A stretch of DNA of 54,974 nt. It comes from Ruminococcus sp. GTDB lineage: Bacteria; Bacillota; Clostridia; Oscillospirales; Ruminococcaceae. This document shows, piece after piece, positions 1 through 54,974 of this stretch; position 1 is the stretch's first letter; the number at the start of each line of letters is the position of its first letter. The stretch spans positions 1 through 54,974 of the forward strand of contig JALCDN010000004.1 of assembly GCA_022641595.1 (NCBI GenBank). Direction: 5' to 3'. The notes below the pieces were generated by a model. It made no database searches. It was not told the origin of the DNA and saw only the letters and a program-made list of their open reading frames with translations. A program made the translations under genes and the position numbers.

Positions 1-123
1 TCAGATATGTGCAGCAGCTGCAAGGAAACCTTCCGAAAGCGTGCTGTCGCACTATGAGGGAGGTTGACACAGCAGATGCCGTGCATAGCTGTTTTTTCTC
101 AAAAGGAGTTTTTAGAGATGCCC
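1..123 (+). repeat. Dispersed palindromic element, copy A (5' end cut by window edge)
   Basis: Shares tcagatatgtgc.gcagctgcaaggaaa ... gtgctgtcgcac ... gttgacacagcagatgccgtgcatagc ... ctcaaaaggagtttttagagatgccc with copies at 11287, 15573, 17684, 19139, 20647. Confidence 0.85.
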
Positions 124-236
124 TTAACTGTGTTTTATAATATTCCCTTGCTAAGTCTGTCCCTTATTTGAAATGTTTTATATCGGCTCGCCGTTTGCCG
201 TAAAAACGACACCGCATTTGCGGTTCGGAGATTATT

Positions 237-737
237 ATGTCAAAAAAAGTTGCTGTTATTATGGGCAGCGACAGTGATTTTCCTGTCGTTAAATCTGCCC
301 TGACCGAATTGAAAAAATATGACATTCCTTTTGAATGCCACGTTATGAGTGCCCACAGAACTCCGGCAGAAGCCGCAAAATTTGCTGTATCCGCAAAGGA
401 CTCAGGATTCGGCGTTATAATCTGTGCAGCAGGTATGGCTGCTCACCTTGCCGGCGTTATCGCAGGAAATACTACACTTCCGGTTATCGGCATACCTATG
501 AAGTCATCTGTTCTTGACGGTATGGACGCTCTGCTCGCAACAGTTATGATGCCTCCGGGAGTCCCTGTTGCAACAGTCGCTATAAACGGTGCTAAGAACG
601 CTGCCGTTCTCGCAGCCCAGATACTCGCACTCTCAGACGATTCCATAGCAGAAAAACTTGTTTCTGAAAAATCAGCTATGGCTGACGGCGTTATCGCTAA
701 GGACGAAAAGCTTCAGCAGGAAATTGATGCACTTTGA
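237..737 (+). CDS. purE: 5-(carboxyamino)imidazole ribonucleotide mutase, class I PurE
   Basis: MSKKVAVIMGSDSDFPVVK..SAHRTP motif; 166 aa; first gene of pur cluster. Confidence 0.97.
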   Translation: MSKKVAVIMGSDSDFPVVKSALTELKKYDIPFECHVMSAHRTPAEAAKFAVSAKDSGFGVIICAAGMAAHLAGVIAGNTTLPVIGIPMKSSVLDGMDALLATVMMPPGVPVATVAINGAKNAAVLAAQILALSDDSIAEKLVSEKSAMADGVIAKDEKLQQEIDAL

Positions 738-838
738 TTTAAGTCCATCTTAAAGACTACCCTGCACAATTTTTATCAGTCAAATTATCCCGATTTTTTC
801 GGGTATAAAATATTTTTATTTCTCAGGAGGAATTTTAT

Positions 839-1555
839 ATGGAAAATCTCGTTAAAATGGAACAGCTTTACGAAGGAAAAGCTAAGAAAGTTTTCGCTAC
901 AAGCAATCCCGATTACGTTATCGTTGACTATAAGGACGATGCCACTGCTTTCAATGGTATTAAAAAGGGTACTATAACCGGCAAGGGCGTCATTAATAAT
1001 AAAATGACTAATTATATGTTCGGTCTCCTCGAAAAAGCAGGCGTTCCAACTCACCTGGTTGAGCAGATAAGCGACCGTGAAACTATCGTTAAAAAAGTTC
1101 AGATAGTTCCTCTTGAGGTTATAGTAAGAAACGTTGCAGCAGGCAGCTTTTCTAAGAAACTCGGCATAGAAGAAGGTACTAAGCTCAAAACCCCTACCCT
1201 CGAATTCAGCTACAAAAACGACGACCTCGGCGACCCTTTCATCAACGATTACTACGCTCTCGGTCTCGGTCTCGCTACTAAAGAGGAAATTGCTGACATC
1301 ACAAAGTATACTTTCATGATAAATGACTTTATGGTCGACTTCTTTAAAAAGCTTAACATAGACCTTATCGACTTCAAAATCGAATTTGGCAGATTCCATG
1401 GCAAAATTCTTCTCGCTGACGAAATTTCACCTGATACTTGCCGTCTCTGGGACAGCACAACTCACGAAAAACTCGACAAGGACCGCTTCCGCAGAGATAT
1501 GGGCGGCGTTGAAGAAGCTTATCAGGAAATTATGAAACGTTTGATGGGAGAATAA
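839..1555 (+). CDS. purC: Phosphoribosylaminoimidazole-succinocarboxamide (SAICAR) synthase
   Basis: [17 protein letters not shown]-like [17 protein letters not shown] aggagg upstream. Confidence 0.97.
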
Positions 1556-1557
1556 GA

Positions 1558-2982
1558 ATGGGCGGTTTTTTTGGCGCTGCTTCAAAAAATGACTGCATAA
1601 GCGACGTTTTCTTCGGTACTGACTACCATTCACACCTCGGTACAAGACGTGGCGGTATGACTGCTTTTTCTGAGGCAAAAGGCTTTCAGCGAAGTATCCA
1701 CAGCATTGAAAACTCCCCTTTCAGAACAAAATTTGAAAAGGATATAGAACCTATGGAGGGCGGATTGTGTATCGGCTGTATCAGCGATACCGATCCTCAG
1801 CCTATCCTTGTCCGCTCAAAACTCGGTCTTTACGCCGTTTGTACGGTAGGTATCATTAATAATGCCGCTCAGCTCGAAACAGAACTCCTCGACAACGGCT
1901 GCGCAAGCTTTGAATCAATGAGCAGTGGCAAGATAAATTCAAGCGACCTCATCGGCGCTCTTATCGCTCAGAAAAAATCTTTCGTTGATGGAATAAAATA
2001 CGCTCAATCTAAGGTTACCGGCACTATGTCACTGCTGATACTCACAAATAACGAAATTATCGCTGCACGTGACAAAAACGGCAGACTTCCTATTATTGTC
2101 GGTAAACGTGATGACGGCTACTGCGTTTCATTTGAATCATTTGCCTTTCAAAAGCTCGGCTACGACATCTGTCACGAGCTTCTGCCCGGCGAAATCGTAA
2201 GCATTAAACCGGATAATTTTACGATTCTTTCAAAAGGCTGCCCTCAGGATATGAAAATCTGCTCATTCCTCTGGACTTATTACGGCTACCCTAACTCCGT
2301 CTACGAAAACGTTACTGTCGAAACCATGCGTACAAGAAACGGCGAAATTATGGCGGAATATGATATCAATAACGGCTCTCTGCCAGATGTTGACTACGTT
2401 TGCGGTATCCCGGATTCAGGCGTTCCGCACGCTATCGGCTATGCCAACAGAAGCGGTATCCCGTTCGCACGCCCTTTTATAAAATATACCCCAACATGGC
2501 CAAGAAGCTTTATGCCTCAGAACCAATCAATAAGAAATCAAGTCGCTAAAATGAAACTTATTCCGGTTCACGAACTTATTGAAGGCAAAAAACTTCTATT
2601 TGTCGACGACAGCATCGTAAGAGGCACTCAACTAAGAGAAACCGTTGAATTTCTTTATGCAAACGGTGCTAAAGAAGTCCATATGCGTTCTGCCTGCCCG
2701 CCTATTATGTATGGCTGCAAATATCTCAACTTCTCAAGAAGTACCTCAGAACTCGAACTCATCGCACGCAAAATTATCAATGACTTTGAGGGTGAGGACG
2801 GCATTAAATTCATCCGTGAATACAGTGACGCAAAAACCGAAAGAGGTAAAAGACTCAGAGCTGAAATCTGCGCCGGACTTAAACTTACCTCACTCGAATT
2901 TCAGTCCCTTGAGGGTACTGTTAAAGCAATAGGTCTGCCTGAATGCAACCTTTGCAGCTATTGCTGGGATGGAAAGGAATGA
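1558..2982 (+). CDS. Amidophosphoribosyltransferase-like paralog lacking the N-terminal catalytic Cys
   Basis: PurF-length protein with PRPP motif LLFVDDSIVRGT; N-terminus MGGFFGAAS instead of (M..)CGVFG; immediately upstream of canonical purF. Confidence 0.85.
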   Translation: MGGFFGAASKNDCISDVFFGTDYHSHLGTRRGGMTAFSEAKGFQRSIHSIENSPFRTKFEKDIEPMEGGLCIGCISDTDPQPILVRSKLGLYAVCTVGIINNAAQLETELLDNGCASFESMSSGKINSSDLIGALIAQKKSFVDGIKYAQSKVTGTMSLLILTNNEIIAARDKNGRLPIIVGKRDDGYCVSFESFAFQKLGYDICHELLPGEIVSIKPDNFTILSKGCPQDMKICSFLWTYYGYPNSVYENVTVETMRTRNGEIMAEYDINNGSLPDVDYVCGIPDSGVPHAIGYANRSGIPFARPFIKYTPTWPRSFMPQNQSIRNQVAKMKLIPVHELIEGKKLLFVDDSIVRGTQLRETVEFLYANGAKEVHMRSACPPIMYGCKYLNFSRSTSELELIARKIINDFEGEDGIKFIREYSDAKTERGKRLRAEICAGLKLTSLEFQSLEGTVKAIGLPECNLCSYCWDGKE

Positions 2983-2988
2983 CTCTGA

Positions 2989-4413
2989 TTGAATAAAGGT
3001 TTACACGAAGAATGCGGCGTTTTCGGTATCTATTCCCCTAACACCGCCGATATTGCTTATACTGTCTACCACGGTCTGTTCGCTCTGCAGCACAGAGGTC
3101 AGGAAAGCTGTGGCATCGTCGTCAATGATAACGGCGTATTCAGACACCACAAAGACGTCGGTCTCGTTCCTGATGTGTTCGGTCACAATAACCTCAAAGA
3201 ACTCGGTGAGGGAAATATCGCTGTAGGTCACGTCAGATACTCAACAACAGGAAACTGCACCCGCACTAACGCTCAACCTCTCGTTGTCCGTCACGTCAAA
3301 GGCTCTCTCGCTATAGCTCATAACGGAAACCTCGTGAATGCTTTCGCTCTGAGAGAAAAATTTGAGCTTAAAGGTGCTATTTTCCACACTACCAACGATA
3401 CCGAGGTAATCTCCTATGTGATTACCGAACACCGCCTTACTCAGCCTTCTATCGAAAAAGCTGTCGAAATGGCTATGGGCGAAATCAAAGGTGCTTTTTC
3501 TCTCGTTATAATGTCCCCGACAAAGCTCATCGCTGCGAGAGACCCGGATGGCTTCAGACCGCTTTGTATGGGAAAATGCAGCGACGGCTCAATCGTTTTC
3601 GCTTCGGAAAGCTGCGCTCTCGACAGCGTAGGTGCAGAATTTGTCCGTGACCTCGACCCAGGCGAAATGGTTGTAGTCGATGCGGACGGCATTCGCTCAA
3701 TCAGAACCCACTGCGGTAAAAAAGGCACTATGTGCGTTTTTGAATACGTCTATTTTGCTCGTCCGGACTCCGTTATACAAGGATGCGGCGTTCAGAAAGC
3801 AAGACTTAATGCCGGCAGGATTCTATGGGAAGAACACCCTGTTGATGCCGATATCGTAATCGGTGTTCCGGACAGCGGTCTCGATGCCGCCCTCGGATTC
3901 TCACAGGCTTCAGGTATCCCATACGGCGTTGGCTTTATAAAAAACAGATACATAGGCAGAACCTTTATTCAGCCTACTCAGACACAACGCACCAATTCAG
4001 TCAAAATCAAACTCAATGTGGTTCGTGAAATCGTAAAAGGCAAGCGTGTAATACTCATTGACGACAGCATCGTAAGAGGTACTACCTGTGCAAGAATCGT
4101 AAACCTTCTTCGTGAGGCCGGTGCAAAAGAAATCCATATGCGTATTTCATGTCCGCCTTTCATAAATCAATGCTACTTCGGCACCGATATCGACAGCAAA
4201 GAAAATCTTATCGCCTGTCAGATGTCAATTCCCGAAATCTGCAAGCAGGTAGGTGCCGATTCTCTCGGCTACCTCAGCGTTGACGGCGTTAAACGCATCG
4301 CTGCTGAAGCTCACTGCGACTTCTGTACCGGCTGCTTCACAGGAATTTACCCTATAGACGTTCCAAAAGTTATGCCTAAGGATAAATTTGAATGCAAAAT
4401 CAATAACAGATAA
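2989..4413 (+). CDS. purF: Amidophosphoribosyltransferase
   Basis: MNKGLHEECGVFGIYSP, HNGNLVN, VILIDDSIVRGTT; TTG start with upstream ggaaagga. Confidence 0.96.
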   Translation: MNKGLHEECGVFGIYSPNTADIAYTVYHGLFALQHRGQESCGIVVNDNGVFRHHKDVGLVPDVFGHNNLKELGEGNIAVGHVRYSTTGNCTRTNAQPLVVRHVKGSLAIAHNGNLVNAFALREKFELKGAIFHTTNDTEVISYVITEHRLTQPSIEKAVEMAMGEIKGAFSLVIMSPTKLIAARDPDGFRPLCMGKCSDGSIVFASESCALDSVGAEFVRDLDPGEMVVVDADGIRSIRTHCGKKGTMCVFEYVYFARPDSVIQGCGVQKARLNAGRILWEEHPVDADIVIGVPDSGLDAALGFSQASGIPYGVGFIKNRYIGRTFIQPTQTQRTNSVKIKLNVVREIVKGKRVILIDDSIVRGTTCARIVNLLREAGAKEIHMRISCPPFINQCYFGTDIDSKENLIACQMSIPEICKQVGADSLGYLSVDGVKRIAAEAHCDFCTGCFTGIYPIDVPKVMPKDKFECKINNR

Positions 4414-4434
4414 TCTGAATCGGAGGAATTATTA

Positions 4435-5469
4435 ATGAAAAGCTATTCTGAAAGCTATAAAAAAGCCGGCGTCGATGTCACTGCCGGTTACAAGGCTGTT
4501 GAGCTTATGAAGTCTCACATCGCCCGAACCATGACAAGCGGCGTTATATCAGGTATCGGCGGCTTCGGCGGTCTTTTTGAGCTTGATATGACAGGTATCG
4601 CAAAGCCTGTACTCGTTTCAGGTACGGACGGCGTCGGCACTAAGCTCAAAATCGCTTTCCTTATGAATAAACACAACACAGTCGGCATCGACTGCGTTGC
4701 TATGTGCGTAAACGATATAATCTGCTGCGGTGCAAAACCACAGTTCTTCCTCGACTATATTGCTGTAGGCAAAAATTTCCCCGAGAAAATAGCTGATATC
4801 GTTTCAGGTGTCTCAGAAGGCTGCGTTCAGTCCGGCTGCGCTCTCGTAGGCGGCGAAACTGCTGAAATGCCCGGCTTCTACCCAATCGACGAATATGACC
4901 TCGCCGGTTTTGCTGTAGGTATAGTTGACAAGGACAAAATTCTTCAGCCTGACACACAGAAAGCAGGAGACGTACTTATAGCTATAAAATCAAGCGGCGT
5001 TCACTCAAACGGCTTCTCACTTGTAAGAAACGTTTTCACTGTAAACGAACAGAACCTTGCAAGACATTTCTCAGACCTCGGTACTACTCTCGGCGACTGC
5101 CTGCTTACACCTACTAAAATCTATGTCAAAGCTATAATGAACCTCCTTGACAAGGTTCAGGTAAAGTCAATTTCACATATCACAGGCGGCGGCTTCTATG
5201 AGAATATCCCTCGCTCACTTCCTAAAAATCTCGCTGCAAAAATTGAAAGAAACGCCGTTCAGGTTCTCCCGATTTTCGACCTTATCGCAAGAACAGGAAA
5301 TATCCCTGAACGTGATATGTTCAACACATTCAATATGGGCGTAGGTATGATTGTCTCAGTCGACAAAAATGACGCTGATAAGGCTATAGCCGCTATCAAT
5401 GAAACTGGCGAAAGCGCTTATGTTCTCGGCGAACTCGTTGAGTCCGAGGACGGCGTTATCATCTGCTGA
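4435..5469 (+). CDS. purM: Phosphoribosylformylglycinamidine cyclo-ligase
   Basis: [46 protein letters not shown]. Confidence 0.97.
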
Positions 5470-5474
5470 GTCCT

Positions 5475-6356
5475 TTGAAGCTTACTGCTATGAAATTACA
5501 TTTGATTTCAGCACTGCTGTCTGCTGCGGTTATATTAAATATGTCCGCAGCATCGGCTTATTGTTCAGATACAACTGCTGTTTATGACAATGCGGACGGT
5601 ATTACCGACTGCTTCGACCTTGTTAAAATGCGCTCTCAATACAACAAACAATATAACAATTCTGACCTCAATACTTTGTCAGGATTCGTACTGAATCGTA
5701 TTCCTTACGACTTTCTTCGCTCGTTTGATAAGTCCGCAATTCTTGAACCTATGAACACAATCCACAATGGTGACGGTACATTCTACGGCGGCGGATATGA
5801 GGGCGGCTGTGCTATGCTCGACCCTATTTCAAAAAAAGACTACTGGATAGTCGCTATGAACCTTGCCGACTATAATAACGCTCAGCTTGCAGGTGCTTAC
5901 CTTGAGGTCACAGGCGAACTCGGAACTATAAAAATGCTCGTGACAGACCTTCTGCCCGAAGGCAAAAAAGGTGACCTTGACCTTTATACAGACGCTTTTC
6001 CACTTATTGCTCCTGTTGAAAAAGGCAGAGTTCCTGTCTCATGGAAAATAATTCCGCTTGACAGTGCAGAAAATGCTCCCGTCTCTTTTAAATTCAAGGA
6101 AGGCAGTTCTCCATTCTGGTGCGGAGTTCAGGTCAGAAATCACCGCTATCCTGTCACAAAGCTTGAGTACCTCGACAATAACGGAAAATTCATCGAGCTT
6201 CAAAGACGCAATTATAACTTCTTTGAAAGCCGTTTTATGGGTGCAGGTCCATTTACTTTCAGAATAACCGATATCTACGGTCACGTTATCATCGACGAGA
6301 ATATTCCACTCGTTCCGGACAACATATCTCAAGGTCACATTCAGTTTCCTTTATAA
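5475..6356 (+). CDS. Secreted expansin-like (EXLX) protein with N-terminal dockerin-like segment
   Basis: Signal peptide; TFYGGGYEGGCAMLDP, AGAYLEVTG, VTDLLPEG, KEGSSPFWCGVQVRNHRYPVTKLEY, GHIQFPL as in bacterial expansins (YoaJ/EXLX1); DNADGITDCFDLVKMRS resembles a dockerin repeat. Confidence 0.85.
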   Translation: MKLTAMKLHLISALLSAAVILNMSAASAYCSDTTAVYDNADGITDCFDLVKMRSQYNKQYNNSDLNTLSGFVLNRIPYDFLRSFDKSAILEPMNTIHNGDGTFYGGGYEGGCAMLDPISKKDYWIVAMNLADYNNAQLAGAYLEVTGELGTIKMLVTDLLPEGKKGDLDLYTDAFPLIAPVEKGRVPVSWKIIPLDSAENAPVSFKFKEGSSPFWCGVQVRNHRYPVTKLEYLDNNGKFIELQRRNYNFFESRFMGAGPFTFRITDIYGHVIIDENIPLVPDNISQGHIQFPL

Positions 6357-6427
6357 TAACAGCTCAATTATGAGGCAATAACTCTTTCTTAAACTGCATT
6401 TTATCAAATTTACTGCGGAGGAAAAAT

Positions 6428-7051
6428 ATGAAAAATATCGCTGTTCTCGTATCAGGCGGAGGTACAAACCTTCAGGCACTTATCGACGCCGAAAAATCAG
6501 GAATTATTAAAAACGGCAGAATCACCTGCGTGATTTCATCAAATCCTGACGCATTTGCTCTCAAAAGAGCTGAAAAATTTAACATTCCAACACTCGTTCT
6601 GTCCCGTAAAAGCTACCCTGACGTTGCTTCGTATACAAAAGCTCTAACAGACGCACTCATTCAGCAAAATGCAGATCTTGTTGTCTATGCAGGCTTTATG
6701 ACTATACTCGATGAACAGATAGTTAAAGCTTTCCCTTACAAGATGATGAACGTTCACCCGGCTCTTATCCCTTCTTTCTGCGGAAAAGGCTTCTATGGTC
6801 TGCACGTTCACGAAGCAGCTCTTGCTAAGGGTGTCAAGCTTTCAGGAGCAACGGTTCACTTCGTTACCGAGGTGTGCGACGGCGGTCCGATAATTATGCA
6901 GAAAGCCGTTGCCGTTGAAAACAACGACACTCCCCAATCTCTGCAAAAACGTATAATGGAACAGGCTGAATGGAAAATTCTTCCCGAAGCTGTTTCACTT
7001 TTCTGTCAGGACAAAATCCGTATTTGCGATGGCAAAGCTTACATAATCTAA
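6428..7051 (+). CDS. purN: Phosphoribosylglycinamide formyltransferase
   Basis: IAVLVSGGGTNLQALID; MNVHPALIPSF; GATVHFVTE. Confidence 0.97.
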   Translation: MKNIAVLVSGGGTNLQALIDAEKSGIIKNGRITCVISSNPDAFALKRAEKFNIPTLVLSRKSYPDVASYTKALTDALIQQNADLVVYAGFMTILDEQIVKAFPYKMMNVHPALIPSFCGKGFYGLHVHEAALAKGVKLSGATVHFVTEVCDGGPIIMQKAVAVENNDTPQSLQKRIMEQAEWKILPEAVSLFCQDKIRICDGKAYII

Positions 7052-7133
7052 GTGTACATATTCCATTTAAAAACAGTTTTAGAGGTCCCTTTAGTAAGTT
7101 ATGCTCACATAACGTTTGAAAGGAAGTCATATT

Positions 7134-7850
7134 ATGAAAAAATTATCCGTTTATGAAGAACTCCAGAATAATCCTTATCCGGGACGTGGAATAATTATCG
7201 GTAAATCCGCTGACGGATGCCACGCTGTTACCGCTTATTTCATTATGGGCAGAAGCGAAAACAGTCGCAATCGTGTTTTCGTTGAGGACGGCTGCGGTAT
7301 ACGCACTCAGGCTTTTGACCCGTCAAAGCTTGCTGACCCACATCTGATAATATATGCCCCCGTAAAGGTTCTCGGAAACAAAACTATAGTCACAAACGGC
7401 GACCAGACTGACACCATTTACGAGCTTATGGACAAACAGCAGACTTTTGAACAGTCACTTCGTACAAGAGAATTCGAGGACGATGCTCCTAATTATACTC
7501 CAAGAATTTCAGGCATTATAAGACTTACTGACAATGGCTTCAACTACGCTATGTCTATCCTGAAAAGTGCAAACGGCAACCCTGATTCCTGTCAGAGATA
7601 CACTTTCAGCTACAGCTGCCCTGTAAACGGTGAAGGTCACTTTATCCACACTTATATGGGCGACGGAAATCCTCTGCCAAGCTTTGAGGGTGAACCTAAA
7701 CTTATTTCTATTTCCGATAATATCAGCGACTTTACCGATAAACTCTGGTCAAGCCTCAATGAAAACAACAAGGTTTCTCTGTTTGTCCGCTATATTGACC
7801 TCAAAAACGGCAAATATGAAACTAAAATTGTAAATAAAAATACAAAATAA
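7134..7850 (+). CDS. IMP cyclohydrolase, PurO-like
   Basis: NPYPGRGIIIGKS..GRSENSRNR typical of PurO family; start 7134 after gaaaggaag. Confidence 0.85.
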   Translation: MKKLSVYEELQNNPYPGRGIIIGKSADGCHAVTAYFIMGRSENSRNRVFVEDGCGIRTQAFDPSKLADPHLIIYAPVKVLGNKTIVTNGDQTDTIYELMDKQQTFEQSLRTREFEDDAPNYTPRISGIIRLTDNGFNYAMSILKSANGNPDSCQRYTFSYSCPVNGEGHFIHTYMGDGNPLPSFEGEPKLISISDNISDFTDKLWSSLNENNKVSLFVRYIDLKNGKYETKIVNKNTK

Positions 7851-7921
7851 ATATGGCTTATTCTTTCATTGCATACAAATTTTATTTGTATGCTTAAATT
7901 TATCAAGGAGGATATTATACT

Positions 7922-9103
7922 ATGTCAAATGAAATGCAGTTAAAATATGGCTGTAATCCTAATCAGAAACCGTCAAGAGTCTATATGGCAGACGGCTCAG
8001 AACTTCCGATTACCGTACTTTGCGGCAAACCGGGATATATAAATCTTCTCGACGCATTCAACGGCTGGCAGCTCGTTAAGGAACTTAAAAAAGCTACAGG
8101 AATTTGTGCCGCAACTTCTTTCAAGCACGTTTCACCTGCTGGTGCTGCAATAGGCAGACCACTTTCCGATGACCTCAAGAAAATTTACTGGGTTGATGAC
8201 CTCGGTGAACTTTCACCTCTGGCAAGTGCTTACGCAAGAGCAAGAGGCGCTGACAGAATGTCTTCATATGGCGATTTTATTGCTCTTTCAGACAAGGTTG
8301 ACGTCTGCACTGCCAAAATGATTCAGCGTGAAGTTTCTGACGGTATCATCGCTCCGGATTACGACGCTGAAGCCCTCGAAATACTAAAATCAAAAAGAAA
8401 AGGCACTTACTGCATCCTCAAAATGGACGAAAACTATATTCCTGCACCAATCGAAACAAAACAGGTATATGGCGTTTCTTTTGAACAGGGCAGAAATGAA
8501 CTCAATATCAATCGTGAACTCCTTGAAAATATCGTCACAGAAAACAAAAATATACCGTCAGATAAGCTTGATGACCTGATAATATCTCTCATCACACTTA
8601 AATACACTCAGTCAAATTCAGTCTGCTACGTCAAGGACGGTCAGGCAATCGGTATCGGTGCAGGTCAGCAGTCAAGAATCCACTGCACACGTCTTGCCGG
8701 TCAGAAAGCCGATAACTGGTGGCTCAGACAGTCTCCTAATGTTATGGGGCTTCAGTTCACAGACAATATCCGCCGTGCCGACCGTGACAACGCTATCGAT
8801 GTTTACATCGGCGACGAATACGAAGATGTTCTTCGTGACGGTCAGTGGCAGAACATTTTCAAGGTAAAACCCGAAGTCTTTACTAAAGAAGAAAAGAAAG
8901 AATGGCTCTCAAAGAATACAGACGTTTGTCTCGGTTCTGATGCTTTCTTCCCGTTCGGCGACAACATTGAGCGTGCAAAAAAGAGCGGCGTTTCATATAT
9001 AGCAGAACCAGGCGGCTCTATTCGTGATGACAACGTTATTGACGTCTGCAATAAGTACAATATTGCTATGGCATTCACAGGTATCAGACTTTTCCATCAT
9101 TAA
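7922..9103 (+). CDS. Stand-alone phosphoribosylaminoimidazolecarboxamide formyltransferase (AICARFT domain)
   Basis: LKYGCNPNQKPSRVY, SFKHVSPAGAA, GQQSRIHCTRLAGQKAD; no IMPCH domain. Confidence 0.93.
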   Translation: MSNEMQLKYGCNPNQKPSRVYMADGSELPITVLCGKPGYINLLDAFNGWQLVKELKKATGICAATSFKHVSPAGAAIGRPLSDDLKKIYWVDDLGELSPLASAYARARGADRMSSYGDFIALSDKVDVCTAKMIQREVSDGIIAPDYDAEALEILKSKRKGTYCILKMDENYIPAPIETKQVYGVSFEQGRNELNINRELLENIVTENKNIPSDKLDDLIISLITLKYTQSNSVCYVKDGQAIGIGAGQQSRIHCTRLAGQKADNWWLRQSPNVMGLQFTDNIRRADRDNAIDVYIGDEYEDVLRDGQWQNIFKVKPEVFTKEEKKEWLSKNTDVCLGSDAFFPFGDNIERAKKSGVSYIAEPGGSIRDDNVIDVCNKYNIAMAFTGIRLFHH

Positions 9104-9112
9104 TCAATTAAT

Positions 9113-9156
9113 GTACCTCTGAAAAAATGTCGGTTCAGATAAATTTTCAGAGGTAC
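9113..9156. repeat. Perfect 13-bp inverted repeat (mini-derivative of the dispersed element termini?)
   Basis: GTACCTCTGAAAA ... TTTTCAGAGGTAC. Confidence 0.7.
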
Positions 9157-9260
9157 TGCTCCTTAAAAATACAGGCAACATTTATGCAAAATCCAAAGAT
9201 GCGTATTATACAGTGTCGCCTATAATACTTATATGAAACTACAAGGAGGAATCTTCCTAA

Positions 9261-10547
9261 ATGAAAAATATTCTTGTCGTCGGAAGCGGTGGACGTGAGC
9301 ACGCAATTATTATGAAGCTTGCACAAAGCAGCCATGTCGGAAAAATATACTGCACTCCCGGTAACGGCGGTATTTCAAAATATGCTGAATGCTTTAGCGT
9401 TGCAGCAACAGATGTAGACGGCGTTGTGGCTCTTGCAAAAAAAATTAAACCCGATATGGTCGTTGTTGCTCCTGATGATCCGCTTGTTCTCGGAATGGTT
9501 GACGCTTTACAGGCAGAAGGCTTTATGACGTTCGGTCCTAAGGCTAATGCCGCTATCATCGAGGGTTCTAAGGTTTTTTCAAAGGAACTGATGAAAAAAT
9601 ACAACATTCCTACAGCTTTCTATGAGGTCTTTACAGACAGCGAAAGCGCTGTTGCTTACCTGAAAAAGCAAAACAGTTACCCTGCTGTTATAAAAGCCGA
9701 TGGTCTTGCTCTGGGAAAGGGTGTAATTATCGCTCAGAATGAACAGGAAGCTGTCGAAGCCGTCCACGATATGATAGATGAACTTAAATTCGGCAAAAGC
9801 TCGGCTCGCATCGTTATTGAGGAATTTCTTACAGGTCCTGAAGTTTCTGTACTTTCATTCACAGATGGTAAAACTATTGTACCTATGATTTCGTCTATGG
9901 ATCACAAGCGTGCTTTCGATGGTGACCTCGGTCTTAACACCGGCGGTATGGGTACGGTTTCACCAAATCCTTATTACACAAAAGAAATCGCCGAACAATG
10001 TATGAAGTCAATCTTTATACCAACGGTAAACGCTATGAACGCTGAAGGCAGAACATTTGAAGGCTGCCTGTATTTCGGTCTTATGCTGACACCAAATGGT
10101 CCTAAGGTAATTGAATACAACTGCCGTTTCGGTGACCCTGAAACTCAGGTGGTTCTTCCTATGCTCGATGCAGACCTTTATGAAATCTTTGAGGCTATCT
10201 ACAATCACTGCCTTGACTCGATTAACGTTAAATGGCACTCCGGAAGCTGCGCCTGCGTTGTTATGGCAAGCGGCGGATATCCTCAGAGCTACCCTAAAGG
10301 CATCGAAATGTCAGGTCTTGACGATATGGGACAGGTAGAAAACTGCTTCGTTTACCATGCAGGTACAAAGCTTTCTGCAAACGGAACTTTTCTTACAAAC
10401 GGCGGTCGTGTTATCGGCGTTACCGCCTGCGGCAAAACTTTGCAGAACGCACTCGACATCGCCTACTGCGGAGTCTCAAAAATAAGCTTCGACGGTGCTC
10501 AGTTCAGAAAAGATATCGGTCAGAAAGCTTTAAAAGCTATTAACTGA
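9261..10547 (+). CDS. purD: Phosphoribosylamine--glycine ligase
   Basis: ILVVGSGGREHAI; GLNTGGMGTVSPNPYY; RFGDPETQ. Confidence 0.98.
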   Translation: MKNILVVGSGGREHAIIMKLAQSSHVGKIYCTPGNGGISKYAECFSVAATDVDGVVALAKKIKPDMVVVAPDDPLVLGMVDALQAEGFMTFGPKANAAIIEGSKVFSKELMKKYNIPTAFYEVFTDSESAVAYLKKQNSYPAVIKADGLALGKGVIIAQNEQEAVEAVHDMIDELKFGKSSARIVIEEFLTGPEVSVLSFTDGKTIVPMISSMDHKRAFDGDLGLNTGGMGTVSPNPYYTKEIAEQCMKSIFIPTVNAMNAEGRTFEGCLYFGLMLTPNGPKVIEYNCRFGDPETQVVLPMLDADLYEIFEAIYNHCLDSINVKWHSGSCACVVMASGGYPQSYPKGIEMSGLDDMGQVENCFVYHAGTKLSANGTFLTNGGRVIGVTACGKTLQNALDIAYCGVSKISFDGAQFRKDIGQKALKAIN

Positions 10548-10560
10548 CGGAGGTGAGCTT

Positions 10561-11178
10561 ATGAACCCTAAACTGCCGAAATGCTTCACTTTCGGACTTA
10601 TCGGAAATATATTTTTCATCATATTCAGTCTCGTTTGCCTTTATTACTATGATTTTTTCGGCAGTAAAGGCGTCATAATATACACTATTGAGGCTATTGC
10701 TTACGCAAATGAAGCTCTCGGTTTCATTTTTATGATTCTTACAGTTATATTGCTTTCACGAACGGTACGACAAAGACATCTTATGAAGATTTCCTTTTCA
10801 GCTTACATAATTATGGAACTTCTTCTTATGATTATGGAGCTTAACTCCTACCGTATCAGCTTTTACGCTCCTTATTCGATAGGTCTTGCAATAGCTCATT
10901 CAGTAATCTCAGCAGTTGTTTGCTTCACATTTCTTTCCCTTGACCCCAAACGAACTGCACTTGAGATAGTTATCGTAATAACTGCCGGCATAATCCTTTT
11001 CGGAATGTTCGGTATGGTATTTCACTTGAGAATCTATTTCAGTATCCTGATGAACGCTTTCGCTTACATTTTTATGTTCTCTGCACTTAAATACCTGCTC
11101 AGTCAGCAGAAAATCGAAATTGATTGCTATGGCGACAAAGCAAGAGTCAATCAGTACAAAAGTACTTTTTTCGATTAG
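10561..11178 (+). CDS. Integral membrane protein of unknown function (about 6 TM segments)
   Basis: Hydrophobic ORF with RBS ggaggtgag directly after purD. Confidence 0.75.
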   Translation: MNPKLPKCFTFGLIGNIFFIIFSLVCLYYYDFFGSKGVIIYTIEAIAYANEALGFIFMILTVILLSRTVRQRHLMKISFSAYIIMELLLMIMELNSYRISFYAPYSIGLAIAHSVISAVVCFTFLSLDPKRTALEIVIVITAGIILFGMFGMVFHLRIYFSILMNAFAYIFMFSALKYLLSQQKIEIDCYGDKARVNQYKSTFFD

Positions 11179-11212
11179 TCTGCAAAGCATAATAAAACTA
11201 TTCACTATCATC

Positions 11213-11238
11213 GCAGGCAGCTTAGGCTGCCTGTTTTG
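11213..11238 (+). terminator. Rho-independent terminator, end of pur operon
   Basis: GCAGGCAGC TTAG GCTGCCTG TTTT. Confidence 0.85.
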
Positions 11239-11241
11239 CGT

Positions 11242-11270
11242 TTGACAGAACGAACTTAAAATGATATAAT
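11242..11270 (+). promoter_or_regulatory. Consensus sigma-A-type promoter of uvrC
   Basis: TTGACA - 17 bp - TATAAT. Confidence 0.85.
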
Positions 11271-11286
11271 AACGATAATCTATAGT

Positions 11287-11441
11287 GCACATCTAAAAAC
11301 TCGTTTGATTAAGGAAAAATCAAATTTGTGTGTCATATGCAAGGAAAGCTGTTTAAGGCGAACTTGTTGACCTCAAAGACGACTTGACAAAGCCGAGAAT
11401 GTGCATAGGCGATTTTTTTAAAAGAAACTTTTATAGGTGAC
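11287..11441 (+). repeat. Dispersed palindromic element, copy B (in uvrC leader)
   Basis: catctaaaaactcgtttgattaaggaaaaatc ... cttgacaaagc ... aatgtgcatagg ... ataggtgac. Confidence 0.85.
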
Positions 11442-11463
11442 ATATAGCCAAAGGAGTGAATTT

Positions 11464-13290
11464 ATGAATCAGAGACTTCCACTGCTTAGGGAAAAAACTT
11501 CAAAGCTTACGTCTTCACCCGGCGTCTATATTATGAAAAATAAAGACTCCGCTATAATTTATATCGGAAAAGCTAAAAATCTTAAAAATCGTGTAACAAG
11601 CTATTTCCGTGAAAATCCTGACCACACTCCAAAAGTTGCCGCTATGGTATCTAACGTATTCGATTACGATTTTATCGTCACTGACAGCGAATATGAAGCT
11701 CTCCTGCTTGAATGCAGCCTCATAAAACAACATAAACCTAAATATAATATCCTGCTGAAAGACGACAAGGGTTACCACTACATAAGAATCTCAGATGAAC
11801 AATTTCCACGCATCACTGCCGAAAAAAATACTCTTTCAGGCGGAACTTTCCTTGGCCCATATACGAGCGGTTTTATTACAAAGGAAACTGTCAATGAAGT
11901 CAATAAAGTTTTCAAGCTGCCTACCTGCCACAAGAAATTTCCTCAGGACTTTCATAAATCACGTCCATGCCTGAACTACAGCATAAAACAATGTATGGGA
12001 CTTTGCAGAGGTAAAATAAGCTGTGGAACATACAACGATATAATTTCTCAGGCTGTCGACTATATTAAAAACGGCAGCTCGGATTCTACTGAAAGAATGG
12101 AAGCACAAATGCTTGAGGCTTCCGACAAGCTCGACTTTGAACGTGCTGCTTTACTCCGTGACAGGATTAATGCAATCAGAAAATCTGCCGAAAAACAGAA
12201 AATTATGAATTGCAGCTTCAGCTGTGCTGATGTTATAGCTTCCGCCGAAGATTCAAGCGGCATATGTATTTCAGTTCTTATGTACCGTGAAAGCAGACTC
12301 TTCGATAAAGCTGCTTTCTTCTTTCCGATTCCGGATAAGGACGATGACCTGCTCTCATCATTTATGCAGCAGTTCTATCACGGAAAAACAGATATACCTA
12401 CTGCAATTATCCTCGAAACGCTGCCTTCAGAAACAGAACTTATTTCAACTATGCTTAAAGCTCAGTGCGGCAGAAAAATTGAACTGAGAGTCGCTCAACG
12501 TGGTCAATTCAGCGAACTTATAAGACTCGCAAAAAATAACAGTTCGGAATACCTCGCTATAAACTCCGGCAGAACTGCTAAGGAAGTTCTTGAACTTGAA
12601 GAACTCGCAAAAGCTCTCGGTCTTGCAAAACCTCCGCAATATATCGAAGCGTACGATATCTCAAACCTTTCCTCATCTTCTATGGTTGCAGGTATGGTTG
12701 TATTTGAAAACGGCAGACCTAACAAAAAAGCTTACAAACACTTCAACATTAAAGAGTTTTCTTCTCAGGACGATTACGGCTGTATGCACGAGGTTCTTAA
12801 AAGACGACTTTCACGGATAGGTTCGGATGACTCTGACCAATTTTTCGCAAGATGCCCTGACCTTATACTCCTCGATGGCGGTAAAGGTCATGTTAATGCT
12901 GTCGCTCCACTGCTTTCAGAGTATAATCTGGATATTCCGCTGTTCGGTATGGTAAAGGACGGCAAACACAGAACAAGAGCTATCTCTACCGGCGACAAGG
13001 AAATTCAGCTTACCTCAATCCATTCCGCTTTTATGCTGCTTACAAGAATACAGGACGAGGTTCACAGATTCTCTGTGAGCTTTATGCATTCAAAACATAA
13101 ACAAAGCACTTACCTTTCAGAATTTACATCAGTAAAAGGAATCGGTACAAAAAAAGCCGCAAAGCTTATGTCTGTATTCAAAACAAAGGATAACCTCAAA
13201 AAAGCTTCACCATCAGATATCAAATCAGCTCTTTCTATAAATGACTCAACGCTCTCGGAACTACTTCAGATTATCTCAGATATGAAATGA
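11464..13290 (+). CDS. uvrC: UvrABC excinuclease subunit C
   Basis: PGVYIMKNKDSAIIYIGKAKNLKNRVTSYF; LILLDGGKGHVNAV. Confidence 0.97.
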   Translation: MNQRLPLLREKTSKLTSSPGVYIMKNKDSAIIYIGKAKNLKNRVTSYFRENPDHTPKVAAMVSNVFDYDFIVTDSEYEALLLECSLIKQHKPKYNILLKDDKGYHYIRISDEQFPRITAEKNTLSGGTFLGPYTSGFITKETVNEVNKVFKLPTCHKKFPQDFHKSRPCLNYSIKQCMGLCRGKISCGTYNDIISQAVDYIKNGSSDSTERMEAQMLEASDKLDFERAALLRDRINAIRKSAEKQKIMNCSFSCADVIASAEDSSGICISVLMYRESRLFDKAAFFFPIPDKDDDLLSSFMQQFYHGKTDIPTAIILETLPSETELISTMLKAQCGRKIELRVAQRGQFSELIRLAKNNSSEYLAINSGRTAKEVLELEELAKALGLAKPPQYIEAYDISNLSSSSMVAGMVVFENGRPNKKAYKHFNIKEFSSQDDYGCMHEVLKRRLSRIGSDDSDQFFARCPDLILLDGGKGHVNAVAPLLSEYNLDIPLFGMVKDGKHRTRAISTGDKEIQLTSIHSAFMLLTRIQDEVHRFSVSFMHSKHKQSTYLSEFTSVKGIGTKKAAKLMSVFKTKDNLKKASPSDIKSALSINDSTLSELLQIISDMK

Positions 13291-13335
13291 TATTATTACC
13301 ATTATGATGAATTTTAAGTTTTTTTTGATAATGTA

Positions 13336-13364
13336 TGGACAAATTTCAAAAAATGAGTTATAAT
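13336..13364 (+). promoter_or_regulatory. Promoter upstream of rsmD
   Basis: TGGACA - 17 bp - TATAAT. Confidence 0.65.
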
Positions 13365-13468
13365 GATACAAGGTAGCTTGTAAAAATCTGTTTGATTCAA
13401 CTTATTTTTATTATCTGATGTTTTCAGAACACCCCCCTAAAGGTTACCATTATAATGAGGTGAAGCCA

Positions 13469-14023
13469 ATGAGAGTCATTACAGGCTCTGCTCGTGGTAG
13501 AAAACTGATTTCCCCTATCGGTATGGACGTCAGACCTACTACTGATAAAGTTAAAGAAGCTGTCTTTTCAGCTATTCAATTCAATATTCCGGACAGCTAC
13601 GTTCTCGACCTCTTCGCCGGAAGCGGTCAGATGGGCATAGAAGCACTCAGCCGTGGTGCTGCCAGAGCTTTTTTTATCGACAGCTCTAAAGATTCTATTA
13701 AAGTTATTACAGAAAATCTAAGAACTACTAAACTTGATAAGTTCTCAGAAGTCATTCTCCGTGACAGCTATGACTATATAAGTCTCACTACAAGAACCTT
13801 CGATATAATTATACTCGACCCACCCTACAGATTCGGTCATATATATAAGGTTCTGCCATTAGCCGCTGCCAAGCTTAACCCAGGCGGAATAATTATCTGC
13901 GAATATGAAGCCGATGCCGCTGAACCTCAACCTGCTGACGGTCTCATTTTAAGAAAGACTTACAAGTATGGTAAAATCTGCGTTTCCATTTTCTGTAAAC
14001 CGGATTCGGAGGACGATAAATGA
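13469..14023 (+). CDS. rsmD: 16S rRNA (guanine966-N2)-methyltransferase
   Basis: MRVITGSARGRKL, LDLFAGSGQMGIEALSRGA, IILDPPY; start at 13469 after gaggtgaa. Confidence 0.93.
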   Translation: MRVITGSARGRKLISPIGMDVRPTTDKVKEAVFSAIQFNIPDSYVLDLFAGSGQMGIEALSRGAARAFFIDSSKDSIKVITENLRTTKLDKFSEVILRDSYDYISLTTRTFDIIILDPPYRFGHIYKVLPLAAAKLNPGGIIICEYEADAAEPQPADGLILRKTYKYGKICVSIFCKPDSEDDK

Positions 14024-14511
14024 GACGTGTTGCTGTTTGCCCGGGCAGCTTTGACCCGGTTACACTCGGTCACCTCGACATAATTACAAGAGCTTCTAAA
14101 TTGTTCGATAAGGTAATCGTTCTTATTTCACGAAATGCAGGCAAATATCAGCCAAGTTTCACTTCTACCGAACGAATGCTTATGATTCAGTCTGTTACAG
14201 AAGGTCTCGACAACGTAGTTATTGATATCCTCGACGGTCTGCTCGCAGATTATGTCCGTGAAGTCGGCGCTATAGCTATAGTAAAAGGTCTGAGAGCCGT
14301 AAGCGACTTTGAATACGAATTCCAAATGGCTCTCGCAAATAAAAAACTCTATGCAGGCGCTGAAACCGTTTTTCTTACTACTACCGCAGAAAATATGTAC
14401 CTGAGTTCAAGCGTCGTCAAGCAAATCGCTTACTTTGGCGGAGATATCAGTCACTTTGTTCCCGAATGTATACTTGATGATATTAAAGAAAGATTAGTTA
14501 AAGAGAGGTAA
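14020..14511 (+). CDS. coaD: Pantetheine-phosphate adenylyltransferase
   Basis: AVCPGSFDPVTLGHLDII; overlaps rsmD stop. Confidence 0.97.
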   Translation: MRRVAVCPGSFDPVTLGHLDIITRASKLFDKVIVLISRNAGKYQPSFTSTERMLMIQSVTEGLDNVVIDILDGLLADYVREVGAIAIVKGLRAVSDFEYEFQMALANKKLYAGAETVFLTTTAENMYLSSSVVKQIAYFGGDISHFVPECILDDIKERLVKER

Positions 14512-14517
14512 TTTCCT

Positions 14518-14970
14518 ATGAGTATTGATGAAATCCTTGAAGAAATGGACGAACTGCTCGATAAATCTTCTTCGATGCCTTTTATGGCTCATAAAAAAAT
14601 TGTGGACGGTGAAAGACTCAGAGAACTTATCAATGATGTAAGACTTAATATGCCTCACGAACTGAAAGAGGCTAAACAAATCGAATTCGACTCCCAGAGA
14701 ATCCTTAACGAAGCTAAGAGAAATGCCGAAACTATTATCCATAAAGCCGAAGAAAGAGCCGGTCAGCTCGTGGCTAAAGAAGTTATCGTTGTTGAAGCTA
14801 AGAAAAAAGCCGTGGATATGATTATGAAAGCTCAGCAGGCTACAAAAAACCTACAGTCTACTGCTGCCGCTTCAATAACAAAAATGCTGACAGATACAGA
14901 AACATATTATGCTAAGAATTTACAGGAAGTAAAAGCTGTAAAATTAAGACTTTCCAATAAGAAAAATTAA
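14518..14970 (+). CDS. Coiled-coil protein of unknown function (conserved neighbour of coaD in Clostridia)
   Basis: Glu/Lys/Ala-rich helix, RBS agagagg. Confidence 0.65.
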   Translation: MSIDEILEEMDELLDKSSSMPFMAHKKIVDGERLRELINDVRLNMPHELKEAKQIEFDSQRILNEAKRNAETIIHKAEERAGQLVAKEVIVVEAKKKAVDMIMKAQQATKNLQSTAAASITKMLTDTETYYAKNLQEVKAVKLRLSNKKN

Positions 14971-15053
14971 AAAATTAGGTTCAATAGAAATTTTAATAGT
15001 TTGTTAATGAATTGTTCATATTTGTGTGTTATGATATTAGTATAGTTAAACGC

Positions 15054-15091
15054 AAAGGAGCGTAGCTTTTATTCAGCTACGCTCCTTTTTT
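15054..15091 (+). terminator. Rho-independent terminator
   Basis: AAAGGAGCGTAGCT tttattc AGCTACGCTCCTTTTTT. Confidence 0.9.
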
Positions 15092-15111
15092 ACTTTTTAC
15101 GGAGGTTTCTT

Positions 15112-15546
15112 ATGGACAAAATTGATGCAAAATTAATTACTCTTTTACAGGAAAACGCAAGGACTCCGCTGAAAGTTCTTGCTTCAAAAGTCTTTCTCTC
15201 CGCTCCTGCTGTATCTTCAAGAATTGATAAGCTCGAACGTCAGGGAATTATCAAGGGCTACAATACAATTGTAAACAGACAAATTCTCGGATACCACATA
15301 ACCGCTTTCATAAATCTTGAGCTTTCTGCTGAACAGAAACCGGTTTTTTACCCTTTCATCAGCGATTGTCCAAATGTTCTCGAATGCAACTGTGTTACCG
15401 GCACATACTCTATGCTGATAAAAGTTGCTTTCCCAAGTACTCAGGAACTCGACACTTTTATCGGTCAGCTTCAGCACTATGGCAATACTTCTACTCAGAT
15501 AGTTTTCTCTACACCTGTACCACACAGAGAAATTTGTGTTGAATAG
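15112..15546 (+). CDS. Lrp/AsnC family transcriptional regulator
   Basis: MDKIDAKLITLLQENARTPLKVLASKVFLSAPAVSSRIDKLERQGIIKGY. Confidence 0.92.
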   Translation: MDKIDAKLITLLQENARTPLKVLASKVFLSAPAVSSRIDKLERQGIIKGYNTIVNRQILGYHITAFINLELSAEQKPVFYPFISDCPNVLECNCVTGTYSMLIKVAFPSTQELDTFIGQLQHYGNTSTQIVFSTPVPHREICVE

Positions 15547-15572
15547 AAACTTGTTCTAATTTTCGGCATACC

Positions 15573-15734
15573 GGGTACTTCTAAGAACTCGTTTGATTAA
15601 GGAAAAATCAGATAGTTGCGGCTGCTGAAAGGAAACTTTATGAAAACGTGCTGTCGCACTATGAGTGAGTTTAACACAGTAGATGCCGTGCATAGCTGTT
15701 TTTTATCAAAAGAAAGTTCTTAAAGAGAGATACC
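15573..15734 (+). repeat. Dispersed palindromic element, copy C
   Basis: gggtacttctaagaactcgtttgattaaggaaaaatcaga ... gtgctgtcgcac ... tagatgccgtgcatagc ... ttcttaaagagagatacc. Confidence 0.85.
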
Positions 15735-15749
15735 ATACTGTTAATTTCA

Positions 15750-16613
15750 TCACATATAAAGCTTTTCAAGCCTTTTACGCAGCTTCTTTATTATCTTTTT
15801 TTCAAGCCTTGATATATAGGATTGCGATATGCCAATCATTTCAGCCACTTCTTTCTGAGTTTTCTCTTTTCCATCGAGAAGTCCGAATCTCATCTCCATT
15901 ATCTCACGTTCACGCTCTCCAAGCTCATTTACCGCATCACGCAGCATTTCACGTTCAGCCTCATTTTCTATTCCCTTGTTTACAACGTCCTCATCGGTTC
16001 CGAGTATATCGGACAGCAGAAGCTCATTTCCGTCATAATCAACATTAAGCGGCTCATCTATCGAAAGCTCATTCCGATATTGCGATGACTTTCTCAAAAA
16101 CATAAGTATTTCATTTTCTATACACCTCGAGGCATATGTTGCAAGCTTTATTTTTTTATTCGGACAAAATGTATTCACTGCCTTAATAAGTCCTATTGTA
16201 CCTATTGATACGAGGTCTTCAACGCCTATGCCTGTTGATTCAAACTTCTTGGCTATATAAACAACAAGTCTCAGATTATGTACTATAAGACGTTCCCTTG
16301 CAGAGCTGTCATTTTCTTCAAGTCCTTGAAATACCTTTTCTTCCTCTTCCCTCGAAAGCGGCGGAGGCAATGTATCTGAACCGTTTATATAATGAACTCC
16401 GCCCGCTATAAGCTTATTGATTTTTTCAACAATAAAATCAATTCTGAATATGCTGCTTTTGAAAAAATATACTGAAATACGAGGAAAATGTACAGGGAAT
16501 TTCCATCTGTGCTTCGATACGCTTCTTAGCTGGCGAGCAAAGCTTTTCTCTTTATCAGCATTTTTTTTGAAATGACAATTTTTAGAATCTGCTGCTAATT
16601 TTATTATTTTCAT
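15750..16613 (-). CDS. sigE: RNA polymerase sporulation sigma factor SigE (pro-sigma-E)
   Basis: [32 protein letters not shown], sigma-70 regions 2 and 4; N-terminal pro-like segment; next to spoIIGA. Confidence 0.9.
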
Positions 16614-16630
16614 ATTCTTCTTTCCTTTGC

Positions 16631-17461
16631 TTATAATTTCAGAAGTGCCGGATTGAATATTCCGCTCTCACCACCGCTTCTGATACCTATCATTGCTTCT
16701 ACACTCTTTCTTTCTCCGCTGTTAATATTCTCTATGAGTATCTCATCAGGAGTAAATATCGGCAGCATTCCGCTGTTCCCTATGGTTTTGTACGGTATCA
16801 GCCTGAAACCTCTTGGCATCTGTTTGTTTTCATATATATCAGCTTTTACATTCACCAATGCTTTAAGGTCGATATCACTACATATGATAACTGGCTTTCC
16901 ACTGAAAAAATCAACAAGAGAATTTCCGGTATCTGCAATTCCGCTTAAATTTACGGTCTCGCCTTTGTATTTTATATACAGCTTGTATGATGCTTCAAGG
17001 CAACCAAATCTGTCCATAAAGTATCTGAACACACAAAGTGATGTATACAGTGCCGTCGTTACCCCTATAAGCAGAAACAAAGAAAAATCAACATAAAAAT
17101 ATGTATTGTTGAACTGCATAAATGATGGCTCAAGCCATATGTAAACTGCATACACGACTCCTGCAAAAATAAAATTTGACGCTAAAAAGCATACCATATT
17201 TACAACATACCTTTTTCTGCTTTTATACCCGAATGCCATCGGAACTATTGTTGCAGCTGCAATAAGCTTCAGCAGAATATTCAGAATTGCATTCAGATTC
17301 GGTACAAGTATCAGAAGTGAATAAAGGCTTCCATATGCTGAGGCTAAAAGACATCTTTTTACAGATGCACGACTGTGCGTCAGCTTTCCTGTAGTTCTCA
17401 GCAAAAGGTAGTTCACATAGATATTCAGTATTATAAGTACGTCAACGTATATTGTCTGCAT
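16631..17461 (-). CDS. spoIIGA: Sigma-E processing peptidase SpoIIGA
   Basis: N-terminal 5 TM region, DTGNSL aspartic protease motif, directly upstream of sigE. Confidence 0.9.
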
Positions 17462-17599
17462 TTAACCACCGCCTGATATTATTATAATGCTTATTCACTG
17501 CAGATTATGTCGATTGAATGCACCGTCATTAAAACCTGCGACAAAGTTTTCAGAACTTCTTCTCAGAGGTACAAATAAATTATCATATAAATAAGAATA

Positions 17600-17658
17600 A
17601 TCGTCCTGTATTTTTCATATAATTACTCAGAAATTATAAATGACAGGACGGTTTTTTA
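17600..17658 (+). terminator. Hairpin followed by T-run (orphan terminator/attenuator)
   Basis: CGTCCTGT ... TATAATT actcag AAATTATA ... ACAGGACG GTTTTTTATT. Confidence 0.7.
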
Positions 17659-17683
17659 TTATGAAATTTTTTAAATTATTGAA

Positions 17684-17836
17684 ATTTCTAAAAACATATT
17701 TGATAAACCAAAAATCAGATATGTGCGTCAGATGCAAGGAAGGTTGTTTAAGGCGGACTTTTGCCCTCAATGACGGCTTGACGAAGCAAATGATGTGCAT
17801 AGGCGTTTTTTTTAAAAAGAGGTTTTTAGAGATGCC
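17684..17836 (+). repeat. Dispersed palindromic element, copy D
   Basis: tttctaaaaacatatttgataaaccaaaaatcagatatgtgcgtcagatgcaagg ... cttgacgaagcaaatgatgtgcatagg ... aaaaagaggtttttagagatgcc. Confidence 0.85.
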
Positions 17837-19031
17837 ATTATGCTTTGTATTATTACTTGCACTGATTACTACAGGTTGTGGCAGTACTGCTTTACAGGAT
17901 TCTTCTGTTTCTGATAACTCAGATGTTTCAGACAAGAACCTCTCACTTTATGAACAGTCGGAAAATCAGCTCTACCTTGACGCTTCCGCTGACGAAAATC
18001 CACAAAAAATTCAAAGCTCAGCTTATGAGCCGCTAAATTATGATTACCAAAAAAGTATCTGGCTTCCGGTATTCAATTACAAAAACCTTATGCTCGATAA
18101 ATCAGAAGATGAATTTCGCTCAAACATAAGAAAATATCTCTCAGATGCCAAAAGTCAAGGATATAACACAATATATGCTCATTCAAGAGCCTATTCGGAC
18201 GCATATTACAACTCTTCTATTTTCCCAAAGGGAGAATTTTATAACGGCAAATATGACCCTCTTGCTATTATGCTTGACGAGGCACACAAGCTTAAACTTT
18301 CAGTTCACGCTTGGATTAACCCTTTGAGATGCTTTACCGTTGAGGAAATGAAAAATGTTTCCGATAACTTCATTGTCAGAAAATGGGCAGACCAAAAATC
18401 TGACTCCTATATCCGTGCGGTTGACGGAAGATTTTTCCTAAATCCTGCTTACGATGAGGTCATTTCTCTGATTTCGGACGGCGTAAAAGAAATCGTCTCA
18501 AATTATAATGTTGACGGAATCCACATTGACGATTACTTCTACCCCACAACAAGCCCGGATTTCGACAATCAGGCTTTTGCTCAGAGCGGTCAGAATGACC
18601 TGTCAAAATGGAGAATCAATAACTGCAATAAGCTTGTCAAATCTATATATGACACAATAAAATCAGTAAATCCAAAGGTTCTGTTCGGCATAAGTCCGCA
18701 AGGAAATATCACCTCCGACTACGCTTCACAATACGCCGACGTAAAACTTTGGGCAGGTACCTGCGGCTATTGTGACTACATCGTACCTCAGATTTACTTC
18801 GGTTTCAACAATCAATCCTGCCCTTTCAACGATGTCCTCGCTCAATGGGAATCAATTACAGTATGCGACAACGTTTCGCTCGTTATCGGTCTTGCCGCCT
18901 ATAAACTCGGCAAGGAAGACAAATGGGCAGGCTCGGGTTCTCAGGAATGGATAGAAAATAGTGACATCATAACAAGACAAATTCAGACAGTCGAAAAATC
19001 CTCCGCCAAAGGATACGCTGTCTTTTATTAA
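17832..19031 (+). CDS. Lipoprotein with glycosyl-hydrolase-like GHL10 (PF02638-type) domain
   Basis: Lipobox LLALITTGC; YNTIYAHSRAYSDAYY, HAWINPLR, VDGIHIDDYFYP, DYIVPQIYFGF; in-frame ORF extends to 17640 but that part is repeat copy D. Confidence 0.8.
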   Translation: MPLCFVLLLALITTGCGSTALQDSSVSDNSDVSDKNLSLYEQSENQLYLDASADENPQKIQSSAYEPLNYDYQKSIWLPVFNYKNLMLDKSEDEFRSNIRKYLSDAKSQGYNTIYAHSRAYSDAYYNSSIFPKGEFYNGKYDPLAIMLDEAHKLKLSVHAWINPLRCFTVEEMKNVSDNFIVRKWADQKSDSYIRAVDGRFFLNPAYDEVISLISDGVKEIVSNYNVDGIHIDDYFYPTTSPDFDNQAFAQSGQNDLSKWRINNCNKLVKSIYDTIKSVNPKVLFGISPQGNITSDYASQYADVKLWAGTCGYCDYIVPQIYFGFNNQSCPFNDVLAQWESITVCDNVSLVIGLAAYKLGKEDKWAGSGSQEWIENSDIITRQIQTVEKSSAKGYAVFY

Positions 19032-19063
19032 TATCACTCCATGAATTAATTTTCTTCACTTTT

Positions 19064-19111
19064 GGGCAACTCTAAAAAATATTTGATAAAGGGAAAATCA
19101 TTTATGGGTAC
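19064..19111 (+). repeat. Partial dispersed element, copy E (left end only)
   Basis: gggcaactctaaaaaatatttgataaagggaaaatcatttatgggtacc. Confidence 0.7.
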
Positions 19112-19138
19112 CATATAATTACTGAACTATAGACATTA

Positions 19139-19296
19139 AGGCACCTCTAAAAACTCGTTTGATTAAGGAAAAATCAGATATGTGCGGCAGCTGCAAGGAA
19201 AATTGTTTAAGGAGTGCTAATTGCACTCCAAAACGACTTGACAAAGCAGATGCCGTGCATAGCTTTTTTTCTCAAAAGGAGTTTTTAGAGGTGCCC
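19139..19296 (+). repeat. Dispersed palindromic element, copy F
   Basis: ggcacctctaaaaactcgtttgattaaggaaaaatcagatatgtgcggcagctgc ... ctcaaaaggagtttttagaggtgccc. Confidence 0.9.
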
Positions 19297-19419
19297 ATTA
19301 CTTTAGAGGTACCCTTTACATACTTATTTTAAATGTGGTGTATATAAATACAAGAAGTTTTGGCAATAGTAAATTTGGAAAAAATAGAGTAACAACCGAT
19401 TGGTAGAGCTTTTTAGAAT

Positions 19420-20340
19420 TTACTCGGTAAAATTGCAATTATCGTGAGGCCCGATGATAAAAGAAACAGCTTTATTATCATTGGAAATAATATTGACCTG
19501 ATTGCTGCCGCCGTATTCGCCATCGAGAGTCCATGTGATAGGGGTGTCGCTCAGAGAAGTAAATTTAATGTGGCTTGTCCTGAAGCATTTAATGTAATCC
19601 TTGTCGAGGTCTTGAGTGATGTTAAGGAGGGAGTGAAGAATTTGTTGCAGCTGCATAACGTTGGCAGGTTTTTTGATAATTGTGACTTCAAAAAGACCGT
19701 CATCGAGAAGAAAGTCACTGAGAGACAGAAGTCCCGCAACAGAAGAAGAATTTGTTACCATACCGTATATGAAGTCGTCCTCGATTATATTTTCGTCGTA
19801 TTCAATACGCATGCGGTTGGCCTTGATGCTTGTAAGTTGGAACATACTGCTGAATATGTAAGCGGCATGACCAAATAGGTTTTTGATTTGCTGAGAAGTT
19901 TCGTAGGTGACGTTTGTAAAGGCGCCGAAAGCTACAATATAGGTAAAAAAGCCATCGTTGAACCGACCGACATCGCATGGTGTAGGTGAGCCGTCGATTA
20001 TCCATTGGACAGCATTTGTAATACCTTTAGGTATGCCAAGACCTTTAGAGAAATCGTTAGTAGAGCCTGCCGGAATGTAGCCGATAGGGATATGATTTGA
20101 TGCATTCATAATACCCTCAATGCATTCACTGAGAGTGCCGTCTCCTCCTGCGCATACAATGAGGTCGAATCCGTTTTCGCAAGCATACGTTGAAGCATTA
20201 ACAGCGTCACGTTTTTCCTGAGTTGGGTGAGCAGTAACTTCGTAGTCAGCTTTGGTGAACATATCGAATATATCGCATAAGCTGTCACCGATGACAGCTT
20301 TTCCTGCTTGTGGGTTAAAAATAAAGTACAGTTTTTTCAT
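19420..20340 (-). CDS. Diacylglycerol/lipid kinase family protein (YegS/DgkB-like)
   Basis: FIFNPQAGK, VCAGGDGTLSECIEGIM, PAGSTNDFSKGLGIP. Confidence 0.93.
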   Translation of the reverse strand: MKKLYFIFNPQAGKAVIGDSLCDIFDMFTKADYEVTAHPTQEKRDAVNASTYACENGFDLIVCAGGDGTLSECIEGIMNASNHIPIGYIPAGSTNDFSKGLGIPKGITNAVQWIIDGSPTPCDVGRFNDGFFTYIVAFGAFTNVTYETSQQIKNLFGHAAYIFSSMFQLTSIKANRMRIEYDENIIEDDFIYGMVTNSSSVAGLLSLSDFLLDDGLFEVTIIKKPANVMQLQQILHSLLNITQDLDKDYIKCFRTSHIKFTSLSDTPITWTLDGEYGGSNQVNIISNDNKAVSFIIGPHDNCNFTE

Positions 20341-20646
20341 TATATTTTATTCAAAGCAAAGTCTGAATTTCTTATATATTGATGTGCCAACTAAGTTTTT
20401 AATTTTTCTGTTTGCCTAAAAGCCAAAATCTGTCGTCAGAAAAACTTGCAATATACCAGTATTACTGTGCTTTTCTTTCTAAGCTTTTGACTTTTATTCT
20501 GCACATAAAATATTCACAGGTTAGCTACCACATCAATAATCTGTCAGTGTGTTGTAAATTTTGGTAAGAAAACGGACTTTAATCTGAATTACTCCTCTCT
20601 ATAAAAATGCAAACAGGGTATTTCTAAAAGACTTTCTTCAACATAT

Positions 20647-20804
20647 GAGTACCTCTAAAAACTCGTTTGATTAAGGAAAAATCAGACAGGTGTGGCAGCT
20701 GCAAGGAAATCTTCCGAAAGAGTGCTGTCGCACTATGAGGGAGGTTGACACAGTAGATGCCGTGTATAGCTGTTTTTTCTCAAAAGGAGTTTTTAGAGGT
20801 GCCC
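20647..20804 (+). repeat. Dispersed palindromic element, copy G (extra right terminus at 20821-20838)
   Basis: gagtacctctaaaaactcgtttgattaaggaaaaatcaga ... gtgctgtcgcac ... ctcaaaaggagtttttagaggtgccc. Confidence 0.9.
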
Positions 20805-20848
20805 ATATATATTACAGAAAAGGTTTTTAGAGACACCCTAACCTCAAA

Positions 20849-20876
20849 GTTCACTGCACGTTAATGTGCAATGAAC
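20849..20876 (-). terminator. Probable terminator hairpin downstream of metK
   Basis: GTTCACTGCAC gttaat GTGCAATGAAC inverted repeat. Confidence 0.5.
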
Positions 20877-20900
20877 ATTGATGTCAGAAATGTGCAGTAG

Positions 20901-22088
20901 TTATTTTGCAAGAGCAGTCTTGATTTCTGAAATTTTGTCAGTTTTTTCCCAGGCGACATTCAGGTCTTCACGGCCCATATGACCGTATGCGGCGAGTTGT
21001 CTGTACTGAGGTTTTCTGAGGTTGAGCATTTTTATAATTGAAGAAGGGCGAAGGTCGAAAACTTTTTCTACAGCTTTTTCGAGAGCGTCCTCAGAGACTT
21101 TTCCCGTACCGAAAGTATCTACAAGTATAGAAACCGGCTTAGCGACGCCTATAGCGTAAGCGAGCTGAACTTCGCATTTGTCGGCGAGGTCAGCGGCAAC
21201 AATATTCTTAGCAATATAGCGTGCAGCGTAAGCAGCAGAGCGGTCAACCTTAGTTGGGTCTTTACCGCTGAAAGCACCACCGCCGTGGCGAGAGTATCCG
21301 CCATATGTATCGACGATAATTTTTCTGCCGGTAAGACCGCTGTCGCCCTGAGGACCGCCAATAACAAAACGACCGGTAGGATTGATATAAATTTTTGTAT
21401 TGCTGTCCATAAGATTCTGAGGGATAACAGGCTTTATGACAAATTCAGTGATATCCTCTCTGATTCTTTCGAGAGTAACCTCAGGAGCGTGCTGAGATGA
21501 TATAACGACTGTATCGACACGAACAGGCTTACCGTCGTCATATTCGATAGTGACCTGAGATTTACCATCTGGTCTTAAGTAGCGAAGAGTGCCGTTTTTG
21601 CGGACTTCTGTGAGCTTCATTGATAGCTTGTGTGCGAGTGAAATAGGCATAGGCATAAGCTCAGGAGTTTCTTTGCAGGCAAAACCGAACATAATACCCT
21701 GATCGCCTGCACCTGTAGAAGCATCATCAGTATGCTGAGTGTTATCTCTGTATTCGAGAGCCTCATCAACACCCATAGCGATATCGCTTGATTGTTCGTC
21801 AATAGATGTCATAACAGCACAAGTGTGACCGTCGAAGCCGAATTTAGCTCTGTCGTAACCGATGTCGACTACAACCTGACGAACAATGCTTGGGATATCG
21901 ACTTTAGCTTTTGTAGAAATTTCGCCCATACACAGTACAAGACCTGTAGTGCAAGCAGTTTCGCAGGCAACACGTGCGAATTTGTCCTGTTCAAGGATAG
22001 CGTCGAGAACGGCATCTGAAATCTGGTCGCAGATTTTATCGGGATGACCTTCTGTAACTGATTCTGAAGTGAATAAATTTTTAGACAT
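20901..22088 (-). CDS. metK: S-adenosylmethionine synthetase
   Basis: [37 protein letters not shown]; start at 22088 after ggagg. Confidence 0.98.
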
Positions 22089-22296
22089 TTTTAACCTCCA
22101 CAATTTTAAAATCAGAGGGAACTTCAAAAAAACTGACTAAGGTAACTTTATCAATAGGCTGCAGCGATAAAAGTCGTGTATAGATTTGTCGGAAATATAC
22201 AAAGTAAGCAGTTTGCTGCTATAAGCATAAAAGTCAGATTTTAAGATATGTTCCAAAGTGAATAAGCAGTTATAATTGCCTTAGAAAGTTTGCAAA

Positions 22297-22530
22297 TAAA
22301 AAAGCGTCTTAAAATCCATAAGACGCAATGATTTTATAAAAATCCTCATCTGCCGGATAAACCGCAGGAATTAGCACCTTTCCTAAGGATACACATTAGT
22401 TGTAAAAACGTTATTTACAGTTACTGCCGATTGGCATCTGAAGTAAATAATGAATTTAAAGCAACATAAGGTGTAAACAGTCAGGTTGCCGGGCTTCACA
22501 GGACCTGTTCCTCCACCACTCTTGATAAGG
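22297..22530 (-). ncRNA. SAM-I (S-box) riboswitch plus terminator upstream of metK
   Basis: Reverse complement: cttatcaagagtggtggaggaacaggtcctgtgaagcccggcaacc ... ggtgctaattcctgcgg; terminator GCGTCTTA tggattt TAAGACGC TTTTTT. Confidence 0.93.
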
Positions 22531-22545
22531 TCAATTATTACACTT

Positions 22546-22574
22546 ATTATACACTAATACTTGAAATTTGTCAA
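22546..22574 (-). promoter_or_regulatory. Promoter of the SAM riboswitch-metK transcript
   Basis: Reverse complement TTGACA - 17 bp - TATAAT. Confidence 0.88.
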
Positions 22575-22607
22575 TAGAGGAAATAAGGTGACCTCTAAAA
22601 ATTAAGA

Positions 22608-23810
22608 TTATTCAACAGGCATTTTGGAAATCATGCCGAGAACATACTGCTGAATTATAACAGCATCCTGAGCATTTATGCCATTTAAATTGCCCTGAAC
22701 ATCGGCATTTTTTGAGCCTTGTGCAGCCAAAGGAAATTGAGATTGGCTTACGAGAAAGCGTCTCAGAGAAACAACATCAGAAATATCAACAGTAGCGTCG
22801 CAATTAACATCGCCGTAAACAGTTTGCTGTGAAGTAGTTGTTTCCGTAGTAGTTGTGACAGTAGCAGATGTAGTTGCGGAAGTCGTCGGCTCGGTTGAAT
22901 CTATGCTGACAGGAGCCATAGACGGTTTAACATCATTCCACCAACCCCAAGGATCTTGTCTGTATGATGATGCTTTTTCATCGTTAGTCCAAGTAAATAC
23001 ATTGTCATAGAGATGACCGTTATCATAATACCAATGAGCAAGTGCAATAATTTCGTCAGGATAGTTCTTGTAATATCCATCATTTTCGCCTGTATACGTT
23101 GCCCAACCGGTATTGAAGCCCTTAAGAGCTGCTCTGACAACCTGATAACCTGATAAGTTGTAATCATTTATAGCAAGATTTACAAAATGTAGAATTTTTC
23201 TTATGCCCATATGATTGGAAATAATACAGTCATAAAAATTTGATTCATTGAAAGTATACTGGAACATTTCGGGAACGTCTTCTTCCTTCATGAAGGTCGG
23301 GTTGCATCCGGCAAAAGCTGTGACAGCAGTTTGAATCGGTCCATAGGCATCAGCCGAATCAACACCAAATCCGCTTTGATATGCAGTTTCGAGGTCTCCG
23401 CCATCACCATTGCCGCCAAGTGTAGACTCACGGGTTGCAAGTCCGATAAACAAAGCATAAACTTTTTCACGGTCAGTCTGACCAAGACGGACTTTAAGTA
23501 AATCCCAATGCTCGTCGATTTCTTTATACAGGCTGTATTTTACCTGCTGAACAGTCATAGCGTGATTGATGGCACGAATTTCGGCAGTTGAACCATTTGC
23601 AGGGGTATTGCGTTCACCGTAGTTAAAAGGGTTACCGACGCCGTCATTCTGAACATTCCGGCTTGTGTCGTGAGCAGCAGAATCGCTTGCTGAAGCAGTA
23701 ATTGAATAATTTTGATGCAAGCACATTGATTGCTGACCAGCTATTGCAAATGTCATAAGTGATGCAGATATAATAGCAATTGACTTTTTTAGCTTAGCAC
23801 TTTTTCTCAT
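22608..23810 (-). CDS. Secreted lysozyme/transglycosylase-like protein with Thr-rich linker and C-terminal type I dockerin
   Basis: Signal peptide; GLATRESTLGG, DAYGPIQTAVTAFAG, RAALKGFNTGWATYTG; TTSATTSATVTTTTETTT linker; YGDVNCDATVDISDVVSLRRFL dockerin repeat. Confidence 0.75.
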   Translation of the reverse strand: MRKSAKLKKSIAIISASLMTFAIAGQQSMCLHQNYSITASASDSAAHDTSRNVQNDGVGNPFNYGERNTPANGSTAEIRAINHAMTVQQVKYSLYKEIDEHWDLLKVRLGQTDREKVYALFIGLATRESTLGGNGDGGDLETAYQSGFGVDSADAYGPIQTAVTAFAGCNPTFMKEEDVPEMFQYTFNESNFYDCIISNHMGIRKILHFVNLAINDYNLSGYQVVRAALKGFNTGWATYTGENDGYYKNYPDEIIALAHWYYDNGHLYDNVFTWTNDEKASSYRQDPWGWWNDVKPSMAPVSIDSTEPTTSATTSATVTTTTETTTSQQTVYGDVNCDATVDISDVVSLRRFLVSQSQFPLAAQGSKNADVQGNLNGINAQDAVIIQQYVLGMISKMPVE

Positions 23811-24081
23811 AATTTAAATCCCTCTCAAAATTTAATTAAAAATTGCTTTAAAAATGCTTATCGGCAGTTACCGATTGCAAATCCTACATATATTTTACTA
23901 CATTTTCAAAAGTAAGTCAACGATTTTTTATACGCATTATATAATTCAGTTATTTTATTTAAAAATTTCGCTTAAGGCAATTTGTAACTAATGTTTTATA
24001 TTTTGGAATAAATGTTGACTTTTAGTGAGGATTGTTGTATAATAACAGAGTATAAAGTGATGTGAAGGGAGCTGAAAAACT

Positions 24082-26346
24082 ATGAAAAAAAGATATAATA
24101 TTGGTCTTGTTGTGGCAAATATAACTGACCCATTCAGTAACGCTGTTGCAAAAGGTGCAATGGCTGCCGCTGAAAACCTGGATATTAATTTAACAATATT
24201 TCCTGCCAAATATGTCGACTACACCTGCTCCTCCACTGACGGAACGTACGAGTACCAATATAATGCCTTACTATCACACGCAGCTACCGGCGGATTTGAT
24301 TACGTAATAGTTGCAATAGGTACGGTTGCTTATCTGAGTGATAACAAAAGAAAAAAAGAAATTCTTGATATTTTTCATAATACTCCTATTCTTAGTGTTT
24401 CAGCCAATATAGACGGATATGACTATGTACAGTATGACAACACATCAGGTATCACCCAAGCTGTAAACTACCTTGCAAAATCTGGTAGAAAACACATATG
24501 TATGATGATTGGCGACCTCACAAATAATGAATGCCTGCAAAGATTTGAAGCTTATCGCAAAGCTATTGCCAACAACGGTCTTGAATACCACGATACATAT
24601 GTAATGTCAAGTGACATTTCAGAGGACTGTGAAAACGAAGTTGCTTTGCTCATAAAAAATAATGCTGAATTAGACGCTGTATTATGCGTAAATGATATGG
24701 TTGCAACTACAGTTTGCAAAATGATTAAGAAAACTCACAGAAAAGTAGGACAAGATGTTGCTGTTGTGGGATTCGACGACCTTCCGTTTGCAACAAAGCT
24801 TGACCCTCCATTAGCATCAGTACGTGCCGATGCAGCAAACCTTGGATATCGCTCAGTCGAAAAAGCCGTTAATTTTCTCGACGGTGTAAAGGACGATGAG
24901 CATCTTCTCGGTACTATGTTCATTCCAAGAGCATCTTGTGTTGCAGACAGTACAAACGATATTGATATGTACGAAATGTTCAGCGGCAATTGCGAGGAAA
25001 TATCTGAAAATATTATGGCTTATATCTCAGTCGGCAAAGAAAAATCAGACAACTATTATGTAATTAAAAATTTCTGCATTTACATTGTTTCACTTATAAA
25101 AAGCAGAATAGCCAACGGAAACGCAAATGAAGCTGATATAAAATATATAAGCAGCCTTTTCGAGAACTTTTTCGACGAATACATAAACTATGACGAAACT
25201 TTACTGAAAATAATGGATATTCTTGACCTATTTAATGTATGGATAACACAAAAATGTAAAAGTGACAGCAAAACAAAAGCGGCTGACAGCTTCAGAAAAA
25301 CTGCGTACAAAAAAGTAATCGGCGGACTTATTTCAAACCTTAATTCGGAAAAAAATAAAATATTCGACCAGAATCATAACTTCAACCTCGTTGTAAGAGA
25401 AACCCTTATGTTCAGCGAAAACCTTAACGAAATCTATGCAAACATACTTGCCAAGCTTTATTGCCTGAATATAAAACGAAGCTATCTTTATTTGCTTGAT
25501 GAACCAACAGTGTATCAGTCAGGTACATTTTTTCCAATGAACGTTCAGTGGAATTTCAAGTCATATCAATGTGAAAAAAATACATACTCTATCACCAATA
25601 GTCAACAGCGTATCAGTGCTGATAAGCTGTACGCCAATGAATATATTCCAAGTGATGAACGTCACACATTTGTCGTTGCTGACCTTTATTCAAGAGAATA
25701 TCAGTATGGCATACTTTTGTGCGAACCGGAATCAGATCAGTTCTTTGCAAATCTCGAATTTACTGTTTATCAGATGAGCACAGCTGTGAAAATAAGCGAA
25801 TTTCTTTATAAGCAGGAATCAATGTTCAATGAGCTGCATAAAAATAACCTCGCATTTGAAAAAATGTCAAAGGTTGATGAGCTTACAGGAATCTATAACC
25901 GACGAGGCTTTTATGCTGCCGCAAATAACCTTATTATGAATCCTGAAAATATCGGAAAATTTTTCATAGTATGCTATGCAGATATGGATAATCTGAAAAT
26001 GGTAAACGACAGCTATGGTCACATTGAAGGCGATTTTTCACTCAAAGCACTTGCTGATTGCCTCGTAAAGGTTTTCGGACAAAATGGCGTCGTCGGTCGA
26101 ATGGGTGGAGATGAATTTGCTGCAATTATAAGAAGTGACCTTGCGGAAAGTAAAGATAAAATTTCTCAATCTAAAGAACATTTAATTACTGAACTGAACA
26201 AATCCGCCTGCAAACCATATAAGATTAATATGTCAATGGGAATTTATGAATGCTTATGTGATAATTCATACAGCTTGAAAGACGCTATCGATAAAGCGGA
26301 CGACATACTCTATACAATTAAAGCCAAAAGAAAAAAAGAAATCTAA
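24082..26346 (+). CDS. LacI-type ligand-binding domain fused to GGDEF diguanylate cyclase
   Basis: YNIGLVVANITDPFSNAVAKGAMAAAEN ... VGFDDLPFATKLDPPLASVRAD (LacI/PBP1 fold); VDELTGIYNRRGFY ... GRMGGDEFAAI; no HTH. Confidence 0.88.
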   Translation: MKKRYNIGLVVANITDPFSNAVAKGAMAAAENLDINLTIFPAKYVDYTCSSTDGTYEYQYNALLSHAATGGFDYVIVAIGTVAYLSDNKRKKEILDIFHNTPILSVSANIDGYDYVQYDNTSGITQAVNYLAKSGRKHICMMIGDLTNNECLQRFEAYRKAIANNGLEYHDTYVMSSDISEDCENEVALLIKNNAELDAVLCVNDMVATTVCKMIKKTHRKVGQDVAVVGFDDLPFATKLDPPLASVRADAANLGYRSVEKAVNFLDGVKDDEHLLGTMFIPRASCVADSTNDIDMYEMFSGNCEEISENIMAYISVGKEKSDNYYVIKNFCIYIVSLIKSRIANGNANEADIKYISSLFENFFDEYINYDETLLKIMDILDLFNVWITQKCKSDSKTKAADSFRKTAYKKVIGGLISNLNSEKNKIFDQNHNFNLVVRETLMFSENLNEIYANILAKLYCLNIKRSYLYLLDEPTVYQSGTFFPMNVQWNFKSYQCEKNTYSITNSQQRISADKLYANEYIPSDERHTFVVADLYSREYQYGILLCEPESDQFFANLEFTVYQMSTAVKISEFLYKQESMFNELHKNNLAFEKMSKVDELTGIYNRRGFYAAANNLIMNPENIGKFFIVCYADMDNLKMVNDSYGHIEGDFSLKALADCLVKVFGQNGVVGRMGGDEFAAIIRSDLAESKDKISQSKEHLITELNKSACKPYKINMSMGIYECLCDNSYSLKDAIDKADDILYTIKAKRKKEI

Positions 26347-26385
26347 CAGAGCTAATGTATTACATTGACTCTGCTATTTTACTAT

Positions 26386-26426
26386 AGGGCATCTCTAAAA
26401 ACACATTTTAAAGGAGAACTTTTGAA
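26386..26426 (+). repeat. Remnant of dispersed element overlapping RBS of ABC ATPase gene
   Basis: gggcatctctaaaaacacattttaaaggagaacttttgaa resembles both termini joined. Confidence 0.5.
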
Positions 26427-27449
26427 ATGCAGAATTTAATAGAAATAAAAGAAGTGAGTAAAGAATTTAAAATACTTAACAGAAGAGAAGGTCTTATCGG
26501 AAGCGTAAAAGACCTCTTTTCACGAAATTATAAAATCGTCAAAGCCGTTGATAATATTTCAATTAGTATCGCACCGGGAGAAATTGTCGGATATCTTGGA
26601 CCTAACGGTGCAGGAAAATCAACAACAATCAAAATGATGACAGGTGTTCTTGAACCTACAAGCGGAGAAATTCTCGTAAACGGCAACGTACCTTACAAAA
26701 ACCGAAGCAAAAATGCTCAGGAAATCGGAGTAGTGTTTGGACAGCGTTCACAATTGTGGTGGTCATTACCTTTAATTGAATCATTTCGGCTGCTAAAGGA
26801 CATCTACCAAATTGATGATTCAGAATATGAAAATGTTATTAAGCTATATAAATCACTTGTCGACATTGAACCTCTTTTGCATAAGCCAGTGCGTCAGATG
26901 TCACTCGGTCAAAGAACACTGAGTGATATTCTTGCGGCATTTCTGCACAACCCTAAAATAGTATTTCTTGACGAACCAACTATCGGACTTGACGTCTCTA
27001 TGAAAAATAAAATTCGTATTCTTATACAGGCACTTAACCACGAAAAAAATACAACCGTAATTCTTACCACCCACGATATGGGTGATGTAGACGCCCTATG
27101 TAAGAGAATAGTAATTATTGACAAAGGCAAAATGCTATATGACAACGATATCGAACATCTGAAAGGATTCTTTGGTTCATATAGAACACTAAAGCTCAGA
27201 TTGGGCGAAAATGAAACACAACAGACAGATGTTAATCTTGAAAATGCTCTCGCAAAGCATTTTACAGAGTATGAAGCAATCTCTGTTTCTTCAGATGATG
27301 AATGGACAAGCATACTTATTAATGAAGAAAAAATAAAGCTTATGGACGTAATGAAAGCTGTTCAGGATAATTATTTTATCCGTGATATGAAGCTTGAGGA
27401 AATTTCAACAGAAGAAGTTATAAGAAAAATTTATGAGGAGGGTGTGTAA
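26427..27449 (+). CDS. ABC transporter ATP-binding protein (ABC-2 exporter)
   Basis: GYLGPNGAGKSTTIKMMTGVLEP; MSLGQRTLSDILAAFLHNPKIVFLDEPTIGLD. Confidence 0.95.
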   Translation: MQNLIEIKEVSKEFKILNRREGLIGSVKDLFSRNYKIVKAVDNISISIAPGEIVGYLGPNGAGKSTTIKMMTGVLEPTSGEILVNGNVPYKNRSKNAQEIGVVFGQRSQLWWSLPLIESFRLLKDIYQIDDSEYENVIKLYKSLVDIEPLLHKPVRQMSLGQRTLSDILAAFLHNPKIVFLDEPTIGLDVSMKNKIRILIQALNHEKNTTVILTTHDMGDVDALCKRIVIIDKGKMLYDNDIEHLKGFFGSYRTLKLRLGENETQQTDVNLENALAKHFTEYEAISVSSDDEWTSILINEEKIKLMDVMKAVQDNYFIRDMKLEEISTEEVIRKIYEEGV

Positions 27450-28252
27450 TGAAGCTAAAAAAATATTTTGCACTTACACGCTGCGGAATCCTTGAATCAT
27501 TGCAGTTTCGTGCCTCTTTGCTTGTAATGTTTGCGGGTAATCTTGTTTACCTGACTGTTGTTTATTTCTTATGGAAATCTATCTATGCCTCGTCAGGAAC
27601 AAATTCTGTAAACGGTATGACATTTCATGACACACTGATTTATCTTGTATTGGCTACAGCATTGTTTAATTTTATGGAAATGTACGCTGTATGGGAAATA
27701 GGACGTAATATACAAACCGGTAAAATTGTACTGGACTTATTAAAACCAATAAAATACCGAAGTTACCTTTTCTGGTCATATTCCGGTTCATTTGTGGTAA
27801 ATTTTTTCACAACATTTCTGCCTACATTTATTACAGTATGTATTGTAACTAACAGTGCAGTTCCACTTGGAATAAACCTTTTGTATTTTGCATTATCCAT
27901 TGTTCCGGCAGTTATAATAAATTACAGCATAGATTTTATAGTCGGAACTATATGCCTATATACAGAATCTATTTGGGGAATAAACATAATGAAACAGGTA
28001 ATAGTAATGCTTTTTTCCGGAGCAACTATACCAATAGCATTTTTCCCAAAAACACTAAAAAACATTGTAAACTACCTTCCATTTACTTCAATTTACAATA
28101 CCCCACTAAGCATTTTGCTTAACGGCAATCCACAGAACGCAAATATCTTGACAATGCTTGGCATACAGGTGATATGGTGTATAGCATTGTTGATTGTAAG
28201 CAGCGTTTTCTGGAAAATTTCTTTGCGACAGATAACTGTGAATGGAGGTTGA
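27449..28252 (+). CDS. ABC-2 type permease
   Basis: Six-TM protein, start overlaps ATPase stop. Confidence 0.85.
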   Translation: MKLKKYFALTRCGILESLQFRASLLVMFAGNLVYLTVVYFLWKSIYASSGTNSVNGMTFHDTLIYLVLATALFNFMEMYAVWEIGRNIQTGKIVLDLLKPIKYRSYLFWSYSGSFVVNFFTTFLPTFITVCIVTNSAVPLGINLLYFALSIVPAVIINYSIDFIVGTICLYTESIWGINIMKQVIVMLFSGATIPIAFFPKTLKNIVNYLPFTSIYNTPLSILLNGNPQNANILTMLGIQVIWCIALLIVSSVFWKISLRQITVNGG

Positions 28253-28257
28253 GCATT

Positions 28258-29061
28258 ATGAAGAAAAAAGGCATAAATTTTTATTTACATATATATTTTA
28301 AAATTCTTGCACAGGATATTAAAAGCAAAATGAGTTACCGTGCAGACTTTATAATTTCAACAATAGGAATGATATTCACAAATATAGCAGGATTCGTAAG
28401 TTTCTGGATATTATTCAGAAATTTTCCGTCCATAAACGGCTGGAGCTACTATGAAATGATGTTCCTTTATGGTTTCTCACTGATTTCTATTACACCTGTG
28501 CAATGCCTTTTTGACAACAACTGGAATTTAAGAATGTACGTTTATTCAGGTGATTTTATCAAGTACTGTTTTCGTCCAATAAATTTATTTTTCTATTATC
28601 AATCAGAAATATTCGATATAAAAGGTCTTGGACAGCTTGCGTTCGGACTTGCTACAATGGTATATGCGTGGACTAAAATTGGACTTGCCTGTACACCACT
28701 TATAATTCTTAAAACAATTATTTTTCTGATAACGGCATCTTTGATTATGATAGCTGTAATGAATGCAGCAGCGGCAACGTGCTTTTGGATAACAAATTCG
28801 TTTTTTGTCATGGACCTTGCACTTAAATTCAGAGATTATGCCAAATATCCGATTACTATTTTTAGTCCTGTATTTCGCTTTATATTTACATTTATAATAC
28901 CTGTTGCATTTATAGCATACTATCCGAGCCTTGTAATTCTTCGGCCAGATAATATACCGGTACTTTCGTGGATTTCACCTGCTTTTGGCTGTTTATTCTT
29001 TTGGCTCAGCTACAAACTGTGGATGCACGGTGCAACGAAATACAGTGGAACAGGTTCTTAA
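28258..29061 (+). CDS. ABC-2 type permease
   Basis: Multi-TM protein, RBS tggaggttgag, contiguous with preceding permease. Confidence 0.85.
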   Translation: MKKKGINFYLHIYFKILAQDIKSKMSYRADFIISTIGMIFTNIAGFVSFWILFRNFPSINGWSYYEMMFLYGFSLISITPVQCLFDNNWNLRMYVYSGDFIKYCFRPINLFFYYQSEIFDIKGLGQLAFGLATMVYAWTKIGLACTPLIILKTIIFLITASLIMIAVMNAAAATCFWITNSFFVMDLALKFRDYAKYPITIFSPVFRFIFTFIIPVAFIAYYPSLVILRPDNIPVLSWISPAFGCLFFWLSYKLWMHGATKYSGTGS

Positions 29062-29096
29062 GGCTACACTGCACTAAATTTGTGCAGTGCAGCCTT
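29059..29096 (+). terminator. Hairpin downstream of ABC operon
   Basis: AAGGCTaCACTGCAC taaattt GTGCAGTGcAGCCTT. Confidence 0.6.
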
Positions 29097-29315
29097 AGAA
29101 ATTTCACTTGGCATTCGGCAAAATTATACTCAAAATTCTCACAATGATTTTATGTGGTAACTCTCTAATTAAAATTATACTCAAGGCACAATGCTTACCG
29201 TGCAACTTCAATTGTAATAACCGTATTCAACCAATACTGAAAAATTTGTGCAAAATATTCTAAATAAGGTAAGCAAATCTCTGTGTGTGTTATCAAAACT
29301 GTACAATATATCGCA

Positions 29316-29334
29316 TTCGACAAAATTCGACAAA
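29316..29334. promoter_or_regulatory. Two tandem candidate Spo0A boxes upstream of spo0A
   Basis: TTCGACAAA at 29316-29324 and 29326-29334 (complement TTTGTCGAA). Confidence 0.75.
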
Positions 29335-29409
29335 TAAAATAAAAAAATACCTTGAAATTCTTATTCATAATGTGTTAAAATTATAAATGTAGAAAAGAAG
29401 GAGGCAAAA

Positions 29410-30189
29410 ATGAATAGCAAAATCAAGGTAATGATTGGAGACGATTCAGCTGAATACGGTGTGAACATTGCAAGTAAGCTGAGAGAAGCGGGACTTTATG
29501 CGTACACCAGAAGAAAAGACGGCAATGTGTTACTGGAATCAATAAAAAATGATGTGCCGGATGTCGTTGTAGTAGACCTTACGGTACCAAATATTGATGC
29601 TATAGCTCTTATGCGCAGAATTGAAAGATTAAAGATAAAGAAGCCGGAATTTATAATAACTTCGGCATTTGACAATCCGTTTATTGAGAGACAGGCAATA
29701 GAAAACGGTGCATCATACTTTCTCGTAAAGCCATTTGAAGCTGAAACACTTTGCTCTGTCATAAAAGCAGTTGCAAAAACAGATGCATCAGAAGAATATG
29801 AGGATATGGAAATCATCGTTACAGACATAATTCATCAGATAGGAGTTCCGGCACATATAAAGGGCTACCATTATCTGAGAACAGCAATACTTTCTGCAAT
29901 AGAAGACCAGGCATTGCTCGATAGTGTAACGAAGCTTTTGTATCCTACAGTAGCAAAAACATATGATACAACCTCTTCAAGAGTTGAAAGAGCAATAAGA
30001 CACGCAATAGAGATAGCGTGGGAACGTGGAAATATGGACGTTATCAACTCTTTTTTCGGATACACAATAAACACTTATAAGGGTAAACCAACTAACTCGG
30101 AATTTATTGCACTGATAACAGACAAGCTAAGTCTGAAATATAAGGCAATAACTTCACGCAATCATGTTTCGGCTGCAAAAGCAGTCTGA
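29410..30189 (+). CDS. spo0A: Sporulation transcription factor Spo0A
   Basis: Receiver domain [24 protein letters not shown] and C-terminal domain [16 protein letters not shown] ... [19 protein letters not shown]. Confidence 0.96.
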
Positions 30190-30205
30190 AACCGTATAAA
30201 AAATT

Positions 30206-30258
30206 AAGGCTGCATAGCATAAGGATTACTATGAATCCAAATGCAATATGCAGCCTTA
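30206..30258. terminator. Bidirectional terminator between convergent spo0A and RluA-family gene
   Basis: AAGGCTGCATA ... TATGCAGCCTT. Confidence 0.65.
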
Positions 30259-30264
30259 AACATT

Positions 30265-31290
30265 TTAAATGAAATCAGAAAAGTACTTTGTAACAAAATC
30301 AGGAAGTGGTGCTTTGAAAGTCATGGAATTGAGATACGAAAGAGGAGAACCTTCCGGAAATGAAAATGAGGTCATATATGCACACAATGCCTGATATCGC
30401 ATACCGTACGACAGATTGATATTGTGAACACCGTATTTTTCATCTCCAAGCAGCGGTGCACCTATATGTGCAAGATGTGCCCTTATTTGGTGAGTTCTTC
30501 CGGTTATGAGATTAACTTTAACAAGTGAAAGCCCATTTTGTGATGTCAGAACCCTATATTGCGTAGTAATTTTTTTGTATCCATCAAGCTCTTTGTCTGA
30601 AATGTAAACTATATTATCTTTATCTGACTTTTTGTGGTATGCCGAAATAACAGCAGATTCCGGAAAAGGCTTTTTTACTGTAATACAAAGATATGACTTT
30701 GATATCAGGCGTTCACGGATAGCCTGATTGATTTCACGCAGAGCCATAGCGTTTTTAGCGGCTATGACAAGACCACTTGTATTTTTGTCAATTCTGTTGC
30801 AAAGTGCCGGTGCAAATGAATTTTCTGATTCTGGCAAATATTTTTTTTCATTTATAAGATAAGAAATAACACGGTTTATAAGCGTATCCTCACTCTTTTC
30901 ATTGTCACAGTGTACTGCAAGTCCGATAGGCTTATTGACAATAAGGATATTTGCATCTTCAAAAATTATTTCCGGACGAGCATATTGCTGATGTATTGGA
31001 ATATGTTTTTGCGGTTTATCCGATGATAGAAACTCGTCCTTTATATACAGCGTAAGTTTGTCATTTTCAGCAAGAATGTATGACGCATCACAACGTTTAC
31101 CGTTGATTTTAATATCCTTTTTTCGTATCAGCCTGTACATCATGCTTTTAGGCAGTTCAGGCAAAGCCTTTGAAATAAATTTATCGAGACGCTGACCGCT
31201 ATCGTTGCTGTTTATACAATATTCTTTCAAATTAATACTCCTTGATGACAACTTGTTATAACAAATTCTATACTCTACAAAGTTGTTCAC
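30265..31290 (-). CDS. RluA-family pseudouridine synthase
   Basis: GQRLDKFISKALP S4 domain; RIDKNTSGLVIAAKN; TGRTHQIRAHLAHIGAPLLGD; exact start uncertain. Confidence 0.92.
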   Translation of the reverse strand: MNNFVEYRICYNKLSSRSINLKEYCINSNDSGQRLDKFISKALPELPKSMMYRLIRKKDIKINGKRCDASYILAENDKLTLYIKDEFLSSDKPQKHIPIHQQYARPEIIFEDANILIVNKPIGLAVHCDNEKSEDTLINRVISYLINEKKYLPESENSFAPALCNRIDKNTSGLVIAAKNAMALREINQAIRERLISKSYLCITVKKPFPESAVISAYHKKSDKDNIVYISDKELDGYKKITTQYRVLTSQNGLSLVKVNLITGRTHQIRAHLAHIGAPLLGDEKYGVHNINLSYGMRYQALCAYMTSFSFPEGSPLSYLNSMTFKAPLPDFVTKYFSDFI

Positions 31291-31471
31291 TATATGTTTT
31301 AAATTAATTATAACATTTCGTTATAATTAAGTCAATTTTCAAGTAGCACAAAAAAATCTTAAAAAACTGTGAATTTTGTATAAAGTTTCAAATATATATT
31401 GATTTTTCTTTTACCATATGTTATAATTCCATTATAGTAAATCTTTACAAGAAAGGAAGATGAATTTAATT

Positions 31472-32494
31472 ATGTTAAAAAACTTTTTATCAGGACTTAT
31501 TGGTGCCGTTATGATGACATCTGTTTGTGCAGGAACTATTATCGCTCCAAAGAGTAACGCCCATGCTTCGGACGATACAGCTGTTCAGACAATTGAAAGT
31601 CCTGTTCTCATCAATCTTAATGCCCTTGCTTCAGAAGACAGCGTATCGCCTTCTGACAAGGCAGCCGTACCTTCTGTAACTGACACTGCTTCTGATTCGG
31701 CTGACAAATCTGCTGCAAATGCTTTTAAAGTGTTTGAAATATATGATGCTTACAATCAGTACATTAATCAACAAACAACAGAAACCACTACTACAACTAC
31801 AACCACAACTACAACTACAACCACAACTACCACTACCACAACTACTACAACTTCTTTACCTGCTACAACAAGAATATCTTGCGGAATCGATGTCTCAAGA
31901 CATCAGGGAAATATTGACTGGACTGCTGTAAAAAATGCCGGTGTCGACTTTTCAATCATCCGTGCAGGATATGGCGACCTCGTTTCTCAGGAAGATGTGA
32001 ATTTCAGAACAAATATGGACGGAGCAAAATCTGTACAAATGCCTTGCGGTGCATACTGGTATAGCTATGCCACAACAATCGAAGATGCTTACCTTGAAGC
32101 AGAAACCTGCTATCAGGTAATTAAAGATTACCAATTTGAATATCCGATTGTTTTCGATATCGAAGACAGTTCGCAAAAATATCTCGGTGCTGCAACTATT
32201 TCCGGAATCATTGAAGCTTTCTGTTCTACCCTCGAAAACAAAGGCTATTATGTAAGCTTATACAGCTATTCAAGCTTCCTTAATACAAACGTATATAAAA
32301 CAACTTTGGAAAGATATGATATCTGGGTTGCACATTATGATGTAAGCAGTCCGGCTTTTGCAGGAAATTACGGTATGTGGCAATATTCGTCAAGCGGTAA
32401 TATTAACGGAATTCCGGAAGACGTTGATCTTGATTATGCTTATAAAGATTATCCGAAAATAATGAAAACGTTTAAATTTAACGGATTTAAATAA
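31472..32494 (+). CDS. Secreted GH25 lysozyme with poly-Thr linker
   Basis: ISCGIDVSRHQGNIDWTAVKNAGVDFSIIRAGYGD; IVFDIED; signal peptide; start 31460 or 31472. Confidence 0.9.
   Translation: MLKNFLSGLIGAVMMTSVCAGTIIAPKSNAHASDDTAVQTIESPVLINLNALASEDSVSPSDKAAVPSVTDTASDSADKSAANAFKVFEIYDAYNQYINQQTTETTTTTTTTTTTTTTTTTTTTTTTSLPATTRISCGIDVSRHQGNIDWTAVKNAGVDFSIIRAGYGDLVSQEDVNFRTNMDGAKSVQMPCGAYWYSYATTIEDAYLEAETCYQVIKDYQFEYPIVFDIEDSSQKYLGAATISGIIEAFCSTLENKGYYVSLYSYSSFLNTNVYKTTLERYDIWVAHYDVSSPAFAGNYGMWQYSSSGNINGIPEDVDLDYAYKDYPKIMKTFKFNGFK
31771..31852 (+). repeat. (ACN)n trinucleotide tract encoding the Thr linker
   Basis: caacaaacaacagaaaccactactacaactacaaccaca... Confidence 0.85.
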
Positions 32495-32498
32495 ATAT

Positions 32499-32533
32499 AA
32501 AATGCATATCACATTTTGTGATATGCATTTTTG
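32499..32533 (+). terminator. Rho-independent terminator after GH25 gene
   Basis: AAAATGCATATCACA ttt TGTGATATGCATTTTT. Confidence 0.85.
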
Positions 32534-32552
32534 TGTGGAATGAGGTATATTT

Positions 32553-35500
32553 ATGGTACATTTTATTATAGGCGGTGCCGGAAGCGGAAAATCTACGGAG
32601 ATAATGAAGAAGATTAACGAATTTTCAGATATCGGAAAAAATCTTTGCATCATAGTGCCTGAACAGTTCTCATATGAGTTTGACAAAAACCTTTACAGAT
32701 ATATAGGCGTTCAAAAGTTCAACCAACTTTTTTCGCTCACATTTACAGCTCTTTCAAGACAACTGTTTCAGATTTACGGCGACGATAACAGAAAAGGTGT
32801 TTATGCCGACGAACTTAAAAAAGCTATAATTATGAACGAAGCTCTGATAAACGTTTCTAAAATGCCCGAAGGCTTGAAATTTTTCGGAAAATATGTCAGC
32901 CGCAACGGCTTTATTACCGATGTTATACGACTTCTCAAAGATATGAAACGCTCAGGAATAACACCTGAAAATCTTTCGGAGAAAACCATTTTTCTTAACG
33001 GACGTCTGAAAGACAAGTCAGATGACATAGGAAAAATTTATTACGAATATGAACGTCTGCTCGGTCAATACAGCTTGAAGGATAACCTCAACGATATATC
33101 AGAAGCCGCAAAAATCGCAAATGCAAACAACTATTTCAAAAACAAAATAATTTTTATCGACGAATTTGAAAATTTCAACGGCGACCAGTATGAAATGTTG
33201 AAAACTATGATAACCAATGCCAAAGATGTCTATATCGCACTGCGTACCGAAAACGCCGATGCTGAAGAGTTTACTCTTTTTGAGACCGTAAACAGAACAT
33301 ATAGGAAAATTATGCGAATTTGCATCGAAAACGGACAAAAAACAGATAAGCTAATTTGCAACGGAACTTACAGATATAAATCAGATGATTTAAAACACCT
33401 CAGCTGCAATATACTAAGAAGCAAAAAATGCGTATCACCGAAAAAATCCGAAAACATCAAAATATTTGAGTCAAAAGACTACTACAGCGAATGCGAATAC
33501 GCTTGTGCAACTATAAAGCATCTTATATATGAAGACAAAGCCCTGCATTACAATGACGTATGTATAATATCAAATAATATTGCTGACTATGCCGGAGTCC
33601 TTGAAGCAACCTTTGCAAGATACGAAATACCATATTTTCTTAGTGTCGAGAAATCAGTTTCACATACTGCTCTTATGGTGTTTGCGGCAGCAACAGTAAA
33701 TATTGCCTCTTCAAGCGGATATCGCACGGAAGAACTTATGCGTTACCTTAAATGCGGTATACTTGACCTTACACTTACAGAAATTTCACTCCTTGAAAAT
33801 TACTGCTATAAATGGGGTATAGACGGAAATAAGTGGAATAGAAAATTTGAGGCTGACGACGAGCTTACCCAAACGGCTGAAGCTGTACGAATAAAAGTAA
33901 TAAAGCCACTCGAAAAGCTGAAAAAAAAATGCTCAGTTTCAAATGCATCAGAAATAACAAAGGCACTTTATGAGCATATTATCGAATGCAAAACTGACAA
34001 AAGAATTTCTCTTTATATATCAGAGTACATAAGCGATTCAAAAGAATACCTTGCATCTGAGCTTAAACGTCTATGGGGCTGTCTTATAGATATTCTTGAC
34101 AGTATTTCTGAGCTATACGGCGATAAGGAAATTACAATGAAACAGTATAAATTGCTGTTCGATACGCTCCTTTCACAAGTGAAATACTCTGTGCCTCCAC
34201 AGACGCTTGACAGCGTAACTGTCGCACCTGCTCAGACTGCAAGACTTAATGCTCCAAAAATAGTTTTCATACTCGGAGCAAACGAAGGAAGCTTTCCTGC
34301 AAGTATAAGCGTTCACGGACTTCTTTCAGAAGAAGACAAAATGATACTCGCAGAAAAAAGCAAAATAGAAATGTCCCGTTCTGCTGCCGAGCTTATTTCT
34401 GACGAGCGACTCGTAGTTTATAAATCACTGTCAATAGCTTCTGACAAGCTCTTTATAAGCTATTCCCTGTCAGACCTCTCAGGTCAACAGAAATATTCTG
34501 CTATCGTCCTTAAATCAATTACCGAACTTTTCGCCGAGGGCGATAAAATGCTAATCAACGAAGCTGATATTACACCGGATTTCTACGCCGTTACACTTAA
34601 ATCCGCATTCTATAATTTTATGCAGAATGACAAGCTGAACACTGCCGAAATCAATTCTATAAAAGCCGTACTGAAAAATGACAAATTTTATAAGGACAAA
34701 ATCGAATATGTATACAATTGCACAAAGCAAAATGAATTAAATCAGCAGATTAAAAACCCGGAACTTATGGAGAAACTTTTGAATTTTTATCCGCTGAAAA
34801 TTTCACAGACAAATTTTCAGGCATACAATGAATGCCCATTCAAATTTTTCTGTAAGGTGTGCCTTAATCTTTTCAAACGTGAAAAAGTGTGCCTTGACAC
34901 CATTTCAGCCGGAAACCTTATGCACAACTGCTTTTATAATCTTGTATCAGGACGCAGCAAAAATGAGTTCCTCGAAATGAGTTATGATGATATAGTATCA
35001 GAAATTCAGAAATCTTCCACTTTGTACCGTCAAAATCTTAGTGCAGAGTATATCACCACACCACGTTTTGAACTGAATTATGACAAGCTTGCAGGCAGGC
35101 TTACAAGAATTGCCGTGCATTTGCAGCAGGAACTTATGGTATCAGATTTTGTCCCGGTAAATTTTGAGTACAGAATTAAAGGTGACGAAGCATTAAAGCT
35201 CCCATTTGCACAAGGAAAACAACTTGAGTTCGGCGGAATAGTTGACAGAGTTGACAGTTGTCAATTAAACGGTAATGAGTATATAAGAATAATTGACTAC
35301 AAAAGCACTAAAAAAAATCTTACTCCTGAACTTATCAATAACGGAATAAATATGCAGATGCTGCTTTATATCTTTGCTATGACCGAGAAAAATGATAAAA
35401 TACCGTCAGGCGTCCTTTATTCACCTCTCAGCATTGATAAAATTAATATTGAGGACACAATCGAAAAATCTGAAAACAAGACACTTATTGATTCAAACCT

Positions 35501-35897
35501 TAAATCAAGAGGTTTCGTCATTGATAACAAAGAAATTCTAAATGCTATGGAACATAATATTAATGGTAAATTCATTCCCGCACGACTTTCCAAAAGCGGC
35601 GAATACGATAAAAATAAAACTTCGTGTATAACTTCAGATGGAATGGAAAAACTTAGAAAAATTTCATATGACAAGCTCTCCGATATGGCAGAAGCAGTCT
35701 ACAGCGGACAATTCAGTGCATCACCATTTGTCGGAAAAGGCGACGATGCGTGTAAATACTGCGATTACATAAACGTGTGCGGCAACAACAACAGACTTGC
35801 TTATATGCCACGAAACAATACGGATACCTCCCAAATCGAGGAAATCTTAGGCAAAAACAATAACGAAACGGAGACTGATGAAAATGGCTTGGACTAA
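32553..35897 (+). CDS. addB: ATP-dependent helicase/deoxyribonuclease subunit B
   Basis: MVHFIIGGAGSGKSTEIMKKI; PEQFSYEFDKNLYR; IIDYKSTKK nuclease motif; C-terminal CKYCDYINVC. Confidence 0.95.
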   Translation: MVHFIIGGAGSGKSTEIMKKINEFSDIGKNLCIIVPEQFSYEFDKNLYRYIGVQKFNQLFSLTFTALSRQLFQIYGDDNRKGVYADELKKAIIMNEALINVSKMPEGLKFFGKYVSRNGFITDVIRLLKDMKRSGITPENLSEKTIFLNGRLKDKSDDIGKIYYEYERLLGQYSLKDNLNDISEAAKIANANNYFKNKIIFIDEFENFNGDQYEMLKTMITNAKDVYIALRTENADAEEFTLFETVNRTYRKIMRICIENGQKTDKLICNGTYRYKSDDLKHLSCNILRSKKCVSPKKSENIKIFESKDYYSECEYACATIKHLIYEDKALHYNDVCIISNNIADYAGVLEATFARYEIPYFLSVEKSVSHTALMVFAAATVNIASSSGYRTEELMRYLKCGILDLTLTEISLLENYCYKWGIDGNKWNRKFEADDELTQTAEAVRIKVIKPLEKLKKKCSVSNASEITKALYEHIIECKTDKRISLYISEYISDSKEYLASELKRLWGCLIDILDSISELYGDKEITMKQYKLLFDTLLSQVKYSVPPQTLDSVTVAPAQTARLNAPKIVFILGANEGSFPASISVHGLLSEEDKMILAEKSKIEMSRSAAELISDERLVVYKSLSIASDKLFISYSLSDLSGQQKYSAIVLKSITELFAEGDKMLINEADITPDFYAVTLKSAFYNFMQNDKLNTAEINSIKAVLKNDKFYKDKIEYVYNCTKQNELNQQIKNPELMEKLLNFYPLKISQTNFQAYNECPFKFFCKVCLNLFKREKVCLDTISAGNLMHNCFYNLVSGRSKNEFLEMSYDDIVSEIQKSSTLYRQNLSAEYITTPRFELNYDKLAGRLTRIAVHLQQELMVSDFVPVNFEYRIKGDEALKLPFAQGKQLEFGGIVDRVDSCQLNGNEYIRIIDYKSTKKNLTPELINNGINMQMLLYIFAMTEKNDKIPSGVLYSPLSIDKINIEDTIEKSENKTLIDSNLKSRGFVIDNKEILNAMEHNINGKFIPARLSKSGEYDKNKTSCITSDGMEKLRKISYDKLSDMAEAVYSGQFSASPFVGKGDDACKYCDYINVCGNNNRLAYMPRNNTDTSQIEEILGKNNNETETDENGLD

Positions 35898-38800
35898 ACA
35901 GCAGCAGCAGGCAATATCAGCAAGAAGCTGTTCCCTTATAGTTTCGGCTGCCGCAGGAAGTGGTAAAACAGCCGTACTTGTCGAACGTCTCGCAGGCATA
36001 CTTGTTGATAAGGAAAACCCCGTAAGAGCAGACAGAATGATTGCCGCAACATTTACTAATGACGCTGCCTCTGAGCTGAAACAGAGACTTAACGAAAAAC
36101 TTTTGTATATTATAAGTAGTGAACCCGAAAACACTTACGCTATAAAACAGTACACACTGCTGCAAAATGCAAAAATATCAACGATAAATTCTTTCTGCTT
36201 TGAGCTTTTAAGAGATAATATAGGAAATCAGGGCATAGGTGCTGATTTTACCGTGCTTGACGATACCGAAAACAATATCATCAAAGCCGAATGTGCAGAT
36301 GAGATAAAAAGCAAATGGTGCCTTGAAAGAAAAAATGATATGGAACTGCTTTACGACAGATTCTGTATCAAAGACGATTCTCCGATAACTGCACTCATTC
36401 TCGAATTCGATAAGTTTCTGTCATCAACAGCTTTTCGCAGCAAATGGCTTGAAGATACTAAAGCAGAATTTGATAAGCCATATAACGAAACCGTTTATTT
36501 TAAAACAATGATGGACGACATAATAAAAGAACTCAAAAAATCAATAAAGCTTGCTGAAAATAACATTGATATGACAGACGATATTTTCGATATTTCTTCC
36601 GATGAAAAAATTGCAAAAGTTGCCGAAAGCTCAAGAGCTCAGTCTGAAGACGATTATACAAGAGTAAGTGTGGCATTAAAAGCATTACTTGAAAACACTG
36701 GAATTACAGAAGAAATACAAACTTACTGCAATGGCTTCGGAAGACTTATCTCTGTCAGCAAAAAACTTGAGTACGACACTAAACTAAGAGAAAAATTAAA
36801 GGCAAACCGTGACTTTATAAAAAATTCAGTAAAAAACACTTTCTCAAGATTAAATTCAATAGAAGAAGATATCACCATCAACAAGGAGCTTTTCGGTATC
36901 CTCAAGGATATGGTCGAGGAGTACTTCGATTTGCTTTGGAGCAGAAAAACAGATAAAAATGCTATCAGCTTCGATGACGGCGAAAGGCTTGTACTCGAAA
37001 TGCTCGCCGATACAGACGAAAACGGAAATACGATTCCTTCGGAAATTGCAAGAAAAATATCAGAATATTACGATATCATAATGATTGACGAGTATCAGGA
37101 CTCCAATGATAAACAGGATATGATTTTCAAGCTGATTTCAAAGGACTGTAAAGTCGGCAATAACGGTTTCGTTCAGTATGGAAAAAACGCATTCCTTGTT
37201 GGCGACGTAAAGCAGTGCATTTATAAATTCAGACTCGCTAATCCTGAAAACTTCATAAACACTTTGAAAAGCTCTGAAGAATACTCGGCAGAAAATACAA
37301 AAGAAAATTCATATCTGAAACTTAATAAAAATTTCAGAAGCTCTGAATCCGTCATAAATTCAGTAAACTTTATTTTCAGAGAAATTATGTCGGAATCGTG
37401 TGGTGACGTTGATTACGATTCTCAAGAGGAACTCAATTACGGTGCTGAAATTTTCAACGGTGCTGTCAATAAGGAAAAATGTACAACACAGGTAACTCTT
37501 ATTAATACAAATAATGATGACGATGCAGATGACATAGATGATGAACAAACCGATGAAACAAAGCCTTTGCCAACTGATAACCCGGAAGCCGATTTTACGG
37601 CATCTCAGATACGACGTATGCTCGATGAAGAAGAACCGGTGGTTCTTAAAAACGGTAAAATTCGTCCGTGTCAGCCGTGCGACTTCTGTATCCTCGTGCG
37701 TAAAAATGCATATGCAAGACTATATGTTGAAAAGCTCGGGAAACTTGGTATAAACGCAAAGGGCGAAGAAGAAAAGGGATATCTTAATTCCCGTGAGATA
37801 GCCGTTTTACTTGACCTGCTAAGAATTATAGATAATCCTATGCTCGACATACCAATGGCATCAGTCATGATGTCACCTATGTTTCTGTTTTCTGCCGAAG
37901 ATATGGCACAACTTAAAGTACTCGATAAAAAACAGAATCTCTATATTATTATGGAAAATGCTCTTTCTCATTGCTCAGGCTATGAAATTAACAGCCGGCT
38001 TGAAGAAAAATGCCGTGACTTTCTAAACGTTTTGAAAAATTTCAGATTGCAGGCAGTTACTTTGTCTGTAAATGACCTGATAGAAAGAATATACGATACT
38101 ACAGACTTTCTGACAGTAATGCAGCTCTTTACAGATGGCGAGAAAAAACGTGCAAACCTCAGAGCATTAATAAATTATGCACATACTTTTGATTCAAACA
38201 GCTCGGTGTCCGCAAGCGGAGGTCTCTCAGGCTTTGTAAGACATATAGATTACCTTATCGAATCAGGCGAAGACTTCAGACAAGGCAAAATAAGCTCGGC
38301 ATCAGATAATTATGTATCAATCAAAACTATCCATAAATCAAAAGGTCTCGAATTTCCATTTGTATTTATTGCCGAAACAAACGGAAAATTCAGATTCGAT
38401 TTTCCTCCTCTTTTATGCGGCGTCAATAACAGAATAGGCTTTATAGTGAATTACCCCGAATACGCAAGACGTTACAGAAGTATACTATACTCACAGCTTA
38501 TGACAAAAAATAAGTCGGATATCATAAGCGAGGAAGTAAGACTCCTCTACGTTGCCCTTACAAGAGCAAGACAAAAACTATTTATCAATCTTAAATGCAA
38601 TAACAAAAATAATGCTCTGTACAAAAAGCTCGACATTTATTCGGACGAGATTGCCGCAAAAAATGGCGATATCCACGAAATTGCACAGCAATCATTACAT
38701 TTAAGCGATTTTTTATGGCTGAGTCTTATGCGACACCAAAAGTTTACCGATGCCGCAAAGCTTATAGGCTACGAAATTCCTGTTGATTTGCCCTACAGAA

Positions 38801-39573
38801 ACGATGAGAACGTTTTTAACGTCAAACTTTATAACCCTGCCGACTATGACGAAAAATCAACTGTTTTACCTGACGCAAAAGCCGCAGACAGCACTATAAT
38901 AAAAAGAATTTCTGATATGATTTCATATAAGTACGATACGACACTCTCTGTAATGCCGTCAAAAATAAGCGTAACTCAGCTTGCCGAAAAATTTGCTGTC
39001 AAGGACAATCAGCCTCAAACCTTGCTTAAACGCCCCAAATTTATAAGCGAAACATCAAAGCTTACAGGAAGCGAAAGAGGTACTGCTATTCATACTTTTT
39101 TCCAGTATTGCTGCTTCGATGCCGCAATTAATGACCCCGAAAGCGAAATCTGGAATATGGTAGATAAAGGCTATCTTTCCGAAAACGAAGCTGAGGCTAT
39201 TCCTAAGGACAAAATTTCTGCTTTCTTCAAAAGCTATATTTATAAAAAAATTCTGCAAAGCAAAAAATATGTGCGTGAAATGAAATTTATGATAGCTCTC
39301 AACGAAATCGCTCTTGATAAGGATTTTGAGGAGAAATTCAAGTTCTCAGACGGTATGATTAAAGGTATTATGGACCTCATTATTTTTGAAACAGATGGAA
39401 TAATCCTTGTCGATTATAAATCAGACAGAACTAAAAATGAGAATATGCTCAAAGAAAGATATAAATGTCAGCTCGAACTTTATAAAAAAGCTCTCGAGCT
39501 TATGACAGGTCAGAAAGTTCTTTGCGCATACCTTTACTCCTTCGAAATGGAAAAGGAAATTTGTGTGCTTTAA
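35878..39573 (+). CDS. addA: ATP-dependent helicase/nuclease subunit A
   Basis: [53 protein letters not shown]; overlaps addB. Confidence 0.96.
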   Translation: [1231 protein letters not shown]

Positions 39574-39601
39574 GAAAATACTGCAAGCACTTTCTTAATG
39601 A

Positions 39602-39629
39602 CATCACAGAAAATATATTTTCTGTGATG
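39602..39629. terminator. Perfect hairpin downstream of addA
   Basis: CATCACAGAAAA TATA TTTTCTGTGATG. Confidence 0.6.
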
Positions 39630-39649
39630 CCTAAATCTTCCGCTTTTGA

Positions 39650-39678
39650 TTGCAATCGCCAAAAAAGTATGATATAAT
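39650..39678 (+). promoter_or_regulatory. Candidate promoter for prfB leader transcript
   Basis: TTGCAA - 17 bp - TATAAT. Confidence 0.55.
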
Positions 39679-39684
39679 TATTTC

Positions 39685-40060
39685 AAGGGCATATAAGACA
39701 ACGCAGCAAAAGTCTTGTGAATATATTGCAAAGCCGGATTTTTAGTCATATACACTAAAAATCTGTAGGCATACTTGCCGTATGTCAGAACTTGTCTTCA
39801 TAAGAAATATGTGCGAATTTTCAAGCACATTTTAGTTGATGTCAAGGCAAAAATTTGCAGTTGGGCTGTCACCCTGCAAGAATTTCTAACGCAGACAGCA
39901 GCTGAAATCGCTGAAAAAACGTGCATGGATTCTTGTGAAGACAAGTTCTCAAAACTCTTAGGGCAATATGACGGAAAATATGCGAACAAGGTATATGCAA
40001 AATCACAAGATTTGACTTATGCAGTGTCGACTTCAATTGTCAGACTTTGAAAGGAATGAA
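39685..40060 (+). other. Highly structured prfB 5' leader (candidate cis-regulatory RNA or palindromic insertion)
   Basis: 19-bp long-range stem 39788-39806/39930-39948 enclosing several hairpins; see findings. Confidence 0.45.
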
Positions 40061-40063
40061 ATC

Positions 40064-41182
40064 ATGGTTATACTCGATGACCTCAGGGTCGAAATGGTCA
40101 ACTACAGAAAAGAAATGATAGAACTTTCCGACGTTCTCAATCTTAAAGAATCTGAAAAAGAACTCGAAGATCTAAAAAAACAAATCGCTGCAGACGGTTT
40201 CTGGGACGATCTGGAAAATTCTCAGAAAATTTTACAGAAAACTAAAACTATCGAAAATAAAATCGGTGCTTACAATAAGCTGAACGAAAACCTCGAAGAT
40301 ATTATCGCTCTTATCGAACTTTCAATAGAAGCTGAAGACGATTCTTCTCTCGACGAAATTAACAGAGATATCGCTAAATTTAAAACAAAGCTCGAGGATA
40401 AAAAACTATCAACACTTCTTACAGGCGAATACGATAAGTGCAATGCTATCCTTACTTTCCACGCAGGTGCAGGCGGTACGGAAGCTCAGGACTGGGCTGA
40501 AATGCTATACAGAATGTACAACAGATGGGCTGAACGCCACAGCTTTAAGGTAAGCCTTCTTGATTACCTCGACGGCGATGATGCCGGTCTTAAATCTGCC
40601 TCTATTTTGATTGAGGGCGAAAACGCCTACGGTTATATGAAGTCGGAAGCAGGCGTACACAGACTCGTAAGAATTTCTCCGTTCGATGCTTCAGGTCGCC
40701 GTCATACCTCTTTTGCTGCTCTTGAGGTTATGCCGGAAATCGACGACTCAACTGAAGTCGACATAAGACCTGAAGACCTACAGGTCGATGCCTACCGTGC
40801 AAGCGGTGCAGGCGGTCAGCATATCAATAAAACTTCCTCTGCTATAAGAATTACACATTTACCTACAGGCGTAGTCGTTTCATGCCAGACACAAAGAAGT
40901 CAGTTCCAGAATAAGGACTACGCTATGAAAATGCTGCGTTCCAAACTCGTCGAAATCAAAGAACGTGAACATCTCGAAAAGATTTCAGATATCAAAGGCG
41001 TTCAGCGTGAAATTGCCTGGGGCTCTCAGATACGTTCTTATGTATTTATGCCTTACACTCTCGCAAAAGACCACAGAACAGGCTTCGAAAACGGTAACAT
41101 CAGCGCTGTTATGGACGGCGATATCGACGGTTTTATTAATGCTTACCTTAAATCCCTTTCTCACGGTACTCTCGAAAAATAA
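40064..41182 (+). CDS. prfB: Peptide chain release factor 2 (no in-frame stop/frameshift site)
   Basis: FHAGAGGTEAQDWAEMLYRMY; YRASGAGGQHINKTSSAIRITHLPTG; contiguous single frame. Confidence 0.96.
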   Translation: MVILDDLRVEMVNYRKEMIELSDVLNLKESEKELEDLKKQIAADGFWDDLENSQKILQKTKTIENKIGAYNKLNENLEDIIALIELSIEAEDDSSLDEINRDIAKFKTKLEDKKLSTLLTGEYDKCNAILTFHAGAGGTEAQDWAEMLYRMYNRWAERHSFKVSLLDYLDGDDAGLKSASILIEGENAYGYMKSEAGVHRLVRISPFDASGRRHTSFAALEVMPEIDDSTEVDIRPEDLQVDAYRASGAGGQHINKTSSAIRITHLPTGVVVSCQTQRSQFQNKDYAMKMLRSKLVEIKEREHLEKISDIKGVQREIAWGSQIRSYVFMPYTLAKDHRTGFENGNISAVMDGDIDGFINAYLKSLSHGTLEK

Positions 41183-41192
41183 TGTAATTTTC

Positions 41193-41222
41193 AAACGGAC
41201 AGCTCTTGCTGTCCGTTTTTCT
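41193..41222 (+). terminator. Rho-independent terminator after prfB
   Basis: AAACGGACAGC tctt GCTGTCCGTTTTT. Confidence 0.9.
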
Positions 41223-41410
41223 CTTTTCCATACCTTTTTTCAGATTTTTTTGTAAGATTTTCAGAAGTTGTCACAAAACTATTGAAAAAATCAGGGAAAA
41301 ATGATATACTGTTTTTATGTACATCTTTATAACTGCCTGACGGTAAACAGACAGCTATATCACTTTTAAAAGTTTTTATATTTTTTTACCTTGATTAAAT
41401 GGAGTTTCTT

Positions 41411-43444
41411 ATGAAAAAATGGGCAGTCAATAAACCTGACAGAAAAATAGTCTCCGATCTGATGACCTCAGGCGGTATTACATCTCTTGCCGCTTCGGTT
41501 CTCGCCGCAAGAGGCTTCGTTAACATTGAATCTGTTTTCAAACAGCTCGAAACAAATGAACTGTCTGACCCTTTCCTGATAAAGGATATGGATAAAGCAG
41601 CCGATATTATTAACAATGCTATTGATGACGGTACCAAAATCTGCATTTACGGCGATTATGACTGCGATGGCATTATGGCTTGTGCTATCCTTTACCAATT
41701 TCTGTCAGAAAACGGTGCCGATGCTCAATGCTATATACCCGAACGCTCAGAAGGCTACGGTATGAACCAGCAGGCAATCAGAAAACTTGCAGATCAAGGC
41801 TTCAAACTCATAATTACCGTTGATAACGGCATTTCTGCTGCAAATGAAGCTGAACTTGTTTATCAGCTCGGTATGAAGCTCGTTATTACTGACCATCACC
41901 AACCGGGTGACAATCTGCCTCGGGCTGAGGCTGTTATCGACCCACACCGCACAGACTGCTTCTCCCCTTTTAAAAAACTTTGCGGTGCAGCTGTTGCTCT
42001 GAAGCTCGTTGCAGCTCTCGACGGCGGTGACTACACCATGGCTCTTGAACAATTCGGCGACCTGGCAGCTATCGCTACTATTGCGGATATTGTCGACCTT
42101 ACAGGCGAAAACAGATATATCGCCGATTACGGCATAAGACTTATACAGAATACAGACAGAGCAGGTCTTATCGCTCTGCTTAAATCAAGCGGTCTTACAG
42201 AAAAAACGATTTCTTCTGTTTCAATAGCTTTTACGCTCGCTCCAAGAATAAATTCAGCAGGTAGATTTGGCTCGCCAACTACTGCACTGAAACTTATACT
42301 CTCCGATGACCTGCAACAGGCTGAAGAAATTGCCAGCGAACTCGAAGCTCTTAACTCAACAAGAAAAAATGCCGAGAATGACATAATTTCAGAAATTTAC
42401 AGTAAAATAAATAATGACCCGTCAATTATCCGCCAGCGTATCTTGTTTTTCTGCGGCAAAAACTGGCATCACGGCGTTATCGGTATTGTTGCTTCAAAAC
42501 TGCTTGAGAAATTCGGAAAACCTTGCTTCATTATGTCAGAATGTAACGGTGAGGTAAGAGGTTCCGCTCGCTCATTCGGCGAATTTTCTGTTTTCAAAGC
42601 CCTTACTGCCACTTCGCAATGCCTCGAAAAATTCGGCGGTCACCCGGGTGCAGGCGGTTTTACTGTCAAACCTGATAAAATTTCTGAATTTAAAGACACT
42701 CTGCTAAACTACGCTTTGAATGAATTTCCTATAATGCCTGCTCTAACCATTAATGCAGATGTTCCAATAAACCCAAGAGAACTTACTGTCGATAACGTTC
42801 GTGGTCTTAAAGTACTTGAACCATTTGGTGCAGGTAACCAGTCCCCTCTTTTCCTGATTCAGGAAGCTCAGGTTATCGAAATAATCCCTCTGTCGGACGG
42901 CGTTCATTCAAAACTTAAAATTAAAATCGGTACGGCTTTCTTTTTCGCCCTCATTTTCAGAATGTCTCCAGATGAGCTTTCCGTACATAAAGACGATTTT
43001 GCCGACTTCATTGTCTCTCTTGACATAAATACTTTTAAAAATATGGAAAGCGTCAGCCTTATTGTTAAGGATTACAGACTTCACGGAATTAAACAAAGCA
43101 GCGTTTTTGCCGCTTCTGCCGCTTTTGAGGCTTTCTGCCGCAACGAAAAACTCCCCGACGCTTATTACAAAAGTATGCTGCCGTCTTATGACGAATTGAA
43201 AATTATATACCTTTCAATTCCAAAACAAGGTATCAGCTTTGACTCGCTCTTCAACAGCATTTGCTCCAAAGGCGTAAACTACTGCAAAATGCTTGCTGCT
43301 ATTGACGCTTTCACTGAACTGAAGCTGATTTCAGCCGATTACGCTTCCGAAAAGCTTCAGAGACTCTCTGTTACAAAAAAAACAGATATGAACTGCGCTT
43401 CAATAATCCAAAAACTTCACTGCACCGCCACTGAAATCAAGTAA
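41411..43444 (+). CDS. recJ: Single-stranded-DNA-specific exonuclease
   Basis: ICIYGDYDCDGIMACAIL; VITDHHQPGDNLP; GGHPGAGGFT. Confidence 0.95.
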   Translation: MKKWAVNKPDRKIVSDLMTSGGITSLAASVLAARGFVNIESVFKQLETNELSDPFLIKDMDKAADIINNAIDDGTKICIYGDYDCDGIMACAILYQFLSENGADAQCYIPERSEGYGMNQQAIRKLADQGFKLIITVDNGISAANEAELVYQLGMKLVITDHHQPGDNLPRAEAVIDPHRTDCFSPFKKLCGAAVALKLVAALDGGDYTMALEQFGDLAAIATIADIVDLTGENRYIADYGIRLIQNTDRAGLIALLKSSGLTEKTISSVSIAFTLAPRINSAGRFGSPTTALKLILSDDLQQAEEIASELEALNSTRKNAENDIISEIYSKINNDPSIIRQRILFFCGKNWHHGVIGIVASKLLEKFGKPCFIMSECNGEVRGSARSFGEFSVFKALTATSQCLEKFGGHPGAGGFTVKPDKISEFKDTLLNYALNEFPIMPALTINADVPINPRELTVDNVRGLKVLEPFGAGNQSPLFLIQEAQVIEIIPLSDGVHSKLKIKIGTAFFFALIFRMSPDELSVHKDDFADFIVSLDINTFKNMESVSLIVKDYRLHGIKQSSVFAASAAFEAFCRNEKLPDAYYKSMLPSYDELKIIYLSIPKQGISFDSLFNSICSKGVNYCKMLAAIDAFTELKLISADYASEKLQRLSVTKKTDMNCASIIQKLHCTATEIK

Positions 43445-43513
43445 TTGCTATTTTCTGTATAACCACGGCTTATTCGGCGATATACGCCGCTAATGATATT
43501 GGGAGGAACTACA

Positions 43514-45709
43514 ATGCAGGACGATAATTTTACTATTGATATGCTTATCCAGAAAATTCTTACTACGGACAAGCAATATGACCTGAGCAAAATAATTACT
43601 GCTTATGAATTTGCAGCAAAAGCTCACGAGGGACAGACACGCTCATCAGGTCAGCCGTATATTATCCACCCTCTTGCGGTTTCTTTTATCCTTCTTGACC
43701 TCGGCATGGACACTGATACTATCTGTGCCGCTATGCTTCACGATGTCGTTGAAGATACCCCTACTACACTTGATGACGTTAAAAAACGTTTTGGTCAGGA
43801 CGTTGCAATGCTCGTTGACGGTGTAACAAAGCTTAATAAAATTCCTATGTTCAACAGAGAAGAACAACAAGCTGAAAATGTAAGAAAAATTCTGCTTGCT
43901 ATGTCTCAGGATATCCGTGTTATGATTATAAAGCTTTGCGACAGACTCCATAATATGAGAACACTTAAATATCGTCCGCTTGCCAAACAACGTGCAACTG
44001 CACTCGAAACTATGAACATCTATGCCCCTATCGCTCACCGCCTTGGCATAAGAGCCGTAAAAGAAGAACTCGAAGACCTCTCTTTCCGTTATCTTGACCC
44101 TTACGCTTACTCAGAAATCGAACATATCCTCGAAATTAAAAAAGAAGAACGTGAAGCCTTCATCGAAACTATCAAATCAAGAATCGCTGCAAGATTCAAA
44201 TCTGAGGATTTCGCTCAGCCTCCTCAAATCGAGGGACGTGTAAAAAGTATTTACGGCATATATAAAAAAGTTTTCGTAAATCACAGAAATATTGACGAAA
44301 TATATGACAAATATGCAGTAAGAATTATTGTATCTACTGTTGCTGAATGCTATAACGTTCTCGGTCTTATACACGATATGTTCAGACCTCTGCCAAATAG
44401 ATTCAAGGACTATATTTCTACTCCGAAACCAAATATGTATCAGTCGCTCCATACAACAGTTCTCGGACGTGAGGGCATTCCGTTTGAAGTTCAGATACGA
44501 ACATGGGATATGCACGAAACCGCCGAATATGGTGTCGCTGCACACTGGAAGTACAAAGAAGGCATTCAGGGCAAAGACAAAATGGAACAGAGACTCGCAT
44601 GGGTTCGTCAGGTTATCGAGGCTCAGCAAACTTCTGATGACGTGGAGGAAATCGTCAGAATCATCAAAACTGACCTCGCTCCGGAAGACATTGTCGTTAT
44701 GACCCCTAAGGGCGACTCTATATCACTCCCTATAGGCTCAACTGTCATAGACTATGCCTACAGAATCCACACTCAGATTGGCCATAAAACTATCGGTGCA
44801 AAAGTGGACGGAAAAATTGTTCCGCTTGACTATAAACTTCATACAGGCGAAATATGCGACGTAATTACAAGCAAAGACCCTGATAAAGGTCCAAACAGAG
44901 CCTGGCTCGACATCGTCACTACAAACGAAGCAAAGGCTAAAATTCGTTCGTGGTTCAAAAAAGAATGCCGTGAGGAAAATATCGTTCAGGGTAAAGCTGA
45001 ACTCGATGCCGAATTTAAACGACATAAAATGTATGTCCCTGAGGAGGATATGGAAGCTTTCCTCTCAGATGACTTTAAACGCCATAATTGCTCAAATCTT
45101 GAGGATTTCTACGCTTCAATCGGCTACGGCGGAATAATGCTTTCTAAAATTATTTCAAGACTTAAAGATAATTATCAGAAAATTTATAACAGCGACGATT
45201 CCGATAAGCTGAATCCTCCCCCAATACAGCCAATATCAAGTAATATCAAAAACGCTATCATTCTTGATCAGATCGACGATTGCGTCGTGAAATTTGCACA
45301 GTGCTGCAATCCACTTCCGGGTGACGATATCGTAGGATTTATTACAAGAGGTCACGGAATCTCCGTACACACAACTCAATGCACCAACTACAAGGCGGCT
45401 CTCGCAAGAGCTGACAAGCAGGAACTTGAAAGATGGTGCGATATACAGTGGTCCGCTAACAGCTCATCTTCTTTACAGACAAGCATCGAAGTCATCGCTA
45501 CTGACCGTGTCGGACTTGTTTTCGATATAACTGCTATCCTCACTGAAGCCAGAATTCCTATGGTTCACTCTTCATCAAGAAACCTTAAAAATGGAAACGC
45601 TCTTTTTGAAGCATCAATTACAATTGCAGGCACTGACCAGCTTAAAAGCCTGTTTGAAAAGCTAAAACGCATCAAAGGCGTTATTTCCGTTGAAAGAGCT
45701 AACCTTTAA
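43514..45709 (+). CDS. relA: Bifunctional (p)ppGpp synthetase/hydrolase
   Basis: HEGQTRSSGQPYIIHPLAVS; MLHDVVEDT; DRLHNMRTL; TGS and ACT domains. Confidence 0.96.
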   Translation: MQDDNFTIDMLIQKILTTDKQYDLSKIITAYEFAAKAHEGQTRSSGQPYIIHPLAVSFILLDLGMDTDTICAAMLHDVVEDTPTTLDDVKKRFGQDVAMLVDGVTKLNKIPMFNREEQQAENVRKILLAMSQDIRVMIIKLCDRLHNMRTLKYRPLAKQRATALETMNIYAPIAHRLGIRAVKEELEDLSFRYLDPYAYSEIEHILEIKKEEREAFIETIKSRIAARFKSEDFAQPPQIEGRVKSIYGIYKKVFVNHRNIDEIYDKYAVRIIVSTVAECYNVLGLIHDMFRPLPNRFKDYISTPKPNMYQSLHTTVLGREGIPFEVQIRTWDMHETAEYGVAAHWKYKEGIQGKDKMEQRLAWVRQVIEAQQTSDDVEEIVRIIKTDLAPEDIVVMTPKGDSISLPIGSTVIDYAYRIHTQIGHKTIGAKVDGKIVPLDYKLHTGEICDVITSKDPDKGPNRAWLDIVTTNEAKAKIRSWFKKECREENIVQGKAELDAEFKRHKMYVPEEDMEAFLSDDFKRHNCSNLEDFYASIGYGGIMLSKIISRLKDNYQKIYNSDDSDKLNPPPIQPISSNIKNAIILDQIDDCVVKFAQCCNPLPGDDIVGFITRGHGISVHTTQCTNYKAALARADKQELERWCDIQWSANSSSSLQTSIEVIATDRVGLVFDITAILTEARIPMVHSSSRNLKNGNALFEASITIAGTDQLKSLFEKLKRIKGVISVERANL

Positions 45710-45732
45710 AGCCCACTTACGAAAGGATTCAT

Positions 45733-46359
45733 ATGAAAATTTATACTCTTAATCTCGGTGAGCTGCAATCAAACTGCTATGTTGCCGAAACTTCACCAGG
45801 TCGCTGTATCGCCATTGACATCGGCAACGATGCAGATGTTCTTTTATGTCTGCTTGAAGAAAAAAAACTCAAGCTAAATAAAATTCTCCTCACACACGGT
45901 CATTTTGACCACATAGGCGGAGTAGCAGATGTAGTAAAACAAACAAATGCTCAGGTTTTCATTCACACAGATGACGCCTATATGCTTAAAAGTGCTGAAG
46001 CTTCACTCGCTAATTCTATTTCCGACTCACCTTTCAAACCTGTAGAAAATTATGTTGGAGTTTACGGCGACTGCATTATAAATGATGGGAAATACGATTT
46101 CAAAGTAATTCATACTCCGGGACATACTCCCGGCGGCGTCTGCTATGTTTGCGATGACGTTATTTTTTCAGGTGACACTCTTTTCCGCTTATCAATAGGC
46201 AGAACAGATTTCAAGGGTGGAAGCTTCGAAGCTCTTCAAAATTCATTGATAAGACTTTTCGCTCTCGATGGCGACTATAAAATTTACCCCGGACACGGTT
46301 TGCCAACTACGCTCGACTTTGAACGCAAAAATAATCCCTACAGCAGTCCCATTAATTAA
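45733..46359 (+). CDS. MBL-fold metallo-hydrolase (glyoxalase II-like)
   Basis: LLTHGHFDHIGG; HTPGHTPGGVCYV; SGDTLF; IYPGHG. Confidence 0.95.
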   Translation: MKIYTLNLGELQSNCYVAETSPGRCIAIDIGNDADVLLCLLEEKKLKLNKILLTHGHFDHIGGVADVVKQTNAQVFIHTDDAYMLKSAEASLANSISDSPFKPVENYVGVYGDCIINDGKYDFKVIHTPGHTPGGVCYVCDDVIFSGDTLFRLSIGRTDFKGGSFEALQNSLIRLFALDGDYKIYPGHGLPTTLDFERKNNPYSSPIN

Positions 46360-46416
46360 TACCCCATAATATACACAATCTCTATATGAGCAAAACAATA
46401 TGACTTTGGAGTGAAA

Positions 46417-47916
46417 ATGAATATTAATAATGATAAAATGCCGATTATTTTAATCGGCAATACTTTTAAATACGAAATTGAAGCAACTGTTAAGCTTTTT
46501 ATTCAAGCTTCTAAATTTAACTTTCTTTACGACAGTATTCCGGAATTTCTTCCTGAAGAATACCTCATTGCCAAAAAATTATCTGATGACAAAAATATAA
46601 AGCTTTCAGTAAGCATTAAGCTTCAAGAAAAAAATTTGTGGAAATCAGAACTGCTTCTTCAATCAAATGCGGACAATGATGAAGTCGAACACGAAATGTG
46701 CAGACTTATCTTTAACGGATTCAGTCAACTTACAGGTATAAACCCTCCTTGGGGCCTCATTACAGGTATACGTCCGGTAAAAAAAATCATTCCGCTTATT
46801 TCACACGGTCTAAACAAATCGGAAATTCAAAATATACTTATTCAAAAATATCAGATTATGCCGTCAAAGTTCGAACTTGCATATAAAACTGCCGAAAATC
46901 AGATACCTATACTCGAAAAAATTAATTCATCTGCTGTAAGCCTCTATGTTTCAATTCCGTTCTGCCCAACAAGATGCAGCTACTGCTCTTTTGTCTCTCA
47001 TTCTATGGATTCGGCTGTGAAGCTTATTCCGGATTACATCGACTGCCTCTGCCGTGAACTTGAAATCATCGGCAAAATTATAAGCGACACAAATACACCT
47101 GTTGATACTATATACTTCGGCGGCGGCACTCCTACCTCTATATCAGCTCACGATATAGAACGCCTTATGATATCCGTTGAAAATAATTTCAATATCGCTA
47201 ATGTAAGAGAATATAATTTTGAAGCAGGTCGTGCGGATACTATTACTGCACAAAAGCTTCAGGTAATTAAAAAACACGGTGCCACCCGTATTTCTGTCAA
47301 CCCACAAACACTTAACGATGACGTACTTAAAGCTATAGGCAGAAACCATACAGGTCAGGATTCTATCGACGCTTTTCTCATGGCAAGAGAAATCGGCTTT
47401 GATAACATTAATATGGACCTTATTGCAGGACTTCCTTCAGAATCTGTCAGCAGCTTCAAAAATACTCTCGACCGTGTCGTTGAACTGAATCCCGAAAGCA
47501 TTACTGTTCATACACTTACACTTAAACGCTCGGCAAGCCTTTTCGAAAACGGAATCACTCAAATACATAATCCGGTTGCACAAATGGTCGACTACAGTGT
47601 GAATAAACTTATAAATAATAATTACAATCCTTATTACCTTTACAGACAGAAAAATACAGTCGATAATCTCGAAAATGTTGGATATTCCAAAGCCGGCAAA
47701 GAAAGCTGGTACAATATTTTTATCATGGACGAAACACAAACTATTATCGGTGCAGGTTGTGCAGCTTCTACTAAGCTTGTCTACCCCGACGGAAAAATCT
47801 CCCGTATCCATAATTACAAATTTCCTTATGAGTATATAAACAGATTCGATACGCTTATGCAGAAAAAAGGAGAAATTACAGAATGCTTGAAAAAAATCAA
47901 CAATACTCAGCTATAA
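46417..47916 (+). CDS. hemZ: Coproporphyrinogen dehydrogenase HemZ (radical SAM)
   Basis: SIPFCPTRCSYCSFVSH; YFGGGTPTS; N-terminal HemZ-type extension. Confidence 0.9.
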   Translation: MNINNDKMPIILIGNTFKYEIEATVKLFIQASKFNFLYDSIPEFLPEEYLIAKKLSDDKNIKLSVSIKLQEKNLWKSELLLQSNADNDEVEHEMCRLIFNGFSQLTGINPPWGLITGIRPVKKIIPLISHGLNKSEIQNILIQKYQIMPSKFELAYKTAENQIPILEKINSSAVSLYVSIPFCPTRCSYCSFVSHSMDSAVKLIPDYIDCLCRELEIIGKIISDTNTPVDTIYFGGGTPTSISAHDIERLMISVENNFNIANVREYNFEAGRADTITAQKLQVIKKHGATRISVNPQTLNDDVLKAIGRNHTGQDSIDAFLMAREIGFDNINMDLIAGLPSESVSSFKNTLDRVVELNPESITVHTLTLKRSASLFENGITQIHNPVAQMVDYSVNKLINNNYNPYYLYRQKNTVDNLENVGYSKAGKESWYNIFIMDETQTIIGAGCAASTKLVYPDGKISRIHNYKFPYEYINRFDTLMQKKGEITECLKKINNTQL

Positions 47917-49511
47917 TTACCGATATAACTTCCGAGGGCAACGGCGTTTGCAGAATAGACGGCATGGCTGTTTTCGTTCCAAATACGGCTGTCGGAGATG
48001 AAATAAATCTAAAAATTGTCAAGGTTCTTAAAAGCTACGCTTTCGCAATCGTTACCGATATCATAAAACCTTCCCCTGACAGAATTCAACTGGACTGCAT
48101 TCACTTCAATAAGTGCGGTGGCTGCATTTTCCGCCATATTTCTTATGAAGCCGAATGCAAAATTAAATCAGATATCGTAAAAAATGCTTTCATAAGAATC
48201 GGAGGTCTTAATCCTGAATTTCTTCCGTTTGTCGGTTGCGAAAATATCTCCGAATACCGCAATAAGGCTCAATATCCGCTTGCCTGCGTTGACGGTAAAG
48301 CTGTATGCGGATTCTTCGCTCCAAGAAGTCACCGTGTTATTCCAATCGATAAATGTATTCTGCAACCAGAAATCTTTAGCCGTATTGTCAGCTCCATCCT
48401 TGACTATATCAACAAATCTAATATTAAGGTCTATAACGAAACAAACCACTCAGGCTCCGTTCGCCATATATACATTCGCCAAGGTTTCCACTCAAAAGAA
48501 ATTATGGTCTGCATTGTCGCTAAATCAGATATCTCTACTCAACTTGCTGACCTTTGCTCAATCTTAAGTTCTTCTTTCCCTGATATCAAAAGCATCATTC
48601 TTAATATTAACCCCGATAATACTAACGTAATTCTCGGTAAAAAATGCCTCACTCTCTACGGCTCGGACTTCATCTCGGACTTTATGTGCAGCAACAAAAT
48701 CCAGATATCTCCCCTTTCATTCTATCAGGTCAATACAGCCCAAGCTGAAAAACTTTACTCTATCGCAGAAAATTTTGCCTGCATTAACAAAAACTCTACC
48801 ATCGCTGACCTCTTCTGCGGTGCAGGTACAATAGGTTTGTCTATGGCAAGAAAAGTATACAAACTTTTCGGCATCGAAATTATCCCACAGGCTATTGATA
48901 ACGCTATCGCTAATGCCTCCGCAAATAATATCAGTAATGCTCAGTTTATCTGCGGCGACGCCGGTCAGGCGTTCTCTCAGCTTATTTCAAACGGAATTTC
49001 TCCCGACATAATTTTCCTCGACCCACCTCGAAAAGGCTGCGCTATGCCATCTATCTCTCAGGTAGTCAACGCTTCTCCTTCTCAAATTATTATGATTTCC
49101 TGCAACCCTTCTACTGCTGCCAGAGATGCTAAGATTTTCTCTCAGCTCGGTTACTCCACTTCTAAAGTCTGCGGCGTAGATATGTTTCCTCGTACAGGTC
49201 ACGTCGAGACGGTAGTGCTATTGTCCAAACTTCAGACAAAGCAGCATATCGACATTGAACTGAATACGAACGAGCTTGATTTAACCTCATCTGAAAGCAA
49301 AGCTACCTATGATGAAATTAAGGCTTATGTCAAGGAACACGCAGGCTTGACGGTTTCTTCTTTGAATATTGCGCAAGTTAAGAAAAAGTGCGGGATTATT
49401 GAGCGGGAGAATTACAATAAAGCAAAATCTGATGGTGCAAAACAGCCGAAATGTCCTAAGGATAAGGAAGAGGCTATTTCCAGTGCATTGAAGTTTTATA
49501 AGATGATATAA
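47883..49511 (+). CDS. rlmD: 23S rRNA (uracil-5-)-methyltransferase RlmD-like with C-terminal extension
   Basis: TRAM domain start; CIHFNKCGGCIFRHISYEAE; DLFCGAGTIGLSMA; DPPRKGC; MISCNPSTAARD. Confidence 0.93.
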   Translation: MLEKNQQYSAIITDITSEGNGVCRIDGMAVFVPNTAVGDEINLKIVKVLKSYAFAIVTDIIKPSPDRIQLDCIHFNKCGGCIFRHISYEAECKIKSDIVKNAFIRIGGLNPEFLPFVGCENISEYRNKAQYPLACVDGKAVCGFFAPRSHRVIPIDKCILQPEIFSRIVSSILDYINKSNIKVYNETNHSGSVRHIYIRQGFHSKEIMVCIVAKSDISTQLADLCSILSSSFPDIKSIILNINPDNTNVILGKKCLTLYGSDFISDFMCSNKIQISPLSFYQVNTAQAEKLYSIAENFACINKNSTIADLFCGAGTIGLSMARKVYKLFGIEIIPQAIDNAIANASANNISNAQFICGDAGQAFSQLISNGISPDIIFLDPPRKGCAMPSISQVVNASPSQIIMISCNPSTAARDAKIFSQLGYSTSKVCGVDMFPRTGHVETVVLLSKLQTKQHIDIELNTNELDLTSSESKATYDEIKAYVKEHAGLTVSSLNIAQVKKKCGIIERENYNKAKSDGAKQPKCPKDKEEAISSALKFYKMI

Positions 49512-49699
49512 AGCATTTTGTAGTCACATTGAAATATTCCATAATAGGATTTTGGTGTGTCAGTAGTAATCATGGTCGTTCGAATCATTTACTTGTGCAT
49601 CTATTGCGCTATGGTATATGAATCGATGAGTATGATTCAAAAAATGTATAGGAATATGAAAATAATAACCAGTTAGTGATGGTTGGAGTTGAGCAAAAT

Positions 49700-51622
49700 A
49701 TGATTATATCTGAATTGAAAATATATGATTTTCGGAAATTCAAATCGGTGGGTGGAAATCCTGGTTTGCATATTACATTTCACAAAGGACTAAATGCATT
49801 AATTGGTGAAAATGATTCTGGAAAAACTGCCATAATAGATGCATTGAAACTAGTTTTACTTACTCAGAGCAACGAATATATCAGGCCAGAAGAAGAGGAC
49901 TTTTATCAATCAGTTAGTGGAGTACCATGCACTAAGTTTAAAATCGATTGCACAATTTCTTCATTTACACAGAATGAAGCAAAAAACTTTATTGAATACC
50001 TGACATTCAAAACAGAGGAAGATAAGGTCGAATATACGCTTGAGCTTCATTATCGCGCATGGAAAGAAGGACACAAAATCTATCAAGAATTGCGTGTGGG
50101 CGATACTGACGATGGAATTTCGATTGATGGTAAAGCCAGAGAGTTACTGAAAGCAGTATATTTGAAACCCCTTCGAGATGCTGAACGTGAAATGAGTTCT
50201 GGTCGTGGCTCCAGAATTTCTCAGATACTACTTAACCATCCTGTTTTCAAAGATAAAAAAGAACACGCAGTTCTCGATATTTTCAATGATGCAAACAAGC
50301 GAATGGAGGAGTATTTTACTAATGATGCAGATGGAAAACGTATTCTTTTAACAATCCGTGAGAATTTGAGATCATTTAATGACCAAGGTCAAGCAAACGA
50401 TGCAGAACTGAAAGCATCAGATGTTCACCTGAAAGCCATTTTAGAATCCTTATCATTGAATGCAGCCGAGATTAATCCGGGATTGGGAGAATTGAATTTA
50501 TTGTTCATTGCTGCAGAGTTATTACTTCTTAAAGATGATATTGATGGCGGATTAAAGCTGGCTTTAGTTGAGGAATTAGAGGCACATTTACATCCACAAG
50601 CACAACTTAGACTTATCAGCTATCTTCAAAATGAATATAACGAAAATGACGTCCAGATAATCATTTCCACACATAGTCCAATTTTGGCGTCAAAGATTAA
50701 CTTGAAGAATTTAATTCTGATTAAAAATGGATGTGGATTTGATTTGACTGAAGGTATGACTGGGCTACAAAAGGGTGATTACCTGTTTCTCCAGCGATTT
50801 CTTGATTCAACAAAAGCCAATCTGTTTTTTGCTAAGGGCATAATAATGGTTGAAGGAGATGCAGAGAATATTTTAATTCCAGTTATTGCAGATATCCTTG
50901 GATATCCTTTAGAAAAATATGGAGTTTCAATTGTAAACGTTGGTAGTACTGCTTTTCTTCGATATAGTGGAATCATGGTAAGAAAAGATGGATCTGATAT
51001 TGGCATACCAGTTTCAGTAATTACTGATTGTGATGTACAGCCGTATGATGTTAATCCTGCAACAAAAGAAAAGACATTTAATGAGAAACAAGATGAGTCT
51101 GCGAAGGCAGAAGCAGAAAAAAACAACAAGTATACTAACCATTCTGTACATGGGTTTACGTCACCTCGTTGGACACTTGAGTATTGTATTGCTATGAGTT
51201 GCCTTTCAGAAGATTTTCACAAGGCTGTTCATTATGGAAAGAAAATTTTAAATGCACGAGAGCATATTTCATTGACTGATACTAAAATTTCAGAGGCAAA
51301 TCGTGATGCAGAATCAGAAAGGCGTGAGTGGCAATATATGACACTTGCTGAAATTGCTTACAACATCTATGGCTTAATGCTTAACGAAGATGGGAAAAGT
51401 AGTTTAAAAGCAATTGTTGCCCAATGCTTGGCTTCTATTTTGCGATGGCAGACATGTGAAATTCCAGAAGGTCTTACGCAAGAAAAAATGTTCGACCTTG
51501 ACTTGTATGAATTTAGAACAGATGAACAGAAGAAAGCCGCACTTAAATCTAAGATTGAGAAAGACCCGTTTTTAAGTTATATAGTGAATGCTATCAAGTA
51601 TGCCGCCGGAGAAGTAGTATAG
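49700..51622 (+). CDS. gajA: OLD-family ATPase/TOPRIM nuclease, Gabija GajA-like
   Basis: LNALIGENDSGKTAIIDALKL Walker A; LVEELEAHLHPQAQLRLISYL ABC ATPase motifs; IIMVEGDAENILIPVIAD...VITDCD TOPRIM. Confidence 0.82.
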   Translation: MIISELKIYDFRKFKSVGGNPGLHITFHKGLNALIGENDSGKTAIIDALKLVLLTQSNEYIRPEEEDFYQSVSGVPCTKFKIDCTISSFTQNEAKNFIEYLTFKTEEDKVEYTLELHYRAWKEGHKIYQELRVGDTDDGISIDGKARELLKAVYLKPLRDAEREMSSGRGSRISQILLNHPVFKDKKEHAVLDIFNDANKRMEEYFTNDADGKRILLTIRENLRSFNDQGQANDAELKASDVHLKAILESLSLNAAEINPGLGELNLLFIAAELLLLKDDIDGGLKLALVEELEAHLHPQAQLRLISYLQNEYNENDVQIIISTHSPILASKINLKNLILIKNGCGFDLTEGMTGLQKGDYLFLQRFLDSTKANLFFAKGIIMVEGDAENILIPVIADILGYPLEKYGVSIVNVGSTAFLRYSGIMVRKDGSDIGIPVSVITDCDVQPYDVNPATKEKTFNEKQDESAKAEAEKNNKYTNHSVHGFTSPRWTLEYCIAMSCLSEDFHKAVHYGKKILNAREHISLTDTKISEANRDAESERREWQYMTLAEIAYNIYGLMLNEDGKSSLKAIVAQCLASILRWQTCEIPEGLTQEKMFDLDLYEFRTDEQKKAALKSKIEKDPFLSYIVNAIKYAAGEVV

Positions 51623-51638
51623 ATAAGGAGTGAATGCT

Positions 51639-53552
51639 GTGTCAGAATGGCAAATTTCCAATAAAGATATTGTAGCTGTCGAAGAAATTTTGTTACCACA
51701 CGGTGCTCATTTCCCAGATGATGCAAGAAATGTTATATGTCGTTGGAATTCAGCTAATGTATCAGCCTGTCCTGGGAGTGGAAAAACAACTGTACTTCTA
51801 GCAAAACTAAAATTACTAGCTGATAGAATGCCATTTGAAAATGGTGCAGGTATTTGCGTGCTTTCTCATACAAATGTGGCTGTAGATGAAGTAAAAAAGA
51901 AGCTTTCAGGGTATACGGACAAGCTAATGGGATACCCTAATTTTATAGGAACCATTCAGTCATTTGTGGATAGCTTTGTAACTATGCCATATTTACGGAA
52001 TATAGCAGGACAAAATATCCAAGTTGTTGATAGCCTTACTTATGCACAATATATGCTAAATAGAATCATGAATAATCAAAAATATAAGGCGCTAGACTAC
52101 GTAACAAAGAATAATTATGAAACCGGACACCAGTTTACAAGCCGCATCAAATATATACAAGCCTTATATATACGAGATGATGGAGCACTTTGTATAGGAA
52201 GGCAGAAAAGGGCGTTGGCAAGCACTGGAACGAAATCCGCTGAACAGTATAAGAAATTATGCAATGATCTTCTTACTAATGAGGGAATGATACGATATCA
52301 AGATGCTTATTCATATGCAAAAGCTGCTATTGAAAATTTACCAGCTGCATATACAAATCTTTTCTCATCACGATTTCAGTATGTGTTCATAGATGAGTAT
52401 CAAGATTGTGATGATGTACAACGACAAGTTATAGATTTATTATTTGACCCGTCAAAATGTGCAGTGTTTAAAATTGGTGACCCTGATCAAGCCATTTATA
52501 ATTCATCTGAAGATACAATCCCAGATTGGGTGCCCGAAGCTGGCTTCTTGTCCATTATGACTTCTTGCAGATTTAACCAAGAAATAGCTAATGTAATCTG
52601 TAAGCTGAAGAACGAAAGCCGAAACATATTATCATCAGTAGGAGAATCAGGTACAAAACCCGTATTGTTTGTATTCTCTCCTGATAAGATAGACAGAGTA
52701 ATTGACGGTTTTATTTCCGAATTGGAGTCTCATGGTCTATACGATACAAATGGTGTTTACAAAGCTATTGGAGCTATCAGGAAGGAGGATTCCGTAGGTC
52801 TAAAAATTGGGAGCTATTGGAATGAATTTGATGGTTCTGTAAAAAAGAATAGCGAATATAACTACTGGCTCTTGATAGCTGAACTTACTGAATATTTATC
52901 AAACGGTAAATTATACAAGGCTGAACAAGTCGTTAGAAAACTCTTATGTCGAGTATTTCGTCATTTGAAAATTAAGTCTCCACTTTCAGGCAATGATTAT
53001 ACTGTCGTAGTAATGAAAAAAGCCCTTGATGATAATTACAGAGAGCTATATCGTCAATGGATTTTTGAAATGTCACGTATGCAAAGCGTTGATAGAGACT
53101 CAATAGATAATGTATTGCGACAAAAAGTAAACGAGTTGCTTTCTGCCAAAAATCCAGAGATATCTGATGTGTTCACTAATTTACCAGATTATTTCCTTGA
53201 TAAGTCTGTTACTTCAAATCAGACGGCTAGTTCTGAGAAAAATGTGATGATTGAGCCAACCAGAAACCGTAGAATTGTGTTTGACACTATTCACGCTGTT
53301 AAGGGTGAAACGCATGATGCGACACTATATCTTGAAACCGATAGACAAGGAGCGTCAGATCTAAATAGAATTCTTCCTTATTTTGGTGTAGGAAAAAAAG
53401 GTAGCTCAAATCTATACGATTATTCTCGTAAACTTGCCTATGTTGGTATGAGTAGACCTAGGAAATTGTTGTGTGTGGCAATGCAATCCAAAACTTATGA
53501 AAAAAGTAAAGGTGTATTTAGCAATGATTGGGAAGTAGTGGACTTAAGGTGA
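51639..53552 (+). CDS. gajB: UvrD-like superfamily 1 helicase, Gabija GajB-like
   Basis: SACPGSGKTTVLLAKL; YVFIDEYQDCDDVQRQVIDLL; GDPDQAIYN; FDTIHAVKGETHDATLYLET; LAYVGMSRPRKLL; GTG start (51630 or 51639). Confidence 0.82.
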   Translation: MSEWQISNKDIVAVEEILLPHGAHFPDDARNVICRWNSANVSACPGSGKTTVLLAKLKLLADRMPFENGAGICVLSHTNVAVDEVKKKLSGYTDKLMGYPNFIGTIQSFVDSFVTMPYLRNIAGQNIQVVDSLTYAQYMLNRIMNNQKYKALDYVTKNNYETGHQFTSRIKYIQALYIRDDGALCIGRQKRALASTGTKSAEQYKKLCNDLLTNEGMIRYQDAYSYAKAAIENLPAAYTNLFSSRFQYVFIDEYQDCDDVQRQVIDLLFDPSKCAVFKIGDPDQAIYNSSEDTIPDWVPEAGFLSIMTSCRFNQEIANVICKLKNESRNILSSVGESGTKPVLFVFSPDKIDRVIDGFISELESHGLYDTNGVYKAIGAIRKEDSVGLKIGSYWNEFDGSVKKNSEYNYWLLIAELTEYLSNGKLYKAEQVVRKLLCRVFRHLKIKSPLSGNDYTVVVMKKALDDNYRELYRQWIFEMSRMQSVDRDSIDNVLRQKVNELLSAKNPEISDVFTNLPDYFLDKSVTSNQTASSEKNVMIEPTRNRRIVFDTIHAVKGETHDATLYLETDRQGASDLNRILPYFGVGKKGSSNLYDYSRKLAYVGMSRPRKLLCVAMQSKTYEKSKGVFSNDWEVVDLR

Positions 53553-53769
53553 TGATTTATTTCAATTATTATCCCAGATGTTTTATACCGCATATTTAAG
53601 AAATAATTGCAAAATCAATAATTTTACAATTGCCACCAATAAGAACGAATTATTTGATAGAACATTGGAATAAAATAGCTGATAATACCGAAGCAGCTCC
53701 GAACCAGTTGATTGGCTTATGGCTGTGTTCATTTAAATACTTTTATTCGTCCATTGGTCGAATAAGGCT

Positions 53770-53892
53770 TTAAATAACCTTGATTTCATCATCACTGAGA
53801 TTATACTTTGAATATAATTCTGAATCAGTCCATGGTTTTGAAAAATCTTGTAATGGCACATTAAAGAAAGCCAACTTCGAAAGATTTACGGC
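53770..53892 (-). pseudogene. C-terminal relic of a larger protein, possibly a DNA methyltransferase/restriction enzyme
   Basis: Minus-frame KLAFFNVPLQDFSKPWTDSELYSKYNLSDDEIKVI* without an upstream start; abuts IS256-like DNA. Confidence 0.45.
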
Positions 53893-54875
53893 GTGAAAAA
53901 AAGTCTGTAAAAACAGTATCAACTGTGGTAAAATGAAAATAAGAACCACAAACCACAGGAGGAAGAAAAAATGGCAAGAAGAACAATGAGCGAAGGTAAG
54001 AAAAACGTAATCGCAATGTTGCTGCAGGAGTATGATGTACACACAGCGGCAGATCTCGAAGACGCTCTCAAGGATTTAATGGGCGGAACGATTGAATCTA
54101 TTCCAGAATCCGAGCTTGACAATCACCTTGGATACAAGGAATATGAGCGCTCGGATAACGAAAATTATCGAAACGGTACAAAGTCTAAAAAGATCAGAGG
54201 AAAGTTCGGTGAAACTGAGATTTCAGTACCGCAGGATCGTGACGGCAGCTTTGAACCGCAGGTTGTAAAGAAGCGTCAAAAAGATGTTTCAGGCATTGAA
54301 GACAAGATGATTTCGATGTATGCCAAGGGCATGACAACCCGTCAAATCAGTGAAACCATTGATGATATTTACGGCTTTGGAGCAAGTGAAGGCATGATTT
54401 CGGACATAACCGGCAGATAGAAGAATGGCAGAACCGCCCTCTTGACAGCGTTTATCCCATCGTATTTATCGACGCAATTCACTTTTCAGTCAGGGATAAC
54501 GGTCAGGTAAAAAAGCTTGCAGCGTACGTAATTTTCGGTGTTAATTCCACAGGACATAAGGAAATATTGTCCATTCAGGTCGGTCAAAATGAAAGCACAA
54601 AATGCTGGCTCGGGGCGCTGAATGAGCTGAAAACTGCGGATATTCTTGTCATGTGTTCAGATGGACTTACAGGTATAAAGGAAGCCGTAAATGCAGCATA
54701 TCCACAAACAGAATTACAGCACTGTATTGTATATCAGATTTGCAATACGCTGAAATATGTAGGTGAGAAAAACAATAAGGAGCTTGCCAATGATTTGAAA
54801 GCAATCTATCAGGCACCATCTGAACAGACTGCTTTGGAATAGCTTGATGAAATTGTCAATAAAACTTGACACAAA
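53890..54875 (+). mobile_element. Degenerate IS256-family insertion sequence
   Basis: Transposase-coding remnant in at least two frames; upstream end near 53890, 3' part lost. Confidence 0.75.
53971..54842 (+). pseudogene. IS256-family transposase (frameshifted and truncated)
   Basis: ENYRNGTKSKKIRGKFGETEISVPQDRDGSFEPQVVKKRQKDVSGIEDKMISMYAKGMTTRQI...; continues in another frame as IEEWQNRPLDSVYPIVFIDAIHFSVRDNG...VMCSDGLTGIKEAVNAAYPQTELQHCIVYQI. Confidence 0.88.
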
Positions 54876-54974
54876 ATATTTGAACAGAATCAAGCAGCAA
54901 TGTTCACGCTTTTATAGAATAGAGCTCTCTTGAGCGCTGGTGGCAGTCCGCCGTTAGAGGTGCATATCCTTCTG

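Follow-up and report, generated by a model that had tools for sequence, protein, structure and literature searches.

A dispersed palindromic element in a Ruminococcus contig

The window, the whole 54,974-nucleotide stretch of DNA that we analysed, contains five full copies of a short palindromic element and a sixth that is cut by the contig end, every one on the + strand (Table 1). The copy positions agreed to within a few bases with those of the six copies in the original prediction, and the shared terminal inverted repeats (TIRs) and conserved core described there are both real. The first copy had been described as truncated by the window; it is indeed incomplete, but due to an assembly break at the repeat, as indicated by an identical start on contig C43. 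As predicted, no full copy lies beyond 20.8 kb. A lone TIR-like end is located at 26387–26401.

Relative to dinucleotide shuffles, the copies beginning at 19139 (−77.7 kcal/mol) and 20647 had folding z-scores of −11.2 and −6.7, respectively. A perfect TTGACA-17-TATAAT promoter-like site lies directly upstream of the copy at 11285–11442, such that this copy would be transcribed as part of a 5′ UTR, that of the gene with its start at ~11464.

Table 1. Element copies in the window, and the parts of the copy at 20647 (TSD, target-site duplication)
Feature	Position	Strand	Details
Element copy lacking the left ~35 bp	1..123	+	Contig begins inside copy; sequence identical to the start of contig C43
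Diverged full copy	11285..11442	+	Model R1, 73.0 bits; TSD TATA/TATA with 1-nt shift
Full copy, small insertion near right end	15573..15734 (right end approximate)	+	110.3 bits
Diverged full copy	17680..17837	+	102.0 bits; TSD TTAT/TTAT
Full copy, sub-family with different central arm, pairing kept	19139..19296	+	TSD ATTA/ATTA
Full copy of main sub-family	20647..20804	+	TSD ATAT/ATAT
Core of copy 20647	20703..20751	+	AGGAAA ... TTGACA internal-loop motifs on either side of apical hairpin
Left TIR of copy 20647	20647..20664	+	GAGTACCTCTAAAAACTC; consensus GGGYAYCTCTAAAAACTC
Right TIR of copy 20647	20787..20804	-	GGGCACCTCTAAAAACTC (- strand)

The element is a MITE that shares its ends with IS5-type transposons

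The element is ~158 bp long, with 18-bp TIRs (GGGYAYCTCTAAAAACTC), and has no transposase gene; its length varies by single bases between 155 and 160 bp, indicating that there is no conserved reading frame. A search for target-site duplications showed that insertion duplicates 4 bp of W-rich sequence. Exact 4-bp TSDs flank 40 of 72 copies in the window's own MAG (4.3 expected), and 17 of 22 and 22 of 30 copies in two congeners (1.6 and 3.0 expected). IS5-type transposons with DUF772 and DDE_Tnp_1 domains, the same ends and 4-bp duplications were found in one congener and one Flavobacteriales MAG. Among these autonomous elements, a 1214 bp one (L129; Pfam DUF772 and DDE_Tnp_1) has the same TIRs and a TSD of TTCA/TTCA, and the congener element (G079:C160) has the same TIRs and a TSD of TTAA/TTAA. 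We found no IS5-type transposase in the window's own MAG, which is 81% complete, and the prediction that the window itself contains no cognate transposase is correct. A TIR-pattern search of two complete Paenibacillus genomes found no IS-length pair of ends.

The original prediction likened the family to both MITEs and REP elements. The TIRs, the 4-bp TSD, the lack of a transposase gene and the existence in relatives of an IS5-type partner sharing these ends all support its assignment as a MITE. A REP-like assignment is not supported: REP/RAYT repeats are palindromes of 20–40 bp that lack TSDs, and here there is no short REP unit, but instead a 158-bp TIR-bounded unit with TSDs. The MITE and the IS5-type elements have in common 15–18 bp ends and the 4-bp TSD, whereas only the IS has a transposase; covariance model R2 found no match to the MITE core in IS loci L129, L197 or L201. 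We rejected an origin by internal deletion of the congener IS, since the two have only the TIR in common. The ends, the TSDs and the matching IS are observed directly, whereas the evidence for mobilization in trans by an IS5-type transposase is indirect.

The core is conserved across Bacillota and is selected to fold on one strand

The core forms one long hairpin. Its internal loops, AGG.A facing GAC, hardly vary, and the hairpin at its apex is a separable unit. A covariance model trained on Ruminococcus cores without TIRs (R1) matched sequences in Pilibacter (E = 4.5e-4), Lactococcus (E = 7.7e-4) and another Bacillota MAG (E = 3.3e-4), each of which sits within a TIR-bounded element. A broader covariance model found the same hairpin in Paenibacillus, where the elements are 158–161 bp long with related TIRs (GGGCGTGTCTGAAAACTC), and in streptococci. 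The motif AGGAAA-N-TTGAC occurs at matching positions, with 0.004 occurrences expected per element. Compensatory changes were observed for 27 of 36 base pairs over 14 sequences and for 35 of 36 over 30 sequences, where counts from alignments A4 and A5 lean towards the model to which they were fitted, and A1 and A3 are MAFFT alignments. All 500 shuffles gave lower counts of compensatory pairs, and sliding abolished the signal.

We also compared G-U pairs with A-C mismatches, and observed 216 versus 9 cells within the genus and 77 versus 6 across families, with no row in which A-C exceeded G-U. This asymmetry indicates that one strand is under selection, and strand-specific selection acts most simply on an RNA form of the core.

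Some features of the family would be expected of an ordinary MITE in which the interior is inert filler, the palindrome derives from the origin of the MITE (inverted ends, cruciform DNA), and there is no RNA function. TIRs, TSDs and multiple copies suffice to define a MITE, orientation is random with respect to genes (see below), and stems lose pairs after insertion without a clear preference for G-U: recent substitutions within copies showed no clear G-U excess (42:44, 18:16 and 33:19). An apparent G-U excess among recent substitutions reflected a sample made up of the best-scoring copies, and was mostly gone in a fuller sample. By contrast, inert filler would not account for core motifs and 27–35 of 36 pairs that persist, through compensatory changes, between families, although the helices of these families have otherwise drifted apart. 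Moreover, a cruciform would use both strands equally, yet G-U pairs greatly exceed A-C mismatches, and the homologous strand was the more stable one in 14 of 14 representatives. We regard this explanation as unlikely.

A one-strand hairpin could also form as single-stranded DNA, for example on the lagging strand, with folding joining the ends and presenting them to the transposase. Consistent with this possibility, the fold directly pairs the two TIRs, and element length is kept near 155–161 bp in several families; DNA likewise accommodates G-T pairs and tandem G-A pairs, and transcription would not be needed. However, the combination of TIRs with TSDs of a constant 4 bp is indicative of a DDE mechanism acting on double-stranded DNA, and no replication-strand bias stood out, with 8 leading-strand and 11 lagging-strand copies in Paenibacillus (assuming that the record starts at oriC) and a GC-skew test that is weak. 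We consider a role as single-stranded DNA to be quite improbable, and favor an RNA form of the core.

No Rfam covariance model matched at its gathering score, and sub-threshold matches were limited to miRNA/snoRNA-like models. We set aside a role of the hairpin as an intrinsic terminator: a U-tract follows it in Ruminococcus but is absent from the Paenibacillus copies, and a terminator scan called none in the window copies. Separately, R2 matches in Bacteroidota loci L087, L137 and L180 are composite palindromes of uncertain homology.

Copies are numerous and are not oriented with respect to genes

We identified 79 copies in the window's own MAG, from a Ruminococcus-type gut bacterium, an underestimate because several other contigs also start or finish inside copies, and 135 and 57 copies in two congeners. 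The location of the 79 copies across many contigs rules out a single segmental duplication. We found no copies of this element in plasmids or phages.

The common orientation noted in the original prediction applies to the window but is not a feature of the family, since copies occupy both strands genome-wide. Pairs of copies within contigs were on the same strand in 43 cases and on opposite strands in 20 (p = 0.009); omitting the window contig, which supplies 15 pairs, reduced these numbers to 28 and 20. Element orientation is random with respect to genes, and hence the same-strand run in the window is probably due to chance.

These data also bear on the possibility that the element is a host regulatory RNA, riboswitch-like or affecting mRNA stability, that has become repetitive. 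Such an RNA would be expected to have a conserved fold and invariant loops, one window copy has a perfect promoter-like site on one side and a gene on the other, and studies cited in PMC3049150 report that BOX modules alter downstream gene expression. Nonetheless, among copies with tandem flanking genes, 22 were sense and 19 antisense; TSDs mark the copies as insertions; and the element is absent from most congeners, with the TIRs present in 22 of 125 congener genomes. A host regulatory RNA is thus a highly improbable explanation.

The core appears to be homologous to that of streptococcal BOX repeats

In pneumococcus, BOX repeats were recognized decades ago and are the basis of a typing method; they were earlier judged to be parasitic, and no function was assigned to them. 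The boxA-boxB-boxC structure was described from Streptococcus pneumoniae and S. mitis, with BOX-type repeats in S. suis (PMC3049150). Covariance models R2 and R3 matched elements in streptococci. A streptococcal element with ATACTC...GAGTAT ends could be aligned to each half of a recorded BOX (0 of 2000 shuffles in either case), and the best R3 match within the recorded BOX falls on the BOX core (11.8 bits). Scored directly with R3, the BOX record gave a weak match (E = 0.088), owing to the large insertion that boxB represents. When the Ruminococcus core was aligned locally and directly to the BOX halves, the result was not significant, such that homology is drawn through a chain of streptococcal and Paenibacillus elements; a comparison of the Paenibacillus core with BOX is one link in this chain. 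By this route, the element agrees with BOX in having conserved core motifs and two halves, corresponding to boxA and boxC, that fold on each other. The prediction that the family is unnamed holds in that we found no Rfam family and, among the papers searched, none with these TIR strings; its core, however, appears to be homologous to the BOX core via these intermediates, which suggests that the element and BOX repeats form one widespread family.

Both kinds of repeat have TIRs, TSDs, more than 100 copies per genome, and a hairpin RNA whose apical module is separable; the apical hairpin corresponds in position to boxB, and the motifs AGGAA ... CAAGG ... TGAC occur in the same order. The sizes are also similar, with an S. 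pseudopneumoniae copy (L463) of ~151 bp, and a 125-bp Ruminococcus variant that lacks the apex (L113) is reminiscent of the A1C1 form of BOX. By contrast, the TIR is IS5-type (GGGYAYCTCTAAAAACTC) rather than ATACTC...GAGTAT, tandem boxB arrays were not seen among the elements examined here, and the hosts belong to different bacterial orders. Since the BOX terminal sequence is not matched, we refer to the element as a BOX-type relative and not a BOX element proper. The only match in a BOXA1R primer scan was an unrelated phage contig, and the exact BOX string was not found in viral contigs or plasmids.

A model for BOX-type MITEs

We conclude that the copies are probably a non-autonomous, distant BOX-type MITE that is mobilized by an IS5-type transposase and whose core is a structured, conserved RNA. 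In this model, the 18-bp ends would be cut by a DUF772/DDE_Tnp_1 transposase acting in trans, and the 158-bp unit would insert at AT-rich 4-bp sites, duplicating them. Covariation, the G-U/A-C asymmetry and homology to BOX show that the module between the ends, conserved across Bacillota, is selected strand-specifically to fold. The core most likely acts as RNA once a neighboring promoter transcribes through a copy, and its fold may be bound or may simply form co-transcriptionally. We infer that this RNA could protect an inserted copy, including its ends, from decay or from transcription or translation passing through, which would lower the cost of carrying copies. Because copies show no preferred orientation relative to genes and, after insertion, seem to degenerate without being strongly constrained, selection acts on spread of the element rather than on host regulation.

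The covarying BOX-like core occurs within IS5-type ends in Ruminococcus, Lactococcus, Pilibacter and Paenibacillus, extending it beyond pneumococcus, S. mitis and S. suis, from which BOX was described (PMC3049150). Its occurrence outside streptococci means that the enzyme partnering BOX, and what the RNA does, can be tested directly in harmless hosts, and shows that the interior of a bacterial MITE can stay conserved over very long times as the ends change. More speculatively, the BOX core may be a widespread class of structured RNA in Bacillota mobile elements, with at least three kinds of end (IS5-type CTCTAAAAACTC, GTGTCTGAAAACTC and streptococcal ATACTC), an AGG.A/GAC loop bound by a putative conserved protein, and a requirement in element multiplication; we hold this view tentatively.

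Two other groups of repeats have similar descriptions. Correia elements of Neisseria have ~26-bp terminal inverted repeats, are ~100–156 bp long and intergenic, and form a folded RNA, with ends unrelated to those described here and a TA duplication. The bcr1–bcr3 repeats of the Bacillus cereus group are described as mobile, MITE-like and often transcribed in UTRs (Kristoffersen 2011, cited in PMC3446304), and bcr1, at about 150–170 bp (PMC3446304), resembles the Ruminococcus element in size as well as in being mobile and MITE-like.

A repeated element with target-site duplications and IS5-type ends

The palindromic repeats originally predicted in the window are real: five full copies and one cut at the contig start were recovered at or near the expected positions, with a unit of 158 bp running from GGGYAYCTCTAAAAACTC to GAGTTTTTAGARRTRCCC. 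Using the covariance model R1, trained on Ruminococcus cores only, with terminal inverted repeats (TIRs) removed, we counted 79 copies in the MAG that contains the window (1.97 Mb, 82 contigs, 81% complete), and 135 and 57 copies in the congener genomes G079 and G020. These counts are minimal because assembly breaks at element copies; several contigs begin or terminate within one. Within the genus, 22 of 125 genomes carry TIR-like ends.

Element copies and other features of the window
Feature	Position	Strand	Remarks
Element copy	1–123	+	cut by contig start
Two neighbouring 474-aa ORFs	1558–4413	+	~70% identical 81-bp stretch in common (direct repeat D6); apparently tandem paralogues
TTGACA-17-TATAAT site	11242–11270	+	perfect; TG before second hexamer; 15 bp upstream of next copy
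Element copy	11285–11442	+	
Element copy	15573–~15734	+	
Element copy	17680–17837	+	
Truncated left end	19060–19140		
Element copy	19139–19296	+	between two fragments, as if inserted into an older copy
Lone right TIR fragment	19300–19316		
Element copy	20647–20804	+	
SAM riboswitch (RF00162)	22343–22531	−	65.9 bits; upstream of − strand gene 20901–22127
Lone TIR-like end GGGCATCTCTAAAAACAC	26387–26419	+	just before gene at 26427; no matching right end
ACAACT/ACCACT codon repeats	31772–31874		threonine-rich low-complexity linker in 344-aa ORF 31460–32494

Target-site duplications and a transposon with the same termini, both proposed as checks with the original prediction, were found. Exact 4-bp duplications, including TTAA, ATAT, TATA and TTAT, flank 40 of 72 copies in the window's own MAG, where re-pairing the flanks predicts 4.3. 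For G079 the count is 17 of 22 (1.6 expected) and for G020 it is 22 of 30 (3.0 expected). For the other copies in the window's MAG, most flanks match once shifted by 1–2 bases. At L129 (Flavobacteriales MAG), one of the loci collected for bearing the TIR, an element of 1214 bp has GGGTACCTCTAAAAACTC ends, is flanked by TTCA left and right, and carries a single gene with DUF772 and DDE_Tnp_1 domains; this is an IS5-type insertion sequence (IS). A like IS, whose ends match and are each flanked by TTAA, is divided between the ends of contig C160 of G079, and remnants occur in two other genomes (G097 and G078). A search of the 81%-complete MAG for a matching IS found none. The IS gave no match in a core search, and has only its ends in common with the MITE. 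An IS5-type enzyme would act in trans, moving the element by transposition.

A conserved interior under strand-specific selection

Folds of both strands beat shuffled sequences, the + strand far more strongly (−64 versus −46 kcal/mol, z −6.7; −77.7 kcal/mol, z −11.2 for the copy at 19139). Searched over 100 loci picked for a TIR-like end, R1 matched Pilibacter termitis, Lactococcus hodotermopsidis and an unclassified Bacillota MAG (E 3e-4 to 1e-3), all within TIR-bounded elements and in one register. These cross-family scores are not decisive alone, since a palindrome scores against its reverse strand as well (23–35 bits). Independent evidence comes from the motif AGGAAA-N-TTGAC, found at matching positions in Ruminococcus and all three of these (background expectation 0.004 per element), with a variant in L. 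laudensis. In a MAFFT alignment of core sequences (A3), compensatory change on both sides is seen at 27 of 36 pairs, and 87% of cells pair, compared with 67% when shuffled and 34–49% when slid; the invariant pairs border the internal loops.

A G-U on one strand is an A-C on the opposite strand. The genus alignment contains 216 G-U but only 9 A-C cells, with no row showing an A-C excess; the cross-family ratio is 77 to 6, and the stabler strand is the homologue of the Ruminococcus + strand in 14 of 14 representatives. Selection therefore sees one strand, since DNA cruciforms would be symmetric. Most simply, the selected strand acts as RNA; action as single-stranded DNA is a less likely reading of the same asymmetry. 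Recent changes among copies within single genomes have G-U:A-C ratios of 42:44, 18:16 and 33:19, so constraint acts during spread and is apparently weak or lacking once a copy has inserted. An apparently stronger G-U excess in recent changes of two genomes was an artefact of choosing top-scoring copies. If the strand acts as RNA, the read-through transcript may protect the element and soften its effect on neighbours; the main alternative is that the core acts in transposition itself.

The common orientation noted for the window holds for all its copies, but not as a family trait: genome-wide, copies lie on either strand. Where the flanking genes are in tandem, the RNA strand reads sense 22 times and antisense 19 times, and copy strand shows at most a weak trend with coding bases or GC skew. 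Within contigs, strands agree in 43 cases and differ in 20 (28 and 20 without the window contig). The 19 copies on a complete Paenibacillus chromosome divide into 8 leading and 11 lagging, assuming an origin at the record start. We attribute the same-strand run in the window to chance.

The core in other Bacillota and its relation to BOX repeats

With the broader model R2, the core was recovered in Paenibacillus-type genomes (19 copies in G474, 4 in G515; the label rests on a 77% match to P. cellulosilyticus), in elements of 158–161 bp with related ends GGGCGTGTCTGAAAACTC; in G476, another genus of the same family, where the outer sequence differs; and in a Bacilli genus with 2.0–2.3-Mb genomes, taken to be Streptococcus from a short S. 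suis phage match and BOX-like ends. With these sequences added, 35 of 36 pairs covary and one G-C pair adjoining the AGG.A/GAC loop is kept in 30 of 30 sequences, in an alignment fitted to the model. At three G476 loci (L400, L405, L410) the core lies inside a ~300-bp repeat present in three copies, with AGCAGTRGRGAGCCGAACCC and GGGTTCGGCTCCCTACTGCT at its borders, a further kind of ends. A single-copy core in G457 (L403), with no TIR found, immediately precedes a Shine-Dalgarno-like AAGGAGG and ATG; it may be a relic, or an RNA on the host's side.

BOX repeats of pneumococcus and S. mitis, with BOX-type repeats in S. suis, comprise boxA-boxB-boxC, with TIRs, target-site duplications and a folded RNA whose apical boxB has few contacts (Croucher et al., PMC3049150). 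An S. pseudopneumoniae BOX record (MK448497.1, L463) reads ATACTC...CTAGGAAGCTAGCCGCAGG-boxB-CTACGGCAAGGTGAAGCTGACG...GAGTAT, and model R3 scores highest in this record at exactly that core, allowing an insertion of 57 nt (11.8 bits, E 0.088). R2, which contained no streptococcal sequence, matches the streptococcal locus L439:1104–1209 (E 6e-7); this aligns with BOX in both halves, with 0 of 2000 shuffles as good, and the Paenibacillus core also aligns with BOX (0 and 0.01 in the shuffle test). Aligned directly, the Ruminococcus core showed no significant match to BOX. The chain from Ruminococcus through Paenibacillus and streptococcal elements to BOX supports core homology. A 125-bp Ruminococcus variant (L113) lacks the apical module only, as the A1C1 form of BOX lacks boxB.

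The suggestion that the repeats belong to no named family stands in part: no Rfam family matches the element, and its TIRs were not found printed in the literature searched, mostly outside subscription journals, but the core is linked to BOX through intermediates. The class, a BOX-type MITE, is already known; presence outside streptococci, IS5-type ends and a covariation-supported common core appear to be new.

Two other kinds of element were seen. Hairpin elements of ~160 bp in Oscillospiraceae SIG700 (L111, L115, L134, L142, L143, L155, L161) and at L147, L160, L174, L185 and L193 have the same TIRs around another interior, CGTCAGA...ATGACGG, matched by neither R1 nor R2; one strand is much stabler. 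Elements of 130–131 bp in Treponema and other spirochaetes (L085, L099, L104, L127, L165, L188), with GGGAACCTCTAAAAACTTCAG ends and a nested internal inverted repeat, are another MITE family with IS5-type ends.
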